From contig NC_010718.1 of the NCBI RefSeq assembly GCF_000020005.1, forward strand, positions 1,617,001-1,681,000: a stretch of 64,000 bases of DNA. Reading direction: 5' to 3'. The notes under the pieces were generated by a model. That model ran no database searches and was not told where the DNA came from. It was given only the letters and a program-made list of their open reading frames with translations. The position numbers were made by a program, and so were the translations under genes. Shown piece after piece: positions 1-64,000 of the stretch. Origin of the DNA: Natranaerobius thermophilus JW/NM-WN-LF. GTDB lineage: Bacteria; Bacillota; Natranaerobiia; Natranaerobiales; Natranaerobiaceae. How positions within the stretch are numbered: position 1 is the first letter of the stretch; each line of letters starts with the position of its first letter.

Positions 1-1556
1 GGGATTCCTTTATCATCGAAGGCAACATGATCAGAATTGATATTGACCTGAGCATCAAAAGTAGCTACATCATAATCTAATATTTCCTGTCCTTCAAGTA
101 AACTATTGGTCACTTCATTTTCACTTTGGTCTAAGGAAGTGATAAACAATTCATCATTTTTCGGATAACTGGTTCCAATCATGTCAGGATTAATATTATA
201 ATGATTTTCAAGTTCTTCCTCAGAAAGTTGTTCAACATAGTGATATGCTCCAAACAAACCAACTTCTTCAGCACCCAGATTAGCAAAGCGAAGTTCTGCA
301 TCTAGGTCTTTATTTTTTAATGATTCTGCCAGTTTGAGTAAAGTGGTAGTTCCTGAAGCATTATCACTGGCGCCGGGAGAACCAGGCACACTGTCCAAAT
401 GGGCTGTGACTGTGATAATCGGAGCATCTTCCTTATCTGACTTCTTTGTGGCCACCACATTATATGACTTTAAATCAATATTTTTATAGCTGCTGATTTC
501 TAACTCTGGAGGATTTGCATGTTCTTTTTCCATTTCTTGTAACCACTGACCATGAATTGATGATGCTCCAAGGATAGGTATATTCACTTCCTTTTCTTTT
601 CCTTCTTTATCTTGTATCAGTGGTACCATAGTTTGAGCTTCAGTATTTCCTTGATGATGTTCATCATCAAGGAAGGTAAAAATAACCGCCTCTGCTCCGG
701 CCTCTTTTGCATTTTCGATTTGCTGTTCACTTATTTCGAAAGTTCTCAGATTTAAATCTTCATTAAATTCCCATTCGACTTCTGTATCATCTACTTTGAT
801 CAAAGCAATATTACCATCAACTTCTTCAGGGAAATCACCTTCTTCCATACCAGTTCCACTATAATACATTTCCCCTTCTACAGAAGCTGTTTCACCATGG
901 GGAGAAGTCATTGCTTGCCAAACAGTATCGTGATATTTTTCATAAGTCCAGCTTTGATCAGCTAATTCTGCTGAAACATTTCCAAAATGTTCTTCTCCGT
1001 CCATCACAGAAATATCTGCTAGTTTCATATTTTCTGGCCCTTTAAGATCTTCAAACCCTGTTTGCTCGCTTAACTTAAACTCTTGTAGTTCCAGTTCATA
1101 TCCTTCTTCATCATATCCTAAATCACGGTAAACATCCTTTAGGAATAGGGCTGCTTCCTTTTCCGCTTCAGATCCAGGTGGACGAGGACCTATCTCTAAT
1201 AAATCTTCAATATATCCCTGGATAACCTCCCCTTCCCCTGGTTTCATTTCAGCGACTAAATTACGACTTTCTGTTACTGAAAAAGTATATTCTTGTTCTT
1301 TACTAACCTTTTCTCCGTCTTCAAACCATCCAATAAACTCCCAACTTTCTCCGGTATCAACTGATACCGTTATTTCTTCGCCTTGCTCATAAGTTCCACT
1401 TCCTGAAACTTCACCGGCTTCTTCTGGTTCTAAATTTAAAAAAACCATATATCCGTGATCACCACATCCTGTTAACTTAACTGTTATTAATACAGCGATT
1501 AACAGTATAAAAAATAATTTTGTAATTGAGAGACTACTTTCGACTGTAAATCTCAT
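1..1556 (-). CDS. M28-family aminopeptidase lipoprotein, C-terminus cut by window edge
   Basis: 518 residues are visible; the C-terminus lies beyond base 1. The ATG at 1556 has GGGGAGG just upstream. A lipoprotein signal ends in L-T-G-C (Cys31), so the protein should be anchored outside the membrane. Residues about 36-105 form a divergent InlB-type B-repeat, a glycine-rich beta module (G-S-G-T-Y-E-Q-G-E-E-I-T-V) also present in the lipoproteins at 22512-24008 and 30031-30396. Then comes a PA-like insert and the M28 catalytic domain, with zinc-ligand motifs A-H-L-D (about residue 386), S-D-N-A-S-G, G-A-E-E-V-G and S-D-H near the edge. The family removes N-terminal amino acids from peptides. 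The mature chain is very acidic. Function call is firm; substrate is unknown. Confidence 0.9.
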   Translation of the reverse strand, partial: MRFTVESSLSITKLFFILLIAVLITVKLTGCGDHGYMVFLNLEPEEAGEVSGSGTYEQGEEITVSVDTGESWEFIGWFEDGEKVSKEQEYTFSVTESRNLVAEMKPGEGEVIQGYIEDLLEIGPRPPGSEAEKEAALFLKDVYRDLGYDEEGYELELQEFKLSEQTGFEDLKGPENMKLADISVMDGEEHFGNVSAELADQSWTYEKYHDTVWQAMTSPHGETASVEGEMYYSGTGMEEGDFPEEVDGNIALIKVDDTEVEWEFNEDLNLRTFEISEQQIENAKEAGAEAVIFTFLDDEHHQGNTEAQTMVPLIQDKEGKEKEVNIPILGASSIHGQWLQEMEKEHANPPELEISSYKNIDLKSYNVVATKKSDKEDAPIITVTAHLDSVPGSPGASDNASGTTTLLKLAESLKNKDLDAELRFANLGAEEVGLFGAYHYVEQLSEEELENHYNINPDMIGTSYPKNDELFITSLDQSENEVTNSLLEGQEILDYDVATFDAQVNINSDHVAFDDKGI

Positions 1557-1679
1557 AATAATCCTCCCCGATATTAATAGTTCTTTATCAGTTGCTTTTA
1601 GAGTTGTTAACTTTTTAAGTTTCTCTTTAGTTAGTATAATCGTATCTTTAGGTACTGCTGTTTTGCGTGACGAGAGTAT

Positions 1680-2768
1680 CTAAACTGTATATATAATTTT
1701 ATTATTTTCATCTAAAAAGCTTATATCTTCTCCTACCATATCCTTTATATTTGTAAAAGTGCATGGTAATCCTCGGGCAGTTAAAAAATCCGATCCAGAC
1801 ATTAATTGAAAATGAAGATGAGGTGCATCTGAATTACCAGAATTGCCTATCTCACCTATTATATCTCCTTGATGCACTTTATCCCTTGTAGTTACTTTTA
1901 AACTTCTTGGAATTAAATGGGCATAAAGTGAATATTCATTCCTTCCATGTTTTATTGTTATATAGTTACCAAGCATACTGGTAACAAAACCATGTTTATA
2001 TTCTAATTCGCTCCATTTTTCTTTATCGAGTCTTGAGCCAAATCCAGGAGGATTTTCAGGAAAATCAGCGAAACAATCTACTACTTCTCCATCGGCAATT
2101 GCATAAACTTCCTCACCATAACAAGAATAATTTTTATTAGAAGTATTACCATTAGTCGTTAATACAAAATCTGAATTCATTTGAATAAAATCTAATGCAA
2201 ACTCTTGACTTAAGGTACGGCGGTGACTATATATATCATTATAATTGTTTGTGACTACCCATGATCCTTTAACCGGTAAAATATATTCATAATTGTTATG
2301 ATATTTTTGTACCAATATCTCATTAGTTATCTTGTTCTCTTTATCATTCATATTTTTATAAAAAATCTCTAAAATACATTTATCAACAGCTTCTTTATCG
2401 AGAATTTTAAAATGTTCTAATAAAATACCGGTCTCCTGATTAGGCTCTAACTTTGATGTCTCCGATAGTATTTCATATTCCCAAAAATTTGTAGTTCCAA
2501 GAATCAACAGAGAACCTATATTTTGTATTTTTTCTAAACTCTTTTTGAGTTCACTTGCATTATTTTTTATCATTTCCTCCGAATATACAATTTTTTTAAC
2601 TGGTCTACCGTCTACTATAGCTGTGAAAGAAATATTAATTAATCTTACAGACTCTTCCAGATTATTCTTTACCTTTACTGCTCTAAGTAAAAAATCAGAC
2701 TCTATTTGAGAATTAACCTCTTTAGTAACATTTATAATATAATTAGAAGGTATTACAGAAACTTTCAA
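1680..2768 (-). CDS. M23-family (LytM-like) metallopeptidase domain protein
   Basis: 362 residues, TTG start at 2768 behind GGAGGG. The N-terminal half (1-165) is an unrecognised beta-rich region. The C-terminal half is an M23 zinc peptidase fold: His182 and Asp193 form the H-x(n)-D pair, followed by Y-A-H-L (His284) and H-L-H-F (His317/His319). The segment G-D-I-I-G-E-I-G-N-S-G-N is typical of the LytM core. All ligands are present, so it may be active on peptidoglycan cross-links or another peptide. No signal peptide or transmembrane segment is evident, which is unusual for a cell-wall hydrolase. Its ribosome site overlaps the stop of a small broken frame at 2785-2880. Confidence 0.85.
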   Translation of the reverse strand: MKVSVIPSNYIINVTKEVNSQIESDFLLRAVKVKNNLEESVRLINISFTAIVDGRPVKKIVYSEEMIKNNASELKKSLEKIQNIGSLLILGTTNFWEYEILSETSKLEPNQETGILLEHFKILDKEAVDKCILEIFYKNMNDKENKITNEILVQKYHNNYEYILPVKGSWVVTNNYNDIYSHRRTLSQEFALDFIQMNSDFVLTTNGNTSNKNYSCYGEEVYAIADGEVVDCFADFPENPPGFGSRLDKEKWSELEYKHGFVTSMLGNYITIKHGRNEYSLYAHLIPRSLKVTTRDKVHQGDIIGEIGNSGNSDAPHLHFQLMSGSDFLTARGLPCTFTNIKDMVGEDISFLDENNKIIYTV

Positions 2769-2784
2769 TTAAGATCACGCCCTC

Positions 2785-2880
2785 CTACTTGGCTGTTATA
2801 GCTCTATTTGGAAACTTCATAACAACAAACAGTAAACCTAATACAATAAAAGGTAATATAAAATATAATTTAGGCTTACT
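2785..2880 (-). pseudogene. Small hydrophobic peptide frame whose start codon appears lost
   Basis: An open frame reads K-P-K-L-Y-F-I-L-P-F-I-V-L-G-L-L and on to a TAG that overlaps the SD of the M23 gene. A strong GGAGG lies just upstream, but the expected start reads GTAAG. In the duplicated leader at 9183-9350 the same position reads GTGAAG. Restoring one G here gives an in-frame GTG start and a peptide of about 31 residues with one membrane segment. I read it as a small membrane-peptide gene inactivated by a one-base deletion; a non-canonical start cannot be excluded. Confidence 0.5.
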
Positions 2881-3042
2881 TTATTCCTCCTAATAGTTCA
2901 AAAAATATATTATCTATTCTTTTCGATATTTACCACTATTTTCCTATGATATTAAATTAAAACTGAAAAAATTTCGAAAATCACTCCCCTTATCTTTATC
3001 AACATCTTCTGCAAGAAAAGGCTGTAACCCAAATAGAAAAAG
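2875..3042. repeat. Copy A of a dispersed ~165-bp leader repeat
   Basis: This stretch aligns along its whole length with 9183-9352 (shared blocks include TTTATTCCTCCTAA, TATTATCTATTC, TTTCGAT and TTATCTT.ATCAACAT). On the reverse strand both copies end in AGGAGGAATAAAG followed by a start site, so the repeat is a duplicated promoter/5'-UTR plus ribosome site rather than a transposon end. The rest of the 2881-3080 gap shows no gene. Confidence 0.75.
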
Positions 3043-3080
3043 TTATTCTAAAAACAATTATAAAACTAGTCATGACAATA

Positions 3081-3539
3081 TTATCTTTTTTTGTAAAGAA
3101 TTTCTTTTATATAATCACTACCTTCAAAGTCTTGTAACTCTACTTCATCAATCTTCCAGGAATTTTCTTGTACTTCAATTAAATGAAAATATTTATTTAT
3201 ATAGGCAGAGATATTTTCATTATTTTCTTTAGGAACACCCTTAATCATAAAATATTGTTTGACTTTTGCCGACTGGTTCTCTACATTTACATCAACAGTT
3301 CTTCTCTTTGGGTAAATAGAATATTCATTATCATCTTCATTTAAATCTTTTATAAAATTAACATGTGTATTATCTCCCGACTTAAAAGCCTGTTTATCTC
3401 TAAGTGAATTACTTTTTGCTATTGAATCTAAGTAATAATCACTGGCTTCGGTAGGACCTTCAAAAGTTATAGTATAAAATAGATAAGGATTTATATATAA
3501 AATAATTACTAAAGCACATATCAAAATAAACAACACCAT
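3081..3539 (-). CDS. Membrane-anchored hypothetical protein
   Basis: 152 residues, not recognised. The first 25 residues form one hydrophobic anchor (V-L-F-I-L-I-C-A-L-V-I-I-L-Y), followed by an extracytoplasmic domain of about 120 residues with mixed alpha/beta character, ending in alternating charged residues. The size and the anchor-plus-domain layout resemble the NTF2-like or DUF4878-like accessory proteins of Firmicutes, but no diagnostic motif is visible. The ATG at 3539 follows an in-frame stop and has no clear Shine-Dalgarno, so it may be weakly expressed. Confidence 0.6.
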   Translation of the reverse strand: MVLFILICALVIILYINPYLFYTITFEGPTEASDYYLDSIAKSNSLRDKQAFKSGDNTHVNFIKDLNEDDNEYSIYPKRRTVDVNVENQSAKVKQYFMIKGVPKENNENISAYINKYFHLIEVQENSWKIDEVELQDFEGSDYIKEILYKKR

Positions 3540-3674
3540 GGGAAGTTTAGTTCATGACTTTCCATATAATTGCCACCTTTCATTTAAACTTAATAAAATA
3601 CCAGTATATTGGTTCATATTTGAAATAATATCAGTTCATACTAAAAAAGATATTATTTCTAGGGGGTAGAGACA

Positions 3675-4118
3675 ATGCCGGATAGGTTTTACTCTGGTTT
3701 TATATCTGGTATATTAGCTGGTATTTTTCCAATTATTATAAATTTAGGCAGTCTTTTAATAGGATTGACAACTCTAATTTGGTCAGATTTTATGTCAGTA
3801 TATATTATTGGAAGAACGCCTGAAGGTATTTGGGAAACTCTATTTTTCATACTTGTACAGTTTCTATTCTTAGGAGTACTTGGAATATTTTTCACTTTTT
3901 TACTACCCCATATTTTAAGTAAGCGTATTGTTTTAAAAGGGTTTCTATATGGTATAGTAGTATGGTTAGTTTTATTTACTATGCCTAACATTCTAGGGAT
4001 TCCTAAGCTTGAAGAAGTTCCGATAAAAACTGCAATGACTCACATTATTAGTGCAGGTGCTTGGGGTGTTGCGCTGGCTTTGATTTTAAATAGAATAAAT
4101 TTTAAAGTATCCAATTAA
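3675..4118 (+). CDS. Four-helix integral membrane protein, unknown function
   Basis: 147 residues with GGGGG 8 nt before the ATG. Four hydrophobic segments (about 8-30, 53-78, 84-105 and 121-141) with glycine-rich helix faces suggest a compact inner-membrane protein. The architecture is like YqhR or DUF6789-type proteins, but I cannot assign a family. It is a lone forward-strand gene between reverse-strand genes and must have its own promoter in the AT-rich stretch 3541-3660. Confidence 0.65.
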   Translation: MPDRFYSGFISGILAGIFPIIINLGSLLIGLTTLIWSDFMSVYIIGRTPEGIWETLFFILVQFLFLGVLGIFFTFLLPHILSKRIVLKGFLYGIVVWLVLFTMPNILGIPKLEEVPIKTAMTHIISAGAWGVALALILNRINFKVSN

Positions 4119-4181
4119 TATCGGTTGGACAATTTACCATCTGATTTAATCATAAACTTATCATCTAATAGAGTTTATGAT

Positions 4182-6434
4182 TTAATCTATTTTCATCATA
4201 TCCCCGAATCGAGAACCGATATAAATACTGTCACCCAGGGGCTGAACCATATAATAATAATGGAAATGATAAGGTGAGTTATCTAATGTTTCATATAGGG
4301 AAATGTTGCCCACATAATGCTTAATCTCTCCTGTTTCTCTTTTAAGGACAAAGATTTTGTCCCTACCTGGTACAATTAACTCATCATCCCTTACGAAAGG
4401 CTTTTTGCTTACATTGAAAGGTCTGACTCCATCTGTACCACCACTAATGGCAAACTCTTGAGACCAATTCTGGTCATCTTTTTTCAGGCAATAAGAAATA
4501 ATTTCCTCTTCAGTTACTAAAAATATTTCATTCTCATTTCCCTTAGAGGCGGCTTTTAATCGATGATTATTTTCCCAAAGGATCTTATCTTCTTTTATGG
4601 AATATAGATGATCTTCCTGGGCAATTAGGTCATTGGTTAGCCAGAATATTTTATTGCCTTCTACAGGAAAAGAATCCAAAGTTTCACCTGTATTAAGGTC
4701 TATTTTGTATAAATCCTCTTCTTGGGTTAAATCATCCTTTGAAAAAAACCACTTGATGCTTTCCCTGTGTTCCGGATAAAGTTTGCACTCATTCATGATA
4801 TCCAAACCAGGATTGCTGCTGTGTTCTACGTTTTGTTTGTTTTTAGACCATTCTTGTTCTCCAGTTTTACTATTCAAAGCTATAATTTCGTGTTTTTCTC
4901 TGGATGCCTCATCTTCTCCCTTAAGAAGAATAACATTTTCATGATAGGGTATCTCAGTTAATTCATAAGTACCCGGTTCCAGTTCTTGTTCCCAAATTGT
5001 TTCTCCAGATTTTGGTTCTATCCCCAATAAAGTATGTTCGGGATTGAAAGTATCGTTACTGTTTTCATGTTGATAGATAATTAACATTTCTTCAGCTTTG
5101 ACAATATGTGCTGAAATTCTAGGTTCATTTTCGTGTTCCCGACTCAACTCCTTTTGCCAATTTATATCCCCAGTAGACATATCTTTGCTGGTGATTACCG
5201 GGTCTTTATTAGTAAGTAAGGCATTTGTTTGATTAATGAATACATCCTGTTCGTCTCCGGATAGATAGTATTCTACGGGGAATAAATCAGCGTCGTATTT
5301 CCAGTTGATACCTCCTGTTTCTCTGTCTAAGGAATAGAGGAATAAATTATCATGGTAACCACTTTCCAGGCCATCATTAGCGACTATTAATAAGTTGTCT
5401 GCAGTTTTATCAACAAGGTGATTATATCCTAATCTACTATGGGATTTCCACTGATACTTGTCTTCATTTCGCCACAGATCAACTTCCATACCTTGTTTTA
5501 ACTGCTGCTTATCCAAGTGAAAACTATAATGATGATATTGCTGGTTGTCATTTTTACCAATCAATGCAATTTTCCTATCACTATACCAAGAATCATATGG
5601 ATAAATCCCGGTAATCTCTATAATGTCATCAGGAAGTGAATAGATTTGAACGGGATCGTGCTCTATCTGGTCTTGTTTAATGTTTCTGAAGCTTTCAACT
5701 AGATAGTAACTGTTGTCATGTTCGTAAAGATAAATGTCCACCGGGACATCTTTTATTTGTTCTTCTTGTTGTTCTGAGAATTTTTTCAATTCTACCCTGT
5801 AAATTTGAGTTCCTGTATCGACAATATCGTGATCATGTAAAGACAGGGTTTCCGTATGTTCACCATCCTCCCAGGTAACTGACAAATATCCGTGATTTTC
5901 TCCGTCAGATACCTTGAATTCAAATATGCTAGTTTCAGACCTTCTAGCAATATTGGTATTAGAAAAAGTTAGTTCATCATCATCCAAGTCTATGTTTAAT
6001 TCCCTAAATTCTTCCGTGAGATCTGCTTCTTTTTCGTATTCACGTCCCCTGACTTTATTTTCATATTCAGGTCCCCTGATATGATGCCCTGATACTGTCA
6101 CATTATCGTTTTTATCTTGGTTAATCTCATAATAAAATTCACTGTGCAGTTTGTGAACTGTCCATTTTCGTTCCTGTTCATCTGACTGTTCTTCGATAGG
6201 ATAATAAGACTGAATCTGGAAAGTATTTTCCTCTGAAGTGATTTCTTGTTTTTCGAGTTTAAGATTTGTAATTTCCTTTTCCTCGATAAGTTTGGAGATC
6301 TCGCGTTTCTCGGTAGAGTGATCAGCTGATGTTGTCATAAAGGTTTCATTGTCTAGCGGCCCATAAGCTGTAAAAACAAGTAGAACAACTAGCAAACACC
6401 CACTGAGCGTGATTGTGGTTCTTCTGATTAGCAA
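4182..6434 (-). CDS. PQQ-like beta-propeller, membrane-anchored or secreted
   Basis: 750 residues from a TTG at 6434, chosen because GGAGGTG lies 6 nt upstream; an ATG at 6494 in frame has no ribosome site. An N-terminal signal-anchor is followed by an acidic beta domain and, from about residue 330, a series of PQQ-type propeller blades. The blades show the usual W-x-(x)-x-L pattern after G-E/G-D turns (T-G-D-I-N-W-Q-K-E-L, S-G-E-T-I-W-E-Q-E-L, T-G-E-Q-E-W-S-K). Such proteins are usually extracytoplasmic scaffolds; a PQQ cofactor is not implied. The composition is very acidic. The last 35 codons recur as a degraded copy at 21513-21635. Confidence 0.8.
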   Translation of the reverse strand: MLIRRTTITLSGCLLVVLLVFTAYGPLDNETFMTTSADHSTEKREISKLIEEKEITNLKLEKQEITSEENTFQIQSYYPIEEQSDEQERKWTVHKLHSEFYYEINQDKNDNVTVSGHHIRGPEYENKVRGREYEKEADLTEEFRELNIDLDDDELTFSNTNIARRSETSIFEFKVSDGENHGYLSVTWEDGEHTETLSLHDHDIVDTGTQIYRVELKKFSEQQEEQIKDVPVDIYLYEHDNSYYLVESFRNIKQDQIEHDPVQIYSLPDDIIEITGIYPYDSWYSDRKIALIGKNDNQQYHHYSFHLDKQQLKQGMEVDLWRNEDKYQWKSHSRLGYNHLVDKTADNLLIVANDGLESGYHDNLFLYSLDRETGGINWKYDADLFPVEYYLSGDEQDVFINQTNALLTNKDPVITSKDMSTGDINWQKELSREHENEPRISAHIVKAEEMLIIYQHENSNDTFNPEHTLLGIEPKSGETIWEQELEPGTYELTEIPYHENVILLKGEDEASREKHEIIALNSKTGEQEWSKNKQNVEHSSNPGLDIMNECKLYPEHRESIKWFFSKDDLTQEEDLYKIDLNTGETLDSFPVEGNKIFWLTNDLIAQEDHLYSIKEDKILWENNHRLKAASKGNENEIFLVTEEEIISYCLKKDDQNWSQEFAISGGTDGVRPFNVSKKPFVRDDELIVPGRDKIFVLKRETGEIKHYVGNISLYETLDNSPYHFHYYYMVQPLGDSIYIGSRFGDMMKID

Positions 6435-6537
6435 AGGTGTCACCTCCGATTTATTAAGACTTAACATTAGCGGTAACAAATTTTTTAAAGGCACATAAAT
6501 CAGATGATGTTCATCATTCTTTAGTTATACTGTTCTA

Positions 6538-7572
6538 CTAATATCTTATATAAATATCTTCATCTTCTAGGTGTTCTACTCCTTCATTTGTTACTTCTGT
6601 TTCATCAAGATTAACCACTTTTAAACTATCAGCTTCTGCCAGTTCTTTTACTCCTTCATCTGTTACATCGGTATCCCAAAGATCAAGCTCTTCCAAACTA
6701 TCAGTTTCAGCTAATGCGTTTACATCTGTGACTTTGGTTTGTTTAAGGTCAAGCTCTTCTAGATTATCTGCTTCTGCTAGATATTTTACTCCTTCATTTG
6801 TTATTTCCGTTCCATCAAGATGAAGCATTTCTAAATTGTCTGCTTCTGCCAGGTATTCTACTCCATTATCTGTTACTTCAGTCCATCCAAGAATAAGCAC
6901 TTCTAAATTATCTACTTTTACTAGCTGTTCTATTCCCTCATCTGTTACTTCAGTGTCTACAAGACTAAGTTTTTCTAAATTATCAGTTTCCGCAAGGTGT
7001 TCTGCTCCATCATCTGTTACATCGGTTCCGTGAAGATCAAGCTTTTTTAAGTTATCTGCTTCTATTAAGTGTTCTAACCCGTCATCTGTTACTTCGGTTC
7101 CGCTAAGAATAAGCCTTTCTAAACTTTCAGATTCCGCTAGGAGTTTTGTTCCTTCATCTGTTACATCCGTATGGGTAAGACTAATCTGTTTTAAATTATC
7201 AGCTTCTGCTAACTGTTCTATTCCTTCATCTGTTATTTCCGTATAGTTGAGATTGAGCTCTTCTAAATTATCCACTTCTGCGAGTGTATTCACATCTTCT
7301 ATTTTGGTTCCTTGAAGGCTAAGTTCTTGTAAATTGATTGCATATTCAATTCCTTTGATATTTATATCTTCACCACTTACAGTCAAAGTTGTTAAATCTT
7401 CAATATTTTCTTCAGTTATTTGCTCTACACCTAGTTCTTCCTTAATTGCTGCTTTTAAGTTTTCATCTTGTACATCCACTTCATACTCCTCTGGAGTACA
7501 ACCTATCGTAAAAGAGATTAAAATTGTTAAACTTGCTGCTATTGCTAAATAAGCTAATTTCCTTAGTGACAA
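6538..7572 (-). CDS. Leucine-rich-repeat lipoprotein
   Basis: 344 residues, TTG start at 7572 behind GAGGTGG. A lipoprotein signal ends F-T-I-G-C (Cys25). After a short segment come about eleven tandem repeats of 23-25 residues with consensus L-x-x-L-x-L-x-x-T-x-V-T-D-E-G-V-x-x-L-A-E-A-D-N. This V-T-D-E-G type resembles the cysteine-containing-like LRRs common in Planctomycetes more than the internalin type. The chain is strongly acidic. A binding or scaffold role at the cell surface is inferred. The signal peptide and about 60 bp of upstream DNA match those of the LRR gene at 22512-24008. Confidence 0.85.
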   Translation of the reverse strand: MSLRKLAYLAIAASLTILISFTIGCTPEEYEVDVQDENLKAAIKEELGVEQITEENIEDLTTLTVSGEDINIKGIEYAINLQELSLQGTKIEDVNTLAEVDNLEELNLNYTEITDEGIEQLAEADNLKQISLTHTDVTDEGTKLLAESESLERLILSGTEVTDDGLEHLIEADNLKKLDLHGTDVTDDGAEHLAETDNLEKLSLVDTEVTDEGIEQLVKVDNLEVLILGWTEVTDNGVEYLAEADNLEMLHLDGTEITNEGVKYLAEADNLEELDLKQTKVTDVNALAETDSLEELDLWDTDVTDEGVKELAEADSLKVVNLDETEVTNEGVEHLEDEDIYIRY

Positions 7573-7655
7573 ACTACCACCTCACATTCTTTAATAAAAT
7601 TACTACATATAAAATATCAACTGCGTCAAATAAACTCAGATACTATTCATTAAAA
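7566..7655. repeat. Shared leader DNA upstream of LRR lipoprotein genes
   Basis: The block around GTGACAAACTACCACCTCACATT and the following AAAATATCAACTG motif recurs at 24001-24060 (upstream of the second LRR gene). Its distal part, AAAATATCAACTG.GTCAA through TATTCATTAA, recurs at about 16573-16618, upstream of the WG-repeat lipoprotein. The copies point to duplicated regulatory leaders in the lipoprotein family. Confidence 0.6.
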
Positions 7656-7658
7656 CAA

Positions 7659-8000
7659 TCATAAATTATTTCTTTTTTCTTCCCATGCACTATTTATTAA
7701 GTTTATCAATTTTTTCTCTTTATCCTTAGGTAATTTTGTTAAATCCTCAATATCGTTACTCGAACTTGTAGAAACAAAAGTTTCTTCTTTAAACCAAACA
7801 TTTAAAGGATATTTAATATAACCATCTTGGGGGTAGGATACCTTGAAGTGTACATCAATGTTTTCTTCTAGTTTTTGGGATTTTTTATTATCTGTTTTTA
7901 TATTTTCATTTGAGGATTCAATATAATTACGAAAATCTATATATTGATCAATTTTATTAACATCTGTAGTATTTCTAAAAACTCCTTTCTTATAAAAATA
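7659..8000 (-). pseudogene. 5'-truncated remnant of a secreted/lipoprotein gene
   Basis: A reverse-strand frame of 113 codons stays open from a TAA at 8001-8003 to a TGA at 7659-7661 and has coding-like composition (Y-I-D-F-R-N-Y-I-E-S, D-V-H-F-K-V-S-Y-P-Q-D-G-Y), but it contains no ATG, GTG or TTG near its beginning and no signal peptide. An AAGGAG sits near the 5' end. I interpret it as the C-terminal part of a decayed gene. Family not recognised. Confidence 0.45.
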
Positions 8001-8107
8001 TTATTTAATAGGCGGTAGAGTCTTAGCTATCGCGTTAAAGTACATAAATCAGATGATAATGCATCAACCATGTTTAAAACTCCATCTTTCTAATTTAAAA
8101 ATCTCCT

Positions 8108-9028
8108 TCAATATTTTATACTCTCAATGAATTTCTCTTTTACATTGTCATTTTTATCTACATATTTTAGTTGAACAGCCACTTTTCTATCGTCAAGCCA
8201 TTCAGATAACTTGATTCTTCTGTATAATTCTTCTTGAGCCCTTTCTTTAGCTATTTCTTCTTCAAATAACTCTAAAGGTTTTGCCGATGCTGTTTTATTA
8301 AAGTCTTTAGAATTAATTACATATAAATTTATTTTATCTGATTCATCACCTTCCATAATTGAGGAAATTGTATAAGCAAAATGCTTTTCATCGGGCGACC
8401 AACTAATTTCATTCACTTGTCCTTTGGAAGGACCTTCGACAAAATTTATTTCATTATTCTCTATATTAAAAATTCCAATTATAGACGTATAAGTTGCAGC
8501 TAAATAATTATGAATTGAAAAAGCTACTTTTTTACTTGAAGGAGACAAACTAGCATTATCGATATATTGAAAAAAATCAGGTTCAAATTCCTTCTCTCCG
8601 AAGGAGGGTACATCATTTACAGCTATGGTTTCCCCCCAGTCTTTTTCTAAATTAGAAATAATATCTTCAACCGTAAACAATAACTTCTCTTTCTCTAGAT
8701 TATAAACCTTGTAACCGTCAAATACTAACGGATATGATATATTTATATGAGTAGAATCTAACATCTCTAACGCTTCTTCTGGAAACTCATAATGTTCTCC
8801 ATCTAGGCTGAGACTATCTAAATTTACCCGCCTTACACGTAGATCAGAACCTCGCATCTCAGTTAAATCATTAGCCGGTATATCACTATCACTGTTGGAT
8901 GCTTTTTCTTTGCTTTCTTTTGTAGAGATCTGACTATCTTCATAAGAGGTATCGCGAGTTTCGTTGCAGGCCGCCAAAGAAAAAAGTAAAATTATTAATA
9001 AAGTTAAGTATGAAATTTTTTTCAACAC
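8108..9028 (-). CDS. Lipoprotein with TolB-like propeller motifs
   Basis: 306 residues from GTG at 9028, chosen because AGGAGGG is 8 nt upstream and it places the signal peptide at the N-terminus; an in-frame GTG at 9097 would add 23 non-hydrophobic residues. The lipobox is S-L-A-A-C. After a Ser/Lys/Asp-rich linker the body carries two PD40-type strands (L-S-P-S-S-K-K-V-A-F and W-S-P-D-E-K-H-F-A-Y), as in TolB-like beta-propellers. The repeats are few, so a full propeller is uncertain. Probable role: surface binding protein. The gene lies between two pieces of genetic debris. Confidence 0.7.
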   Translation of the reverse strand: MLKKISYLTLLIILLFSLAACNETRDTSYEDSQISTKESKEKASNSDSDIPANDLTEMRGSDLRVRRVNLDSLSLDGEHYEFPEEALEMLDSTHINISYPLVFDGYKVYNLEKEKLLFTVEDIISNLEKDWGETIAVNDVPSFGEKEFEPDFFQYIDNASLSPSSKKVAFSIHNYLAATYTSIIGIFNIENNEINFVEGPSKGQVNEISWSPDEKHFAYTISSIMEGDESDKINLYVINSKDFNKTASAKPLELFEEEIAKERAQEELYRRIKLSEWLDDRKVAVQLKYVDKNDNVKEKFIESIKY

Positions 9029-9124
9029 TATACATCCCTCCTTATCACTGATAAAAGCCACTAATTGAGTACTACACATTTTATATCTTTTAAGCACTAT
9101 TCATACTTTCTCCTCTACTACAAT

Positions 9125-9187
9125 TTAATCTTTAAATATCTCTTGAGCTAAGCCATTAGGTACAAGACCATCTGAAAAAAGCTTCAC
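9125..9187 (-). pseudogene. 20-codon remnant behind a duplicated leader
   Basis: GTG at 9187 sits 6 nt after GGAGG in repeat copy B and opens a 20-codon frame (K-L-F-S-D-G-L-V-P-N-G-L-A-Q-E-I). The peptide has no membrane segment and differs from the peptide behind copy A. It looks like a start site joined by deletion to the tail of another gene. The gap 9029-9412 holds nothing else but the repeat and a terminator. Confidence 0.35.
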
Positions 9188-9352
9188 TTTATTCCTCCTA
9201 AAAGTTTAAAAAAAAATATTATCTATTCATTTCGATGTTTACCACCATTTTCCTATTATTATAATTTTACTCTGTATAATTTTGTAAAATTCACGCCTTA
9301 TCTTCATCAACATTTTCTTTCTAAAAAGAGCTATATCCCTCTAAAGAAAATA
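9183..9352. repeat. Copy B of the dispersed ~165-bp leader repeat
   Basis: Aligns with 2875-3042 in the same orientation. It preserves the GTG start after AGGAGGAATAAA that copy A has lost, and so shows what the ancestral leader looked like. Confidence 0.75.
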
Positions 9353-9356
9353 AGAA

Positions 9357-9388
9357 GCCCTTCACGGCTAAGTGTGAAGGGCAGTTTT
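9357..9388 (-). terminator. Rho-independent terminator of the enolase-superfamily gene
   Basis: GCCCTTCAC pairs with GTGAAGGGC (9357-9365 with 9374-9382). It lies 30 nt past the stop at 9413. T-rich tracts flank both sides, so it may work in both directions. Confidence 0.75.
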
Positions 9389-9412
9389 TTGGGAGTTATT
9401 AAAAATTAAGGC

Positions 9413-10588
9413 TTAATACCCATTTACTTCATGAACTAAATGTCCATATTTTCTATAATTATAATGATTGATTTCACCAATTCCTATCTCATCGGAGTAG
9501 AAGATTTTCCCCTCCCCGGTCATTTTTAAATCCTTTAGATCGTTATTATTACCATACCATTTCGTGCTATCTGCAACATCTGAAGGATAAGTAAAGTTTG
9601 AATAAGTTCCAAGAGCTAACATAAAAATAGCTCCAATACCAGTTTCAGGCATAGTACCGCCCCACACACTGACGTTATTTTCAGATGCTAACTTATAAAT
9701 CTTAAGCGCCTCTAATAGCCCACCGATGCGTTGGATTTTAATGTTCCAAATTTGGTTAAAACCGAGACCAAGAGAATTTTCCGCTATCTTTGCAGAATAT
9801 AAAGATTCATCTAAACAGATGGGAGTAGTCACTTCTTGGCTTAACTGGCTATGCTCTAAAATATCGTCATGTGCTAAAGGCTGTTCTAAAAAATCAATAT
9901 TGTAAGAGTCAATTTGTTTTAATATCGGTAAATGATTTTTTATGTTATATGAAGCGCTAGCATCCATCCAAAAATTTATATCATCAGGTATAACTTTCAA
10001 AACTTTTTCTATGGCATTGATATCAAATCCTGGAGACACTTTTATTTTAATTTTTTGATAACCTTCTTCCAAAGCACTTTTTACTTGTTCTACTAAATTG
10101 TCTTCTTTTTCTCCCGGGGGAATACCCATTGCAGCACCACTTAAAATATAATTGGTATTATTTAAAGAAGGGTCATTCACCCCGATTTCCATTAATTTTT
10201 CGTGAATGAGTTGTTTTAATGGTATATTTCTTTTCTTAGCTATTAAATCCCAATAGGCCGTTTCTACCCCGGCCTTGGCAAAGTTATTACCTTTTATCTG
10301 GGTGTTGATTAATTGATTTAATTGTTCAATTGAACTGATTTCTTTTCCTACTATTTTAGGTAAAATGTTTTCTTTGAGGATAGGCTTTACTGTAGAAATG
10401 GTCTCTCCTGAATAGAATGGTTCGCCGTAAGGCGCAGACTCTCCATAGCCAATAATACCTTCTGAGTGTAACTCAATGATTAATGATTTTCGAAGTTTAT
10501 TAGAGCTTTCTCCCACCTGAATATGATTTGTAAAAGGCATATTGACTTCAATGATTCTTACTTTTTCGATGATAGCTTGTTCTTTCAT
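9413..10588 (-). CDS. Enolase-superfamily racemase/epimerase (N-acylamino acid racemase / o-succinylbenzoate synthase type)
   Basis: 391 residues, ATG at 10588. The muconate-lactonising-enzyme fold is complete. The catalytic K-x-K is Lys181/Lys183 (I-K-I-K). Metal ligands are Asp209 (M-D-A-S), Glu235 (L-E-Q-P-L) and Asp260 (L-D-E-S-L), and the second-face lysine is Lys284 (I-K-I-Q-R-I-G-G). This matches the NSAR/OSBS family, which isomerises N-acylated amino acids or dehydrates SHCHC in menaquinone synthesis. No other men gene is nearby, which favours the racemase role or an unknown substrate. Cytoplasmic. Apparently monocistronic, with a terminator at 9357-9382. Confidence 0.85.
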   Translation of the reverse strand: MKEQAIIEKVRIIEVNMPFTNHIQVGESSNKLRKSLIIELHSEGIIGYGESAPYGEPFYSGETISTVKPILKENILPKIVGKEISSIEQLNQLINTQIKGNNFAKAGVETAYWDLIAKKRNIPLKQLIHEKLMEIGVNDPSLNNTNYILSGAAMGIPPGEKEDNLVEQVKSALEEGYQKIKIKVSPGFDINAIEKVLKVIPDDINFWMDASASYNIKNHLPILKQIDSYNIDFLEQPLAHDDILEHSQLSQEVTTPICLDESLYSAKIAENSLGLGFNQIWNIKIQRIGGLLEALKIYKLASENNVSVWGGTMPETGIGAIFMLALGTYSNFTYPSDVADSTKWYGNNNDLKDLKMTGEGKIFYSDEIGIGEINHYNYRKYGHLVHEVNGY

Positions 10589-10804
10589 ATTGTTCCTCCT
10601 TCAACTACTATTTATAAAGTTATTTAAATTATGTTTATTTTACCCAAGTAATTGATAGTTAATTAGCTCCTGTTCATTATATCTACGATTGTTCTAAATG
10701 TAATATTGTACAAACTTAAAAATATTATAGTAGTAGAAATGTTATTGAAGGTTCTCCCTTAATAACTTGTCCCTCTCAAATTCTTAATGAAAGGAGCGGC
10801 TGAA

Positions 10805-11335
10805 GTGAAATCCAGTAAATATTTAAAAATATTAAAAGATAGATACTCCCGTTTATTTGATATATACGAAAATTATAAAGTGGGCGACAATTATTTTGAC
10901 TTATTAACATCATGTAATATTAAAGGTGTAAAATATATGCTCACAAAAAAAGCTAAAGTATACACGGTTGAGCGAAATGAACATTGTCTTGTTAATTTAT
11001 TTAATAATCCTGTTAACTTGGAGCGGTTAAAAGATGTAGCTGATAAAGTTATAGATAGCATCGATTATTTAGTTGAACCACATCCAGATCACATGAAAAC
11101 TATTATTACCGGTGTGATTATTGCTGAATACGGTGCAAGTGAAGAAGGAGAAAACTTTGTGATGACTTTTCGTTATCAAAAACCGTTTATGTTCTATTTA
11201 AAAGGTTGGTGTGAAGTTAGATTAGTATTAGTTGACCTCTACCAACAAAAATTGGTACATAATCCAAAAGATAAGGAGGTGGTTAAACTCTATAACATTC
11301 CCGATGATCTTATGAATAAGGTGGATTCCAGGTAA
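10805..11335 (+). CDS. Conserved hypothetical protein paired with CstA
   Basis: 176 residues from GTG at 10805, preferred over ATG 10787 because AAGGAG stands 8 nt before it. Soluble alpha/beta protein with an aromatic-rich C-terminal half (F-R-Y-Q-K-P-F-M-F-Y-L-K-G-W); no catalytic motif or DNA-binding helix recognised. It ends 47 nt before the CstA-type transporter and on the same strand, so the two are probably co-transcribed. It could be an accessory or regulatory partner of the transporter; this is inference from context alone. Confidence 0.65.
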   Translation: MKSSKYLKILKDRYSRLFDIYENYKVGDNYFDLLTSCNIKGVKYMLTKKAKVYTVERNEHCLVNLFNNPVNLERLKDVADKVIDSIDYLVEPHPDHMKTIITGVIIAEYGASEEGENFVMTFRYQKPFMFYLKGWCEVRLVLVDLYQQKLVHNPKDKEVVKLYNIPDDLMNKVDSR

Positions 11336-11382
11336 GTTTGTAGATTAAGAGGATGTTTCAATTAGTAAAGGGAGGGAGTTAA

Positions 11383-12996
11383 TTGAGTTTAGGTGTTCTT
11401 CTAATTGGTATCATTTGTTTTGTAATTGCTTTTGCTACTTATGGTGCTTGGTTGGCAAAACAGTGGGGAGTTGATCCTAGCAGAACTACTCCTGCACATG
11501 CCTTAAAAGACGATCTTGACTATGTCCCTGCCAAGTCGCCAGTACTTCTTGGACACCATTTCTCTTCTATCGCTGGAGCTGCTCCTATAGTTGGTCCTAT
11601 TACAGCTAGCATGTGGGGATGGGCCCCTGTTGCTTTATGGATCATACTAGGAAGCATATTCATAGGTGGAGTGCAAGATTTTGGCTCTTTATTAGCGTCA
11701 GCACGACATGATGGACGGTCAATTGGAGATGTTATTAAAAGTAATATCGGTGAAAGCGGGAAAAAGCTATTTTCAGTTTTTGCTTGGCTTACTTTAATTT
11801 TAATAGTTGCTGCTTTTGCCAACATAGTTGCCGATACCTTTGTAGCAACTCCAGAAGCTGCGACCGCTTCTGTACTATTCATAATACTGGCAATAGTCTT
11901 TGGATTTACCGTTAATAAAGGAGGAATTCCACTACCTGCAGCTTCAGTCATAGGTGTCATTTTACTTTTCGTCTGTATATGGATTGGTACTCAAGCTCCC
12001 CTAGTAATTCCTCATTCAACCTGGATGATTATTTTACTCGTATATATTTTTATAGCCTCCATAACTCCGGTGTGGATATTACTTCAACCACGTGACTACT
12101 TAAATTCCTTTTTATTATATATAATGATAATCGGAGCTTTTATAGGGTTAATTTTCTATCGCCCTGACATTCAATTGCCCGCTGTAACTAGTTTTAATGT
12201 TGATGGCGAATTGTTATTCCCCATATTATTCGTTACAGTAGCTTGTGGAGCTATTTCTGGTTTCCACTCTCTAGTTGGTTCAGGTACAACTTCGAAACAG
12301 CTTGATAATGAAAAAGATACAAAACTAGTCGGTTATGGAAGTATGTTACTTGAAGGTGTTTTAGCATTAATTGCGCTGATTACCGCTGCCTATTTAGCCT
12401 CGGATGTATTAGATGAGTTTATGGCTGAAGGACCTATCTATGTATTCTCCCATGGTATTGGTACTTTTATTTCACAACTTGGTGTAGATTTTACGTTAGC
12501 ACAAACATTCGGTGCTTTGGCTATATCTGCTTTTGCACTCACAAGTCTAGATACTGCAACTAGATTATCAAGATTTATTTTTCAAGAATATTTCGCTGGT
12601 GATACTCCAGTACCCGAAGCGGAAAAATCCGGTAATCCACTTACTAACAGATATGTAACCACTATTATCAGTGTTATTGTAGCTGGAACCTTAGCTTTTT
12701 ATGGCTGGGAAGCGATTTGGCCAATCTTTGGATCTGCTAACCAATTGTTAGCTTCATTGGCATTTCTAGCTATGGCAACTTGGATGGTTAGACTAGGTAA
12801 AAATAACAATATGTTCATCTATCCTATGATCTTTATGGCATTAGTAACTCTCTGTGCGCTCCTAGTTATGATCTATACAAACTTCCCTGGAAATCTACTC
12901 CTTGTATTTATTTCTGCTGTGTTATTTATCTTAGCTATAGTACTATTTAAGCAGGCATATCAAATTCTAATTGGCAATAAAACTATTGATAGCTAA
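11383..12996 (+). CDS. cstA: CstA-family carbon-starvation transporter
   Basis: 537 residues, TTG start behind GGGAGGGAG. About 14-16 hydrophobic segments cover the chain. Family signatures are near the N-terminus: P-A-H-A-L-K-D-D, F-S-S-I-A-G-A-A-P-I-V-G-P and D-F-G-S-L-L-A-S-A-R-H. Members take up peptides or pyruvate in the cytoplasmic membrane. At 537 residues it matches the shorter CstA forms of Firmicutes rather than the ~700-residue E. coli protein. It follows the 176-residue hypothetical protein and ends before a strong hairpin. Confidence 0.9.
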   Translation: MSLGVLLIGIICFVIAFATYGAWLAKQWGVDPSRTTPAHALKDDLDYVPAKSPVLLGHHFSSIAGAAPIVGPITASMWGWAPVALWIILGSIFIGGVQDFGSLLASARHDGRSIGDVIKSNIGESGKKLFSVFAWLTLILIVAAFANIVADTFVATPEAATASVLFIILAIVFGFTVNKGGIPLPAASVIGVILLFVCIWIGTQAPLVIPHSTWMIILLVYIFIASITPVWILLQPRDYLNSFLLYIMIIGAFIGLIFYRPDIQLPAVTSFNVDGELLFPILFVTVACGAISGFHSLVGSGTTSKQLDNEKDTKLVGYGSMLLEGVLALIALITAAYLASDVLDEFMAEGPIYVFSHGIGTFISQLGVDFTLAQTFGALAISAFALTSLDTATRLSRFIFQEYFAGDTPVPEAEKSGNPLTNRYVTTIISVIVAGTLAFYGWEAIWPIFGSANQLLASLAFLAMATWMVRLGKNNNMFIYPMIFMALVTLCALLVMIYTNFPGNLLLVFISAVLFILAIVLFKQAYQILIGNKTIDS

Positions 12997-13048
12997 TTAC
13001 GAACCTGATTGTTTTAGTATGTGAAGGAGCTAAATCGGTTTGAACATA

Positions 13049-13085
13049 GAAAACCAGCTGATGCATTTCCAGCTGGTTTTCTTGT
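13049..13085. terminator. Bidirectional terminator between convergent genes
   Basis: GAAAACCAGCT pairs with AGCTGGTTTTC around an ATGCATTTCC loop. It lies between the cstA stop (12996) and the aminotransferase stop (13120). Confidence 0.8.
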
Positions 13086-13119
13086 GCTTTGAATATTTGA
13101 TTATTAATATTGAATAATA

Positions 13120-14265
13120 TTAATTTCTCATAATATTATCTAGAAAAATATTAACTCCTTTACCAAATTCAACTGGATAATCTAATCTGAATAAAGTTCT
13201 CTCTATAGATGATATCACTGTAACCAATTCGTTAATATCTATATTGCCCATATGCCCTAACCTAAATAGTTTGTCAGCATAAGGCCCAAGTCCACCTGCT
13301 ACTACAACTCCCTCTTCTTTAAGAACTTTCCGGAATGTATCATCAATTCCTTCTGGATAGAGTGCGTTAGAGATTGTAGATGCACGGGCACCTTCTTCTG
13401 CCAATATATTTAAACCTATACCTTCCAAAGCTTTCTGAATTGCTTTACCTCTAACTTGATGGCGCTTAAACCGTTCTTTCAGTCCTTCTGTTTTAATAAA
13501 TTCTAAAGATTTTTTTAAAGCCCAAATTAGATTAACGGGTGGAGTGCCAAAATATTTACTGGGATCATTCATTATTGGCAGCCATTTATTAAAGTCAGCA
13601 TAGTATTCAGAGATTTCCCCGATTTTTTCTCTTCTTTTTAAAGCTTTATCACTTGCCCAAACTATAGCAAGACCTGGCGGTACTCCAAAGGCTTTTTGTG
13701 AAGCAGTGAGCAGGATGTCAATCCCCATTTCATTAATAAATTCAGGTTCTCCTGCAGTAGAGCATACACCATCAACTATAAACAGTGTGTCTTGATGCTT
13801 ATCCAATAATTTTCCAAGCTCTTCAAGTGGTGCCTTGGTACCAGTTGATGTGTCTACATGGGTAACTGTCACTGCCCGATAATTTTTATTTGACAACTTT
13901 TTTTCAACTTCTTCTACAGGTACTGCCTTTCCCCATTCACATGATAGGACGTCTACTTCCAATCCTTTTCTTTCACAGAGTTCTGCCATTCTATCTCCAA
14001 AAAAACCATGAGATATCACCAATACTGGATCAGATTTTTTAAGAGTGTTAGATATAGCCATTTCCATTGAAAGAGTTCCGGAACCAGCAACAACAAACAC
14101 TTCACTACTTCCCCATAAATTCTTAAGGTCAGATATTACTTGTTGAAAGTCTTCAATAAAATTGGGATCTTTAAAAGCCGCTGTTTCTCTTTCCATCTCG
14201 TTTCGAATTGGTTCAGTGACCGGAGTTGGTCCTGGTATCATCACAAGTTCACGGTTCATCTTCAA
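13120..14265 (-). CDS. Class V aminotransferase (alanine/serine-glyoxylate or pyruvate aminotransferase-like)
   Basis: 381 residues, TTG at 14265 with GGTGG 6 nt before; the ATG at 14259 is an alternative. The opening P-G-P-T-P-V is the hallmark of the alanine-glyoxylate aminotransferase group. The PLP lysine is in T-A-S-Q-K-A-F-G, with the cofactor-binding Asp in F-I-V-D-G-V-C-S. Full length for the family. Such PLP enzymes move amino groups between alanine or serine and glyoxylate, or act as subunits of the Stetteria/hydrogenase-linked serine-pyruvate type. No neighbouring pathway gene narrows the substrate. Confidence 0.85.
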   Translation of the reverse strand: MKMNRELVMIPGPTPVTEPIRNEMERETAAFKDPNFIEDFQQVISDLKNLWGSSEVFVVAGSGTLSMEMAISNTLKKSDPVLVISHGFFGDRMAELCERKGLEVDVLSCEWGKAVPVEEVEKKLSNKNYRAVTVTHVDTSTGTKAPLEELGKLLDKHQDTLFIVDGVCSTAGEPEFINEMGIDILLTASQKAFGVPPGLAIVWASDKALKRREKIGEISEYYADFNKWLPIMNDPSKYFGTPPVNLIWALKKSLEFIKTEGLKERFKRHQVRGKAIQKALEGIGLNILAEEGARASTISNALYPEGIDDTFRKVLKEEGVVVAGGLGPYADKLFRLGHMGNIDINELVTVISSIERTLFRLDYPVEFGKGVNIFLDNIMRN

Positions 14266-14428
14266 TTAGAACCACCCCCCCAAAGTTTTTATCATGGACA
14301 AGTGTATATTAGAATTTTCGTTAGTCTAATAAATATTAAATCGCTCCATAAAATATTACAAGTTGTAGTCAAACGATTAATATTTATTGATACGATTTAG
14401 CTGACTTATATCGATTATAATAAATTAA

Positions 14429-14450
14429 GGGAGAACCTAATTGTTCTCCC
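14429..14450. other. 8-bp perfect hairpin in intergenic region
   Basis: GGGAGAAC pairs with GTTCTCCC around CTAATT. There is no T-tract on the + side and only a weak TTAATTTATT on the - side. It lies upstream of the aminotransferase and could be a leftover terminator. No gene is visible in 14266-14518. Confidence 0.4.
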
Positions 14451-14518
14451 CTACGTAGTCTCTTTCCCAGCAAACTCAATTCAGTTAGTTTCCCCTCCCT
14501 AGCAGAAGTTGAAGCTAA

Positions 14519-15122
14519 CCTTACCACAGAATAATTTTTGGTATTGATATTTCAGGATTATATGAAATTATCTCAAACAATTATCCTTACTTAGAGGTAA
14601 ATAAAAGAATGCATGGAATTGACTGGTTAGCTAATAAAGAAGATTATTTAAATAAGGTTAAAGGCACTGAGACTGACCAAGAATTTTTGAATACAATTGA
14701 TGAAATATTAAGAGATATTAATAATGGTCATACCCATATATTAGATAGAGATTATGTAAAAAGATTAAGAAAAGCTTATTACTATTCCACAAAAGATTTA
14801 CCGGCAAATTGGAGAGTACTGCTCTTTGAAACATTAAATAGTGAATTAGTAAAAAACTGTTATAATTTAGTCCTTAATTGGAGAAACAACTGGTGGGGAC
14901 GGTATTGGCCATGATCCCTGGATTGAAAAATTACCTAATAGTGGGTATGTATTTAGATTTCCATTTGAAATGGGAACTAATGCTAAAGGGGCTAGTAATG
15001 AAGAACATAAAACCTCACCACACTATGAAGTAACTTCTCCTGAACGTCAAGATGACTTACTTTCAGATTATTGTATACAAAGGGTTTTAGAGTTAGATAG
15101 AAGGTATTTTAGAGGAGCATAA
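14519..15122 (+). pseudogene. Broken S41-family (C-terminal processing-type) peptidase gene
   Basis: Two frames together encode pieces of one S41 peptidase. Frame 1 (14519-14914) gives the N-terminal region, including L-D-R-D-Y-V-K-R-L-R-K and W-L-A-N-K-E-D-Y-L. Frame 2 (14880-15122) gives the C-terminal tail G-E-T-T-G-G-D-G-I-G-H-D-P-W, then L-P-N-S-G-Y-V-F-R-F-P and N-E-E-H-K-T-S-P. The catalytic core between them (Ser/Lys) is missing, the frames are shifted, and the 5' end lacks a start after the TAA at 14516-14518. An internal deletion plus frameshift is the simplest reading. An in-frame ATG at 14609 could still make a 101-residue peptide, but I do not think it is functional. Confidence 0.8.
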
Positions 15123-15223
15123 AAACTAAAGAAGAAAGAAATTGTACCAATTTTGTTGTATGCTCCTATTATAAATTTATACCTTCAGTTTCCCATACAC
15201 TATTTATTAATTAAGAAAAAGTT

Positions 15224-16483
15224 TTAATTATTTTCTATTTCTACATACCCATACTCTCCATCTATGATAATAACAGCTGTTTCTTTGGAAATATGTCCTA
15301 ACCAGTCAATGTCGGGATCTACTTTAAATTCAATTTCACCGTCTAAATTATAAATTGTCTGTTGTTCACCAGTATCTACACTAACAAAGCCCTCACCTTC
15401 GTAAGGCCAGGCTGAGAGATAATTTGGTTCGATAATGTACTCTCCTTCCTCATTTATAAAACCATCCTTGCCGTCTTTTTGAACCCGATTTATACCATCT
15501 TTAAAAATGTCTGCTCCTGTATATTGAGGTTCTATTATATAATCACCTTTTTGGTTGATATATCCAATCTTTCCCTCAAAGTTTGTTACAGAAGCCATTC
15601 CATCTCTGAATTCATTGGCAGTTTTAAACTGAGGCTCAATGGCGTATTCCCCCGACTTATCAATAAATCCCCAAAGTTCAACATGTTCTTTAACTTCAGT
15701 TTTGTCATCATTAAGTTCTCTTTCCACTTCAATGTAGTCTTCAATGCTTACGGCAGCTAGCTCTTCCTGGCCAGTAAAAGAACGAGCGTTATTAAATTTT
15801 GGTTCAATCACATATTCTCCTTTTTCATCAATGAAACCCCATAAATCAGTATCTTTACATTCAACGGCAGCCAGGCCTTTTGAAAAATTCTTAGCTCTGG
15901 AATAGTTGGGATCTATTATATATTCACCTTCTTTATTTATATAACCATAATAATTTCCATCCTTTTCATGAGGACTAGCTACAATCAGGTTATTCGCTAT
16001 CGTTGGCTTAAGACTATCAAAAACAGGCTCTATGACGTAGTTCCCTTTTTCGTCTATAATCCCTTGCTTGCCATCTAATTCAACTAGTGCTATTCCGTCA
16101 TTAAAAGATAAAGCTCGATCAAATTTGGGTTCTTTCAGGTATTCACCTGTTTTGTCTATATAGCCACTTTCTCCATCCAATCGGATGGAAGAATATCCCT
16201 CTGAAAATCGAGAAGCGTGTTCATACTTAGGTTCAATCTCTTCTTTCCCATCCTCATCTACAAATCCCCATAAACCGTCTAATTTAACCCTAGCTAGCCC
16301 TTCAGAAAAAGGCCAGGCATCTTCATATTTAGGTTCTACAATAAAATTAAAATCTTCGATTCCTTTTACTGTTGTAGTTGGCTCTTCCATTTCCTTCGAC
16401 TCTTTTACTTCCGTTTCATTATTACAGCCAACTAGAATTAAGAGAGTAAATAAAAAAACAATTAGCAATCTCCGTGATGTCAA
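15224..16483 (-). CDS. WG-repeat lipoprotein
   Basis: 419 residues, TTG start after AGGAGGCGAGG. Signal with lipobox I-L-V-G-C. From residue 50 onward about eight WG/KWG-type repeats follow the pattern W/Y-G-F/Y-I-D-E-K-G-E-Y-I-I-E-P-x-Y-x-x-A-x-x-F-x-x-G-L-A-x-V. The repeats form short beta units found in many surface and inhibitor-like proteins whose ligands are mostly unknown. Very acidic. Single gene; its upstream region carries a copy of the motif found before the LRR lipoprotein gene at 6538-7572. Confidence 0.85.
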   Translation of the reverse strand: MTSRRLLIVFLFTLLILVGCNNETEVKESKEMEEPTTTVKGIEDFNFIVEPKYEDAWPFSEGLARVKLDGLWGFVDEDGKEEIEPKYEHASRFSEGYSSIRLDGESGYIDKTGEYLKEPKFDRALSFNDGIALVELDGKQGIIDEKGNYVIEPVFDSLKPTIANNLIVASPHEKDGNYYGYINKEGEYIIDPNYSRAKNFSKGLAAVECKDTDLWGFIDEKGEYVIEPKFNNARSFTGQEELAAVSIEDYIEVERELNDDKTEVKEHVELWGFIDKSGEYAIEPQFKTANEFRDGMASVTNFEGKIGYINQKGDYIIEPQYTGADIFKDGINRVQKDGKDGFINEEGEYIIEPNYLSAWPYEGEGFVSVDTGEQQTIYNLDGEIEFKVDPDIDWLGHISKETAVIIIDGEYGYVEIENN

Positions 16484-16572
16484 AAATCCTCGCCTCCTTT
16501 AAATTCGAACAGGTAGTACTACATTAATTTCATATTTTCTTCTACAATTATATATAATTACCTCCAAATGTA

Positions 16573-16618
16573 CGTAAAATATCAACTGTGTCAATAAATC
16601 TGACTATATTCATTAATA
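16573..16618. repeat. Third copy of the lipoprotein-leader motif
   Basis: Matches about 7607-7652 (AAAATATCAACTG.GTCAA and TATTCATTAA). It lies upstream of the WG-repeat gene. Confidence 0.5.
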
Positions 16619-16622
16619 ATAG

Positions 16623-16751
16623 TTAATCAATTTTTAAGAGAGTTATATAATTATTCTCTGCCATCCCATACAAGTTTGTCTTCTGAATCAATATATCAGA
16701 TAATTTAAGCAAAACAACTATAGGATTTTTGTGGCGGACTCTATAATAAAT
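16623..16751 (-). pseudogene. Short remnant, possibly of an HD/HDOD-type domain
   Basis: A 42-codon frame without a start codon reads Y-R-V-R-H-K-N-P-I-V-V-L-L-K-L-S-D-I-L. This resembles the H-x-x-N-P...L-A-D-I-L end of HDOD/HD domains. It opens directly after a TAA and ends in TAA. Probably decayed coding DNA; assignment is tentative. Confidence 0.3.
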
Positions 16752-16819
16752 TTACATTGTAGCAATTCAGTTCTACTTTATTTGGATATTGTATAAACTT
16801 CTAACGTTCATAACTGTCG

Positions 16820-17320
16820 TTATCCGTAAAATTTCAATTCTCTGATAATTTCTGTATAAAACAATTTATTTTTTCTTTTTATCTCATTTAAACCATGCTT
16901 TTCATATACTATTTGAGCTGCTCTCTCATTGGGATCATCAGAAGTATATAGTCGTAAATATTTAGCGCCCCTACTTTTTGCTTGTTCAATTGCATAAGTA
17001 AGTAACTTTTTACCTATCCTTTTTCCTCTCTCTTCAGGATCAACACAATACCAAAAGAGCCATAAAGCTACATCTTCATCTTGTCTGCAACTATAAAGAC
17101 CTGTAGTACCTACTACCTCTTCTTTTTCATTAACAGCCACCCAAATATCAATTATATTATATCCAAATAAATTTGTTAGTTTATTGATCAACCAGTTATC
17201 CTGATTAGTCATTGCAATTAAAGATAATTGTTCAAATAAAGTTCTGCTTGGAAATACTCTCTTTATTAATTTTTTTGCTTTTGGAAGGGTTTCTTCTGTA
17301 GCTGAAATAATTTTAATCAT
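16820..17320 (-). CDS. GNAT-family N-acetyltransferase
   Basis: 166 residues from ATG 17320 (AAGGG 9 nt upstream; a TTG at 17329 is possible). The acetyl-CoA-binding motif A is C-V-D-P-E-E-R-G-K-R-I-G-K-K-L-L, followed by the motif B region A-A-Q-I-V-Y-E-K-H-G-L. Members transfer an acetyl group to an amine of a small molecule or protein. No neighbour indicates the substrate. Cytoplasmic, single gene. Confidence 0.85.
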   Translation of the reverse strand: MIKIISATEETLPKAKKLIKRVFPSRTLFEQLSLIAMTNQDNWLINKLTNLFGYNIIDIWVAVNEKEEVVGTTGLYSCRQDEDVALWLFWYCVDPEERGKRIGKKLLTYAIEQAKSRGAKYLRLYTSDDPNERAAQIVYEKHGLNEIKRKNKLFYTEIIRELKFYG

Positions 17321-17523
17321 ATAAATCAACCCTTTTTTATAATAGAAGCAACACTAAATAAATTTCGAACTATATGTTTTTCTTCCGCTTTAATAAAATA
17401 TACTTCATTCATGAGTTCCCCCTTTTACAAATATTTTTCTACTTCTATAAAAGTAAATAATTTCCTTCAGTATTCAAGGAATTATGCTGAAAACAATTTC
17501 TATACCATCTAAAAAGATAAAAA

Positions 17524-17550
17524 GCCCTCCAAGACAAATTTGAAGGGCAA
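17524..17550 (-). terminator. Terminator of the 17568-18116 gene
   Basis: On the reverse strand GCCCTTCAAA pairs with the GGAGGGC arm and is followed by TTTTTATCTTTT. It lies 20 nt past the stop. Confidence 0.8.
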
Positions 17551-17567
17551 AAATTTCGGGAATTATT

Positions 17568-18116
17568 TTAACTTATTTTCCCTTTATACTCGGTAAGTTC
17601 CCAAAGTTGGGAGAGGCTTAATTTCTGTAATTTATTAGTCCATTTGTTATAGGTTTCTGAGTACTTAGGAGTATTTAATGCGTTTTCACTGGCTTTTATA
17701 AGTTCATCATAAGCTTCAGTTGGCAAACTAGAATATCTGATAGTTTTAATTTCTGTATTAGAACTATCTACAAGCATGGTTACAATCATACTTGATCTTT
17801 TAAGGATTTGTAACGGATCTTTCACTCTGCTTAGGTATACGTTGGGATCAAAGAATGTTTCAAATGTTAAATCCTCAGAAACTTGAAACATAGGTAACAG
17901 ATAGTTGTCATCATTAAGAAAGCCTATTTTAATGTTATTTTCTCTTACTTTTTCAATTTCTTCATCTGTTGGGTTATCTAATGATATGATAAGCATAAAA
18001 CCTCCAGATAAGCCCATCAACTCAAAAACAGCTCCATCACCAGACACTAAATTTTGTTCTAATCCACCTAAATTCAGTTTTTCTCCTACTGATAAGTTTA
18101 GTATATCTCCTTGCAC
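17568..18116 (-). CDS. Hypothetical soluble protein
   Basis: 182 residues from GTG 18116, chosen for AGGAGG 7 nt upstream; a longer reading from 18140 lacks an SD. Not recognised. The N-terminal half is beta-rich with glycine loops (L-G-G-L-E-Q, L-M-G-L-S-G-G-F), the C-terminal 60 residues are helical. No signal peptide, membrane segment or catalytic motif is visible. It is monocistronic, with its own terminator. Confidence 0.65.
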   Translation of the reverse strand: MQGDILNLSVGEKLNLGGLEQNLVSGDGAVFELMGLSGGFMLIISLDNPTDEEIEKVRENNIKIGFLNDDNYLLPMFQVSEDLTFETFFDPNVYLSRVKDPLQILKRSSMIVTMLVDSSNTEIKTIRYSSLPTEAYDELIKASENALNTPKYSETYNKWTNKLQKLSLSQLWELTEYKGKIS

Positions 18117-18244
18117 AAAAATACCTCCTATATAGAACACTATTATTAATCGCGTTTAAAGATTTTACCATAAAAATTTCTAGGTTACTAACCAATATCC
18201 TTTTAATATATCATATTTGTGCAATTTAAATAACTTTATATTTA

Positions 18245-18847
18245 CTAGTTCAGATTAGTTTTTTTGTTTTTAAGCCAATAGCCAATAATTAGCCCCACGA
18301 TAATTCCAACAGCATGAGCACCAGCACCAACAGAAATTTGAGGGTTTATAATTGCTATAATTGCATTAAAAACAAACAATGCTAATGCCCACCATTTAGC
18401 CTTTGAGCGTAAAATTATAGTGCTAGGCCGCAACACTGCAAATGCTGAAACTATCCCAAAAACGGCTGCTGATGCACCAACTACCGTCTCAGTCCACTCT
18501 ATAAGATAAGCAACAGGTAAAATTGCTAAACTACCTATGAATCCAGTAATTAAGTATACTAAAATAACAACTTTTGAGTTAGTAACTTTTTCTAATTTAG
18601 AACCAAAAAAGAAAAATAGCCCCATGTTTCCAAGAATGTGAATATGAATTTCGTGGGAGAAAAATACAGTGATTAAGGTCCAAGGTCTTTCTATGACCAT
18701 ATTTATTTCAGGATACAGTAATAATTTATCACCGAGATTAGGAATTGTATTTAAAACTATATAAAACAATAGGTTTACAAATATTATTACTAACGTACCA
18801 TGTCTATCACGAACAACCGCTTTGTACTTATTTGTTATATCATTCAT
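18245..18847 (-). CDS. Rhomboid-family intramembrane serine protease
   Basis: 200 residues, ATG 18847 after GAAGGG. Six hydrophobic segments. Rhomboid signatures are H-I-H-I-L-G-N-M-G-L (Asn74 oxyanion side), G-A-S-A-A-V-F-G with catalytic Ser126, and G-A-H-A-V-G with catalytic His178. The usual G-A-S-G is G-A-S-A here, a mild departure. The fold cleaves transmembrane substrates within the membrane. A predicted membrane metalloprotease (18964-19584) lies next to it on the same strand, but the 116-nt gap leaves co-transcription open. Confidence 0.85.
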   Translation of the reverse strand: MNDITNKYKAVVRDRHGTLVIIFVNLLFYIVLNTIPNLGDKLLLYPEINMVIERPWTLITVFFSHEIHIHILGNMGLFFFFGSKLEKVTNSKVVILVYLITGFIGSLAILPVAYLIEWTETVVGASAAVFGIVSAFAVLRPSTIILRSKAKWWALALFVFNAIIAIINPQISVGAGAHAVGIIVGLIIGYWLKNKKTNLN

Positions 18848-18963
18848 TTAGAATCCCTTCTTTAACAAAAATTGTTTTAGAGTTGTTTAAAACAGGGTAT
18901 CAACCGTGATTTCATATTCTCCTTCGCTAGTAATACCACGGCTAACCCTAGTACTTCAATATA

Positions 18964-19584
18964 TTACTTTATCCAATATGAATGAAACCCATAATTGAAT
19001 ATTTTAGCTCTATTTGGTACTTGCAATATTGTATTACAAACATTGTAGAAATCTCCACCGCCCATAAGTGTCGTTATCCAAGTTAATATTGCGAAGCATA
19101 TGGATATGTTTAAAGGAAGTACATCATAAATTAGCAACCATATAACATATGGAATAATACCAAGAAAAAATGCAGGTGCTAAGTTAATGATAATGAATCT
19201 TGTTTTGCTAATTACTTCATCACAATAAACGAAGTATGCTCCCTCACTTGGATATTTCCATATTTCTTTAACAGCACTTTTCGGATAAAGAAGTGCGTGA
19301 ATAAATTCGTGCACATAAATTAGTAAATATGATAATAATAACATTACTGCATATGTAATCACTAAAGATAAATTTACTTCAAATTCGTTTGATATTTCTC
19401 TTATCTTTATTATGCCAATTATAACCATTGGAAGTATCAAAGGTAACATCATAATCATACCTTTTATAAAAATACCCATTACTGTATTACTTTCTTTAAA
19501 TTGATTTGACCCAGCTGGTAATTCCTTGCCCTTGATTAACTGTGCTTCATCCGTATATTTACCTTTAAGTTTTATATTAAACAC
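18964..19584 (-). CDS. DUF3267-family membrane zincin
   Basis: 206 residues, GTG start after AGGAGG. Four hydrophobic segments. The zinc site is H-E-F-I-H (His92, Glu93, His96) inside a membrane helix, with a likely third ligand Asp178 in G-G-G-D-F-Y-N. This is the layout of the DUF3267 putative zincins, relatives of site-2-type proteases. Substrate unknown. Confidence 0.8.
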   Translation of the reverse strand: MFNIKLKGKYTDEAQLIKGKELPAGSNQFKESNTVMGIFIKGMIMMLPLILPMVIIGIIKIREISNEFEVNLSLVITYAVMLLLSYLLIYVHEFIHALLYPKSAVKEIWKYPSEGAYFVYCDEVISKTRFIIINLAPAFFLGIIPYVIWLLIYDVLPLNISICFAILTWITTLMGGGDFYNVCNTILQVPNRAKIFNYGFHSYWIK

Positions 19585-19763
19585 ATAGAACCTCCTATTC
19601 TAAACTGTTTTTATATCTATAAGATAAGAACCTAATAAGTACTAAAAACCATCTAATTATACACATCCTACAAAATTATTAAAAAATATTACAATATAAT
19701 TTTATTAAAATTTAAACTGCCATTCTCTTTACATTACATAACGTATATTTATGTTAAGTTATT

Positions 19764-20453
19764 TTATTCTTCTACTATAATTTCTAACACGTCAGTTTCT
19801 AAACCTGTCCGCTCTTTGATTTCAGAATCTACTTCCATTTCTACTGTAGTTCCTTTTTCAATTTCCTCGAATGTTAACCAAAAGGAGTGCCCACTTACAC
19901 TACTCCCCTTTCCATGTCTATAATCAATGTCATTTGTTTTAACTACTAACCATCCTTCTGGAGGATTGTCTATTCTTCCTTCCATAAATTTTTCAATAAT
20001 AAAATCATCAAGTTCTGAGGGAAAATCTCGCATTCGTTCAGTAATTTTCAAAGAAAAGTCTTTCAAATCGGTTTCCACTCTTCCATCTGAAGGTATTTCT
20101 TCCCAATTTGAAGTATGTAGAGTTCCGATCGTCAGATCGTATTGGTACCTTGTTTTAGCAACCTCTTTAACTTCTTCCTCGTTTAACTTTCCTAAAGCCT
20201 TTTCTAAAAAGATTGTATAGTGGTCAACTCTTAATTCAGCAGTAGATAAATCTCTTTTCAATTCAGAATAATTTGATCTATACTCTAACTCTTCTTCTAA
20301 TTCATCTATTTCACTTTCTAAATCAGCAATTTCACTTTCTAGCTCCTTCTTTTTTTCTTCGGATACTGTGTTTTCAGTTTCCGTACAAGCTATTGCTATA
20401 AGTGAAATAAGTAATGCTACAATAAACAAACAAAAATGATATTTTTTGTTCAT
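19764..20453 (-). CDS. Coiled-coil lipoprotein, paralogue 1
   Basis: 229 residues, ATG 20453 behind GGAGGAG. Lipobox A-I-A-C. Residues about 30-65 are an acidic heptad coiled coil (E-K-K-K-E-L-E-S-E-I-A-D-L-E-S-E-I), then a helical segment and a beta-rich C-terminal domain containing G-H-S-F-W-L-T-F-E-E-I. Family not recognised. Codons from about residue 15 to 99 are nearly identical in DNA to the paralogue at 21695-22408, while the C-terminal half has diverged. Confidence 0.75.
   Translation of the reverse strand: MNKKYHFCLFIVALLISLIAIACTETENTVSEEKKKELESEIADLESEIDELEEELEYRSNYSELKRDLSTAELRVDHYTIFLEKALGKLNEEEVKEVAKTRYQYDLTIGTLHTSNWEEIPSDGRVETDLKDFSLKITERMRDFPSELDDFIIEKFMEGRIDNPPEGWLVVKTNDIDYRHGKGSSVSGHSFWLTFEEIEKGTTVEMEVDSEIKERTGLETDVLEIIVEE
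20156..20410. repeat. 255-bp near-identical tract, copy 1
   Basis: Base-by-base comparison with 22111-22365 shows one difference and no gap (a G/A difference near 20377/22332). Identity stops abruptly at both ends. It covers the signal-peptide end, coiled coil and following helix of the paired lipoprotein genes. Confidence 0.9.
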
Positions 20454-20485
20454 CTTATCACTCCTCCAAAAGACTATATAAGTAT

Positions 20486-20629
20486 TTAAGCGAAGTCAAT
20501 TCGAAAACTCGGCGTCTTTCTTTTCGCGATCTTAACTATATCTTCCGCATCGTATTCCCACTGTCCTACTCCATGAAACATTTCTCTAATTTCACCTTCT
20601 TCTAATTTTCTAAGTCTGTATGTGGTCAT
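20486..20629 (-). CDS. Small hypothetical protein (47 aa) or gene remnant
   Basis: ATG 20629 to TAA 20486. The peptide begins T-T-Y-R-L-R-K-L-E-E-G-E-I and is rich in charged and aromatic residues, with codon use richer in G/C third positions than neighbours. No clear Shine-Dalgarno is seen. It may be a remnant that arrived with the adjacent acetyltransferase gene. Function unknown. Confidence 0.4.
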   Translation of the reverse strand: MTTYRLRKLEEGEIREMFHGVGQWEYDAEDIVKIAKRKTPSFRIDFA

Positions 20630-20733
20630 CGTTGCGAGAAGACTTTATATAATCATCGTTCAACTCCCATGACATTGATTTGGATAGTTTTTTTCTGTAT
20701 AATATGTATAAATTAACAACAAGGAGAGTAGAA

Positions 20734-21252
20734 ATGAGTGAAATAACAATTAGAGACTTGGAATCAAAAGACTTGCACCGTGTTCTTGAATTGAATGAAG
20801 AGTCGGTGCACTTTTTATCTCCACTGGATATGGATCAGCTTCAGGCATTGATTTATGAGGCGGATATCGCAAAAGTAGCTGAAGTGAGTGGAAGTGTTGA
20901 AGCGTTTGTTTTGGCGTTTCGTGAGAACAGACGTTACGACAGTGTGAATTATCAATGGTTTGCTGGAAAATATGATGCGTTCCTCTATATTGATCGCGTG
21001 GTGGTGTCGGTGGCGATGCATGGTAATGGCATTGGAAAAGCACTTTATAAATCTATTTTGAATTCTACGCGTGTCATGGAGGTTCCTGTAGTTGCCGCAG
21101 AAATTGACATTGAGCCTGAAAACCCTGTTTCACTGCAGTTTCATAAACGCTTCGGTTTTGAAGAAGTGGGTAAACAATCGGTAGCTAATGGTAAAAAAGT
21201 AGTCTCTTTACAAGTGGTCACTCTAAATAATAAGAAACTTCAAGAAAAATAA
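20734..21252 (+). CDS. GNAT acetyltransferase, COG3818-like, probably acquired
   Basis: 172 residues from ATG 20734 with GGAGAG upstream. Begins I-T-I-R-D-L-E-S-K-D-L; the acetyl-CoA loop is V-A-M-H-G-N-G-I-G-K-A-L-Y, with F-H-K-R-F-G-F-E-E-V-G near the end. The gene looks more GC-rich than its surroundings. It is the only forward gene between the two lipoprotein paralogues and is followed by IS-end fragments. Lateral arrival into an existing duplication is inferred. Confidence 0.85.
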   Translation: MSEITIRDLESKDLHRVLELNEESVHFLSPLDMDQLQALIYEADIAKVAEVSGSVEAFVLAFRENRRYDSVNYQWFAGKYDAFLYIDRVVVSVAMHGNGIGKALYKSILNSTRVMEVPVVAAEIDIEPENPVSLQFHKRFGFEEVGKQSVANGKKVVSLQVVTLNNKKLQEK

Positions 21253-21395
21253 ATTCGTTAATACCTCGATACGCTCGGTCATTAGATACTCGTTGGGGCC
21301 TATTCTATAATCACCACCATTGCTACCGCCCTCATATGTAACTTGAATAATTAATCACCAAACTTGTCTTGTAAGCGTCAGCGTCCCGGCTATAG

Positions 21396-21450
21396 ACCAT
21401 GATGTGTCTAAGAATTTATACTTACACAAAAACAATTTATACTAACACCA
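21396..21450. mobile_element. Solo IS3-type end fragments
   Basis: ACCATGATGTGTCTAAGAAT and the bases after it match the right end of the IS at 51373-52634 with about two mismatches. A second partial copy (AATTTATACTAACACCA) follows at 21434-21450. No transposase is present; this is a scar of an earlier insertion. The rest of 21253-21395 is relatively GC-rich with no convincing gene. Confidence 0.65.
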
Positions 21451-21480
21451 AAAGTTTAACTAAAGTAGTATTTTAATAAT

Positions 21481-21514
21481 AATACATACCTTTCCTTTCG
21501 AAAAGGTATGTATT
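21481..21514. terminator. Strong inverted repeat downstream of the GNAT gene
   Basis: AATACATACCTTT pairs with AAAAGGTATGTATT around CCTTTCG. It could act as a bidirectional terminator, although the T-tract is weak. Confidence 0.5.
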
Positions 21515-21635
21515 AATTTATTTTCATATACCCGAATCGAGAACTGATATAGATACCGTCATTCAGGGGTTGTACCAGGTAATAATAGTGGTAATGGTAA
21601 GGTGAATTATCTAAGGTTTCACATAAACCCCGATT
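21513..21635 (-). pseudogene. Tail of a lost PQQ-propeller paralogue
   Basis: The reverse strand encodes C-E-T-L-D-N-S-P-Y-H-Y-H-Y-Y-Y-L, then V-Q-P-L-N-D-G-I-Y-I and R-F-G-Y-M-K-I-N, then TAA. This is collinear with the last 35-40 residues of the propeller gene at 4182-6434. Upstream sequence is unrelated. A second copy of that gene was once here and has been deleted except for its 3' end. Confidence 0.85.
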
Positions 21636-21694
21636 ATTAAAACAATATCATGATTTTTTAAGACACATAAATTATGATATTGTGTCAAGTTATT

Positions 21695-22408
21695 TTATTC
21701 TTCTACTACAATTTCTAACACGTCAGTTTCTAAACCTGTTAGCTCCTTGATTTGCGAATCTACCTCTATTTCTAATGTTGTGCCTCTTTCTATCTCCTCA
21801 AATGTTAACCAAAAAGAGTGCCCTCCAGCTCCTTCTAGACGTTCCCCTATTCCATGTCTATAGTCAACTCCTTCTGTTTTAACTATTAACCATTCTTGTT
21901 CTTCGGGATAATTTTCACCATACTTTAATTTGTTTTCTTCAGCTTTCTCTAAAAAAGAATCACCAAGATCTGGAATAGCCCGCTGCTTTTCACTAATTTC
22001 TACAGAAAATTTTTCTAAATCAGTTTTTACTCTTCCATCTAATGGTATTTCTTCTCTATTCTTAGTAGTTCCAGTTGGTCTAATTGTCAGATCATGTTGA
22101 TACCCTTGTTTAGCAACCTCTTTAACTTCTTCCTCGTTTAACTTTCCTAAAGCCTTTTCTAAAAAGATTGTATAGTGGTCAACTCTTAATTCAGCAGTAG
22201 ATAAATCTCTTTTCAATTCAGAATAATTTGATCTATACTCTAACTCTTCTTCTAATTCATCTATTTCACTTTCTAAATCAGCAATTTCACTTTCTAGCTC
22301 CTTCTTTTTTTCTTCGGATACTGTGTTTTCAATTTCCGTACAAGCTATTGCTATAAGTGAAATAACTACAATAAAAATCAATAAAGAAACAAAATTTTTT
22401 TTGTTCAA
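21695..22408 (-). CDS. Coiled-coil lipoprotein, paralogue 2
   Basis: 237 residues from TTG 22408, aligned with the ATG of paralogue 1; a TTG at 22417 is too close to the GGGGAGG. Lipobox A-I-A-C. The same acidic coiled coil and the same middle region as 19764-20453, then a divergent C-terminal domain that keeps G-H-S-F-W-L-T-F-E-E-I and G-L-E-T-D-V-L-E-I. It is probably a surface lipoprotein. The sharp change from near-identity to divergence suggests gene conversion of the N-terminal half. Confidence 0.75.
   Translation of the reverse strand: MNKKNFVSLLIFIVVISLIAIACTEIENTVSEEKKKELESEIADLESEIDELEEELEYRSNYSELKRDLSTAELRVDHYTIFLEKALGKLNEEEVKEVAKQGYQHDLTIRPTGTTKNREEIPLDGRVKTDLEKFSVEISEKQRAIPDLGDSFLEKAEENKLKYGENYPEEQEWLIVKTEGVDYRHGIGERLEGAGGHSFWLTFEEIERGTTLEIEVDSQIKELTGLETDVLEIVVEE
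22111..22365. repeat. 255-bp near-identical tract, copy 2
   Basis: Partner of 20156-20410 in the same orientation; 254 of 255 positions agree by eye. Confidence 0.9.
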
Positions 22409-22511
22409 TCTTATCAATCCTCCCCTAAATTATATAATTAGAGCGATAGCAATAAACTACACTTGCTTTAAGACACATAAATTAGAAAAAATTCACTATT
22501 CCAAATAGTTA

Positions 22512-24008
22512 TTAATCGTTTTCCTGTAACGGTGAATAAAATGAATAATCTATGTTAACATTTCTTTCTTTCATTTCGTTTATAATTTCTTCTGTTTTAT
22601 CATCATCTTCAAGTTCTTCAGCGAGTTTACTTTTTAAAGATAGCTTTTCAAGGTTTTCCAATTCTAATAGAGGAGATATATCTTTAATTGTATAATCCAG
22701 CTCAGGAGGATAAGAAAGTTTAAGCCACAAATCAAGGTTAAGAACTTTTAATTTTGAAAGACCTTTTAATGGTGTAATATCTTGCACATGAGTACCTCCT
22801 AAGTCTAGCTCTTCTAGCTCTTCTAAAGAAGAAAGGGGTGATATATCACTTATTGGATTAGAGTTTGCAGAAAGTACTCTTAGATTTTCGAGGTTTTTCA
22901 AAGGGAATAAATCACTAATGTTACTGTTAGATATTTGAAGAACCTCTAAATCATCAAGTTCTGATAGTGCACTCACATCTGTTACTTCGGTTCCTCCAAG
23001 GTTAAGTTCTTCTAAATTATCAAGTTCTGCTAATGCATTGATATTTTCTATAGGGTTAATACCTAGAGTAAGTTCTTCTAAATCTCTTAAATTTCTTAAC
23101 GGTTTGATGTTTTTTATGTCATTTTTAACTAAAGAGAGTTTTTGTAAATCTTCTAAGTTTAAAAATCCTAAATCCTCAATTTTATAGCTGTGGATCTCCA
23201 ACTCTTTTAAACTTTTTAATTCTGAAATAGGAGCGAAGTTTTCAATACTGTCATAAAGTTGACCTCCTGGTCCCGATTCTGAAGTTATACTGAGTTTTAC
23301 TATATTATCTAATTCAGCTAGAGAAGAAATATCCTCCACTTCACCTGATATATTCACACTTAATTTTGTATCGTCTTTTAATTCAACAAGTGGATAAAGT
23401 TCTTCTGGTTTACTAGTATGAACTCTCAATTTATCAATATCTTCAAAAACTGACAGATCATCTGGTAATTGTTCAAGTGATATTCTCAATTCCAAATCAT
23501 TAATAGATTCCAAAGTTGCTACATCAGTAACTTCGTTACCTCTTATATCAAGATCTTCTAAATTTTTTGCATGTTGGAGCCCCTCTAAACTGGAAATATT
23601 TTCGCCTCTAGCTCTAAGGTTTTTCAAATCCTTTAAATCTTCTTTTGTAAGCTTTCCTTCTATTTCTAGTTCATTACGGATCGCCTCTTTCAAATTATCA
23701 TCTGGTATTATGATTTCACGGAAATTTGCAACAACCTCTGTATTTTCCTCTATTTCAAACTCAATATATTTTTTATCTATTTCTTCCCCATTCTTTTCCC
23801 ATTTTACAATCTCATAACCTTTCTCTGGTTCAGCTTCTATTGTAACGTCTTCCCCCTCTTCATAAATGCCTTCTCCTTCAATTTTTCCAACATCTTCAGG
23901 ATCAGCTTGTACCTCAACTTCGTATTCTGGAGTGCAACCTGTCGTAAAAGCGATTAAAACTGTTAAACTTGCTACTATTAATAAGTATGCTAATTTTGTT
24001 AGTGACAA
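22512..24008 (-). CDS. Internalin-like LRR lipoprotein with B-repeat module
   Basis: 498 residues, TTG 24008 after GAGGTGG. Lipobox F-T-T-G-C. Residues about 30-95 are the divergent InlB-type B-repeat (G-E-G-I-Y-E-E-G-E-D-V-T-I-E-A-E-P). Then come leucine-rich repeats of 21-23 residues of the SDS22/internalin type (L-E-E-L-N-L-G-G-T-E-V-T-D-V-S-A-L). The order B-repeat then LRR is the reverse of classic internalins. No LPXTG anchor is needed because of the lipid anchor. A ligand-binding surface role is inferred. Confidence 0.85.
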   Translation of the reverse strand: MSLTKLAYLLIVASLTVLIAFTTGCTPEYEVEVQADPEDVGKIEGEGIYEEGEDVTIEAEPEKGYEIVKWEKNGEEIDKKYIEFEIEENTEVVANFREIIIPDDNLKEAIRNELEIEGKLTKEDLKDLKNLRARGENISSLEGLQHAKNLEDLDIRGNEVTDVATLESINDLELRISLEQLPDDLSVFEDIDKLRVHTSKPEELYPLVELKDDTKLSVNISGEVEDISSLAELDNIVKLSITSESGPGGQLYDSIENFAPISELKSLKELEIHSYKIEDLGFLNLEDLQKLSLVKNDIKNIKPLRNLRDLEELTLGINPIENINALAELDNLEELNLGGTEVTDVSALSELDDLEVLQISNSNISDLFPLKNLENLRVLSANSNPISDISPLSSLEELEELDLGGTHVQDITPLKGLSKLKVLNLDLWLKLSYPPELDYTIKDISPLLELENLEKLSLKSKLAEELEDDDKTEEIINEMKERNVNIDYSFYSPLQEND

Positions 24009-24179
24009 ACTACCACCTCACATTTCTTCAAAATAATTAATGCACATAAAATATCTTAAGTTCATTATCTTCTAATATTACAATACATGGTAATATCTTG
24101 CATCATTATTATTTCTAGATGCTCATCAGTCAGGGCAATCCCAGCACATACATATATTAAATAACTGGAACAAGTACAA

Positions 24180-25043
24180 CTAATCAGAATACCAACTAGT
24201 TATATAATGAAAATTTTCTGTTCCTTCAATTTTAGGTCTTGTACCATCAATCATCCATTTCCCTGACAAACCTTCTTGTACTGCAGCTAACTCAAAGTGA
24301 CACATAGCTATTCCTAAATCTATCTTTTGTATGTCGTATCCACTGACTTTATTTATTAATTTGGAGTATTCCAAGAAAAAGTGCCAGTACTTATCTTCTT
24401 TGATTATCCTCCAAGGTTGTTTATTTTGAGCCGAGGGTGCTAGTCTAACCATTTCTAAAGGAGCAGCAAAAGAGCCGGCTTCTTTTTCGGTTATAGGAGT
24501 ATCAAGGGATTTATTAAAGAATAACTTATTCCAAGGTTTTCGTTTTTTAGATCCTGCGGCAGCTTTTATCATCTTATCAGCAATGCTTTTCTTTTCATGG
24601 GGATAACCAACGGGAGTTATGATTGGTAGAATTTCTTGTTCAGTTATCATAGTTGCCTTATCTAACCCTTTCAAATTAAAAGTCCCACCTAACCAGCAGG
24701 TTCCTAGGCCAAGATAAGTGGCATACAAAATTAATTTTTCAAGGGTATACCCTACTTTCTCTAAATTATGATTTAAGTTCTTTTCAACTAATACTGCTAT
24801 AAAATTTTTGGCACCTTTAATAAGCCCATATGTACCAATTTTCCCACCTGTTTCTTTAACAAAAGTAGCATCATTTATAAAAACAAATCGCACAGAGGAA
24901 GAAAAAGGGTCGTGCAAATTATCTGAATAAATTTTTAGCTTATTTTCTAACTCCTCTGATATAGCAGCTGGCTTATAAGTTCTTACAGAAGTGCGTTTTT
25001 TAATTAAATCGTTGATTGGGATTTGATAAAGAATATCATTCAA
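24180..25043 (-). CDS. Nitroreductase family protein (TM1586 type)
   Basis: 287 residues, TTG start behind GGAGGG. N-terminal I-K-K-R-T-S-V-R-T-Y matches the FMN-binding R-R-S-x-R motif of nitroreductases. The middle has G-L-G-T-C-W-L-G-G, and the second half repeats the fold with L-A-P-S-A-Q-N-K-Q-P-W-R. This tandem half-domain layout is that of the TM1586-type nitroreductases, in which one chain forms the pseudo-dimer. An NAD(P)H-dependent, FMN-containing reductase in the cytoplasm is likely; substrate unknown. Confidence 0.85.
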   Translation of the reverse strand: MNDILYQIPINDLIKKRTSVRTYKPAAISEELENKLKIYSDNLHDPFSSSVRFVFINDATFVKETGGKIGTYGLIKGAKNFIAVLVEKNLNHNLEKVGYTLEKLILYATYLGLGTCWLGGTFNLKGLDKATMITEQEILPIITPVGYPHEKKSIADKMIKAAAGSKKRKPWNKLFFNKSLDTPITEKEAGSFAAPLEMVRLAPSAQNKQPWRIIKEDKYWHFFLEYSKLINKVSGYDIQKIDLGIAMCHFELAAVQEGLSGKWMIDGTRPKIEGTENFHYITSWYSD

Positions 25044-25279
25044 ATTATACCCTCCTAATAATGAGTTTCAGTCCAAATTAATTATCAGGTAATTATTATT
25101 AATTAATTTTATCATTTTTTTACCATTTCCATCCAGTTGGTTACAACACTTCAAAGCCTCCAAAAAATCGATTGTTAAATAATTTTTATTTAATTATTCA
25201 CCGATTTCTTGATGATATGCTTAAGTTAATGTTTCAATAAAAGATTCAATCTGCTGCTAGTATATAGTCACTAAAATTT

Positions 25280-25328
25280 GGATATCATACCTTTCGAGAA
25301 TCTTTAGTTATTAAAAGTATGATATACC
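25280..25328 (+). promoter_or_regulatory. Inverted repeat in the leader of the Mrr-like gene
   Basis: GGATATCATACCTTT and AAAAGTATGATATACC form a near-perfect pair around a ~17-nt loop, ending 14 nt before the gene. It could be a leader hairpin or operator. The rest of 25044-25279 is AT-rich with no gene seen. Confidence 0.4.
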
Positions 25329-25341
25329 CAGCGGAAAGGGA

Positions 25342-25932
25342 GTGAATGAATTGCAAAGTCTAGATTATTTGTTGGTGCTAGGAATAGTTGTTTGCATATT
25401 AGGATTTTATAATGCTTATGTATATTATACTTCGTCTAAATCACTTAAGGAACAGCTAATAAACTATAATATGACTAATCGAGCATTGAAAAAGACATTA
25501 TTAAAAGGTCTTATATATCGGTTTAATACGGAAGAAGGTGAAGAAAGCCCGTTAGATTTTGAAAAATTTGTTTCAGATTTATTTCAAAACTATTATGGTG
25601 GGAATGCCATCGTTACTGAAGAATCAGGAGATGGCGGAATCGATATAGAACATTATAAAGGAGAAAACTTGTATCTAGGACAGGTTAAATGTTATCAAGC
25701 TGAAAATAAGGTAGATTTTAACCCCATAGCTATTATACATTCTCAAATGATTAAGAAAAAGGCAAAAGGCGGTTTTATTGTCACAACTTCCGAATTTAGC
25801 GAAAATGCTAAAAGGTATGCGTCTAACTTGAATATTGATTTAATCGAAGGCGATGATTTGGTAAACATTTGGTTAAAGTCTATGGAAGAATCAAAGGAAC
25901 AAGCCGTTGACACTATTCCTTTGGAAACTTAA
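25342..25932 (+). CDS. Membrane-anchored Mrr-like restriction endonuclease
   Basis: 196 residues. GTG 25342 is taken, but TTG 25351 fits the AGGGAG spacing better. One transmembrane helix (L-V-L-G-I-V-V-C-I-L-G-F-Y) precedes a PD-(D/E)xK nuclease domain of the Mrr_cat type. It has F-E-K-F-V, then G-D-G-G-I-D (metal-binding Asp) and G-Q-V-K-C-Y (the Q-x-K catalytic motif). Anchored Mrr-like proteins are often defence or DNA-turnover nucleases; no methylase or partner is nearby. A strong terminator follows. Confidence 0.8.
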   Translation: MNELQSLDYLLVLGIVVCILGFYNAYVYYTSSKSLKEQLINYNMTNRALKKTLLKGLIYRFNTEEGEESPLDFEKFVSDLFQNYYGGNAIVTEESGDGGIDIEHYKGENLYLGQVKCYQAENKVDFNPIAIIHSQMIKKKAKGGFIVTTSEFSENAKRYASNLNIDLIEGDDLVNIWLKSMEESKEQAVDTIPLET

Positions 25933-25957
25933 ATGGTTATTTATTAAAAATATAAAT

Positions 25958-26012
25958 GGAGCTCACTCCTTTCAAAAATTTTAGTTGACTCAGGGGTGAG
26001 CTCCTTCTTTTT
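25958..26012 (+). terminator. Terminator of the Mrr-like gene
   Basis: GGAGCTCAC pairs with GTGAGCTCC (25958-25966 with 25996-26004), with further pairing of TCCTT and AGGGG, followed by TTCTTTTT. Confidence 0.85.
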
Positions 26013-26177
26013 GAGAATAACGGCATTAAATCAGATTTTTTTATAACTCTTTTCCCCAAATTCGATCAAGTTTACAAAAATTATATAATTTGTTGATTTT
26101 GAAAAAATAAAAGTGAAGAAAACAAAACTATCTTGCTTAATAGCAATAAGTTGACTTCATAATGGAGAGTGGTTTTT

Positions 26178-27596
26178 ATGGAAGCTGATATGGTAGGATT
26201 GAGTTTTATTATATTAGGGATATTTTTATTTATTGGAAAATGGCTTCGTGTTTTAATTCCTCTTTTTCAACGATTATTTTTACCTTCTTCACTGATTGCA
26301 GGTTTATTAGCTCTAATAGTAGGACCAGAAGTTTTAGGACAGATATTTGATTTATTTACTTCTGAAGACTTTGTTTTACAACAAGGATTTATCCCTGAAG
26401 AGGTTTTATTAGCCTGGGAAGAACTTCCAGGGTTATTTATAAATATAGTCTTCGCTTCTTTATTCATTGGAAAGGATTTGCCTTCAATTCGCAAGATGTG
26501 GGATATAGGAGGAGCCCAAGTAGTTATGGGGCAATTATTATCTTGGGGACAATATGTTATTGGACTGGTCTTAGTTATTTTCATTTTGACTCCTATTTTT
26601 GATGTTAATCCATTAGTTGCAGGACTTATAGAAATAAGCTTTGTGGGAGGTCATGGTACAGCAGCTGGACTGGCCGGTACTTTTAATGAATTAGGACTTG
26701 AGGAAGGTACTGATTTGGCCTTAGGATTAGCAACAGTAGGAGTTTTAAGTGGTGTTATAATAGGTATTATATTTATTAACTGGGGAGCAAGAACTGGTAA
26801 AGCTCAGGAAATAAGTGAAAATCAAGGTATTAAAATGGAAGAAGAAACAGGAATTATTGAATTTGATGATAGAGAACCTGCCGCTCAGCTCACAACTAAA
26901 CCTGAGTCGGTAGAAGCTCTTTCTATACATTTTGCTTATATAGGTATTGCCATTGGAGTGGGAGCTATTTTATTGGAAGGGCTTGTTCAGTTAGAACAAT
27001 TCACCTGGGGAGCATGGACTGATATAGAACTTATGGTACATGTTCCTCTGTTTCCATTAGCTATGGTTGGAAGTATAATTGTCCAAATATTATCTAATTT
27101 ATTTGATAAGTATAATATCATAGACAGAGGTATGATAAATCGTATAAGCGGATTTTCTCTAGATATTTTAATAGTAAGCGCTTTAGGTACTGTATCAATT
27201 ACCGCCATAGGCGATAATTTTGTTCCCTTCATAATTCTAGGAGCAGCTGGACTAATTTGGAATGTTCTGGCCTTTCTTTATTTGGCCCCTAAAATGATTC
27301 CTACAAACTGGTTTGAAAGAGGGATTGGTGACTTTGGTCAGGCCACTGGTATTTCTGCTACTGGATTATTATTAATCAGGATAGCTGATCCTCAGTCAAA
27401 TACCACTTCATTAGAAGGATTCGGTTATAAACAAATATTATTTGAACCCCTAGTAGGGGGTGGTTTATTTACAGCAGCATCTACACCACTCATAGCCCAG
27501 TTAGGACCAGTTACAGTTCTAATCATAGCCGGAATTGTAACTATAGCATGGTTGCTTATAGGTATATTTTATTTTGGAAGAAAAAATAAAGGATGA
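26178..27596 (+). CDS. gltS: Sodium:glutamate symporter (GltS family)
   Basis: 472 residues from ATG 26178 (GGAG 10 nt upstream). About 11 membrane segments. Duplicated family signatures are G-G-H-G-T-A-A-G-L-A-G-T-F in the first half and the G-D-F-G-Q-A-T-G-I-S-A-T-G region in the second, as in GltS. It should import glutamate with Na+ at the cytoplasmic membrane, useful for osmolyte balance in salty settings. Single gene, no visible regulator. Confidence 0.88.
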   Translation: MEADMVGLSFIILGIFLFIGKWLRVLIPLFQRLFLPSSLIAGLLALIVGPEVLGQIFDLFTSEDFVLQQGFIPEEVLLAWEELPGLFINIVFASLFIGKDLPSIRKMWDIGGAQVVMGQLLSWGQYVIGLVLVIFILTPIFDVNPLVAGLIEISFVGGHGTAAGLAGTFNELGLEEGTDLALGLATVGVLSGVIIGIIFINWGARTGKAQEISENQGIKMEEETGIIEFDDREPAAQLTTKPESVEALSIHFAYIGIAIGVGAILLEGLVQLEQFTWGAWTDIELMVHVPLFPLAMVGSIIVQILSNLFDKYNIIDRGMINRISGFSLDILIVSALGTVSITAIGDNFVPFIILGAAGLIWNVLAFLYLAPKMIPTNWFERGIGDFGQATGISATGLLLIRIADPQSNTTSLEGFGYKQILFEPLVGGGLFTAASTPLIAQLGPVTVLIIAGIVTIAWLLIGIFYFGRKNKG

Positions 27597-27723
27597 TTTC
27601 GCAATTTTTGATAATTCAGGTCATTATATACAAACCCTCCTATGCGAAGTCCTATGGATGATGACTCAGATATCATCTACATAATCTACATAGTTTCCCC
27701 TTAACAATAATTAACACCTCACT

Positions 27724-28344
27724 TTAATTATTTAGTTGTTTAGCTATCTTTTGTCTTAATTCTAAGGTTTTTAGTAGCTTTTCTCCAGCTACTTTTGCTT
27801 CTTTTAAGGCTTTTTCATCTTTAGAGGCTTCTCCTGTTGAAAAAAGATTAATTGCTTTAACTGAGCTAACCACCCTATAGCTAAGTGCTTCTAATGATTT
27901 TTCTAAAACTTCAGCAGTATATCCCATATCCTCTACCTTTTTTTGTTCACAAACCGCCACTACAGCAGCATATTTCACCCCAAGTACTTCGTTAATACTC
28001 ATCCAAACTGAACGGTCATCTTTAGAAAAAGCCTCAAAACAATATAACCGATCAATAAAAGTTTTCATGTCTCCTGATACGTTATAAAAATATGCAGGCG
28101 AACCTAAGATAATCGCATCTGAAGCTGTGATTTTTGGATATATTTTTTGCATATCATCATCTATCACACATTTATATGTATCTTGGCACCCTTCACATCC
28201 ATTACAACCTCTGAAATTATAATTGTCTATATAAATTAACTCAGTTTCAATATCTTCTGATTCAAAGGGTTTTAATGCTTCTTGTACTAAAATAGAAGTA
28301 TTACCATTTTTCCTCTTACTACCAACTACACCTAAAATCTTCAC
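27724..28344 (-). CDS. Iron-sulfur flavoprotein (NADPH-dependent FMN reductase fold)
   Basis: 206 residues, GTG start after GGAGG. Flavodoxin-like beginning M-K-I-L-G-V-V-G-S-K-R-K-N-G-N-T-S binds the FMN phosphate. The compact cluster motif C-N-G-C-E-G-C-Q-D-T-Y-K-C is that of archaeal/clostridial Isf proteins, which hold a [4Fe-4S] cluster beside FMN. G-S-P-A-Y-F-Y-N-V-S-G is the second flavin loop. Role: electron transfer or oxidant removal in anaerobes. Confidence 0.88.
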   Translation of the reverse strand: MKILGVVGSKRKNGNTSILVQEALKPFESEDIETELIYIDNYNFRGCNGCEGCQDTYKCVIDDDMQKIYPKITASDAIILGSPAYFYNVSGDMKTFIDRLYCFEAFSKDDRSVWMSINEVLGVKYAAVVAVCEQKKVEDMGYTAEVLEKSLEALSYRVVSSVKAINLFSTGEASKDEKALKEAKVAGEKLLKTLELRQKIAKQLNN

Positions 28345-28481
28345 TTTATATGCCTCCTATAATTATTAATTTTTATTATTTATCAATATCTGTTCAAGTT
28401 TCCTAAAAGATTTATCAATGTCGTATAACTTCGCTAGTATTATTTTTTTACCTTCTTTTCAGGACAAACGCAAACATAAAA

Positions 28482-28538
28482 ATATTCCCCTTTGGTGACA
28501 GATTTTATTTTTAACCTGTCTACCATAAGGGGAACATA
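28482..28538. repeat. Imperfect long inverted repeat
   Basis: ATATTCCCCTTTGGTGACAG pairs imperfectly with CTGTCTACCATAAGGGGAAC around GATTTTATTTTTAAC. It lies 3' to the FMN-binding lipoprotein gene and upstream of the flavoprotein gene; it may be a terminator or a small palindromic repeat. Confidence 0.45.
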
Positions 28539-28606
28539 TCGTTTTGATTCAGCCCTTCACTGCTCAATAATGATCAATTTTTTGTTTACTGAATTATCTG
28601 TGTTTA

Positions 28607-29230
28607 TTATCTATATGTTCCTCGATTAATAGCATCACGAACAGCGGATCCAATTTTATCAGATCTAATAGTTGCAGCAGAAAAGGTATCGATTTCTTCA
28701 CCTTCTACCTCTTTTGGTTCAATGAACTCATACAATTCAGTATCTTCTCCTGGATTCCCTTCCATTTCCTTTGTGATTTCTTTGATTTCCTCGAAGCTTT
28801 CTGCACCTTCTAGATATTCAAAAGCTGAAATATATTGTTCTGTTAATTCTTTTATTCCATCTTCTCCAGCATAATCCATCCATGGAGAATCTTCTGGTAT
28901 TTCCGGGTCTTCTGTGTCATAAATTACGTCATCATATGTGATGTCTCTAAAACCAGTTTCAACTACTGTTCCGTCTTCAACTGTAAACTGGACAACCACT
29001 GCGTTTCTGTGGTCATCAACGTAAGCGCCTCTGTAATCACCGTCTAAAAGTTCTCCTTCAGTCCAATATGTTAACCCAACTCTAGCCTCATTTTCATTTT
29101 CCGCTTCATTTCCTGCTTGATTTTCAACTTCATTTTCTGGTTCCTCAATTTCATCTTCTTCACAGCCCACAAATACAGTTACACCTATTATGAAAACTAA
29201 GGTGAGCAGTAATATCCCTACTTTTTTCAT
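28607..29230 (-). CDS. FMN-binding-domain lipoprotein
   Basis: 207 residues, ATG 29230 after GGGGGG. Lipobox F-V-G-C, then a Glu/Asn-rich linker. The body has the FMN_bind pattern D-G-D-Y-R-G-A-Y...V-V-V-Q-F-T-V-E-D-G and near the end D-T-F-S-A-A-T-I-R-S, in place of the usual S-G-A-T flavinylation site. The Gly-to-Ala change may impair covalent FMN attachment. Similar proteins act in extracytoplasmic electron transfer. No Rnf or ApbE gene is nearby. Confidence 0.75.
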   Translation of the reverse strand: MKKVGILLLTLVFIIGVTVFVGCEEDEIEEPENEVENQAGNEAENENEARVGLTYWTEGELLDGDYRGAYVDDHRNAVVVQFTVEDGTVVETGFRDITYDDVIYDTEDPEIPEDSPWMDYAGEDGIKELTEQYISAFEYLEGAESFEEIKEITKEMEGNPGEDTELYEFIEPKEVEGEEIDTFSAATIRSDKIGSAVRDAINRGTYR

Positions 29231-29350
29231 TTTATAAACCCCCTTTAAGACTAGTTTTTATTTCACCTAATAGTTAAATTTTCCTTAAACTGCGCATAAT
29301 ATGCAAAAGCATCCCCTGGGAATTGAGTTTTGATCCTTCATTATGCAACA

Positions 29351-29660
29351 TTATTCAAATTGTTCAGATGTGAAGCCAACATTTTTTATAAAAGTTTCTA
29401 GTTCTTCATTTACTTGATCAGGATTATCCTGATTGCAAACATGACCTGCATTAGGGATAACCAAATACTTACTAGCTGGACTTCTTTGATGCCATTTCCG
29501 AGCTAGTCTTTTAATTGGACTAAATTCTTTTTCTCCATTGATAATTAAAAGGGGGTGTTTAACTGCACCATCCATGAGTAAAAATAATAGCAGGTGCACC
29601 TTGTGGACCATATACTTCATAGTAGATATCACCATATTCAGTTTTATATACATGGTTCCA
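29351..29660 (-). pseudogene. Alpha/beta-hydrolase with internal deletion and frameshift
   Basis: Frame 2 encodes an N-terminal hydrolase start (Y-K-T-E-Y-G-D-I-Y-Y-E-V-Y-G and A-I-I-F-T-H-G, the oxyanion-hole motif) and then stops. Frame 1 from ATG 29653 continues into the C-terminal part: H-P-L-L-I-I-N-G-E-K-E-F and N-A-G-H-V-C-N, the catalytic-His region. The nucleophile elbow G-x-S-x-G and about half the protein are missing. Frame 1 still has an SD (GGAGATGG) and could yield a 100-residue peptide. Confidence 0.8.
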
Positions 29661-29703
29661 TCTCCTTTAGTTTAGAATAAAACAGAATTTTAAGGTTATC
29701 TTT

Positions 29704-29916
29704 TTATTCATTAACTCCTCGATCGTTTTGCTTATTTTTTATCGTTTCACATAAACCATAAGTGCAAACCAATAACGTGGCCGTTAATATTGAAATGGAC
29801 AGCAAGATTACCCCTTCAGTACTTGTAATTGACAATAAATCGGCCATTATAATATTTATTATAGTTATTACATACCCCAATGAGAGCCATGCAATAAGAT
29901 AAAAGATAAAAATCAT
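29704..29916 (-). CDS. Small two-helix membrane protein
   Basis: 70 residues, ATG 29916 with GGGGG 7 nt upstream. Two hydrophobic helices (about 2-24 and 35-56) and a charged C-terminal tail. No family recognised. The good ribosome site supports it as a real gene. Confidence 0.55.
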   Translation of the reverse strand: MIFIFYLIAWLSLGYVITIINIIMADLLSITSTEGVILLSISILTATLLVCTYGLCETIKNKQNDRGVNE

Positions 29917-30030
29917 ACCTATTCCCCCCTTGTCTGTTATAGTTATTTATAGAAGGGCAGGAAAGCCCCTCTAGAATCACGTAGTACTAAATAAGGATGG
30001 TCCATCCGGGGAAAGACCAATTCCTCCTAG

Positions 30031-30396
30031 TCAGTGTGACTGTGGTAGTTTTGAAACTTTATCTAATTCAACTCCTTCAGTTTCAATAGCGTGCTTCTGT
30101 TCAAATACAGCTTCCAATTGTTTATCATCGTTTATCTCAAAAGTATAATTTTTATCTTCACTTACTGTATCACCGTCAACTGCCCAGCCTAAAAATTCAT
30201 ACCCCTCTTCTGGTTCGGCTTTTACCGTAACCTCTTCCCCTTCTTCATAAACACCTTCACCCGAAATTCTTCCTGTTCCTTCAGGCTCAGCTCGTACCTC
30301 TACTTCGTATTCTTCAGGAGAGCAACCCGTGGTAAAAGCCATTAAAACTGTTAAGCTCATTCCTATTATTAAAAAAACTAATTTCCTTCTTAACAT
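30031..30396 (-). CDS. Minimal lipoprotein: signal plus B-repeat only
   Basis: 121 residues. Signal peptide and lipobox F-T-T-G-C are close to the LRR lipoprotein at 22512-24008. Residues 30-98 form the divergent InlB-type B-repeat (G-E-G-V-Y-E-E-G-E-E-V-T-V-K-A-E-P-E-E-G). The chain ends 20 residues later with no effector domain. It is either a natural one-domain protein or a C-terminally truncated member of the family. A real SD (AAGGAG) precedes the ATG. Confidence 0.75.
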   Translation of the reverse strand: MLRRKLVFLIIGMSLTVLMAFTTGCSPEEYEVEVRAEPEGTGRISGEGVYEEGEEVTVKAEPEEGYEFLGWAVDGDTVSEDKNYTFEINDDKQLEAVFEQKHAIETEGVELDKVSKLPQSH

Positions 30397-30702
30397 TCAG
30401 ACCATCTCTCCTTACAATTTTAAAAATTCAAACTCAAACCGAAGTTTTTTATAAAATATTTGAGCTTATAAATCACTGATTAAATGAAAAAGTTACTATC
30501 TGACTACTTTCACTTTGATAGGCGTAGGATTTCCCCCATTGCAATCACTTTCACTAACACAACAAGCAGCTAACGCTATTATTGTATCAAATTATATATA
30601 TTTCCATCATTAAAAATTGGCAGTTACTAAAGCCTGAGATGTATAATGTTGATAGTTTATTAAGAAAATATAATTAGAACTATGTTTTTTGGAGGTTCTA
30701 AA
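30397..30702. other. Intergenic gap between divergent genes
   Basis: AT-rich; promoters for both flanking genes are expected but none is clear. A start-less reverse frame (30496-30590) contains I-A-L-A-A-C-C-V-S-E-S-D-C, like the end of a lipoprotein signal, and may be debris. Confidence 0.4.
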
Positions 30703-31212
30703 ATGAATTTATATTGGTTAATACAAGCCGCCTCATTTGTAGCTATTGCGACATTTTTTATACCTGTAAATTATATTAGAAAATTGGCCCCTTTTTCTAT
30801 TATTGGTGGCATCATATATACAATAATTGTTCAATACACTGCTATTAACATACTTGATTTATGGACTTATAAATCTACATTATTTTCTGTATACGGTGTA
30901 CCTATTTTTTTTGTTATATCATGGTTTGCAGTAACTAAATTATACGGGTATTTTTTGATGCGATATCCATCATATCAGGTTATCATTTTAATAATATTTG
31001 TTTTGTTTACTTCTTTAAACAACTATATAAGCCATAACAATGATCAAGTTTATTTTTTAAACTGGAGTGCTGCTGAAACATTTATGTTTGCAGTATTTTC
31101 TCATGTGATTTTGCTTTACTTTCTCAAGTATTTATATAAGATAGATGCGCTGGGAGCAAAAGAGAATATGTTAGCTCACTCTTTTAATATATTAAATAGA
31201 AAAAAAGAATGA
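30703..31212 (+). CDS. Polytopic membrane protein
   Basis: 169 residues from ATG 30703, with GGAGG 7 nt upstream. Five hydrophobic segments alternate with short polar loops. It recalls the CBO0543-type membrane proteins of spore-forming clostridia in length and topology, but I see no diagnostic motif. Isolated forward-strand gene. Confidence 0.6.
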   Translation: MNLYWLIQAASFVAIATFFIPVNYIRKLAPFSIIGGIIYTIIVQYTAINILDLWTYKSTLFSVYGVPIFFVISWFAVTKLYGYFLMRYPSYQVIILIIFVLFTSLNNYISHNNDQVYFLNWSAAETFMFAVFSHVILLYFLKYLYKIDALGAKENMLAHSFNILNRKKE

Positions 31213-31281
31213 ATTCTCCATGATATAGTCTGTTCTCCAATTAACGGAATGAATCAATATTACCATCACTCCTTGTTATAA

Positions 31282-32013
31282 TCACTGTTTTAATTTAAAC
31301 CATTGGAAGTTTCTCGAAGCAATGATGCAAAAAACTAAACTCAAACCCAACAGGATACTTATTTCCATTGGAAAATGTAAAATACTCTTTTCCAAAGTCC
31401 AAGCCCCTAGCATAGCTTCTAAACCATGCACAATGGGATTAAAAATATCCAATAGTATTCTGGACGTTCCCGTAAAAATATCTATTCCAAAAATCCCCAA
31501 AAAAAACTGATAGTAGAAAACTACCTGGGAAGCCGGACTATATTTTTCCATTTCGTCAAAAACACTGCTAAGCAAAAAAGTAATGGAGAACTGAAAGAAG
31601 TTAATAATCAAAAAAATTATCAAAATGTTATGAAGGTTTAACAGAGGGAAACTAACTTCAAAAACTATAATGGCAATTATCGATAATATTGCTATCCCAA
31701 TTAACTGAAATATTAATGTATTTAGATACAAAGCCATGGCTACACCTAAGGGTTTAAAACCGAGCAATTTGTACTTGACGAAAAAATTTAGATCTCTATA
31801 TCTCACGAATTCACTTCCGTAATGTAAAATTATATTAATAAGAATCACAATTACAATAAATAAAGGTAACAGGTTATCATGATTTTCTTCAGGAGTTCCA
31901 CTAATGAAAGTCAAATACAAAAGAACAGGAAAAATTATCTTATAAAACAGATCGGTATATTGTCTCAATTTTATTTTAAATTGAAATAATGTTAGTGCCA
32001 TTATTTTATCCAT
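31282..32013 (-). CDS. ABC-2 type transporter permease
   Basis: 243 residues from ATG 32013, chosen because GGGAG lies 8 nt upstream and it overlaps the end of the ATPase gene by 8 nt, a typical translational coupling. Six hydrophobic segments with a polar N-terminus, as in ABC-2 exporters of drugs, bacteriocins or ions. The short length argues against NatB itself. Works with the ATPase at 32006-32911. Confidence 0.85.
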   Translation of the reverse strand: MDKIMALTLFQFKIKLRQYTDLFYKIIFPVLLYLTFISGTPEENHDNLLPLFIVIVILINIILHYGSEFVRYRDLNFFVKYKLLGFKPLGVAMALYLNTLIFQLIGIAILSIIAIIVFEVSFPLLNLHNILIIFLIINFFQFSITFLLSSVFDEMEKYSPASQVVFYYQFFLGIFGIDIFTGTSRILLDIFNPIVHGLEAMLGAWTLEKSILHFPMEISILLGLSLVFCIIASRNFQWFKLKQ

Positions 32014-32911
32014 TAATAATTCTCCCTTCTTTATCAAGCCGATACCCAGCAATTTTTAAAAATACATCCTCCAAACCAGGAGATTTAACAACCACATTTT
32101 TAATCCCAACATCGTCAATCAATTCTTTTAACACTTGTTCATCATTTTTAGTTCTGATTTGATATCTCCCATCTGTTAAAGTCTCAGCATTATACTTCAT
32201 GAGTTTAAAACTTGCTAGCTCATTTTTAATTTGAAATTCAATAATTTTTTCTCCCTCAGAGTATTCCTCTACTGCTGAAGTCATCCCTCCTAAATAAACT
32301 ACTTCACCTTTATACAAGATCATAATTCTATCTGCCAAATATTCTACTTCATCCAAATTGTGACTTGTCAAAATAATAGTCACTTCTTTTGTTTCGTTAA
32401 TATCTTTTAATAGATCCCACACTTTTCTTTTTGCAACAGGGTCTAGTCCAGTGGTTAGTTCATCCAGGAAAATAATCTCAGGTTGATTAATCAATGTCAG
32501 TAAAATAGCCAGCTTTTGTCTATTTCCTCCCGATAATTGATTGATATAATTATTCGCTTCACTAGTCAATTCAAATTCTTCCAACATTTCTTCCAAATTA
32601 ATATCACTTCTAGTGATTTGTTTGTATAATTGACATACCTCAAAAACTTTCGATTTCCATTCATAATATTGTTCTTGCATTTGAACACCAATATGGTCAT
32701 ATAAACTTTTATAATCAAAGATATAATCTATAGTACCTTTGTCTGGTTCATAAATTCCTGTCATACAGTTGACTAAAGTGGTTTTCCCGGCACCGTTGTG
32801 ACCTACTATTCCTATGATTTCACCACGATTTACTGTTAAATTAATGTTCTTTAAAGCTTCTTTATCATTGAAGTTCTTAGATATTTGATTGACATTAATA
32901 AGTTCATTCAT
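32006..32911 (-). CDS. ABC transporter ATP-binding protein
   Basis: 301 residues. Walker A G-H-N-G-A-G-K-T-T, Q-loop near Q-M-Q-E-Q, signature L-S-G-G-N-R-Q-K-L, Walker B E-I-I-F-L-D-E, H-switch T-S-H-N-L-D-E-V. All catalytic residues are present. The C-terminal extension of about 80 residues is typical of exporter ATPases of the CcmA/NatA group. Forms a pair with the overlapping permease. A LytTR regulator and kinase lie upstream on the same strand. Confidence 0.93.
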   Translation of the reverse strand: MNELINVNQISKNFNDKEALKNINLTVNRGEIIGIVGHNGAGKTTLVNCMTGIYEPDKGTIDYIFDYKSLYDHIGVQMQEQYYEWKSKVFEVCQLYKQITRSDINLEEMLEEFELTSEANNYINQLSGGNRQKLAILLTLINQPEIIFLDELTTGLDPVAKRKVWDLLKDINETKEVTIILTSHNLDEVEYLADRIMILYKGEVVYLGGMTSAVEEYSEGEKIIEFQIKNELASFKLMKYNAETLTDGRYQIRTKNDEQVLKELIDDVGIKNVVVKSPGLEDVFLKIAGYRLDKEGRIING

Positions 32912-33044
32912 TGACCAATGCCCCCTTAGAGAGGTAATTATTATGGATTTTCATCTAGGATATCATTAAGTTAATTTTTTTGGAATATTTTATATTCCGT
33001 CAAATGGAAAATTCATGCCTTTATAAGAGATTTTTAAGAAAAAA

Positions 33045-33071
33045 ATCTGCCAAGTCATTTTTCTGGCAGAT
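33045..33071 (-). terminator. Terminator of the two-component operon
   Basis: On the reverse strand ATCTGCCA pairs with TGGCAGAT and is followed by TTTTTTCTT. The stem begins inside the stop codon of the LytTR gene. The ABC genes downstream therefore need their own promoter or read-through. Confidence 0.85.
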
Positions 33072-33784
33072 CATTCTCTCAATATGTGAATATTGTTTTT
33101 GGTTATCAGTGCATTCTTAACTTTATCAGTGTTTTCAAAATAGATAATATACGACGAATCACCATAAGGTTCAATTTTTTCAATATTTTTCAGATTTACT
33201 ATATAAGATTTATGGGCTCGGAAAAAATTCTGGTTTAATTTTTCTTCGATTTCATTTAAACCCATTCGAGTTGAATATTCTTTATCTTTAGTATGAATTA
33301 TTAACTGTTTGTCTTGTTTTTCTATGTAATTTATATCTTCCATTTTTATGAAATAATATTCTTGTTTGTCCTTAATCATCAAGATATTATTTTCCTTTAA
33401 CGAATCATGAAATTTTTCTCCATGAGATTGTTGTATTAGCCGCTCAATATTTTCATTAACCCTGTGAAAATCTATAGGTTTTAATATATAGTCCAAGGCC
33501 CTAAGATCATAGGAGTCACATGCATATTCCGGAAAAGCGGTAATAAACACTACCTTTAAATCACTATCTAAACTTATCATCATTTTAGCAGCTTCTAATC
33601 CATCTAACTTTGGCATGTCTATGTCCATAAAGGCAAGGTCTATATCGTTGTTTTTAACAGCATCTACTGCCTCTTCTCCGTTTTCAGCTAAATATATTTC
33701 TTTGACTTCATCATTTTCCTCAATAACTTTTTTTAATACTTTTGATGTGTATAAATCATCATCACAAATTAATACATTAATCAT
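33071..33784 (-). CDS. LytTR-family response regulator
   Basis: 237 residues from ATG 33784 (GAGTGGTG upstream; GTG 33799 possible). Receiver domain: acidic pocket C-D-D-D, phospho-acceptor Asp in F-M-D-I-D-M-P, conserved T-A-F and K-P-I. The C-terminal LytTR DNA-binding domain has Y-I-E-K...F-F-R-A-H-K-S-Y-I-V-N-L. It should bind direct repeats upstream of target genes when phosphorylated by the adjacent kinase. The nearest candidates are the ABC exporter genes. Confidence 0.92.
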   Translation of the reverse strand: MINVLICDDDLYTSKVLKKVIEENDEVKEIYLAENGEEAVDAVKNNDIDLAFMDIDMPKLDGLEAAKMMISLDSDLKVVFITAFPEYACDSYDLRALDYILKPIDFHRVNENIERLIQQSHGEKFHDSLKENNILMIKDKQEYYFIKMEDINYIEKQDKQLIIHTKDKEYSTRMGLNEIEEKLNQNFFRAHKSYIVNLKNIEKIEPYGDSSYIIYFENTDKVKNALITKNNIHILRE

Positions 33785-33816
33785 TGTTAACAACACCACT
33801 CTTCTGTTTAGATCTT

Positions 33817-34662
33817 TTATTCCATTAACTCCACGAGAAATGTAATATTGCCGTTTTCTTTAAACACATCTATTTTACCATTATAAGAATCAACTATATT
33901 TTTCACTATACTTAATCCATACCCCCTACCACTTGCTTTTTTACTAGAAAACCCTTGTGCAAAAAAGTTCTTGATTTCATTCAATTCCCCATTGTAAGGA
34001 TTGCTTATTTTAAACCGATACCCTTTCATATTCTCGGTGTGCTCTAAATTGAAATAAATTTTTTGCGGTAGATCTTTATTACTTAACACATGTTCCATGG
34101 CATTTTCTATTAAATTCCCTACAATACTTGAAATATCCCAGGGTTTTATCTTGTTTAGCTTAACTCTACAATATTTTTCTACTATAAATTCAAGCCCATT
34201 TTTATTGGCCAGTTCTTTTTTAGTATTTACTAGGGCAGTTAATGTTGGATTTCCTAATCTCAAAAAATCTCCAGTAAAACGATAGTTCTGAACTATACCT
34301 TGTAAGTAATCTTTAGCCGTATCATATTCCTCTAAAATCAGCATAGATGTTACCGTTTGGATATGATTAATATGATCGTGACCTTGTTGTCTTAACAGGT
34401 TAATTAAGGATTCAGTATTTTTAAGATCTGTTCGTAACATAGCTAGCTCTTTTTCTTTACTCATTGATCGTTCTATTCTAAATAAGAAATATATATTTAG
34501 TGCTCCAATTATCACAACAGTCATAATCAAAAAATAAAGCCAAAGCCAATTTTGTTCAAGTTTAAAGAGTTCAGATGAAATTAATATAACAGTAATAACC
34601 ACAATTATCATAGTTTGAATTAAAGATATGGTAATAAATTTTTTATGATTCATAAGCCACAT
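33817..34662 (-). CDS. GHKL-type sensor histidine kinase
   Basis: 281 residues. Two transmembrane helices (about 11-28, 40-62) with a very short sensor loop, then a SpoOB-like phospho-acceptor helix Q-G-H-D-H-I-N-H-I-Q. The ATPase domain has N-box N-L-I-E-N-A-M-E-H and G-box G-R-G-Y-G-L-S-I-V. Layout fits AgrC/NatK/DpiB-like kinases that detect signals in the membrane. Lies 32 nt upstream of its response-regulator gene, clearly co-transcribed. Confidence 0.9.
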   Translation of the reverse strand: MWLMNHKKFITISLIQTMIIVVITVILISSELFKLEQNWLWLYFLIMTVVIIGALNIYFLFRIERSMSKEKELAMLRTDLKNTESLINLLRQQGHDHINHIQTVTSMLILEEYDTAKDYLQGIVQNYRFTGDFLRLGNPTLTALVNTKKELANKNGLEFIVEKYCRVKLNKIKPWDISSIVGNLIENAMEHVLSNKDLPQKIYFNLEHTENMKGYRFKISNPYNGELNEIKNFFAQGFSSKKASGRGYGLSIVKNIVDSYNGKIDVFKENGNITFLVELME

Positions 34663-34870
34663 CAGACCCCGATATTAATATATTTAATATATACTTCGAA
34701 ATTTTTCTAAAAAACCCTTCCAATGTTTACTAGTATATTAAACATGATGTGTGGAATTAAATTAACAACTTTATAAATACAGAATATATTATTAATAATC
34801 AAAAGTAATATTCTACTCCCCACTTAGGCAATATCAATTTTTTGGAATGGTTATTAAGGGGGATCTTAAA

Positions 34871-35899
34871 GTGGATATCAAGTTTAGTGTGATAATACCT
34901 ACCCATAATAGGTCCGAACAATTATCGCTAACTTTAACCTCTTTTAATATACAAACTATGAATAACTTTGAAGTCGTTGTGGTTGATGATGGTTCAACCG
35001 ATAATACAAAAGACCTAGTTGAAAACTTTGAGGCATCCTATCCATTGACTTATAAATTGATTGAAAATGCTGGTAGTGCAGCAATGGCTAGAAATAAAGG
35101 CATCTCTTGGGCTAGCGGAAAATATCTCATTTTTTGTGATGCTGATTTTATAGTAATTCCTGAATTTATAGAAATCTTTAACAAATATATTGATAAAAAT
35201 CCCGGGTCGGTAATTTCAGGTTTTCCTGAGTGTTGGAATAAAATTTATACTTATTTTTACCCCGACTTCACTGCTAGACAGAAACAAAAGCTATATCACT
35301 CCCATAACTATTCAGATAGACAAAAAAATGAATTAGCGAAATCGAAGAAGATTGTTCAAATTATCAAACCCCAAGATATTTACAACAATTTTAATAAAAT
35401 CAAACGCCTTGCATCACCAAATTTAAAAAGAAATATCAAAAAACAGTTTCAAAAAACTGATGTGGCTTCCTGGTTATTATTTGTTACAAGATGTGTTTTA
35501 GTTAACAAGAAATACGTTGAAGAATTAGGCGGATTTGACGCTAGTTTTCCTAAAAATGGACTAGAAGACTGGGAGTTGGGTTATCGACTAAGTAATATTG
35601 GAATAGACTTTATTAGCATTCCTAAAGTTTTAGGTTATCACCAAGAACATCCACTAAGAGCTCGACAAAATGAATTTCGCAACCTTTGTCTGATATACGA
35701 TAAGTACGATTTTTCAATACCTGAGTTTAATCTGTTCGCCGTATATTGGCCTTGGAAAAATATTAAAAAATATAAAGATAGTCTCAGGCTTTTTAAAATA
35801 AAGCAAGATAACAAAAGATTTCGTGAAGTCCGTCAGTTACAAAATAAGTGGAAATACATGGCCATTAATTTTTATAATAAGTTTGCTGTAAAGGAGTAA
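34871..35899 (+). CDS. Family 2 glycosyltransferase
   Basis: 342 residues from GTG 34871, chosen for AGGGGG 8 nt upstream. GT-A fold: nucleotide-binding V-V-V-D-D-G-S-T-D and metal-binding D-A-D (F-C-D-A-D-F). The acceptor-side E-D motif is L-E-D-W-E-L-G-Y-R, as in the galactosyltransferase C-domain group. Acts in the cytoplasm, adding a sugar to a growing glycan. First gene of the polysaccharide/spore-coat cluster; its stop overlaps the SD of the next gene. Confidence 0.9.
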   Translation: MDIKFSVIIPTHNRSEQLSLTLTSFNIQTMNNFEVVVVDDGSTDNTKDLVENFEASYPLTYKLIENAGSAAMARNKGISWASGKYLIFCDADFIVIPEFIEIFNKYIDKNPGSVISGFPECWNKIYTYFYPDFTARQKQKLYHSHNYSDRQKNELAKSKKIVQIIKPQDIYNNFNKIKRLASPNLKRNIKKQFQKTDVASWLLFVTRCVLVNKKYVEELGGFDASFPKNGLEDWELGYRLSNIGIDFISIPKVLGYHQEHPLRARQNEFRNLCLIYDKYDFSIPEFNLFAVYWPWKNIKKYKDSLRLFKIKQDNKRFREVRQLQNKWKYMAINFYNKFAVKE

Positions 35900-35904
35900 T
35901 TCTA

Positions 35905-36885
35905 ATTATTCCTTCATTATCATTGTCTATAGAACCCAAGTATGACATGGTTATCTGTACTTCCGCCATTGGGGAAACTTATCACTCTATGTTAAAAATT
36001 ATGGCACCAACTGTAAAATACTACGCAAACAAGCATAATATCGATTACTTTATTAACGGACAGACCAGCCGGTTTGACTCTTCGCGCCCACCTTCATGGG
36101 ATAAGTTAATTCTTATGCGGCATTTGCTAAAGTATTATAAAACAGTAATGTGGATTGATGCCGATGCAATTATTTGTAATCCAAATCATGACATCCGAAA
36201 AGACATTAACCATGACTTTCCTATGCAACTTGTCACCCACTTTGGTATCAAACCCCTCTTCCCTAACTGTGGCATTTGGCTTATCCAACAGGATCCGCGA
36301 TCTTTTGAACTTTTGGAAGAAATTTGGGCTCAAACCAATTTTATAAACCATCCTTGGTGGGAACAAGGTGCACTGTTAAAACTACTAGGTTATAAGGCAG
36401 GATATACAGGAAAAAGAAAAGTTCACTTTTACGGGCCAACTAAATATAGTTCGTGGGTAGGCCCCCTAGATCTAAAGTGGAATAGTAGGCCAACCGAGTC
36501 AGATGTAGCAGAAAATCCTGCTATCATGCATTTTGTGTTTGTTCCCCTTCATATTCGAATTAAAAAAATGAAAAAGCAATATAAAAATTTTCTCAATGTA
36601 ATTCAAGTTTCCGAATTTGTTAAAAAGCTAAATAGTAAACACCTTAAAAATAAAAAACCATCCATAGTTTTATTTAAACGAACACAAAAAAGCTTAAAAC
36701 CTATAAAATTTATATACAAAAATGAATTAGATTATTTGAGTATGATTAAAAAACAACTCAGAAATAAACAGTTAACTGGAGTGATAATTCTCAATGATTT
36801 TGCCCATAGAGACTATGCTATCAGTTATCTTAAAAAGAGAGGATTAAAGATAAACAGGAATTTATTTATCCTTGATAGCCATTAG
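35905..36885 (+). CDS. GMA12/MNN10-like glycosyltransferase with C-terminal accessory module
   Basis: The best ribosome site (AAGGAG, overlapping the previous stop) lies 8 nt before an ATT codon at 35905; the first usual start, TTG 35923, has no SD. Translation from ATT gives 326 residues. The catalytic domain has the D-x-D motif W-I-D-A-D-A-I-I and N-C-G-I-W-L as in galactosyltransferases of the GMA12/MNN10 type. The last ~75 residues form a separate alpha/beta module (G-V-I-I-L-N-D...L-K-K-R-G-L-K-I-N-R) similar to the end of the family 2 enzyme at 42320-43330. Its 3' end overlaps galE by 20 nt, tail to tail. Confidence 0.8.
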   Translation: MIPSLSLSIEPKYDMVICTSAIGETYHSMLKIMAPTVKYYANKHNIDYFINGQTSRFDSSRPPSWDKLILMRHLLKYYKTVMWIDADAIICNPNHDIRKDINHDFPMQLVTHFGIKPLFPNCGIWLIQQDPRSFELLEEIWAQTNFINHPWWEQGALLKLLGYKAGYTGKRKVHFYGPTKYSSWVGPLDLKWNSRPTESDVAENPAIMHFVFVPLHIRIKKMKKQYKNFLNVIQVSEFVKKLNSKHLKNKKPSIVLFKRTQKSLKPIKFIYKNELDYLSMIKKQLRNKQLTGVIILNDFAHRDYAISYLKKRGLKINRNLFILDSH

Positions 36886-37852
36886 GATTATTAAAATGCC
36901 AGTTCCAGGCCGTCTTTATTATATCCCGTAAAGGATATTTGGGTTTCCATCCCAAATGACGATATATTTTTTGATTAGAAGCAACCAGTTTAGGTGGATC
37001 CCCTTCTCTTCTATCACCATGTACAACATTAACTTGTTTACCGGTAACTTCTTCGCACATTTTTATCACTTCTTTGATTGAATAGCCGTGATTACTTCCA
37101 ACATTGTAAATTTCATTTCTGTGATTATTATTAATTAAGCTTTCAAGTGATAGAAGATGAGCTTCAACTAAATCACTTATATGGATGAAATCCCTTATGC
37201 AAGTACCATCTTCTGTGGGGTAATTATCCCCATGAATGACTATCCTATCTTTTTTCCCTAATAGATGGAGTAAGATATTTGGTATTAAATGAGTTTCTGG
37301 ATCATGATGTTCTCCAATTTTACCAGAAGGATCTGCTCCAGCCACATTAAAATAACGTAAAAAAATAAAGTCAAATTGATGTGCTTTGGATATATCTTTT
37401 ACAATCTGTTCTGTCATTAATTTCGATCTACCATAAGGATTTATAGGATTGGTGTGACAGCTTTCGTCTATCTTTTCTACATTAGGTGTTCCGTATGTTG
37501 CACATGATGATGAAAACACAATTTTAGTAACCTTATGTTCTAACATCTTATTTAATAAACAAATAGAGGAATTAACATTATTTTTATAATATTTTAGTGG
37601 TTTAATGATAGATTCACCAACATAACAATTAGCGGCAAAATGCATGACACATTCAATAGAATAGCGCTCAAAAATTTCATCTAATTTGTCTTCTTCGATT
37701 ACATCCCCTTTTATAAAGACTGCTCTCTGATCAACTGCCGATTTATGACCTGTAGAAAGATTATCTAACACAATGACTTCATAACTTTGATCAAGAAGAG
37801 ACTTTACCATATGACTCCCTATATAACCCGCTCCTCCAGTCACCAGTATCAT
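36866..37852 (-). CDS. galE: UDP-glucose 4-epimerase
   Basis: 328 residues, ATG 37852 after GGGGGGAG. Rossmann G-G-A-G-Y-I-G-S-H, catalytic S-S-S-C-A-T-Y and Y-G-R-S-K, and R-Y-F-N-V-A-G-A are all in place. Interconverts UDP-glucose and UDP-galactose (or the GlcNAc forms). It is the only reverse gene in the first half of the cluster and probably supplies UDP-Gal to the transferases. Confidence 0.93.
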   Translation of the reverse strand: MILVTGGAGYIGSHMVKSLLDQSYEVIVLDNLSTGHKSAVDQRAVFIKGDVIEEDKLDEIFERYSIECVMHFAANCYVGESIIKPLKYYKNNVNSSICLLNKMLEHKVTKIVFSSSCATYGTPNVEKIDESCHTNPINPYGRSKLMTEQIVKDISKAHQFDFIFLRYFNVAGADPSGKIGEHHDPETHLIPNILLHLLGKKDRIVIHGDNYPTEDGTCIRDFIHISDLVEAHLLSLESLINNNHRNEIYNVGSNHGYSIKEVIKMCEEVTGKQVNVVHGDRREGDPPKLVASNQKIYRHLGWKPKYPLRDIIKTAWNWHFNNPNGYQG

Positions 37853-38058
37853 ACTGATCTGCTCCCCCCTCCTGGTCTTTTGAATAACTTTTAAACCAAT
37901 CTAAATTACTAAATTCTTTGTTTGATAAATATTCACAAATATGTAATCAATTACGATTCATACTGTTTTATTCACCTCCACTAGTTTAATTTAGATAACA
38001 TACCGTTGTACTACGGAATACAATAGGTCTAACAGTTTCACTATAGGAGGTAAATTAA

Positions 38059-39030
38059 GTGAGAAAGCCGGATCTTCAGGTCGGAAAATGGAGTTTCCAC
38101 GAAGTTAAGCTCGAAGATAAAGAACTTTTTAATGAGTTCATAAAAGAATCAAACCATCCGGTAAATCTTTGGTCTGCAAACTTTCCCTTTATTTGGTTAT
38201 ACTCTAGGTCTCCAAGAAGGAAAATCCTTTGGAAAATTATAGATGACATGCTAGTAGTCTTTATATTAACTAGAAACAGAAAATTATCTTTACTTTGTCT
38301 ACCATTTGGTAATGGCAGTGTCGATAAACTAATAAATGTTCTTAACGATGCTTTGAGATATTGTGCGGAATGGACAAAAGTAAGGAGATATAAAACAAGG
38401 GTTAGAACGATTAATAAATTTCAATTAGATTATCTTCAAACATCAAATAAATTTAATAAGCTATTCAAGTTAAAAGAATTGCGGGGAATTGAACATCACT
38501 ATAGTACGGAAGAACTGTTAGTATTAGAGGGTAAGAAATATCAATCCCTTAGAAAAACTGTAAATAAACACTATCGCGAGTACCCAAATATAAATTTTAG
38601 AAAATATCAACCTGAAGATTACGAAAAAATCCTTCGCTTTAATAAGAACTGGGAAAAAACTTCTGGAAACAAGTATCGTGAGCTAATAGATAAAAGTTAT
38701 TTCAAAAGTGTTTTTGAATATAATGAACAGCTTGATATGGAGATATTAGTTGCTGAATTAAATGACGAAATAGTCGGTGTCAATGCTGGTGCATTACTAC
38801 CTACTGGCGATGCATGGGGATGTATATGTAAGACAAACGCAGAAATTGTGGGATTAAATGAAGCCATTATTTTAGAGTATATCAAGGAACTCATAAAAAT
38901 AGATAACAGCGTTCAATACCTTAATGTAGGTAGTGATATGGGTATTTCGGGCCTTAGAAATTATAAAAGAAAATTTAGACCTGCTTTTAGTATAGAAAGG
39001 TACAGGATTTTCCATAAATTCATGATTTAG
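38059..39030 (+). CDS. DUF2156 / LPG_synthase_C-like acyltransferase-fold protein
   Basis: 323 residues, GTG behind AGGAGG. A soluble member of the tandem GNAT-like fold that forms the catalytic part of MprF and the Fem-like transferases. Telling parts are L-E-G-K-K-Y-Q-S-L-R-K-T-V-N-K, E-D-Y-E-K-I-L-R-F-N-K-N-W and the late G-S-D-M-G-I-S-G-L-R-N-Y-K. No membrane domain, so it is the soluble form. Family members use aminoacyl-tRNA or acyl donors; here it may decorate a glycan or peptide. Function inferred from context. Confidence 0.8.
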   Translation: MRKPDLQVGKWSFHEVKLEDKELFNEFIKESNHPVNLWSANFPFIWLYSRSPRRKILWKIIDDMLVVFILTRNRKLSLLCLPFGNGSVDKLINVLNDALRYCAEWTKVRRYKTRVRTINKFQLDYLQTSNKFNKLFKLKELRGIEHHYSTEELLVLEGKKYQSLRKTVNKHYREYPNINFRKYQPEDYEKILRFNKNWEKTSGNKYRELIDKSYFKSVFEYNEQLDMEILVAELNDEIVGVNAGALLPTGDAWGCICKTNAEIVGLNEAIILEYIKELIKIDNSVQYLNVGSDMGISGLRNYKRKFRPAFSIERYRIFHKFMI

Positions 39031-39078
39031 AAATTCATTATTTTAGAATGTAGATTTCTTTAAAACGGAGGGCTTAAG

Positions 39079-39717
39079 TTGAAAAACTTATATATATTGG
39101 GTGTTAACAACACAAATATTTTTAAATTGTTAAATTCAATTAACAGAAATGAACTTAGCTGGAATATTGCAGGATTTGTTGATATTAAAAAATTTTTTCG
39201 AGGTGAAGCACCTTTAGGTTATCCTTTTTATGCGGGAAAAGGAACTATTAGAGAGTTAGCTAAAGATAAGGATAATTATTTCTTCAATAATAAGCCCCGA
39301 AATAAAAAGGCCGCTAATTTACTCACTTCATGTAACTGCAATATTGCCACTCTTGCCCATCCCTCAACTGATTTAGCTTATGTAGATATTGGTACAGGGG
39401 GTATGATTGATGAAGGTTGTACATTTGGTGCTTTTTCAAAAGTAGGGAGCTTTGTAACATTTCGCACCAAATGTCACATTAGCCATGATGTGAGGATTGA
39501 AGACTTTGCTTTTGTTGGTCCTGGTGCCAATGTGGGCAGTAATGTAATTCTAAAGGACAGATGTTTCATTGGCCAAGGAGCAGTAATTATGGGTGATAAT
39601 ATCATCGGTGAAGATAGTGTAGTAGGTGCTGGAGCAGTTGTCACGAAGGATGTGGCACCGGGAACCGTGGTTGCAGGGGTTCCTGCTAAACCAATAAAGA
39701 GAAATGGGAGTGATTAA
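39079..39717 (+). CDS. PglD/NeuD-like sugar acyltransferase
   Basis: 212 residues, TTG behind GGAGGG. An N-terminal Rossmann-like segment (N-L-Y-I-L-G-V-N-N) is followed by a left-handed beta-helix of hexapeptide repeats. The end, V-V-G-A-G-A-V-V-T-K-D-V and G-V-P-A-K-P-I, is characteristic. The catalytic His is likely in C-H-I-S-H-D. Such enzymes acetylate the amino group of UDP-linked amino sugars or O-acetylate sialic acid. Its stop abuts the next ATG (TAAATG), so the genes are coupled. Confidence 0.85.
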   Translation: MKNLYILGVNNTNIFKLLNSINRNELSWNIAGFVDIKKFFRGEAPLGYPFYAGKGTIRELAKDKDNYFFNNKPRNKKAANLLTSCNCNIATLAHPSTDLAYVDIGTGGMIDEGCTFGAFSKVGSFVTFRTKCHISHDVRIEDFAFVGPGANVGSNVILKDRCFIGQGAVIMGDNIIGEDSVVGAGAVVTKDVAPGTVVAGVPAKPIKRNGSD

Positions 39718-40857
39718 ATGCCTTCCTCCCCAGATTTTTATAACAGCTTCCTTGAAGTTTACAACAGACCAATAGTTGGTTTCTATGTAAGAACTGGTTT
39801 AGTGCGAAATTTGCATAGTCAAATCACCTCAAAGCAATTAGATTTTATAATTGAAGCATTAAAAAAAGCTAGGATTACCTTATACTTCTTTTCTTTAACA
39901 GATGTTAATTTAGAAGATAAATCAGTTAATGGGACTTATTATGACGAAAAGACAGATTATTGGACTTATGGAAAATTTCCTTATCCTGATATTTTATATG
40001 TACGAGGTGGACCAGTAAGACCGAAATCCAAATTTTATCAATTCCAAGAGCAGTTGAGAGAAATGAATGTTAAAAAATTAAATTCCGGGCCAACCTTTAA
40101 TAAATGGCATGTACTAAAGGTTTTAAAAGAAAATAACAATCTGTTCCACCACTTACCTCCCACTGTAATCTATGAAACAAAAGAAGATTTAAATAAAATG
40201 ATAGCCGAATATAAAGACGTCTATGTAAAAGCAGTAATAGGTAGAAAAGGAAAGCAAGTTATGCGCATCAAAGAGACGTCCGATGGATTATATGAATATA
40301 GTTTTTACGTCAACAATCGTTTAAGTAAAGATACAGTGAATTTTAAAGCTCTCTGTACTGTAATCAGAAAGTTTTTTGGAAAAAAGAAACTCATTATACA
40401 AAAAACAATTTCCTTACCTAGAATAGATAATAAGATTTACGATATGAGAGCTGAATTACAGAGAACAGGTACTGGCGAGCTAGAGTTATTAGAAATTTTA
40501 GTGCGGGTTAGTCAACCAAATTCACCAATAACGCAACATTCATCAAGTTATCGGTTTAATGATTTCTTTTCTAGTTTTATGAACTACAATCAAGAGACAA
40601 TTGGAGAACTTAAAAGTAAAGCTGAGAATGTCCTTACTCAAATATACGAGACCATAGAAGGTGCTTATGGCCCTTATGGCGAGATAGGCATCGATTTTGC
40701 TATTGATAAGAGTGGGAAATTGTGGTTTATCGAGGGTAATTCTAGATCAACTAAAGTATCATTTTTTAAGGCTGCAGATCAGGAAACTAAATTAAAATCT
40801 TACTTAAATATTTTTGAGTATTCAAAATTTCTTTACAAACAACAGATAGATTATTAG
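39718..40857 (+). CDS. YheC/YheD-family ATP-grasp protein (1)
   Basis: 379 residues. Family marks: N-S-G-P-T-F-N-K-W-H-V-L-K-V-L, Y-V-K-A-V-I-G-R-K-G (ATP-binding lysine), L-I-I-Q-K-T-I-S-L, and the metal-binding end W-F-I-E-G-N-S. The family is known as endospore-coat associated in Bacillus; ATP-grasp enzymes typically ligate a carboxylate to an amine. Together with the next gene it forms a tandem pair of about 25-30% similarity by eye. Role in spore-surface assembly is inferred. Confidence 0.85.
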   Translation: MPSSPDFYNSFLEVYNRPIVGFYVRTGLVRNLHSQITSKQLDFIIEALKKARITLYFFSLTDVNLEDKSVNGTYYDEKTDYWTYGKFPYPDILYVRGGPVRPKSKFYQFQEQLREMNVKKLNSGPTFNKWHVLKVLKENNNLFHHLPPTVIYETKEDLNKMIAEYKDVYVKAVIGRKGKQVMRIKETSDGLYEYSFYVNNRLSKDTVNFKALCTVIRKFFGKKKLIIQKTISLPRIDNKIYDMRAELQRTGTGELELLEILVRVSQPNSPITQHSSSYRFNDFFSSFMNYNQETIGELKSKAENVLTQIYETIEGAYGPYGEIGIDFAIDKSGKLWFIEGNSRSTKVSFFKAADQETKLKSYLNIFEYSKFLYKQQIDY

Positions 40858-40923
40858 TGATTTAAATGTCTATCTACATCTGTTTTTATATTTTGAATTT
40901 ATACTGATGGAGGGTAAATTAAA

Positions 40924-42318
40924 ATGCAAGTAGATAGTCGGGAAAAGCTTTATCGACTTGAAATCATGGGGCAAAAATCAACAGAAAAGATATTATATCT
41001 AAATAATTTTCAACTAGACAGCTTTGGCCTCAATGATGGACAAAAATTATTTCTCAAAATTGGGTTTACTTCACAGAAAGTAAAAGTTTCCAAACAAAAT
41101 ATAGATTCGGATAATACTAAACTTTATTTATCCCCTGAAGCATATAATGGCCTTTGGCATTATAAAGGCGAATCCATGAGCTTGACTTTTAGCTCTAATT
41201 CCAAGCTTATTTTTGGCCCAACAATAGGAATCACGGTATCTTGGAACACTTGGAGAAAAATAGATAAAATCTATGCTATTAAGAAGAGGGCAATATTAGC
41301 TCTAGAAAAAGGACTCTTTTTTTATTGCTTTCACTACAACAAAATAGACCTAGAAAATAATTTAGTTAAAGCCTACATTTTAAACCCTAAAACTTATCAA
41401 TGGAAAAAAAAGTATCTTCCCTATCCTCAGGTTTTATACCACAGATCTACTTTCCCTTTTAAAAAAGATTTTGAAGATACAAATAGCGATAACGTTTATA
41501 ATAGAATTTGGTTAAATCAAAATATCGAAAAGATTAATAACACTATATATTTTGACAAGTGGAATGTTTATAAAGCATTGGCAAAGTCTGAAGATGCAGT
41601 TGAATTCCAACCTCCCTCCCAACTACTGACTAAATCTACTTTAAAACAGTTTATTGATAGATATAGTCGTTGTTATGTCAAGAATATCTACGGTAGAGGT
41701 GGCAGACAGGTTTTAAAAGTCGAAAAATCCAAAAGTGATTTTATCTGTAGTACCGGAGGAAAAAAGATAAGAAACTGGCGATTCACTAACCTTGAAAATC
41801 TTTATGAATTTTTACAAGATCAATTGGGAAAAGACCTAATTATTCAAAAAGGCATCTCCTTAGCACGCTTAAATGATAATCCCTTTGATATTAGGGTTTT
41901 AGTACAAAAGAATATTGAAGGGAATTGGGTTATTTCAGCCTTAAGTTTTCGAGTTGCTGATAAAAATGCTGTGATCACTAATTGTGCTGCCGGTGCAAAA
42001 GAAATTTGCGTGCCACCTGGAGAAAATCCACTTGGTTCTGGTCTTTCTCTGAAATCATTAGAAAATTTTACTAACAAAACCTTGTCAGCTCTAGAAAAAT
42101 ATTATGGTCCTTTAGGAGAATTAGGTTTAGATATAGGGTTGGATACAAACGGAAAAATTTGGCTGATAGAGGCTAATAGTCAACCAAGCAGCAGAGGGTA
42201 TAGAGAAGCGGCTTCCAAGGAAGTTCTACGTGATATATTTGGCTTACCTTTGGATTATGCCAAATATCTGATCAAAAAACAATATATTAAGGCATATCAA
42301 GAATCTGGAGGGTATTAG
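40924..42318 (+). CDS. YheC/YheD-family ATP-grasp protein (2)
   Basis: 464 residues. An extra N-terminal beta domain (residues 1-95, containing L-Y-L-S-P-E-A-Y-N-G-L-W) precedes the same ATP-grasp core. The core shows F-D-K-W-N-V-Y-K-A-L, Y-V-K-N-I-Y-G-R-G-G-R-Q-V-L, L-I-I-Q-K-G-I-S-L-A-R and I-W-L-I-E-A-N-S-Q-P. The long form matches full YheC/YheD, the preceding gene is the short form. Followed after 1 nt by a glycosyltransferase gene, so it is part of the same operon. Confidence 0.87.
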   Translation: MQVDSREKLYRLEIMGQKSTEKILYLNNFQLDSFGLNDGQKLFLKIGFTSQKVKVSKQNIDSDNTKLYLSPEAYNGLWHYKGESMSLTFSSNSKLIFGPTIGITVSWNTWRKIDKIYAIKKRAILALEKGLFFYCFHYNKIDLENNLVKAYILNPKTYQWKKKYLPYPQVLYHRSTFPFKKDFEDTNSDNVYNRIWLNQNIEKINNTIYFDKWNVYKALAKSEDAVEFQPPSQLLTKSTLKQFIDRYSRCYVKNIYGRGGRQVLKVEKSKSDFICSTGGKKIRNWRFTNLENLYEFLQDQLGKDLIIQKGISLARLNDNPFDIRVLVQKNIEGNWVISALSFRVADKNAVITNCAAGAKEICVPPGENPLGSGLSLKSLENFTNKTLSALEKYYGPLGELGLDIGLDTNGKIWLIEANSQPSSRGYREAASKEVLRDIFGLPLDYAKYLIKKQYIKAYQESGGY

Positions 42319-42319
42319 C

Positions 42320-43330
42320 ATGACTGTGGCAGTCTCCATCGTAATGGCTGTTTACAATGAAGAGAAATTCCTTCAACAAGCCATAGATAGTGCCTTGTCC
42401 CAAACCTATCCCTCTACTGATCTAATTGTCGTTAATGATGGATCTACTGATTCAACCAAGACGATATTAGACAATCTAAATGACCAACGAGTCACTGTAA
42501 TACACCTAGAAGAAAATCAAGGTGCCGCAAACGCACTAAATATTGGAATTGAACAAGCAAGTGGAAATTGGATATCAATACACGATGCAGATGACATCAG
42601 TTATCCTACAAAAATCGAAGAACAGGTAAAGTACATTAAACAAAACCCTCAACTAGTAGGAGTTGGGACATTAGTGGAATATATAGCAGGTAGTCCTAAT
42701 GTAACACAAAAACTGCTTAAAAGATTAGTAAAAATCAATAAATCTGTAATATCGGCAGAACAGATAAACAAATCTAAATATTATATATGCTATCTGACTC
42801 ATAGTTCAATGATGTTCTCAAAGGAACTATTTTGGGTAGTGGGCGGTTATAACCCAGAATTTAATATCCTTTATGACTATGATTTATGGCTAAGACTTTT
42901 GGAAGAAGGAAATATAGCAAAAGTTCCTAAAGTATTGTTAAAATATCGCGTTCACCAGGATTCACTTTCTAGAAAAAACAGGTATAAGACAGTTAATGAA
43001 ATTCAAATTGCATCTTCCAAGGCAATTTGTAGATTATTAATTCATAATAAACAGACTATACAACCAAAAGTAGTTGTTATTGGCCCTCAAAAAGCTTGTG
43101 AAAATTATGAGTGCAATATTGCACCTACTAGCGGTTTACAAGTTATCAGTACAATAACCAAAAATTCTAAAAAAGAAATTTCAAAAATTATTAAAAAATA
43201 TCACAAAGGTCAAATAGATGGAATTATAATGCTTGGTCGTTCTCCTAAACAAAAGTACCATCATATTTTGAAAACAGCTGGATTAACTTCTAATAGAGAT
43301 TATTTCACTGTTTTCAATATTCTTAAATAA
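42320..43330 (+). CDS. Family 2 glycosyltransferase with C-terminal accessory module
   Basis: 336 residues, ATG 42320 with GGAGG inside the previous gene. Catalytic domain: I-V-V-N-D-G-S-T-D-S-T, D-D-A-type site I-H-D-A-D-D and the Y-D-Y-D-L-W-L-R-L acceptor motif. After residue 250 a small Rossmann-like module begins (K-V-V-V-I-G-P), with G-I-I-M-L-G and A-G-L-T-S-N-R-D-Y-F. The same type of tail ends the unrelated-fold transferase at 35905-36885. The tail may bind a partner or regulate; this is inference. Confidence 0.88.
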   Translation: MTVAVSIVMAVYNEEKFLQQAIDSALSQTYPSTDLIVVNDGSTDSTKTILDNLNDQRVTVIHLEENQGAANALNIGIEQASGNWISIHDADDISYPTKIEEQVKYIKQNPQLVGVGTLVEYIAGSPNVTQKLLKRLVKINKSVISAEQINKSKYYICYLTHSSMMFSKELFWVVGGYNPEFNILYDYDLWLRLLEEGNIAKVPKVLLKYRVHQDSLSRKNRYKTVNEIQIASSKAICRLLIHNKQTIQPKVVVIGPQKACENYECNIAPTSGLQVISTITKNSKKEISKIIKKYHKGQIDGIIMLGRSPKQKYHHILKTAGLTSNRDYFTVFNILK

Positions 43331-43353
43331 TTTTCCATAAAGGGGCGACTAAT

Positions 43354-43926
43354 ATGAAAACTTATAAATCAATTGTGGTTGTGCCCAGAAAATATCAATC
43401 AGTAAAGGTTATCCGAAACCCTTACTCATACCCACTTATAGGCAAAGGCTTTCAGGGAGCTGTTTTTCTAATATCGTCAAATAAATGTGTCAAAGTGTAT
43501 GGAAGGTCTATTCATGCTAGCAGGGAAAGTGATGTATTGAGTAATTCACAACACTCCCCTATTATTCCCAAAATTTATGAGATTGGTTATAAATATATAG
43601 TCATGGAATATATTAACGGAACTCCTTTAGATAAATATCTTTCTTTAAAGGGATTTATTTCAAAAGAAATGACCGAGAATATATTAATGTTATTAAGCGA
43701 AATGGAACAGTTGAATTTCAAACGGTTAGATATAAAATTACGTGATGTAATTATCACTAAACATATGAATATGAAAGTCTTGGACCATGTAAATGCACAT
43801 TTTAAACAGCGTAATGTCCCTAAAGATCTTATGAATGATCTCAAAGCCATAGGCTTATTAAAGCCCTTTTTGAATCAATTGAACAGAATTAATCCGAACT
43901 TATATCGTAAATGGTGCAAGAAATAG
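43354..43926 (+). CDS. Short protein-kinase-fold protein
   Basis: 190 residues. Kinase-like features: glycine loop I-G-K-G-F-Q-G-A-V-F, invariant-type lysine in C-V-K-V-Y-G, hinge V-M-E-Y-I-N-G-T-P-L. A shortened catalytic loop reads R-L-D-I-K-L-R-D-V-I-I, and L-D-H-V-N stands where D-F-G is expected. The C-lobe is largely missing. Similar small kinases (YrzF-like) accompany spore genes. The altered D-F-G means activity is uncertain. Confidence 0.7.
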   Translation: MKTYKSIVVVPRKYQSVKVIRNPYSYPLIGKGFQGAVFLISSNKCVKVYGRSIHASRESDVLSNSQHSPIIPKIYEIGYKYIVMEYINGTPLDKYLSLKGFISKEMTENILMLLSEMEQLNFKRLDIKLRDVIITKHMNMKVLDHVNAHFKQRNVPKDLMNDLKAIGLLKPFLNQLNRINPNLYRKWCKK

Positions 43927-43966
43927 AAAAGAATAAGCATTAATAGTTCACAGACTTACTTGAAAA

Positions 43967-44929
43967 TCACCGAAAGAATTCACTCCCCTTTTCACTGAGT
44001 AAATGATTAATAAGTAGTCCCCTCCTTCTTAACCTTTTTTCTGCTTTATCGGGAAATAAGATAATAAAAAATAATGCTACACTTGCAACTACAAGTGATA
44101 GATGTTTTTGTTCTTCATACGTAAGCTCTCCATATGCGTTTAAAAAAATTTTTGAACTTTTAGTCCCTTTTTTATGATGAGACATAGAATATAAAGTATA
44201 AACAGCATATCCCACATCGTATATCCTCTTTTCCCGTTGTATCCCGTCAAAATCTAAGATACAAGCAACTGTTCCATCTGAGTGATATAGTTGATTATTA
44301 GGATGCCAGTCATCGTGTATAATTGTTTCAACTAAGGAGTTTTTATCTACTCCCTCCCACTGCTTAGAGATTCTCGAATAAAGGTTTTTAATTCTTGACA
44401 ATGAAGATTTTGACTTTAAGTGATGATTTTTATAAAGATGCTTAAATTTTGTCTGAAGGTTTTCCGGTGAGGGATGAATTGAATAACTGGGTAAAGGTCC
44501 TGGTTTTTGCGATTTTAAAACAGTATGAAATTTTTTAAGTATTTTTGCACTTGACTTTATTTGAATATCATCAAAATTAAATTTATTTGCATCTATATAA
44601 GGGTGAACTTGAACCACCCTATTGTTAACCTGGGAGAATAAATCTCCAAATTTATTTCTCACAGCATTTAACACAGGTAAAGATGCCTGTTTGAGTATTG
44701 ATACAGTGTTTTCAATATAATTCATTCGTTCCTTTATATTTGGAGCTGGATCTGTTATAAATCTCAAAACAAACTTTCCTAAGTCGGTTGCAACTAAAAT
44801 GTTAGTATTGGCACTACTATTTAGTACCCTAATAATGCTTTTAAACCTGCCTAGATCATGTTCTTCACATAGCCACTTAATTTCATCTACTGTAATAATT
44901 TGACCTTTTTTATCTTTTATATTTGTCAT
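43967..44929 (-). CDS. CotS-like / aminoglycoside-phosphotransferase-fold kinase
   Basis: 320 residues from ATG 44929 (GGAGG 6 nt upstream). APH fold with Brenner motif I-I-H-D-D-W-H-P-N-N-Q and metal site I-L-D-F-D-G. These match the CotS/YutH spore-coat kinases and homoserine-kinase-like enzymes. Catalytic residues look complete. Reverse strand within a forward cluster and preceded by a 36-codon membrane peptide that overlaps its ribosome site. A role in coat glycan phosphorylation is plausible. Confidence 0.82.
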   Translation of the reverse strand: MTNIKDKKGQIITVDEIKWLCEEHDLGRFKSIIRVLNSSANTNILVATDLGKFVLRFITDPAPNIKERMNYIENTVSILKQASLPVLNAVRNKFGDLFSQVNNRVVQVHPYIDANKFNFDDIQIKSSAKILKKFHTVLKSQKPGPLPSYSIHPSPENLQTKFKHLYKNHHLKSKSSLSRIKNLYSRISKQWEGVDKNSLVETIIHDDWHPNNQLYHSDGTVACILDFDGIQREKRIYDVGYAVYTLYSMSHHKKGTKSSKIFLNAYGELTYEEQKHLSLVVASVALFFIILFPDKAEKRLRRRGLLINHLLSEKGSEFFR

Positions 44930-44930
44930 C

Positions 44931-45041
44931 TTATACCTCCCCTGAATCATTTCCTTGATTAATTATATGTCCCACAACTAGTCCTATAACGGTAACGACA
45001 CCATAGCTACAGAATATGATGTACCAGCTATAAACAGACAT
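44931..45041 (-). CDS. Putative 36-residue membrane peptide coupled to the CotS-like gene
   Basis: ATG 45041 to TAA 44931, stop one base before the CotS-like ATG, with the GGGGAGG of that gene inside its last codons. One hydrophobic helix (G-V-V-T-V-I-G-L-V-V-G-H-I-I) and a polar tail. No clear SD of its own. The tight junction suggests a real coupled small gene. Confidence 0.5.
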   Translation of the reverse strand: MSVYSWYIIFCSYGVVTVIGLVVGHIINQGNDSGEV

Positions 45042-45077
45042 TAATTATATTTAGTGTTTAGATGAGAGGTGTTAACC

Positions 45078-46382
45078 ATGACTAATATAGGTATTGTTGG
45101 CGGTTTAGGTCATGTAGGTTTAATCCAATCAGCTTGTCTGGCTAAGCTGGGGTATAAAGTTATAGCATACGATATCGACATGGAAAAGGTTAAAACAATT
45201 ATGAAAGGTGAAATGCCTTTTCAAGAACAGGGGCTAACAGAATTAGTTACAGAAGGTTTAAATAATAATACTCTTTCGTTTACATCAGAAATTAGCGATT
45301 TAGCAGAAGCAGAAATTGTTTTTATCTGTGTAGGAACACCTGCTTTACCCAATGGAAAATCAGATTTATCTCATGTTTATTCAGCAGTAGATCAAATTGC
45401 TCGAAATCGTAAAAAGAATTGTATAGCAGCAGTTAAAAGTACTGTACCAATAGGAACTTCTCGTAAACTTACCGAGTATCTCAAGGATAACAATTTATCA
45501 GATAAAGTTACTATGGTATCAAACCCTGAGTTCCTTCGAGAAGGTACAGGAGTTAAAGACTTTTGGGAACCTGATAGAATAGTTATAGGCGCAGAAAGTA
45601 AAGAAGCTGCTAATAAAGTCAAACAATTATATTCACCATCAGAAGTTCCTGTAATAAACACCACTTGGGAGAACTCAGAATTAATCAAATACGCAAGTAA
45701 TGCATTTTTAGCAACTAAAATTTCATTTATTAATGAAATATCTCAACTTTGTGAAGATGTTGGAGCCGATATAAGAGTAATAAGTAAAGGAATTGGACTC
45801 GATCCTAGAATCAACCCCCATTTCCTACAAGCGGGAATTGGTTTTAGTGGTCCTTGCTTAGACAAAGATTTAAACTCCTTAATAAACCAATTTAAAGAAA
45901 AACAAAAGAAACCACTCATATTAGAATCTGCTTTACAAGTAAACGAACAACAACGTGCCAGTGTAGTAGAAAAACTACAAAAACATCTAGAAAATTTAAG
46001 AGATAAAGATATTGCCGTTTTCGGTATGGCTTTTAAGGCTGAAACAGATGATGTAAGAAGTTCCCATAGTTTACCTATTATCCGTAAGCTTCTATCCCTT
46101 GGTGCAAATATAACTGTTAATGATCCATGGGTTAAAAGTCCGGAGCAGGGTAGGATTTCAGAGGCCGAAGTAGCCGGGGTTGAATGGATCTCTTCTCCTT
46201 ACAGAGCTGCAAAAGACAAAGACGCAGTATTACTACAAACTGCCTGGCAGGAATATGAAAATTTGGACTACAAAAAACTTTGTGCTGAAATGAAAAAACC
46301 ACTAGTCGTAGACGGAAGAAACCTATTTAATCGTGAAGAAATGGAATCCCATGGCATTGTTTATGTGGGGGTAGGTATATGA
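45078..46382 (+). CDS. UDP-glucose/nucleotide-sugar 6-dehydrogenase
   Basis: 434 residues from ATG 45078 (AGAGG 8 nt upstream). NAD site G-I-V-G-G-L-G-H-V-G, substrate motif N-P-E-F-L-R-E-G, catalytic cysteine in G-F-S-G-P-C-L-D-K-D. C-terminal domain has G-M-A-F-K-A-E-T-D-D-V-R. This is the Ugd/TuaD/WbpO family: two-step oxidation of a UDP-sugar to its uronic acid, most likely UDP-GlcA. Overlaps the following epimerase gene by 4 nt (ATGA). Confidence 0.9.
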   Translation: MTNIGIVGGLGHVGLIQSACLAKLGYKVIAYDIDMEKVKTIMKGEMPFQEQGLTELVTEGLNNNTLSFTSEISDLAEAEIVFICVGTPALPNGKSDLSHVYSAVDQIARNRKKNCIAAVKSTVPIGTSRKLTEYLKDNNLSDKVTMVSNPEFLREGTGVKDFWEPDRIVIGAESKEAANKVKQLYSPSEVPVINTTWENSELIKYASNAFLATKISFINEISQLCEDVGADIRVISKGIGLDPRINPHFLQAGIGFSGPCLDKDLNSLINQFKEKQKKPLILESALQVNEQQRASVVEKLQKHLENLRDKDIAVFGMAFKAETDDVRSSHSLPIIRKLLSLGANITVNDPWVKSPEQGRISEAEVAGVEWISSPYRAAKDKDAVLLQTAWQEYENLDYKKLCAEMKKPLVVDGRNLFNREEMESHGIVYVGVGI

Positions 46383-47344
46383 AATATTTAGTAACAGGTG
46401 CTGCTGGCTTTATAGGTTCCCATCTTTGTAAAGAGCTGGTCACTCGTGGAAACAAAGTATGGGGACTAGATAATCTTAGTCAGGGAAAAATAGAAAGATT
46501 ACAGGAACTTGAGGACCACCCAGATTTTCAATTCATAGATAGCTGTATATCTGACGATGAAGTTTTGGAAGAACTTATTAATAAAGTTGATATTATATAT
46601 CATATGGCTGCAGTTGTTGGGGTAAAACGATATGTAGAAAAACCGGAGAGAGTAATTGACGTAAATGTACGCTTCACTTCACGGTTGTTTGAACTTGCGT
46701 ATCAATTGGATAAAAAGGTAATATTTGCTTCAACATCAGAAGTCTATGGAAAAAACAATAGTATTCCCTTTAGTGAAGATGATAATCGCATTTACGGCCC
46801 CTCCACTACAGATAGATGGTCTTATGCAATATCAAAGAGTGCAGCTGAACACCTTTGTTTGGGTTATGTTAAAAAAGGACTTAAGGCTGTAATAATACGA
46901 TATTTTAATGTTTATGGACCATATGCAGATACCTCGGCATATGGTGGTGTGGTTACTCGATTCGTAAATCAACTTTTAACTAATAAACCAATGACTGTTC
47001 ACAATGACGGTAGTCAAACACGCTGCTTCACCTATATCGACGATATAATAAAAGGAACAATTGAAGCTGGTAGTCGGCCTGAGGCAGAAGGAAAAGTATT
47101 CAATCTTGGACATCATCGTGAAACTTCCATTCTTGAACTTGCTGAAACCATTTTAAAAGTTTCTGGAATAAATGGTGACATAGTTTTTCAACCATATAAA
47201 GAATTTTATGGTAATAGTTATGAGGACATTACTAGAAGAGTTCCAGATTTATCAGAAGCAAGAAAAATCCTTGATTACGATCCTGAAATAACTCTTGAAG
47301 ATGGGCTCAAAAAAACCTTAAATTGGTATAAAGACAGAGTATGA
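46379..47344 (+). CDS. UDP-sugar epimerase/decarboxylase (extended SDR)
   Basis: 321 residues. G-A-A-G-F-I-G-S-H NAD site, catalytic Ser/Thr in S-T-S-E-V-Y-G, and Y-A-I-S-K. The segment D-R-W-S-Y-A-I-S-K is like UDP-glucuronate decarboxylases (UXS/ArnA), while other parts resemble UDP-GlcA or UDP-GlcNAc 4-epimerases. Directly coupled to the dehydrogenase, so it likely acts on UDP-glucuronate to give UDP-xylose or UDP-galacturonate. Confidence 0.87.
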   Translation: MKYLVTGAAGFIGSHLCKELVTRGNKVWGLDNLSQGKIERLQELEDHPDFQFIDSCISDDEVLEELINKVDIIYHMAAVVGVKRYVEKPERVIDVNVRFTSRLFELAYQLDKKVIFASTSEVYGKNNSIPFSEDDNRIYGPSTTDRWSYAISKSAAEHLCLGYVKKGLKAVIIRYFNVYGPYADTSAYGGVVTRFVNQLLTNKPMTVHNDGSQTRCFTYIDDIIKGTIEAGSRPEAEGKVFNLGHHRETSILELAETILKVSGINGDIVFQPYKEFYGNSYEDITRRVPDLSEARKILDYDPEITLEDGLKKTLNWYKDRV

Positions 47345-47360
47345 TTAGGAGTGAGTAATT

Positions 47361-48227
47361 TTGAACATTAAAAAAGCAATCATACCTGTCGCAGGCTTTG
47401 GTACTAGACTTTTACCTATTACCAAAGCCATCCCTAAAACAATGTTACCTATCGTGGATAAACCAGTGATACATTACCTGGTTGAAGAAGCTGTGGCTTC
47501 AGGTATTGAAGAGATTATAATTATTACAGGTCAGAAAAGAAAAAACATTGAAGATTATTTCAATAGATCTCAGGAGCTGGAAGAACATCTAATTAAAACG
47601 GGTAAAGAAGATTTGTTAGAACAGATCAAAAATATATCAAATCAGGCTAATATCAATTACGTAGCTCAGGATAGCGCTCTTGGTCTTGGGCATGCAATAT
47701 ATTGTGGTCGCAAATTTATAGATAAAGATGAATCATTTGCAGTTTTACTCGGTGATGATATAGTTAGAGCAAAAAAGCCATGTATAGCACAATTGATAGA
47801 TGTCTACAGGAAATATCGATCTAATATTATTGGCGTTCAGAGTGTTCCCGACGAAGAAGTAAGTAAATATGGTATTGTAAATGGGAAAAGAATAAATAAT
47901 AAATTAGTCAAAGTAAGTGACTTAGTCGAAAAGCCAGACAAGGAAAATACTCCTTCTAATTTAGCCATTCTAGGTAGATATATTATTCATAGTGATATTT
48001 TCGATGTATTAGAAGTTATCGGTCCTGGTGCAGGTGGAGAAATTCAGTTAACAGATGCTTTAAAAGCACTTAATTACAATCAAAATATCTATTCTTACAG
48101 CTTTGAAGGAACTAGATACGATACAGGTGATAAATTAGGTTATTTAATCGCAAATATTGAATTTGCCTTACAAAACAATGAATTAAAAAATAATTTAAAA
48201 AATAAAGTAAAGCCCCTTTTCTTTTAG
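47361..48227 (+). CDS. galU: UTP-glucose-1-phosphate uridylyltransferase
   Basis: 288 residues, TTG behind GGAGTGAG. Nucleotidyltransferase signature V-A-G-F-G-T-R-L-L-P-I-T-K with P-K-T-M-L-P-I-V, then D-D-I-V and V-E-K-P. Makes UDP-glucose, the substrate of the dehydrogenase two genes upstream and of GalE. Its last codons and stop lie inside the terminator hairpin (48203-48240). Confidence 0.93.
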   Translation: MNIKKAIIPVAGFGTRLLPITKAIPKTMLPIVDKPVIHYLVEEAVASGIEEIIIITGQKRKNIEDYFNRSQELEEHLIKTGKEDLLEQIKNISNQANINYVAQDSALGLGHAIYCGRKFIDKDESFAVLLGDDIVRAKKPCIAQLIDVYRKYRSNIIGVQSVPDEEVSKYGIVNGKRINNKLVKVSDLVEKPDKENTPSNLAILGRYIIHSDIFDVLEVIGPGAGGEIQLTDALKALNYNQNIYSYSFEGTRYDTGDKLGYLIANIEFALQNNELKNNLKNKVKPLFF

Positions 48228-48246
48228 GGGCTTTACTTTATTTTGC
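48203..48246 (+). terminator. Terminator overlapping the galU stop codon
   Basis: TAAAGTAAAGCCCC pairs with GGGGCTTTACTTTA around TTTTCTTTTA, followed by TTTTG. The TAG stop is 48225-48227, so the 5' arm is coding sequence. Marks the end of the forward polysaccharide operon. Confidence 0.9.
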
Positions 48247-48269
48247 TCATTCATATACAAATAATTTAA

Positions 48270-48290
48270 CCCCGGGATGTAATCCCGGGG
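48270..48290 (-). terminator. Hairpin downstream of the first cold-shock gene
   Basis: CCCCGGGAT pairs with ATCCCGGGG; on the reverse strand it is followed by TTAAATTATTT. Likely terminator of the gene at 48329-48532. Confidence 0.65.
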
Positions 48291-48328
48291 TGTTTGATGG
48301 CACTATGTTAATCGTTCACATTTAATTC

Positions 48329-48532
48329 TTATAACTTATTAACATTTGCTGCTTGTGGTCCGCGATCTGCCTCAACCACTTCAAATTCAACCTCTTGGCC
48401 ATCTTCTAAAGATTTAAATCCTTCCTCGTTGATAGCACTGAAGTGTACGAAAACATCTCCTTCTCCGGATTCTCTTTCAATGAATCCGTAACCTTTCTTA
48501 GAATCAAACCATTTTACTGTACCTGTTGTCAA
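48329..48532 (-). CDS. Cold-shock protein (CspA family) 1
   Basis: 67 residues, TTG behind AGGAGG. RNP1 K-G-Y-G-F-I-E and RNP2 V-F-V-H-F-S are intact on a five-strand OB fold. Binds single-stranded RNA/DNA as a chaperone. About 75% like the second copy at 49754-49954. The two flank the SASP gene. Confidence 0.95.
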
Positions 48533-48607
48533 CTAAAACTACCTCCTAAAATCTTGTTTTTTGCATTTTCTCATATAAAAACGAAAAAATCAAGGTCTAT
48601 AAAGAAT

Positions 48608-48862
48608 TTATCTTGTCAGATTTGTATTCCTTGAAAGCTTCGTATAAGCTGACTGCTGATTGTCACGTAAATGATAATAAAGTATAAATACAGTAAAGTA
48701 TATATAAACTATGATTGGTGCAAATAATAAAATTGAAAAATGCAAAAAGTAAATGAAACTGCTTGCAACAAAATTTAATACTATATATAAAAATTGATGT
48801 AATAAACCAACTATTAGAAATTTTATTCCTTTCTCTATTTTGCTAAATTGAAGCCTTTTATC
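48608..48862 (-). CDS. Hydrophobic open frame without a usual start codon
   Basis: 84 codons from after TAA (48863-48865) to TAA at 48608. Two long hydrophobic segments (I-K-F-L-I-V-G-L-L-H-Q-F and F-S-I-L-L-F-A-P-I-I-V-Y) and a polar tail give a convincing small membrane protein. There is no ATG, GTG or TTG near the 5' end. GAAAGGA lies next to an ATA, so either a non-standard start is used or the 5' end has decayed. The rest of 48533-49072 shows only AT-rich DNA. Confidence 0.4.
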   Translation of the reverse strand, partial: DKRLQFSKIEKGIKFLIVGLLHQFLYIVLNFVASSFIYFLHFSILLFAPIIVYIYFTVFILYYHLRDNQQSAYTKLSRNTNLTR

Positions 48863-49072
48863 TTATTATATAACAATTCATACATTTTATTTTAAAATAG
48901 CCTAAAAATAATTTCAATTATCAAAACAACTTTGAAAATACTATGCAACTTGGGTAATTCCAAAAGCTTATTATTTTACCACTATATTGTTAGCATTGAA
49001 ATATTTATCTCGAATTATTTGAGCAAACTATTAAATACTAAAAATAGAACATCTTATAAGGAGGGATAAACC

Positions 49073-49297
49073 ATGGGCCAAGGACAAAAACAAAACAAAG
49101 CTTTAGTAGAAGGGGCTGAAAAAGGCTTATATCAATTCAAGTATGAAGTAGCCAATGAACTTGGTATTCAGCCACCTCAAAGCGATTATTGGGGTAACCT
49201 AACTTCTAGAGATTGTGGAGCTGTTGGTGGAAACATGGTTAGAAAGATGATTGAAGCTTATGAAAACCAGCTAGCTTCTCAACAACAGCAGCAATAA
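49073..49297 (+). CDS. Alpha/beta-type small acid-soluble spore protein
   Basis: 74 residues, ATG with AAGGAGGG upstream. Both family signatures are present: K-Y-E-V-A-N-E-L-G-I (around the GPR protease site) and Y-W-G-N-L-T-S-R-D-C-G-A-V-G-G-N-M-V-R-K-M. Coats and protects spore DNA; degraded at germination. This is firm evidence that the organism forms endospores. A sigma-G promoter was expected but I could not find clear boxes. Confidence 0.95.
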   Translation: MGQGQKQNKALVEGAEKGLYQFKYEVANELGIQPPQSDYWGNLTSRDCGAVGGNMVRKMIEAYENQLASQQQQQ

Positions 49298-49316
49298 CCT
49301 TCGATCAACATATTCA

Positions 49317-49347
49317 GAGGGGCTTATCATTTGATAAGCCCCTTTTA
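49317..49347 (+). terminator. Terminator of the SASP gene
   Basis: AGGGGCTTATCA pairs with TGATAAGCCCCT, then TTTAATA. Confidence 0.85.
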
Positions 49348-49368
49348 ATATTCACATAATTTATTAAA

Positions 49369-49530
49369 CTAATCTTTATCTTGTTGATCACATTCACGCA
49401 CTTTTTTTTCAAGCAAATCGATTATTTTTTGATTTTGGTCTTTAATATCATCTAAATAACCTTTAAGCCAGGTTATGAAGAGCGCAATTACAAAGATTGT
49501 AAATATTAATATAAAAATATACATATTCAA
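49369..49530 (-). CDS. Small membrane-anchored coiled-coil protein
   Basis: 53 residues from TTG 49530, placed 9 nt after GGGGAG; the in-frame start at 49572 would put the SD inside the gene. One membrane helix (Y-I-F-I-L-I-F-T-I-F-V-I-A-L-F) followed by a charged helix ending in E-C-D-Q-Q-D-K-D. Family unknown. Confidence 0.55.
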   Translation of the reverse strand: MNMYIFILIFTIFVIALFITWLKGYLDDIKDQNQKIIDLLEKKVRECDQQDKD

Positions 49531-49666
49531 TAACTCAGTCTCCCCTCCCTTTTTGTGATGTTTATTTAACAAATTTGCTTACCCAAAGATTTCAAAAACT
49601 TTAGAAATACCTTCTTAATTACTCTGATTTTATTATAAATTAATTTTAATTTATTAGCGAAATTAA

Positions 49667-49695
49667 TTGACAACCCTACCTATTAATGGTATGAT
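49667..49695 (+). promoter_or_regulatory. Sigma-A promoter of the second cold-shock gene
   Basis: TTGACA, 17-nt spacer, TATGAT. A leader of roughly 50 nt precedes the ATG at 49754, as expected for a cold-shock mRNA. Confidence 0.85.
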
Positions 49696-49753
49696 TGTAT
49701 CGTTGTCGGTAAGACAATATAATATTTTTTAACTTAATTGGAGGTTTTTTTAA

Positions 49754-49954
49754 ATGACTAAAGGTATTGTAAAGTGGTTTAACTCAGACAAAGGTTACGG
49801 ATTTATCCAAGTAGAAGGTGAAGACGATGTATTCGTTCACTTCTCAGCTATTCAAGAAGAAGGATTCAAAACTCTTGATGAAGGTCAACAGGTTGAATTT
49901 AACGTAGTTGAAGGACAACGTGGACCTCAAGCTGCTGAAGTAGTTAAGTTATAG
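49754..49954 (+). CDS. Cold-shock protein (CspA family) 2
   Basis: 66 residues, ATG with GGAGG upstream. RNP1 K-G-Y-G-F-I-Q and RNP2 V-F-V-H-F-S are intact. Strong promoter at 49667-49695 and a strong terminator at 49978-50005 make it a self-contained unit. Probably highly expressed. Confidence 0.95.
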
Positions 49955-49977
49955 ATTAAGATGACTTTTCTACATAA

Positions 49978-50005
49978 AAACTGCCCTGCATAGGGCAGTT
50001 TTTTT
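49978..50005 (+). terminator. Terminator of cold-shock gene 2
   Basis: CTGCCCT pairs with AGGGCAG around GCAT, then seven T. Confidence 0.92.
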
Positions 50006-50047
50006 ATTTTATGGAGCTGTTATATTTAGTAGTTGAGAATGGGACTG

Positions 50048-50464
50048 CTATAATCTATTAACAATATTGCCTATTACTATATATTTAAACCATTTTCCCT
50101 GAAATGCTGCGATACAAGCAAAAATGGCATATCCATGAATTATAATTGCAATGATAGTACTGAAAATACCAAAGAAAAAGATAGGCGTCATTAGTCCCAA
50201 TAAACTATTGGGTATAATACTTCCAAATCCAACTATTCCACCAAATATGCCGCCAAAGATGAACAAAGATACTCCCATTATAGCTCCAATTAAGAGAATA
50301 ATAACTTGATATCCAATTGCTTGTTTAGCATGATGAGCAATGAAATGAGAATCTTCTTTTTTAAATACAAAAATGATTGACGCTATAAAAAGTCCTATAA
50401 TATTTAGAAAAATTGTCAGATGAATTAAACCAGCTATTAAATTATTTTCATTTTGAATATTCAT
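50048..50464 (-). CDS. DUF4870-family membrane protein
   Basis: 138 residues, ATG 50464 with GGAGG upstream. Three to four hydrophobic segments. The DUF4870 signature F-I-A-H-H-A-K-Q-A-I-G-Y-Q after the second helix and late A-I-F-A-C-I-A-A are clear. Function unknown; common in Firmicutes. Confidence 0.85.
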   Translation of the reverse strand: MNIQNENNLIAGLIHLTIFLNIIGLFIASIIFVFKKEDSHFIAHHAKQAIGYQVIILLIGAIMGVSLFIFGGIFGGIVGFGSIIPNSLLGLMTPIFFFGIFSTIIAIIIHGYAIFACIAAFQGKWFKYIVIGNIVNRL

Positions 50465-50488
50465 TTTGATATCTACCTCCTACTTATC

Positions 50489-50677
50489 CTAATCTAATAT
50501 TATATGGTTAACTTGATTTCTCATAAATTCATAATAAACAATCATTTCATTACCTTTTTTGTCACGGATCAGTGTGCCTCCAAGCATCATGGGATAATCC
50601 ACGAGCTCTATACTGCTTTTTTCAAAGTTTTCCTCTATCCACTCAAGTACTATTTTTTTTGGATCTATAGTAGTCAT
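50489..50677 (-). CDS. Small hypothetical protein
   Basis: 62 residues from ATG 50677 (GAAGGTG 6 nt upstream; GTG 50692 is less likely). Soluble alpha/beta peptide with W-I-E-E-N-F-E, L-I-R-D-K-K-G-N-E-M-I-V-Y-Y-E. Not recognised. Ends 25 nt before the DUF4870 gene and may share its transcript. Confidence 0.55.
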   Translation of the reverse strand: MTTIDPKKIVLEWIEENFEKSSIELVDYPMMLGGTLIRDKKGNEMIVYYEFMRNQVNHIILD

Positions 50678-50721
50678 AATATACACCTTCACTTTAATCG
50701 TTTATTTTTTTCTTACTTTTA

Positions 50722-51233
50722 TCAACTAGTCTGATATAAGTCATTTAAGTTATTAATAGTATTAAGAATTTTAGTAAGTAAATATAGATACAAATTTGGC
50801 AACTCTTCGTTGATCTTTTTTTCTTCGTAAAAAAATCTTTTCCTGTTTTTATAAGAATCTAAAGTACCCTCGGTTAAATCAGGTTGTAACAAAAACCTCT
50901 CTATAATTTCGCAATTGCTAATATTATAATATATTTTTTGAAATGGTTCCCATAAACAATTGTGTATGATTTCATTTCTTAGATTAATAACCATTTTAAT
51001 TTGTTCACATTTTTGAAATACAGTATTTGTTATTTCGACATTTTTAATCTTTTTTTTATCTCCATATAAGATATTCTTAGACTTAAGACTTGGATACATT
51101 TTAAAATCAGTTTGTATATTTTCCAGTTCAAATGCAATTTTAGTTAATAGGTCAAATATAGAATATATTCCTATAAAATTCCGTTTTTATATTTTAATCC
51201 CTTTGCAGTATAAAATGTATAATCCACAAACAA
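50722..51233 (-). pseudogene. Frameshifted HEPN-domain (Cthe_2314-like) gene
   Basis: A good start (GGAGG then TTG 51233/GTG 51227) opens a frame V-D-Y-T-F-Y-T-A-K-G-L-K-Y-K-N that stops at 51171-51173. The next frame, open from just after that point to 50722, continues the same protein: I-Y-S-I-F-D-L-L-T-K-I-A-F. Adding one A to the A5 run near 51190 would join them into about 169 residues. The second frame has R-N-E-I-I-H, the R-x(4)-H motif of HEPN ribonucleases. It lies beside the IS3 element. An ORF from ATG 51099 alone would be 125 residues. Confidence 0.7.
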
Positions 51234-51414
51234 ATATCCTCCTTAAAAAATAAACTTGAATTTATTAATCTCTAACAAACATTTTCTATTCAACTTTATT
51301 TTTACCCTTTTAATTTTTCAGTTTAAATTTTCATTTGTCATAATTTTTATAACCACTAAACGTTACATAAAATATGGACTTAGGTCAAAATTTTGGACAC
51401 CAAAAAGTTAAGTA

Positions 51415-52323
51415 TTAAGCAGATTGCTTTGCTAGATCCTCAACATGTTGAGGAGTTAAAAACTCCAAACTTCCATGGATTCTTGTTCTGTTGTACCAGC
51501 TCTCAATGAACCTAAATAGAGCAATTTCAGCCGATTTGAAGTCTAAGTACTTAACATGGTTAACTTCTTCCTTTTTCAAAGTAGCATGAAATGATTCGAT
51601 ATGTGCATTGTCATAAGGGCAGCCTTTTCTGCTAAATGATTGCTTGATCCCTTTGTACCTTAAAAAACGCTTAAAGTCATCGCTAGTGTACTGGGTACCT
51701 AGATCACTATGTAGAATAAGTCCATTGCCAGGTTTCTGTGTATCATAAGCATTTTTAACAGCTTTAATAACTAAATCTGTTGTCATGGTCTTGCTAAAAG
51801 AGTATCCAACAATTTTATGGGTGTGTAAATCCATTACAGAGGCTAAGTAGCACCAGCCGTCTTTAACAGTATCAATGTATGTAATATCAGTAACCCACTT
51901 TTGATTGACAAATGTAGTTGAAAAGTCTTGTTTTAGGAGATTCTCTCGTTCGACTACTTTTTCTCTATTAGGATAAGGCCGATATTTTTTCCTGACAATT
52001 GATTTGATACCCTCTTTTCTCATTAATCGTTGGACTCTTTTTAAGCTGACTTTGTATCCTTTATTGATTAGCACAGCGTGGATCTTTGGTGCACCATATC
52101 GCTTTTTACTGTTTTTATGAATTTGAGTTATTTGATCTAATAGTTCTCTGTTTTCTTTGTCACGATTAGATTCAACTCGATTTATTGTTTCGTAATAAGT
52201 ACTTCTCGGAAAGTCTAGAGCATCACAAATAGCTTTGATAGTATGCTCGTCCTTTTGTTCTTTTATAAATTCAGTAAGCTCTGTATTGTCTACTTTTTGG
52301 CGAATATGGTCATAGCCTTTTTT
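51415..52323 (-). CDS. IS3-family transposase OrfB (read by -1 frameshift)
   Basis: Read from the slippery site, the frame begins K-K-G-Y-D-H-I-R-Q-K and runs about 300 residues to 51415. Contains the HTH_21 region (I-K-A-I-C-D-A-L-D-F-P-R-S-T-Y-Y) and the rve integrase core with D in W-V-T-D-I-T-Y, D in L-H-S-D-L-G-T-Q-Y and E in A-H-I-E-S-F-H-A-T-L-K. All three catalytic acids are present. Confidence 0.92.
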   Translation of the reverse strand, partial: KKGYDHIRQKVDNTELTEFIKEQKDEHTIKAICDALDFPRSTYYETINRVESNRDKENRELLDQITQIHKNSKKRYGAPKIHAVLINKGYKVSLKRVQRLMRKEGIKSIVRKKYRPYPNREKVVERENLLKQDFSTTFVNQKWVTDITYIDTVKDGWCYLASVMDLHTHKIVGYSFSKTMTTDLVIKAVKNAYDTQKPGNGLILHSDLGTQYTSDDFKRFLRYKGIKQSFSRKGCPYDNAHIESFHATLKKEEVNHVKYLDFKSAEIALFRFIESWYNRTRIHGSLEFLTPQHVEDLAKQSA

Positions 52324-52556
52324 AAGATTTCATTCTCCTCTTTCAAGCGAGCCATTTCTTTTTGCATTTCTTCCACATCTTTTGAAGTGGCTCCCTCACT
52401 GCCAGATTGTTGGTTTGGAGAGAAATCTTTGATCCATTTATAAATAGTAACCTCTGTCACACCATATTCGCTAGACAAATCCTTCACAGAACTACCTGAA
52501 TTATATAAATCTACAATTGTTCTTTTGAAGTCTTCATTATATCTCTTATTACTCAT
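52290..52556 (-). CDS. IS3-family transposase OrfA
   Basis: 88 residues from ATG 52556 (AAAGGA about 10 nt upstream). Helix-turn-helix with V-K-D-L-S-S-E-Y-G-V-T-E-V-T-I-Y-K-W, then a leucine zipper helix (M-A-R-L-K-E-E-N-E-I-L-K-K). Binds the terminal repeats. The heptamer A-AAA-AAG at 52323-52317 near its end allows -1 slippage into OrfB to give the full transposase. Confidence 0.93.
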   Translation of the reverse strand: MSNKRYNEDFKRTIVDLYNSGSSVKDLSSEYGVTEVTIYKWIKDFSPNQQSGSEGATSKDVEEMQKEMARLKEENEILKKAMTIFAKK

Positions 52557-52700
52557 TACTGGACACATCCTTTCGTTATTAATATTGTAAGTGACTTAAC
52601 CATGATGTGTCCAAGAATTTATACTAACACCATACATATTTCTGCACTATAGTTGGTCAAACTAAATATATATAATTAAAACTAAAGGGGAGGTATTATT

Positions 52701-53027
52701 TTGGTACGTTTAGCAATTCGCTTCGTAGTATCAGCCCTGGTGCTAATGGTTCTTAGTTTTATATTACCAGGATTTGCCGTAGTAGGATTTGGTGGAGCTT
52801 TACTAGCTGCAGTAGTAATTGCGCTTTTAGGTTATGGAGCAGAATACTTCCTGGGAGAAAATGCTTCACCTAATGGAAGAGGTGTAATTTCTTTTGTAAT
52901 AGCAGCTGTAGTGATCTATGTAGCACAATTTTTAGTACCGGATATGTCAGTTTCCATCCTGGGTGCTGCTTTAGCAGCTATTGTCATCGGTATAGTTGAT
53001 TTATTCATTCCAACTACATTGCGATAA
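52701..53027 (+). CDS. Phage-holin superfamily IV-like membrane protein (PF04020, YvlD-like)
   Basis: 108 residues, TTG behind GGGGAGG. Four short glycine/alanine-rich helices in two similar halves (V-V-S-A-L-V-L-M-V-L and V-I-A-A-V-V-I-Y-V-A), as in PF04020 (YvlD). Followed by its own terminator. Usually a chromosomal stress-linked membrane protein, not a true phage holin. The neighbouring lysozyme-like gene makes the pair worth noting. Confidence 0.8.
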   Translation: MVRLAIRFVVSALVLMVLSFILPGFAVVGFGGALLAAVVIALLGYGAEYFLGENASPNGRGVISFVIAAVVIYVAQFLVPDMSVSILGAALAAIVIGIVDLFIPTTLR

Positions 53028-53060
53028 AATTTAATATTTTTAATTTAGTTAATTCAATCT

Positions 53061-53097
53061 CACCAAAACCTTATTATAGAGGTTTTGGTGTTTTTTT
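53061..53097 (+). terminator. Terminator of the YvlD-like gene
   Basis: CACCAAAACC pairs with GGTTTTGGTG, then seven T. Confidence 0.9.
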
Positions 53098-53267
53098 ATG
53101 TATTTCTTTTAAATAAAATACATAAGTATTATTTACTTTTTATCAATATTTGTGGATTATATATAAACTATTGACTATTCTGGACATACTTATATATTAA
53201 CTTATTTACAGAAAACCTTTAAAAAACTATAAAACTGTTTAAAACCCCAAGAAAGGAGGAGGTTTTT

Positions 53268-53702
53268 ATAAAACAAAAAAAATGGCAAAAACTTGCAAAG
53301 CAGGCATGCAGAGACTTAAACTTTAACAGATTGGATATTGTTTTTGCCACAATTGAAGCTGAAAGTAAAGGAAAAAATATCACAGGAGATAACGGACGTG
53401 CTTTTGGTTACGGTCAGGTATGGCTTAAATGGCATTATAATAAGTTGAAAAAAGTAGCAGAATTGCTAGGAAGAAAGATTCCAACCAAGCCTACTAATAT
53501 AGAGGATGAACATGAGTTTACTAAAGTAATTTTGGAAGATGATGAACTATCAATGTATTTAGCAGTAGAAACCATTAAAGAACTTTGGAATAATTCTTGT
53601 GGTTGGGAAGATTTTTTAAAAAAATATGTAGGACCAGCTATTCCAAGTTCGGAACAAAAACGGCGCTCAAAGATATTAAAAAAATATCAGAAAGTTTACT
53701 AA
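53268..53702 (+). CDS. Lysozyme-like / transglycosylase-domain protein, apparent ATA start
   Basis: AAGGAGGAGG lies just upstream of an ATA at 53268, which opens a frame of 144 residues without interruption; the first ordinary start in frame, TTG 53331, has no SD and would remove 21 conserved-looking residues (K-K-W-Q-K-L-A-K-Q-A). The core E-A-E-S-K-G-K-N...A-F-G-Y-G-Q-V is the goose/SLT-type lysozyme active region with a catalytic Glu. Would cleave peptidoglycan; no signal peptide is seen, so export would need help, as with phage endolysins. Confidence 0.65.
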   Translation: MKQKKWQKLAKQACRDLNFNRLDIVFATIEAESKGKNITGDNGRAFGYGQVWLKWHYNKLKKVAELLGRKIPTKPTNIEDEHEFTKVILEDDELSMYLAVETIKELWNNSCGWEDFLKKYVGPAIPSSEQKRRSKILKKYQKVY

Positions 53703-53872
53703 AGTGTGTCCAATGTAGGGTGATAATTATGGGTGGGGTAGCTATTTTTCTATTTTTAATATTCTAGATAGTTGACATATTCACAACTTTCTGCTACTGT
53801 TTATCGGTTAATAGTAAGTTACCCCACTCCACTTTTATCTCTATCTTTTATTTTAATTAAATGAAATAAGTT

Positions 53873-54655
53873 TTAATAATTTAGATGTCCATGATGACTT
53901 TGAAGCCAATTAACAGCTTCTTCTAACATGGCTACAGTTTTATGGTGATTCAAATTAGGATGAATGGTTAACTTTATGCTATCTGGTCTATCTTTGTATA
54001 AATTTTTAATTTCACTGTAAAAGTACCTTTGTGTCTCAAGAGGCACTGAATCATCATCTTCACCATGTTGCATTAATATAGGTCTTGGATAAAGAGACTC
54101 CTTATTAATTAACGGATCATATTTTTGAATATCCTCGGTATCATTATTATATTTTGGTTCTATATTATGTGCATTCATAATTCTATTTTCAGCATCTTGC
54201 CATGCACATGCTCCATTCATAACTATAAGACTAGTGATATTTTGATACATCGCAAAAATACCACTGGCTGTAATTCCACCCATTGAACTTCCCATAACAG
54301 AGATATTATCTGGATCAATGTTAAATGTTGCTTTAAGTTCAGTTAATATTGGTTCAAATTCGTTTAGACTATTTAACACAACTTGCCAGAAGTATTGTTC
54401 CATTATTTGTAAATCATTATATTTAAGTTCACCCCTATCGCCGTGTTTCATCGCATCCGGTATCAAGACATTAAAACCGTGGGCAGCAATAATTTTCCCC
54501 ATAAAATTATAATTTTCTTTCTTAGATGACCAACCATGAAAAATAAAAACTGTAGGAAGATTTTTATCAGTAAATTTTGGTTCAATAAAAACACAAGGGA
54601 TTTGAGCGAGTTCCCTTCTATAACAAGTAATAAAGTCTCCCTGTTTACTTAACAT
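53873..54655 (-). CDS. Alpha/beta-hydrolase (dienelactone/S9-like esterase)
   Basis: 260 residues. Oxyanion loop F-I-F-H-G-W-S-S-K, nucleophile elbow G-S-S-M-G-G, acid in H-G-E-D-D-D-S-V-P and a catalytic His in the N-H-H-K-T-V region. Complete triad. No signal peptide; cytoplasmic esterase or peptidase of the YitV/S9 group. Single gene. Confidence 0.85.
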   Translation of the reverse strand: MLSKQGDFITCYRRELAQIPCVFIEPKFTDKNLPTVFIFHGWSSKKENYNFMGKIIAAHGFNVLIPDAMKHGDRGELKYNDLQIMEQYFWQVVLNSLNEFEPILTELKATFNIDPDNISVMGSSMGGITASGIFAMYQNITSLIVMNGACAWQDAENRIMNAHNIEPKYNNDTEDIQKYDPLINKESLYPRPILMQHGEDDDSVPLETQRYFYSEIKNLYKDRPDSIKLTIHPNLNHHKTVAMLEEAVNWLQSHHGHLNY

Positions 54656-54760
54656 TTAATCACCACCTCTCATCAATGTACATATTATTGTGTTTTCAAT
54701 TATTCTCGTAGGTATATATACTTCATAAATTTTCAATTTCCTCCTAATTTCTGTATAAAG

Positions 54761-54792
54761 TTAGGGGTGCTTAATGCACCCCTAATTATCTT
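54761..54792 (-). terminator. Terminator of the oligopeptide-binding gene
   Basis: TTAGGGGTGC pairs with GCACCCCTAA; T-rich on the reverse side. Confidence 0.75.
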
Positions 54793-54839
54793 GGAACTCT
54801 TATTTGATTTGTAAGTCAGTGGTGGTGACATTGCATTGC

Positions 54840-56558
54840 CTATTCTTGATATTCGGTAATCTCCCATTCATGAATGTTCCACGAAAATGCTTGCCAAGCT
54901 GAAGGTTCGAAGTTTTCTACTCTATTGTTAACAGACCATAAATCTTTGGAGCTGTAAACGAAGATATATGGTAAATCTTTATTTAATAATAAAGCTAATT
55001 CATTATATACTTCTGCTCGATCATCCTGATCAAAGGTTCTAATCCCTTCCTCCATTAACTCTTCTGCCTCTTCATTGTGATAGTAGCCCATATTCCATCC
55101 GTCATCTGCATATTGAACACTGAATATATTGCTAGGATCTGGGTCAGTAGCTAAACTCCATGCCATATTCCACATATCTACTTCTCCACGTTTTTCTACA
55201 TTTACTCTATCCACTAAAGTATTAAATTCATACGACTCTAGTTCCAAATCCACACCTATTTGTGGCCACTGTTCTAAGGCAAGGGTTGTTAAATGCTCAG
55301 ACCATTCATTATCTGCTAAGGTTTCCCACACAATACTTAAGCGTTCACCATCTTCATTGTAGCGATATTCTTCATTTTCATCCCATTCATATCCTGCTTC
55401 CTCAAGCAATTCATTGGCTTTATCCGGATCATATTCATAAAAATTTAATTGGTCTTCATTAGGATAAGCCCAAGATACAGGTGAAAATGGCGTTGCCATA
55501 GGTCTTGCCAGTTCTTCCCCGTACATTCCTTCAATGAATGATTCAATATCTATGGCATAAGCCAAGGCTTGCCTGACTTCTTGATGTTGTAAATGTTCAT
55601 TTTGATGGTTAAGTCCGATATAGGAATAAGAGTTATCTAAGAAAGTAATTGTTTCTTGATGATCTTCTTCTTGTAGCATCTCATAATTTTCGGGAGTTGA
55701 TGATACTGCCACAATATCTGCTTCTGCCGTTTCAACCATAGGGATCTGCTGTTCCGTTTCAATTTCTTCGTAAATTATACGATCTAACTCGGGTTCACCA
55801 TGATAATAATCCTCGAAAGGTTCTAAAATAGCGTGTTCATCCGGGCTATACTCTACTAATTGAAAAGGTCCACTTCCCATAGGATCATTTGTTAAATCGT
55901 GAATTTCTTCGTAGTCATCAAATTCATAATAATGCTTTGGAAGAGCATAAGTTGAGTAATCAAATATATCACCGGCATCGGGTTCTTGGGATTTTACAGT
56001 GAGAGTATAATCATCTTCAACAATAACACCTTCTAATTCATCAGTTTCTCCTGCTCTGTATTCATCAACACCTACAATATTATCTGACCAGCTGGCACGT
56101 GGCCCATCGTAATCTGGATGAGCAGTTACTTCAAGGGTAAATGCAACATCTTCCGCAGTTACTTCTACTCCATCGTGAAATTTCCATCCTTCTCTAAGAT
56201 AAAAAGTGTATTCTAAACCATCGTCGGAAATTTCATAGTCTTTAGCTATGGATCTCTGATCCGTCGTTAATTCACCATTTTCGTCTACTGTAAGCAATGT
56301 ATCATACATCATTCCTATAACCCAAGCATCATATGCCGTAGAGTAAAGAACTGGATTAAAAATTCCATCTAAATCAGTTCCTCCGATAATTAATTCATTA
56401 GGACGTTCAACTGCAGGGTTTTCAACTACGGGTTCTTCGTCTTCTTTTTCTTCCACTTCTTCATCTTTAGCCTCTTCTGGAGGTGCACAAGCACTCAAAG
56501 CCACTCCCATTGTAAGGAGAAAAGCAATAAACAAAACAAATATTTTTCGACTTGACAT
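54840..56558 (-). CDS. Oligopeptide ABC-type substrate-binding lipoprotein (SBP_bac_5)
   Basis: 572 residues, lipobox L-S-A-C, then a Glu-rich linker. Family 5 signature: L-R-E-G-W-K-F-H-D-G-V-E-V-T-A-E-D-V near residue 165, and typical late motif Y-D-P-D-K-A-N-E-L-L-E-E-A-G-Y. It captures peptides or similar solutes outside the cell for an Opp/Dpp importer, but no permease or ATPase gene is present in the window. Extremely acidic surface, as in haloalkaliphiles. Confidence 0.92.
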   Translation of the reverse strand: MSSRKIFVLFIAFLLTMGVALSACAPPEEAKDEEVEEKEDEEPVVENPAVERPNELIIGGTDLDGIFNPVLYSTAYDAWVIGMMYDTLLTVDENGELTTDQRSIAKDYEISDDGLEYTFYLREGWKFHDGVEVTAEDVAFTLEVTAHPDYDGPRASWSDNIVGVDEYRAGETDELEGVIVEDDYTLTVKSQEPDAGDIFDYSTYALPKHYYEFDDYEEIHDLTNDPMGSGPFQLVEYSPDEHAILEPFEDYYHGEPELDRIIYEEIETEQQIPMVETAEADIVAVSSTPENYEMLQEEDHQETITFLDNSYSYIGLNHQNEHLQHQEVRQALAYAIDIESFIEGMYGEELARPMATPFSPVSWAYPNEDQLNFYEYDPDKANELLEEAGYEWDENEEYRYNEDGERLSIVWETLADNEWSEHLTTLALEQWPQIGVDLELESYEFNTLVDRVNVEKRGEVDMWNMAWSLATDPDPSNIFSVQYADDGWNMGYYHNEEAEELMEEGIRTFDQDDRAEVYNELALLLNKDLPYIFVYSSKDLWSVNNRVENFEPSAWQAFSWNIHEWEITEYQE

Positions 56559-56777
56559 TATAAGGTTTCCCCCTCCTAAAATAATCTAACCCACTCCTTT
56601 CAAGACTACAATCATGTTCAATAATGAATTTATCAGATATTTTACTATCACCTCCCTTTTTTTATATCATTAATTGATAGTATCTTTTTTTGAATATTTA
56701 CTATTTGCTTTATTGTATTCAATACTTAAAAAAATTCTACAATAATTTTGATATTTATCTGATTTTTTGTCATAAAA

Positions 56778-56812
56778 AAACAAGCCTTCTTTATTGTGAA
56801 GGCTTGTTTATG
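56778..56812 (-). terminator. Terminator of the mtaD-surE-deoC run
   Basis: On the reverse strand AAACAAGCCTTC pairs with GAAGGCTTGTTT and is followed by TTTTATG. Confidence 0.92.
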
Positions 56813-56841
56813 ATCATCTATAATTTTTATTTTGTTAGAGC

Positions 56842-57504
56842 TTAATTACTCTGGCTTTTAACTATTTCAACACTCTTGCTTGCCCCAATTCTAGTAGCCC
56901 CAGCTTCAATCATCTTTTGAGCGGTTTCTAAGTCCCTTATTCCGCCTGAAGCTTTCACACCGAGTTTTTCACCAACTGTTTTTTTCATTATCTTGACATC
57001 CTCTACTGTAGCTCCACTGCTACTGAAACCAGTGGAGGTTTTCACATAATGGGCACCAGCTCTTTTAGCCAGTTCACAGGCTTTGATTTTTTCTTCATCT
57101 GATAATAAACAGGTTTCGATAATAACCTTTACTACAATGCCAACTGGAACGGTGTTAACAACGCTGGATATATCTTCAATCACTTCCATGTCCTGTTCAT
57201 TTTTTAATAATCCTATATTGATTACCATATCAATTTCACTAGCACCATGTTCTACAGCTTTTTTGGCCTCATATTCTTTGACATCGGTAGCACTAGCCCC
57301 CAGGGGAAACCCTACTACAGAAGCAATTTCGACTTCTGAGTCCTTTAAAAGATTGGCAGCTAAATTAACATGAACAGGGTTTACACATACAGCTTTAAAC
57401 TTATAATCAATAGCTTCTTGACATAATTTTTCAATTTGACCTGGTGTTGCTTCGGGCTTTAATTGAGTATGATCAATAAAAGAATTAATATTATTAATAG
57501 TCAT
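56842..57504 (-). CDS. deoC: Deoxyribose-phosphate aldolase
   Basis: 220 residues from ATG 57504 (TTG 57507 is an alternative). DeoC class I aldolase: Schiff-base lysine in Y-V-K-T-S-T-G-F, helper Lys in V-K-A-S-G-G and Asp in E-I-D-M-V. Splits 2-deoxyribose-5-phosphate into glyceraldehyde-3-phosphate and acetaldehyde. Last gene of a reverse run behind surE, fitting nucleotide salvage; a terminator follows. Confidence 0.95.
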   Translation of the reverse strand: MTINNINSFIDHTQLKPEATPGQIEKLCQEAIDYKFKAVCVNPVHVNLAANLLKDSEVEIASVVGFPLGASATDVKEYEAKKAVEHGASEIDMVINIGLLKNEQDMEVIEDISSVVNTVPVGIVVKVIIETCLLSDEEKIKACELAKRAGAHYVKTSTGFSSSGATVEDVKIMKKTVGEKLGVKASGGIRDLETAQKMIEAGATRIGASKSVEIVKSQSN

Positions 57505-57524
57505 CAAAACTTGCCTCCTTATTA

Positions 57525-58304
57525 TTAGTCATCAAATTCCCAATTAGACAGGCTATTATATAGATTGTAATCGGTCAGATCATATTTAATTGGTGTTACA
57601 GATACATAATTTTCTTTTACAGATGCAACATCTGTCTTAATATCTGATGTATCTTCAATTACTTTTCCTGCCATCCAGTAGTAAGCTTTTCCTCGGGGGT
57701 CAAATCTTTTTTCAAAAATATTTTCATACTGTCTAAATCCTTGCCTGGTAATTTTTACTCCTTTTAATTGATTTGCTTCTACTGCTGGTACATTAACATT
57801 TAATAAAGTACCATTTTCAAACTCCTCAGGATTATCCTTTATAATATTGGCAATGTATGCTGTATAAGATGCAGCAGTAGAATAATCCTCGTAATCGTAA
57901 TCTACTAGTGAAACAGCGATGGATTTAATATTCAAAATAGCAGCTTCCATGGCGCCAGATACAGTACCAGAATAAAGCACATCAGTCCCCAGATTTGCCC
58001 CTCGATTAATGCCAGAAATAACCAAATCAGGTTTTTCATCCATGACAGATTCTACAGCAAGTTTGACACAGTCGGACGGCGTTCCATTAACCGAATAAAA
58101 TGGTATTTCCAGTTTCTCTCCAAGTTTTTTAACATTATTCACCCTTAATGGTTTATGAACAGTAATAGCATGACCAGTAGCACTTTGCTCTCGGTCAGGA
58201 GCTACTACAACAGCCTCAAACTCATCCCTTGAAGCTATTTCTTTAGCCATTGCAAATATACCAGGTGCATAAATTCCATCGTCATTAGTAAGTAAAACTT
58301 TCAT
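57525..58304 (-). CDS. surE: 5'/3'-nucleotidase SurE
   Basis: 259 residues, ATG behind GGAGGG. N-terminal L-L-T-N-D-D-G (metal Asp pair), N-G-T-P-S-D-C-V and S-G-I-N-R-G-A-N-L-G are the family's metal and phosphate sites. Removes phosphate from nucleoside monophosphates. 20 nt separate it from deoC and 32 nt from mtaD, so it is clearly in an operon. Confidence 0.95.
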   Translation of the reverse strand: MKVLLTNDDGIYAPGIFAMAKEIASRDEFEAVVVAPDREQSATGHAITVHKPLRVNNVKKLGEKLEIPFYSVNGTPSDCVKLAVESVMDEKPDLVISGINRGANLGTDVLYSGTVSGAMEAAILNIKSIAVSLVDYDYEDYSTAASYTAYIANIIKDNPEEFENGTLLNVNVPAVEANQLKGVKITRQGFRQYENIFEKRFDPRGKAYYWMAGKVIEDTSDIKTDVASVKENYVSVTPIKYDLTDYNLYNSLSNWEFDD

Positions 58305-58336
58305 AGTCTTCCCTCCAGTTCCAAGTCTGAATCAAT

Positions 58337-59641
58337 TTAATTCTTATCTTGATCAGTAATCATTTTTGCATGTTTATCAGCTTCATGATAAACTTTTTCT
58401 TCATCGATAGTTTGTAAATTTCCGTCTTTCATTACTATTTTCCCATCAATTATTACAGTTGAAACATTATTAGAATTACATGAATAAACAATATTAGCGA
58501 TAGGATCGTGTCTTGGATATAACTCGGCTGAGTTCTTATCAATTACAATAATATCTGCCTTATATTCGGGAGCTAACTTACCTACCTCTGGTAATTTTAG
58601 AGTTTCTCCTCCTTTTATTGTTGCCATTTCTAAAGCAGTGTAAGCATTAATTAAAGTTGGATTTTCATGAAATCCTTTTTGTACCAAAGAACTTAGTCTA
58701 ACTTCTTCTAAAAGGTCGAGATTATTATTGGATGAAGCTCCATCGGTCCCTAAAGAAACTGTTACATTTTCTGATAACATTTTATCAATTGGTGCAATTC
58801 CAGATCCCAATTTTAAATTACTGCCAATGTTGTGACTGACAGAGACGTTATTATCCGCTAATATCCTGATATCTTCATCGTTAACATGTACGCAGTGAGC
58901 AGCTAAAGTTGGAACATCAAATATTCCTAACTCATTAAGATGCTCTACTGGTGATTTATTATATTCTTTATAGTTATCTGTAACTTCACCTTCCGTTTCT
59001 GAAAGGTGGATATGTATAGGCATTTCAAGTTCATGAGCCATTGACAAAGTTTTGTTCAAAAATTCAGGAGGACATGTATACGGAGCATGAGGTCCTAGCA
59101 TACAAGTTATTCTTCCTTCTGCGCCATTATGCCATTTCTTAACAAATTCTTTAGCCTCATATAAGCTGTCATCACCTTTAAATCCAATCATCCCTCTGGA
59201 TAGTGAAGCTCTCATACCACTTTCTTGAACGGCTCTAGCCACATCATCCATAAAAAAGTACATATCAGCAAAGGTAGTGGTTCCACTTTTAATCATTTCT
59301 ACTATAGATAGTAATGTACCCCAGTAAATACTTTCACTTGTTAAGTTTCCTTCTGCAGGCCAAATTTTATTTTCTAGCCAATCCATCAATGACATATCAT
59401 CCGCGTAACTTCTTAATAAACTCATTCCTGCATGTGTGTGGGTGTTTATTAGTCCTGGTAAAACGAAGTTTCCTTGGGCATCAATAATTTCGTGAGCAGT
59501 TTTCTTGGTTTCTTCATCAAAGGGTTCAGAACTGACTTTTTTTATTTTGTCGCCTTCAATGAGAATATATCCCGGGTTTAAAATATCCTCCTTGTCCATA
59601 GTAATGACAACTGCATTTTCAATTAATGTAACTTTAGTCAT
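58337..59641 (-). CDS. mtaD: 5-methylthioadenosine/S-adenosylhomocysteine deaminase
   Basis: 434 residues, ATG behind GGGGGG. Amidohydrolase fold: H-T-H in N-T-H-T-H-A-G-M-S, then H in I-H-I-H-L-S-E-T, H in L-A-A-H-C-V-H and D in L-G-T-D-G-A-S-S. Matches MtaD/TrzN-like deaminases that convert MTA or SAH to the inosyl form. Complete active site. Operon with surE and deoC. Confidence 0.93.
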   Translation of the reverse strand: MTKVTLIENAVVITMDKEDILNPGYILIEGDKIKKVSSEPFDEETKKTAHEIIDAQGNFVLPGLINTHTHAGMSLLRSYADDMSLMDWLENKIWPAEGNLTSESIYWGTLLSIVEMIKSGTTTFADMYFFMDDVARAVQESGMRASLSRGMIGFKGDDSLYEAKEFVKKWHNGAEGRITCMLGPHAPYTCPPEFLNKTLSMAHELEMPIHIHLSETEGEVTDNYKEYNKSPVEHLNELGIFDVPTLAAHCVHVNDEDIRILADNNVSVSHNIGSNLKLGSGIAPIDKMLSENVTVSLGTDGASSNNNLDLLEEVRLSSLVQKGFHENPTLINAYTALEMATIKGGETLKLPEVGKLAPEYKADIIVIDKNSAELYPRHDPIANIVYSCNSNNVSTVIIDGKIVMKDGNLQTIDEEKVYHEADKHAKMITDQDKN

Positions 59642-59713
59642 TAACTATCTTCCCCCTTTTTAAATGCAAGCTGTTTATATAACTTCGTTATTAAATATAA
59701 AATTCCTTTTTTG

Positions 59714-60595
59714 TCATAAATTCCAATTGATTTTTTGACCATTAGTTCTAAAAATTATCGTGCCTGATTGGCCAGTTCTCTCTATATGAATATTTTTTTC
59801 GTCAAGTTTCTCAAGTAATTCCTGTTTAGGAAGATTGCGTTTATTGTCTGAACCTCCTAATATCACTCCCACTTCGGGCTCTATAGATTCTAAAAACATT
59901 CCTGATGTTCCACTGGTATCCCCCATACGAGCTATTTTCAAAATATCAATGTTCTGGTCAAAATTTAGTCTTTGTTCTCCTTTTAAACCTAAACCACCAG
60001 TAAAAAGAAAATTTATTTGACCATATTGTAGATGTAAAACTAAAGAATTTTCTCTGGGATCATTAAATAAGATTTTTTCTGGATATATAATTTCAAGTTT
60101 GGCTATTTCAGATTGATATAATTCATCTCCCCTTCTGGCAATGTGAAAGTCCGTCTCCTTTGTAGCAGCTGTTAAATATTTTCTAAAATAATTTGTTTTT
60201 AAAGCAGTCCCGCTATCGATTGTTTTTTTAACATCAAATCTATCAATTATCTTAGGTGCTCCCCCAATATAATTTGAATAGGGATTAGTAATAATTAACG
60301 CATCAATGGTGTTTACATCAATTTCCTCTAAATAGTCTACTATTGTTTTATTTTCTTCTGGTGAGCCAGTATCGATTACAAAAACTTTATCACTTTTAGG
60401 TAATCTAATTATGCTAACTTCTCCATTTTTTACATCTGGGAAATGAACTTCCATAACTTCTTCTCGTTTTTCGAATCTTTCAATGAAATTGTCTTCACAA
60501 CTAGCTTTAAGCGGTGAAGAAAAAATAATTAGCATCGATATTATCATGGTTATAAACAAGAAAAAGTACCTAATCCCTGACGTTATTAATAACAA
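59714..60595 (-). CDS. ComEC-type metallo-beta-lactamase-fold pseudoenzyme
   Basis: 293 residues, TTG after GGGGTG. An N-terminal hydrophobic segment (export signal or anchor), then an MBL fold like the ComEC C-terminal domain: V-I-D-T-G and F-T-G-G-L-G are in their usual places. The metal motif, expected as H-x-D-x-D-H, reads N-P-Y-S-N-Y-I-G-G, and the usual H-H-G-S reads R-M-G-D. The metal ligands are thus absent, so hydrolysis is not expected. Possibly a binding or structural protein. Confidence 0.8.
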   Translation of the reverse strand: MLLITSGIRYFFLFITMIISMLIIFSSPLKASCEDNFIERFEKREEVMEVHFPDVKNGEVSIIRLPKSDKVFVIDTGSPEENKTIVDYLEEIDVNTIDALIITNPYSNYIGGAPKIIDRFDVKKTIDSGTALKTNYFRKYLTAATKETDFHIARRGDELYQSEIAKLEIIYPEKILFNDPRENSLVLHLQYGQINFLFTGGLGLKGEQRLNFDQNIDILKIARMGDTSGTSGMFLESIEPEVGVILGGSDNKRNLPKQELLEKLDEKNIHIERTGQSGTIIFRTNGQKINWNL

Positions 60596-60673
60596 CTTAT
60601 CACACCCCTGTATATCTTTGTTCTATAATATTTTTGAAATGTGCTTTGACTTTAATAACTTTTCTTTAAAAAT

Positions 60674-61741
60674 TTATTGCTCAGATTTTTTCTGGGATAG
60701 TTGTTTTGCCCTTTCGTACTCTTTTGCGGCTAGATATTGCTCCTGTTTGAGTTGATAAATGAGACCTAATTCAAAGTGAATTTCTTCATTTTTGGGTTCT
60801 ATTCTTAAAGCCTTTTTAAGATGTTTTAATGCTTTATCTAGATCCCCTAAGTAGGTGTATGCTTTTCCTATATATAAGTGAAGTTCCCAATCGCTATTAT
60901 TTGACGTTATCTGTAAAGCTTTTTGAAAGTATTTTACACTTTGAAGAAAGTCTCCAAGATTAAAATAAATAGCACCACAATTAAAATAGATATCCGGAAA
61001 ACTCTCAGTATAGTCACATGCCCTAAGGTAATTAGTAAGTGCTTTCTCTTGTTCTTCTTTATCCACATATATGTTACCTATGGCGTTATAGGCTAATGCT
61101 AGGATTTCCTCATCCTCTACCAATTCAACAACTAGGCGAAATTTTTTTAAGGCTTTATCATATTCACTCTTATAAAAATACGCTAATCCTAAGAAATAAT
61201 GACCCATAATCATATTTGGTTCTTCGGATACTACTTGTTCAAATTCGTTTTTGGCCTCTTCTAACATGGCTAAATTAAAATAACCAAGACCTTTTCTAAA
61301 AGAATGAATACTTTTATTATCTTTATTTTGCTCAGAATTAACTTCATTGGAATGATTTTTCTCGTGGTCTTTATTTCTATAAGCCTCTTTCATACTTGAC
61401 AATTTATCAACCAGTTCCTCATCATATTCTTCGGTACTTTTAGAAAAGGAATTTAATAACTCTAAGTTAGAAACCTCTTCATTAGAAATACCTAAATATG
61501 CTGAAATCAAACTATCATCCAGTTGATCAGGAATATCAATCCCGTATTCGTCTTGTAGATACCAAAGTTTTTCTTCAAATTGTAACCAGTACCCTATACA
61601 CTTATCTATTTCTCTTCTTAATTTTAACAACCGCTCAGTAATATCATTATCATCCTTTTTCTCGGGATCCTGTTCTATATGCTCTTCTATTTTTGATAAC
61701 TCATCGAAAATCTTTTCAAACTCATGTTCAAATTCAAACAA
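60674..61741 (-). CDS. Tetratricopeptide-repeat protein
   Basis: 355 residues, TTG behind GGGGG. The first 130 residues are charged helices without repeats. Residues about 150-350 form at least five to six TPR units with the W/L-G-Y/A-F-A-P pattern (A-Y-N-A-I-G-N-I-Y, Y-F-N-C-G-A-I-Y, Y-I-G-K-A-Y-T-Y-L-G). Cytoplasmic scaffold, partner unknown. 78 nt upstream of the MBL pseudoenzyme on the same strand. Confidence 0.88.
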   Translation of the reverse strand: MFEFEHEFEKIFDELSKIEEHIEQDPEKKDDNDITERLLKLRREIDKCIGYWLQFEEKLWYLQDEYGIDIPDQLDDSLISAYLGISNEEVSNLELLNSFSKSTEEYDEELVDKLSSMKEAYRNKDHEKNHSNEVNSEQNKDNKSIHSFRKGLGYFNLAMLEEAKNEFEQVVSEEPNMIMGHYFLGLAYFYKSEYDKALKKFRLVVELVEDEEILALAYNAIGNIYVDKEEQEKALTNYLRACDYTESFPDIYFNCGAIYFNLGDFLQSVKYFQKALQITSNNSDWELHLYIGKAYTYLGDLDKALKHLKKALRIEPKNEEIHFELGLIYQLKQEQYLAAKEYERAKQLSQKKSEQ

Positions 61742-61925
61742 TCCTAATCCCCCTATTTGTCAATATATACTACATACTTCTTAATTGATTTTACTCTTTA
61801 AATCTTATATAATCGTGATAAATCAAAGAACAATTAATACTAAAAAATTCAATTACGATTTGAAAGTATCTAATAATATTTACATTTATCAGTAGCCAGG
61901 GATATTTGTTATTGGAGTGATGCAA

Positions 61926-62081
61926 ATGAAAATTTCAAATTTGATTATAGTCTTAATTTTAATAGTAGCTGCTTTTGGTATAGGTTTTCTAGTCGGTTTT
62001 AGTTACATTGGAGATAGTCCAGCAGGGCTTTTTGACCCTGAAACCTGGAGAACTTTTATTCATAGGTTGAGATCTTTTTAA
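61926..62081 (+). CDS. 51-residue membrane peptide
   Basis: ATG 61926 with GGAG 8 nt upstream, TAA 62079-62081. One N-terminal helix (L-I-I-V-L-I-L-I-V-A-A-F-G-I-G-F-L-V-G-F), then a short amphipathic tail ending H-R-L-R-S-F. It lies 36 nt before the MurE-like gene and is probably co-transcribed with it. Family unknown. Confidence 0.65.
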   Translation: MKISNLIIVLILIVAAFGIGFLVGFSYIGDSPAGLFDPETWRTFIHRLRSF

Positions 62082-62117
62082 ACTCAACGAAGATTATTAT
62101 ACTCTGAGGTGAATAAT

Positions 62118-63740
62118 ATGCCTGATAATGTTAGTTTAAGGGCTTTAATAGAAAATTATCCTATAAAAAGCATAGTCATGCCTGGTAATTCTGGAAATAT
62201 TAAGCAAGCCCTAGACGATATCAAAATATCCGGTTTAAATTATCATTCCCAAAATGTTTCCCAAAATGAGTTATTTTTTTGTTTAACGGGCCATCAATAC
62301 GATGGCCATGCTTTTGCAGAAAAAGCCTACAACAAAGGGGCAGTTGCATTAATAGTTGAGCGAGAAATCCCCCATATTCCTCTCTTGCAAGTAGTAGTTG
62401 AAAATTCAAGACGAGCCCTTTCTCATCTTAGTGCTAAGTTTTATCAACATCCTTCCAAGTCTATGAATATGATAGGAATTACTTCTACTAATGGTAAAAC
62501 AACTACCACTTACATGATTGATCAAATTCTTAGCAGCAACAAACCCACGGGCTTATTGGGAACTGTTATAGTAAAATTAGGAGAAGAGACAAAGGAATCG
62601 GATTTAACCACCCCTGAATCTTTAGATCTCCAAAGATACTTAGCTTCTATGAAAAGAAAAAATATCAATTATTGTACTATGGAAGTATCTTCTTCAGGAT
62701 TAGAACTGGAACGGGTTTCTGCCGTGGACTATGATATCGCTATAATTAATAACATCTCGAGGGACCATATTGACCAACACGGCTCTTTCGAAAACTATTT
62801 TGCAGCTAAACAGCGTTTAGTAGAAGAAATTCAGGAAGATAAAAGGGCTGTTATTAATGTTGATTGTGAAAATGCCTGTAAAATGATTAATTACACTAAA
62901 GCGAAAGTTATAACTTATAGTGTAAAAGGCATAGATGCTACAATTGGAATTGACAATCTGGATTTATCATCAGGAAGTGCCAGTTTTGATCTAGTTATCA
63001 ATAGAGGTTTCTCTACTCTATCGGGCAAATGGATAAAACCAGGTCGATTTAAAATCAAATTAAAAGTATTGGGCCTTCATAATGTCTATAATGCTACTTC
63101 TGCTGCTATATCGACATTATTATTGGATGAACCTATAACTCGGATACAGTCAGAGCTGGCTAAATTTTCAGGTGTAGAACGCAGATTCCAACTGATATTT
63201 GACAAAAAATTCAAAATTATAGATGATCACTTTGCCAATCCCGGAAATATTGAAGTCACCATGGAAACCCTAGGAAAGATGGATTTTAATAACCTAAAAA
63301 TTTTATATGCCATTAGAGGTGGTAGAGGTAAGACTGTTAATGAGGAAAATACTAAGGCTTTAATTAAATGGCTAAAAAAATTAAACCTTCAAGAAGTTTA
63401 TGTAACATCAAGTGATGAAATAGTGGGAATTGAGAATAAAGTTACGATGACAGAAAGAGATACCACCCTTTCTCTTTTGAAATCAGCTGGAATAAGGGTT
63501 AGATATTTCTCTCAACTAAGATCAGCTATTAAGTCTGTTATTATTGAAAGACATTTACAAACTGGCGATGTTCTCTTACTAGCTGGATGTCAAGGTATGG
63601 ATCCGGGTGCTAGACTAGTTTTAAATTTAATATACAATAGACTAACCAAAAATCAGCAAAAATACTGGGGTGACGAGATCTTAGCGCCTTTAAAGCATAG
63701 GGTCGCAGGTATGAATTGTAATATTTCTAAGCCGATATAA
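62118..63740 (+). CDS. MurE-like Mur ligase paralogue
   Basis: 540 residues from ATG 62118 (GAGG 8 nt upstream). Mur ligase order: N-terminal UDP-binding domain (I-K-I-S-G-L-N-Y-H-S), P-loop T-S-T-N-G-K-T-T-T, T-T-P-E-S-L-D-L-Q and M-E-V-S-S-S-G-L-E-L. In the C-terminal domain the usual V-D-Y-A-H-T-P is D-D-H-F-A-N-P and no D-N-P-R specificity motif is seen. It should form an ATP-driven amide bond, but the amino-acid substrate probably differs from diaminopimelate or lysine. Ends near the tRNA cluster. Confidence 0.85.
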   Translation: MPDNVSLRALIENYPIKSIVMPGNSGNIKQALDDIKISGLNYHSQNVSQNELFFCLTGHQYDGHAFAEKAYNKGAVALIVEREIPHIPLLQVVVENSRRALSHLSAKFYQHPSKSMNMIGITSTNGKTTTTYMIDQILSSNKPTGLLGTVIVKLGEETKESDLTTPESLDLQRYLASMKRKNINYCTMEVSSSGLELERVSAVDYDIAIINNISRDHIDQHGSFENYFAAKQRLVEEIQEDKRAVINVDCENACKMINYTKAKVITYSVKGIDATIGIDNLDLSSGSASFDLVINRGFSTLSGKWIKPGRFKIKLKVLGLHNVYNATSAAISTLLLDEPITRIQSELAKFSGVERRFQLIFDKKFKIIDDHFANPGNIEVTMETLGKMDFNNLKILYAIRGGRGKTVNEENTKALIKWLKKLNLQEVYVTSSDEIVGIENKVTMTERDTTLSLLKSAGIRVRYFSQLRSAIKSVIIERHLQTGDVLLLAGCQGMDPGARLVLNLIYNRLTKNQQKYWGDEILAPLKHRVAGMNCNISKPI

Positions 63741-63771
63741 TTTTTTTAAAATTTTTGATTCAATAAATCCC

Positions 63772-63800
63772 TTGACTATATTTATTGCATGAGTTATACT
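63772..63800 (+). promoter_or_regulatory. Strong sigma-A promoter of the tRNA genes
   Basis: TTGACT, 17-nt spacer, TATACT, ending 52 nt before the tRNA-Asp gene. A GC-rich segment (GCGGCGGG) follows the -10, as in stable-RNA promoters. Confidence 0.85.
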
Positions 63801-63852
63801 AATAAATGTCGCGGCGGGATAAAATAATTCTGCGGCAAGACAACAACAATAT

Positions 63853-63929
63853 GGGGCTGTAGTGAAGTGGCTCAACACGCCGGCCTGTCACGCCGGAGAC
63901 CGCGGGTTCGAATCCCGTCAGCCCCGCCA
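63853..63929 (+). tRNA. tRNA-Asp (GTC)
   Basis: 77 nt with a 7-bp acceptor (GGGGCTG/CAGCCCC), anticodon stem CGCCGG with loop CTGTCAC, T arm GGGTTCGAATCCC, and an encoded CCA (63927-63929). Anticodon GTC reads Asp codons. Confidence 0.97.
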
Positions 63930-63933
63930 ACAA

Positions 63934-64000
63934 GCTGACGTGGCTCAATTGGCTAGAGCAGCTGACTTGTAATCAGCAGGTTGTGGGTTCGAGTCCCACC
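63934..64000 (+). tRNA. tRNA-Thr (TGT), cut by window edge
   Basis: Acceptor starts GCTGACG; D arm GGCTCAATTGGCTAGAGC; anticodon stem GCTGA/TCAGC with loop CTTGTAA, anticodon TGT (Thr, ACA). The T arm is present (GTGGGTTCGAGTCCCAC); the 3' acceptor strand lies beyond base 64000. Confidence 0.93.

Follow-up and report, generated by a model that had tools for sequence, protein, structure and literature searches.

Genes A and B of Natranaerobius thermophilus, which encode two lipoproteins, are very probably old, diverged paralogues that underwent a recent ectopic gene conversion of ~257 bp, likely from B to A. Both lie in the window, the 64-kb stretch of DNA that was analysed, and a third paralogue, gene C, is found at 277 kb of the chromosome of the same genome (C2:277 kb). 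This genome (G000) consists of three replicons with 3,191,453 bases in total and a chromosome of 3,165,557; the published replicons of this halophilic alkalithermophile of soda lake origin are CP001034 (3,165,557), CP001035 (17,207) and CP001036 (8,689) (PMC2613243). The following features of the window are referred to below.

19764-20453, minus strand: gene A, a 229-aa coiled-coil lipoprotein with ATG start and lipobox IAC (from the open reading frame, homologues and a structure model).
19764-20153, minus strand: diverged 3' half of A, a beta-rich domain, whose start differs from B and C by a compensated +1/-1 indel.
19779-19808, minus strand: 30 bp close to the 3' end of A that recur exactly at 21710-21739 in B.
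20154-20410, minus strand: probable converted tract, A copy, covering the second half of the signal peptide, the lipobox and the coiled-coil helices, with one mismatch in 257 nt.
20377, minus strand: single difference within the tract, G versus A at 22332, encoding Thr in A and Ile in B.
20734-21252, plus strand: GNAT acetyltransferase gene between A and B (open reading frame, homology).
21695-22417, minus strand: gene B, a 240-aa paralogue of A with TTG start and lipobox IAC (open reading frame, 75% amino acid identity to A).
21695-22108, minus strand: diverged 3' half of B, 86% identical to C and 92% in its first part.
22109-22365, minus strand: probable converted tract, B copy, with one mismatch relative to 20154-20410.
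22512-24008, minus strand: lipoprotein gene with LRR and InlB-B repeats, upstream of B (open reading frame, homology).

Both A and B carry a lipoprotein signal peptide at the N-terminus, with the lipobox read directly from the sequence. An AlphaFold model built on a seven-sequence alignment (mean pLDDT 75) predicted helices at residues 35-61 and 66-89, a short helix at 95-102 and a beta-rich part from residue 106. Pfam and NCBIfam searches with A and B returned sub-threshold matches only, mostly to coiled-coil models, and a Foldseek search against the PDB yielded low TM-scores and no match at E <= 0.001, which leaves no function to be assigned from the fold. Between the GNAT gene and B, a ~35-bp repeat at 21396-21430, with ~15 further sites in the genome, may be left over from the end of an insertion sequence and lies clear of the tract.

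The preliminary description had reported a 255-bp near-identical match (20156-20410 and 22111-22365), which was borne out and runs on for two further identical bases, to 20154 and 22109. Direct comparison of 20154-20410 with 22109-22365 showed a sole mismatch in 257 nt, G at 20377 versus A at 22332 (plus-strand letters), and the pair is the only repeat of at least 50 bases in the window. In B, the tract corresponds approximately to residues 19-103 and thus takes in the latter half of the signal peptide together with all of the helical half. Outside the tract, ungapped identity between A and B drops to 0.70 and 0.57 within 30 bp, and beyond 20154/22109 the match is broken by the compensated indel (A, AAAACAAGG-TA; B and C, AAA-CAAGGGTA). 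The flanks, including the C-terminal halves, had been described as clearly diverged; the sharp drop in identity agrees with this, but the C-terminal half is unevenly diverged, its last ~60 codons being 82% identical.

Comparison with gene C revealed a mosaic pattern. A, B and C were codon-aligned and identities determined per segment. In the first 22 codon columns, B is closest to C (82%; A/B, 67%; A/C, 56%). Within the tract, A and B are 99.6% identical and both are 84% identical to C. In the 77 columns following the tract, B again resembles C (92%), and A matches B and C at 70% and 68%, respectively, making this the part of the C-terminal half in which A and B are most diverged (69.5%). All pairs are ~80% identical in the last 62 columns (A/B, 82%), which contain short A=C and A=B patches. 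The nearest relative of B therefore switches at the tract borders, from C outside to A inside. None of 20,000 permutations reached the A=B run of 35 variable sites; a B=C run of 14 sites (permutation p = 0.0015) and a short A=C run (p = 0.02) were also detected. Older exchanges may underlie the recent event, with a weak A=C signal.

The silent sites carry most of the argument. While nucleotide identity between A and B is 99.6% in the tract versus 75% downstream of it within the genes, synonymous differences number 0 of 49.5 sites in the tract versus 30.3 of 80.2 downstream (Fisher p = 5e-8; binomial p = 6e-11), and the tract contains a single nonsynonymous difference (1 of 202.5 sites). The preliminary description had offered, as an explanation, selection for an identical N-terminus and a variable C-terminus. 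Formation of heteromers by A and B, for instance, could be a reason for selection to keep their N-terminal coiled-coils the same while the C-terminal half varies. The tract does closely match the predicted helical half, with helices ending at residue 102 and strands beginning at residue 106. However, selection at the protein level leaves silent differences, so that their complete absence at ~50 synonymous tract sites, compared to 38% in the rest of the gene, is left unexplained. These sites are free to vary, as C differs from both A and B at 9 of ~48 of them, and dN/dS of the C-terminal half is ~0.5 and does not exceed 1. We therefore regard selection as a very improbable explanation of the identity, although it could have favoured fixation of a converted copy. 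The other proposal of that description, a very recent gene conversion, is in contrast strongly supported by the lack of synonymous differences in the tract together with flanks in which B groups with C.

A recent segmental or tandem duplication was considered and rejected. Homology between A and B stops ~30 bp outside each gene, which indicates that they are not parts of a duplicated block, and a simple tandem pair of duplicates is made less likely by the GNAT gene, which lies between the two on the opposite strand. An assembly error at the near-repeat, a small residual doubt, is argued against by the one mismatch and by the abrupt and different flanks.

Taken together, near-identity is confined to a tract with diverged homologous flanks, silent sites within it are identical, and its phylogenetic grouping conflicts with that of its surroundings; the tract is a real and ordinary kind of gene conversion. 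The mosaic is directly visible in the alignment, and the copying step that we infer from it would have proceeded as follows. A and B would be old, diverged lipoprotein paralogues whose products each combine a coiled-coil with a beta-rich half. They lie ~2 kb apart in the same orientation, and homologous recombination between them would have copied ~257 bp of one gene over the other, starting midway through the signal peptide and ending where the helical half gives way to the beta-rich half; as this exchange would have been non-reciprocal, the GNAT gene would have been left in place. The conversion is read from a single genome rather than from between-strain timing or segregation, and its age is relative: with a 95% upper bound on tract dS that we estimate at ~0.06 (3/49.5) versus 0.53 in the rest of the gene, the event would date back no further than about one tenth of the time since A and B split.

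Gene C also allows the direction to be addressed. Divergence between A and C is lower in the tract (39/243, 16%) than outside (122/432, 28%; p = 3e-4), whereas divergence between B and C is even (40/243, 16%, versus 66/465, 14%; p = 0.44). The tract thus fits the history of B, making B the likelier donor, and the copying was probably from B to A, an assignment that depends on the single third copy and on even rates along the gene. A slower evolution of the coiled-coil part relative to its flanks could weaken it. In the opposite direction, a 5' piece of A would have replaced the matching piece of a C-like B. Because B resembles C to either side of the tract, one replacement in B is as parsimonious as one in A; yet a transfer from A to B predicts a tract ~28% diverged from C instead of the observed 16% (p = 3e-4), and the distance of the tract to C is no greater than that of the remaining B. 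We thus consider this opposite direction possible but clearly less probable, and keep to B as the donor.

The resemblance to antigenic-variation-like cassettes drawn in the preliminary description did not hold up. Many antigenic-variation systems keep libraries of unexpressed pseudogenes or cassettes (PMC4534519), and such a system would here pair an expression locus that keeps its N-terminus constant with silent cassettes for the C-terminus. A, B and C are indeed predicted surface lipoproteins encoded by mosaic paralogues, three genes with swapped segments, and in this they are similar to the segmental gene conversion among paralogous surface-protein genes that underlies antigenic variation (PMC4534519). 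However, with the tract as query, the genome contained only A, B and C (84%) plus a 29-bp match, a whole-protein search returned A, B and C only, and the DNA of the C-terminal half of B retrieved B, C (87%) and A (72%), followed by noise. All three copies are intact genes, and these genome searches revealed neither silent C-terminal cassettes nor partial copies nor the extra copies of the tract that had been envisaged. Unlike the systems reviewed there (PMC4534519), A, B and C lack an archive of silent donors, we found no single expression site for them, and there is no host, the organism being a free-living soda-lake anaerobe. Moreover, the exchanged part is the conserved half rather than a variable part within a constant frame. 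Antigenic variation is consequently the least probable of the readings considered, at a remote likelihood. A closer parallel to the conversion proposed here is ectopic gene conversion between bacterial paralogues, as described for E. coli rRNA operons (PMC8022953) and for M. tuberculosis antigen loci (PMC13061034). These cases share with A/B a short near-identical tract with diverged borders between paralogues on the same chromosome, and differ in gene family and organism; here, there are three copies and one near-identical event.

Among 40 related genomes, homologues were found only in G001, a related genus of the same family (~32% identity), and in G002, of the same order (30-32%). Genome-contig scans with a single protein and with the family alignment, a scan of viral contigs and a plasmid tblastn search gave no further relatives. 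An LRR lipoprotein gene adjoins the homologue in the window (at B), in G001 (L016) and in G002 (L018, L020), preceding it in the window, G001 and L018 and following it in L020; no LRR gene is adjacent to the homologue at L019 of G002. In the window, a further LRR lipoprotein gene (6538-7572) contains a run of 72-bp direct repeats.

Two copies of the family in G002 are located on transposon-like elements. L020:2454-9029 and L021:2225-8800, each of 6,576 bp, are 100% identical, carry imperfect terminal inverted repeats of ~74 bp and are flanked by 10-bp direct repeats (GGGTATAGAG; TTAGTTATTT), which appear to be target duplications. Their cargo comprises the A/B/C homologue, two LRR lipoproteins and a 669-aa open reading frame with only a weak match to an IS1/IS1595-type zinc domain. 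A related element without the 669-aa frame is present at L018.

In G001, the homologue lies on contig C47 (L016:1-9909) in a row of same-strand genes that includes several lipoproteins. These genes are separated by attC-like repeats of ~180-200 bp, which start with CAATGCATC[AC]GATAACACGATTGTTTGCGC and end with GTCGCAAACAACGGGAACGTTATC[GT]GAAACATT, with small variations, and one of these sites folds well as single-stranded DNA (z = -4.5). Repeats of the same type are also arrayed in N. thermophilus itself (C2:1,098,250-1,111,423) and on a second G001 contig, C43, and define two further features.

G000, C2:1096369-1111423 (L049:8370 to L050:4423): integron-like array, with a recombinase gene and then many attC-like ~200-bp repeats between genes.
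G001, C43 (L051:7355-12848): integron-like array of the same layout.

Tyrosine recombinases that are 54% identical to each other are encoded directly upstream of both arrays (L049:8370-9221 and L051:7355-8521), and blast detected 12 repeats within 15 kb and 5 within 5 kb downstream of them, some partial. Judged from sequence, putative attC-like folded sites are thus found behind a recombinase in both places (G000 C2:1.096-1.111 Mb; G001 C43). As in integron cassette arrays, the genes share one orientation, the ~200-bp repeats contain inverted repeats resembling R''-L''...L'-R', and an IntI/Xer-like tyrosine recombinase precedes them. The best PDB match of the recombinase is IntI4 (2a3v), but ~40 residues between two matched stretches are absent, and the integron-integrase model TIGR02249 scores 187.7 with a cutoff of 265. 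A true IntI integrase with the IntI-specific insertion was therefore rejected. Unlike those of integrons, the R boxes are GATAAC/GTTATC rather than strict RYYYAAC/GTTRRRY. Because of the missing insertion, the low TIGR02249 score and the non-strict R boxes, we refer to the arrays as integron-like. Firmicutes are among the phyla with integrons (PMC8618304); a literature search for Natranaerobius and integrons found nothing relevant. Two lipoproteins encoded in the N. thermophilus array region (L050:1154-2977 and L050:3022-4092) are 86% identical in amino acid sequence to proteins of G002 (L019:1454-3277 and L020:6002-7060), which, given that the two genomes belong to different families, suggests recent horizontal transfer.

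Genes A, B and C were rejected as integron cassettes, as neither blastn nor a motif search detected flanking attC-like sites. The repeat had no blastn match in the window or at locus L015, and a relaxed attC motif gave one lone half-site in the window (0.4 expected by chance per strand) and none in L015.

Mosaicism extends to the leaders of these lipoprotein genes, whose first ~100 bp are common to otherwise unrelated bodies. The leaders of the G002 gene at L019:4781 and of a gene in the N. thermophilus array are 95% identical, although the bodies are dissimilar, whereas the body of L019:4781 resembles relatives at L018 and L020 that have different leaders. Likewise, a WG-repeat lipoprotein gene of the window (15224-16483) shares a leader (83% over 108 bp) with an unrelated gene of a G001 array. 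More generally, window genes at 6538-7572, 15224-16483, 22512-24008 and 30031-30396 have ~100-bp leaders that are ~75-89% identical to those of unrelated lipoproteins. Such matches occur within and between genera, and the histories of leader and body disagree. Constraint on the signal peptide alone would not be expected to yield 95% DNA identity between genera. We do not attribute the A/B event to either the integron-like array or leader exchange.

By itself, the A/B tract is one more clean case of conversion among bacterial paralogues, in which silent sites are numerous enough to exclude an account by selection only. Its value lies in where it leads, as the wider lipoprotein family is unusually mobile and mosaic, with an integron-like array, transposon cargo and mobile leaders; the arrays and the leader exchange merit attention of their own. 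Speculatively, and with a low probability, surface lipoproteins of the Natranaerobiales may be diversified by the combination of an integron-like array, transposons and the exchange of leaders and half-genes, with the A/B tract as a recent product. The recombinase driving the array would then be IntI-like but lack the IntI insertion, and transposons would carry the same families, all in a free-living extremophile. If confirmed, this would represent a route of lipoprotein diversification outside pathogens, together with an integron-like system in an order from which our literature search retrieved no report of one.
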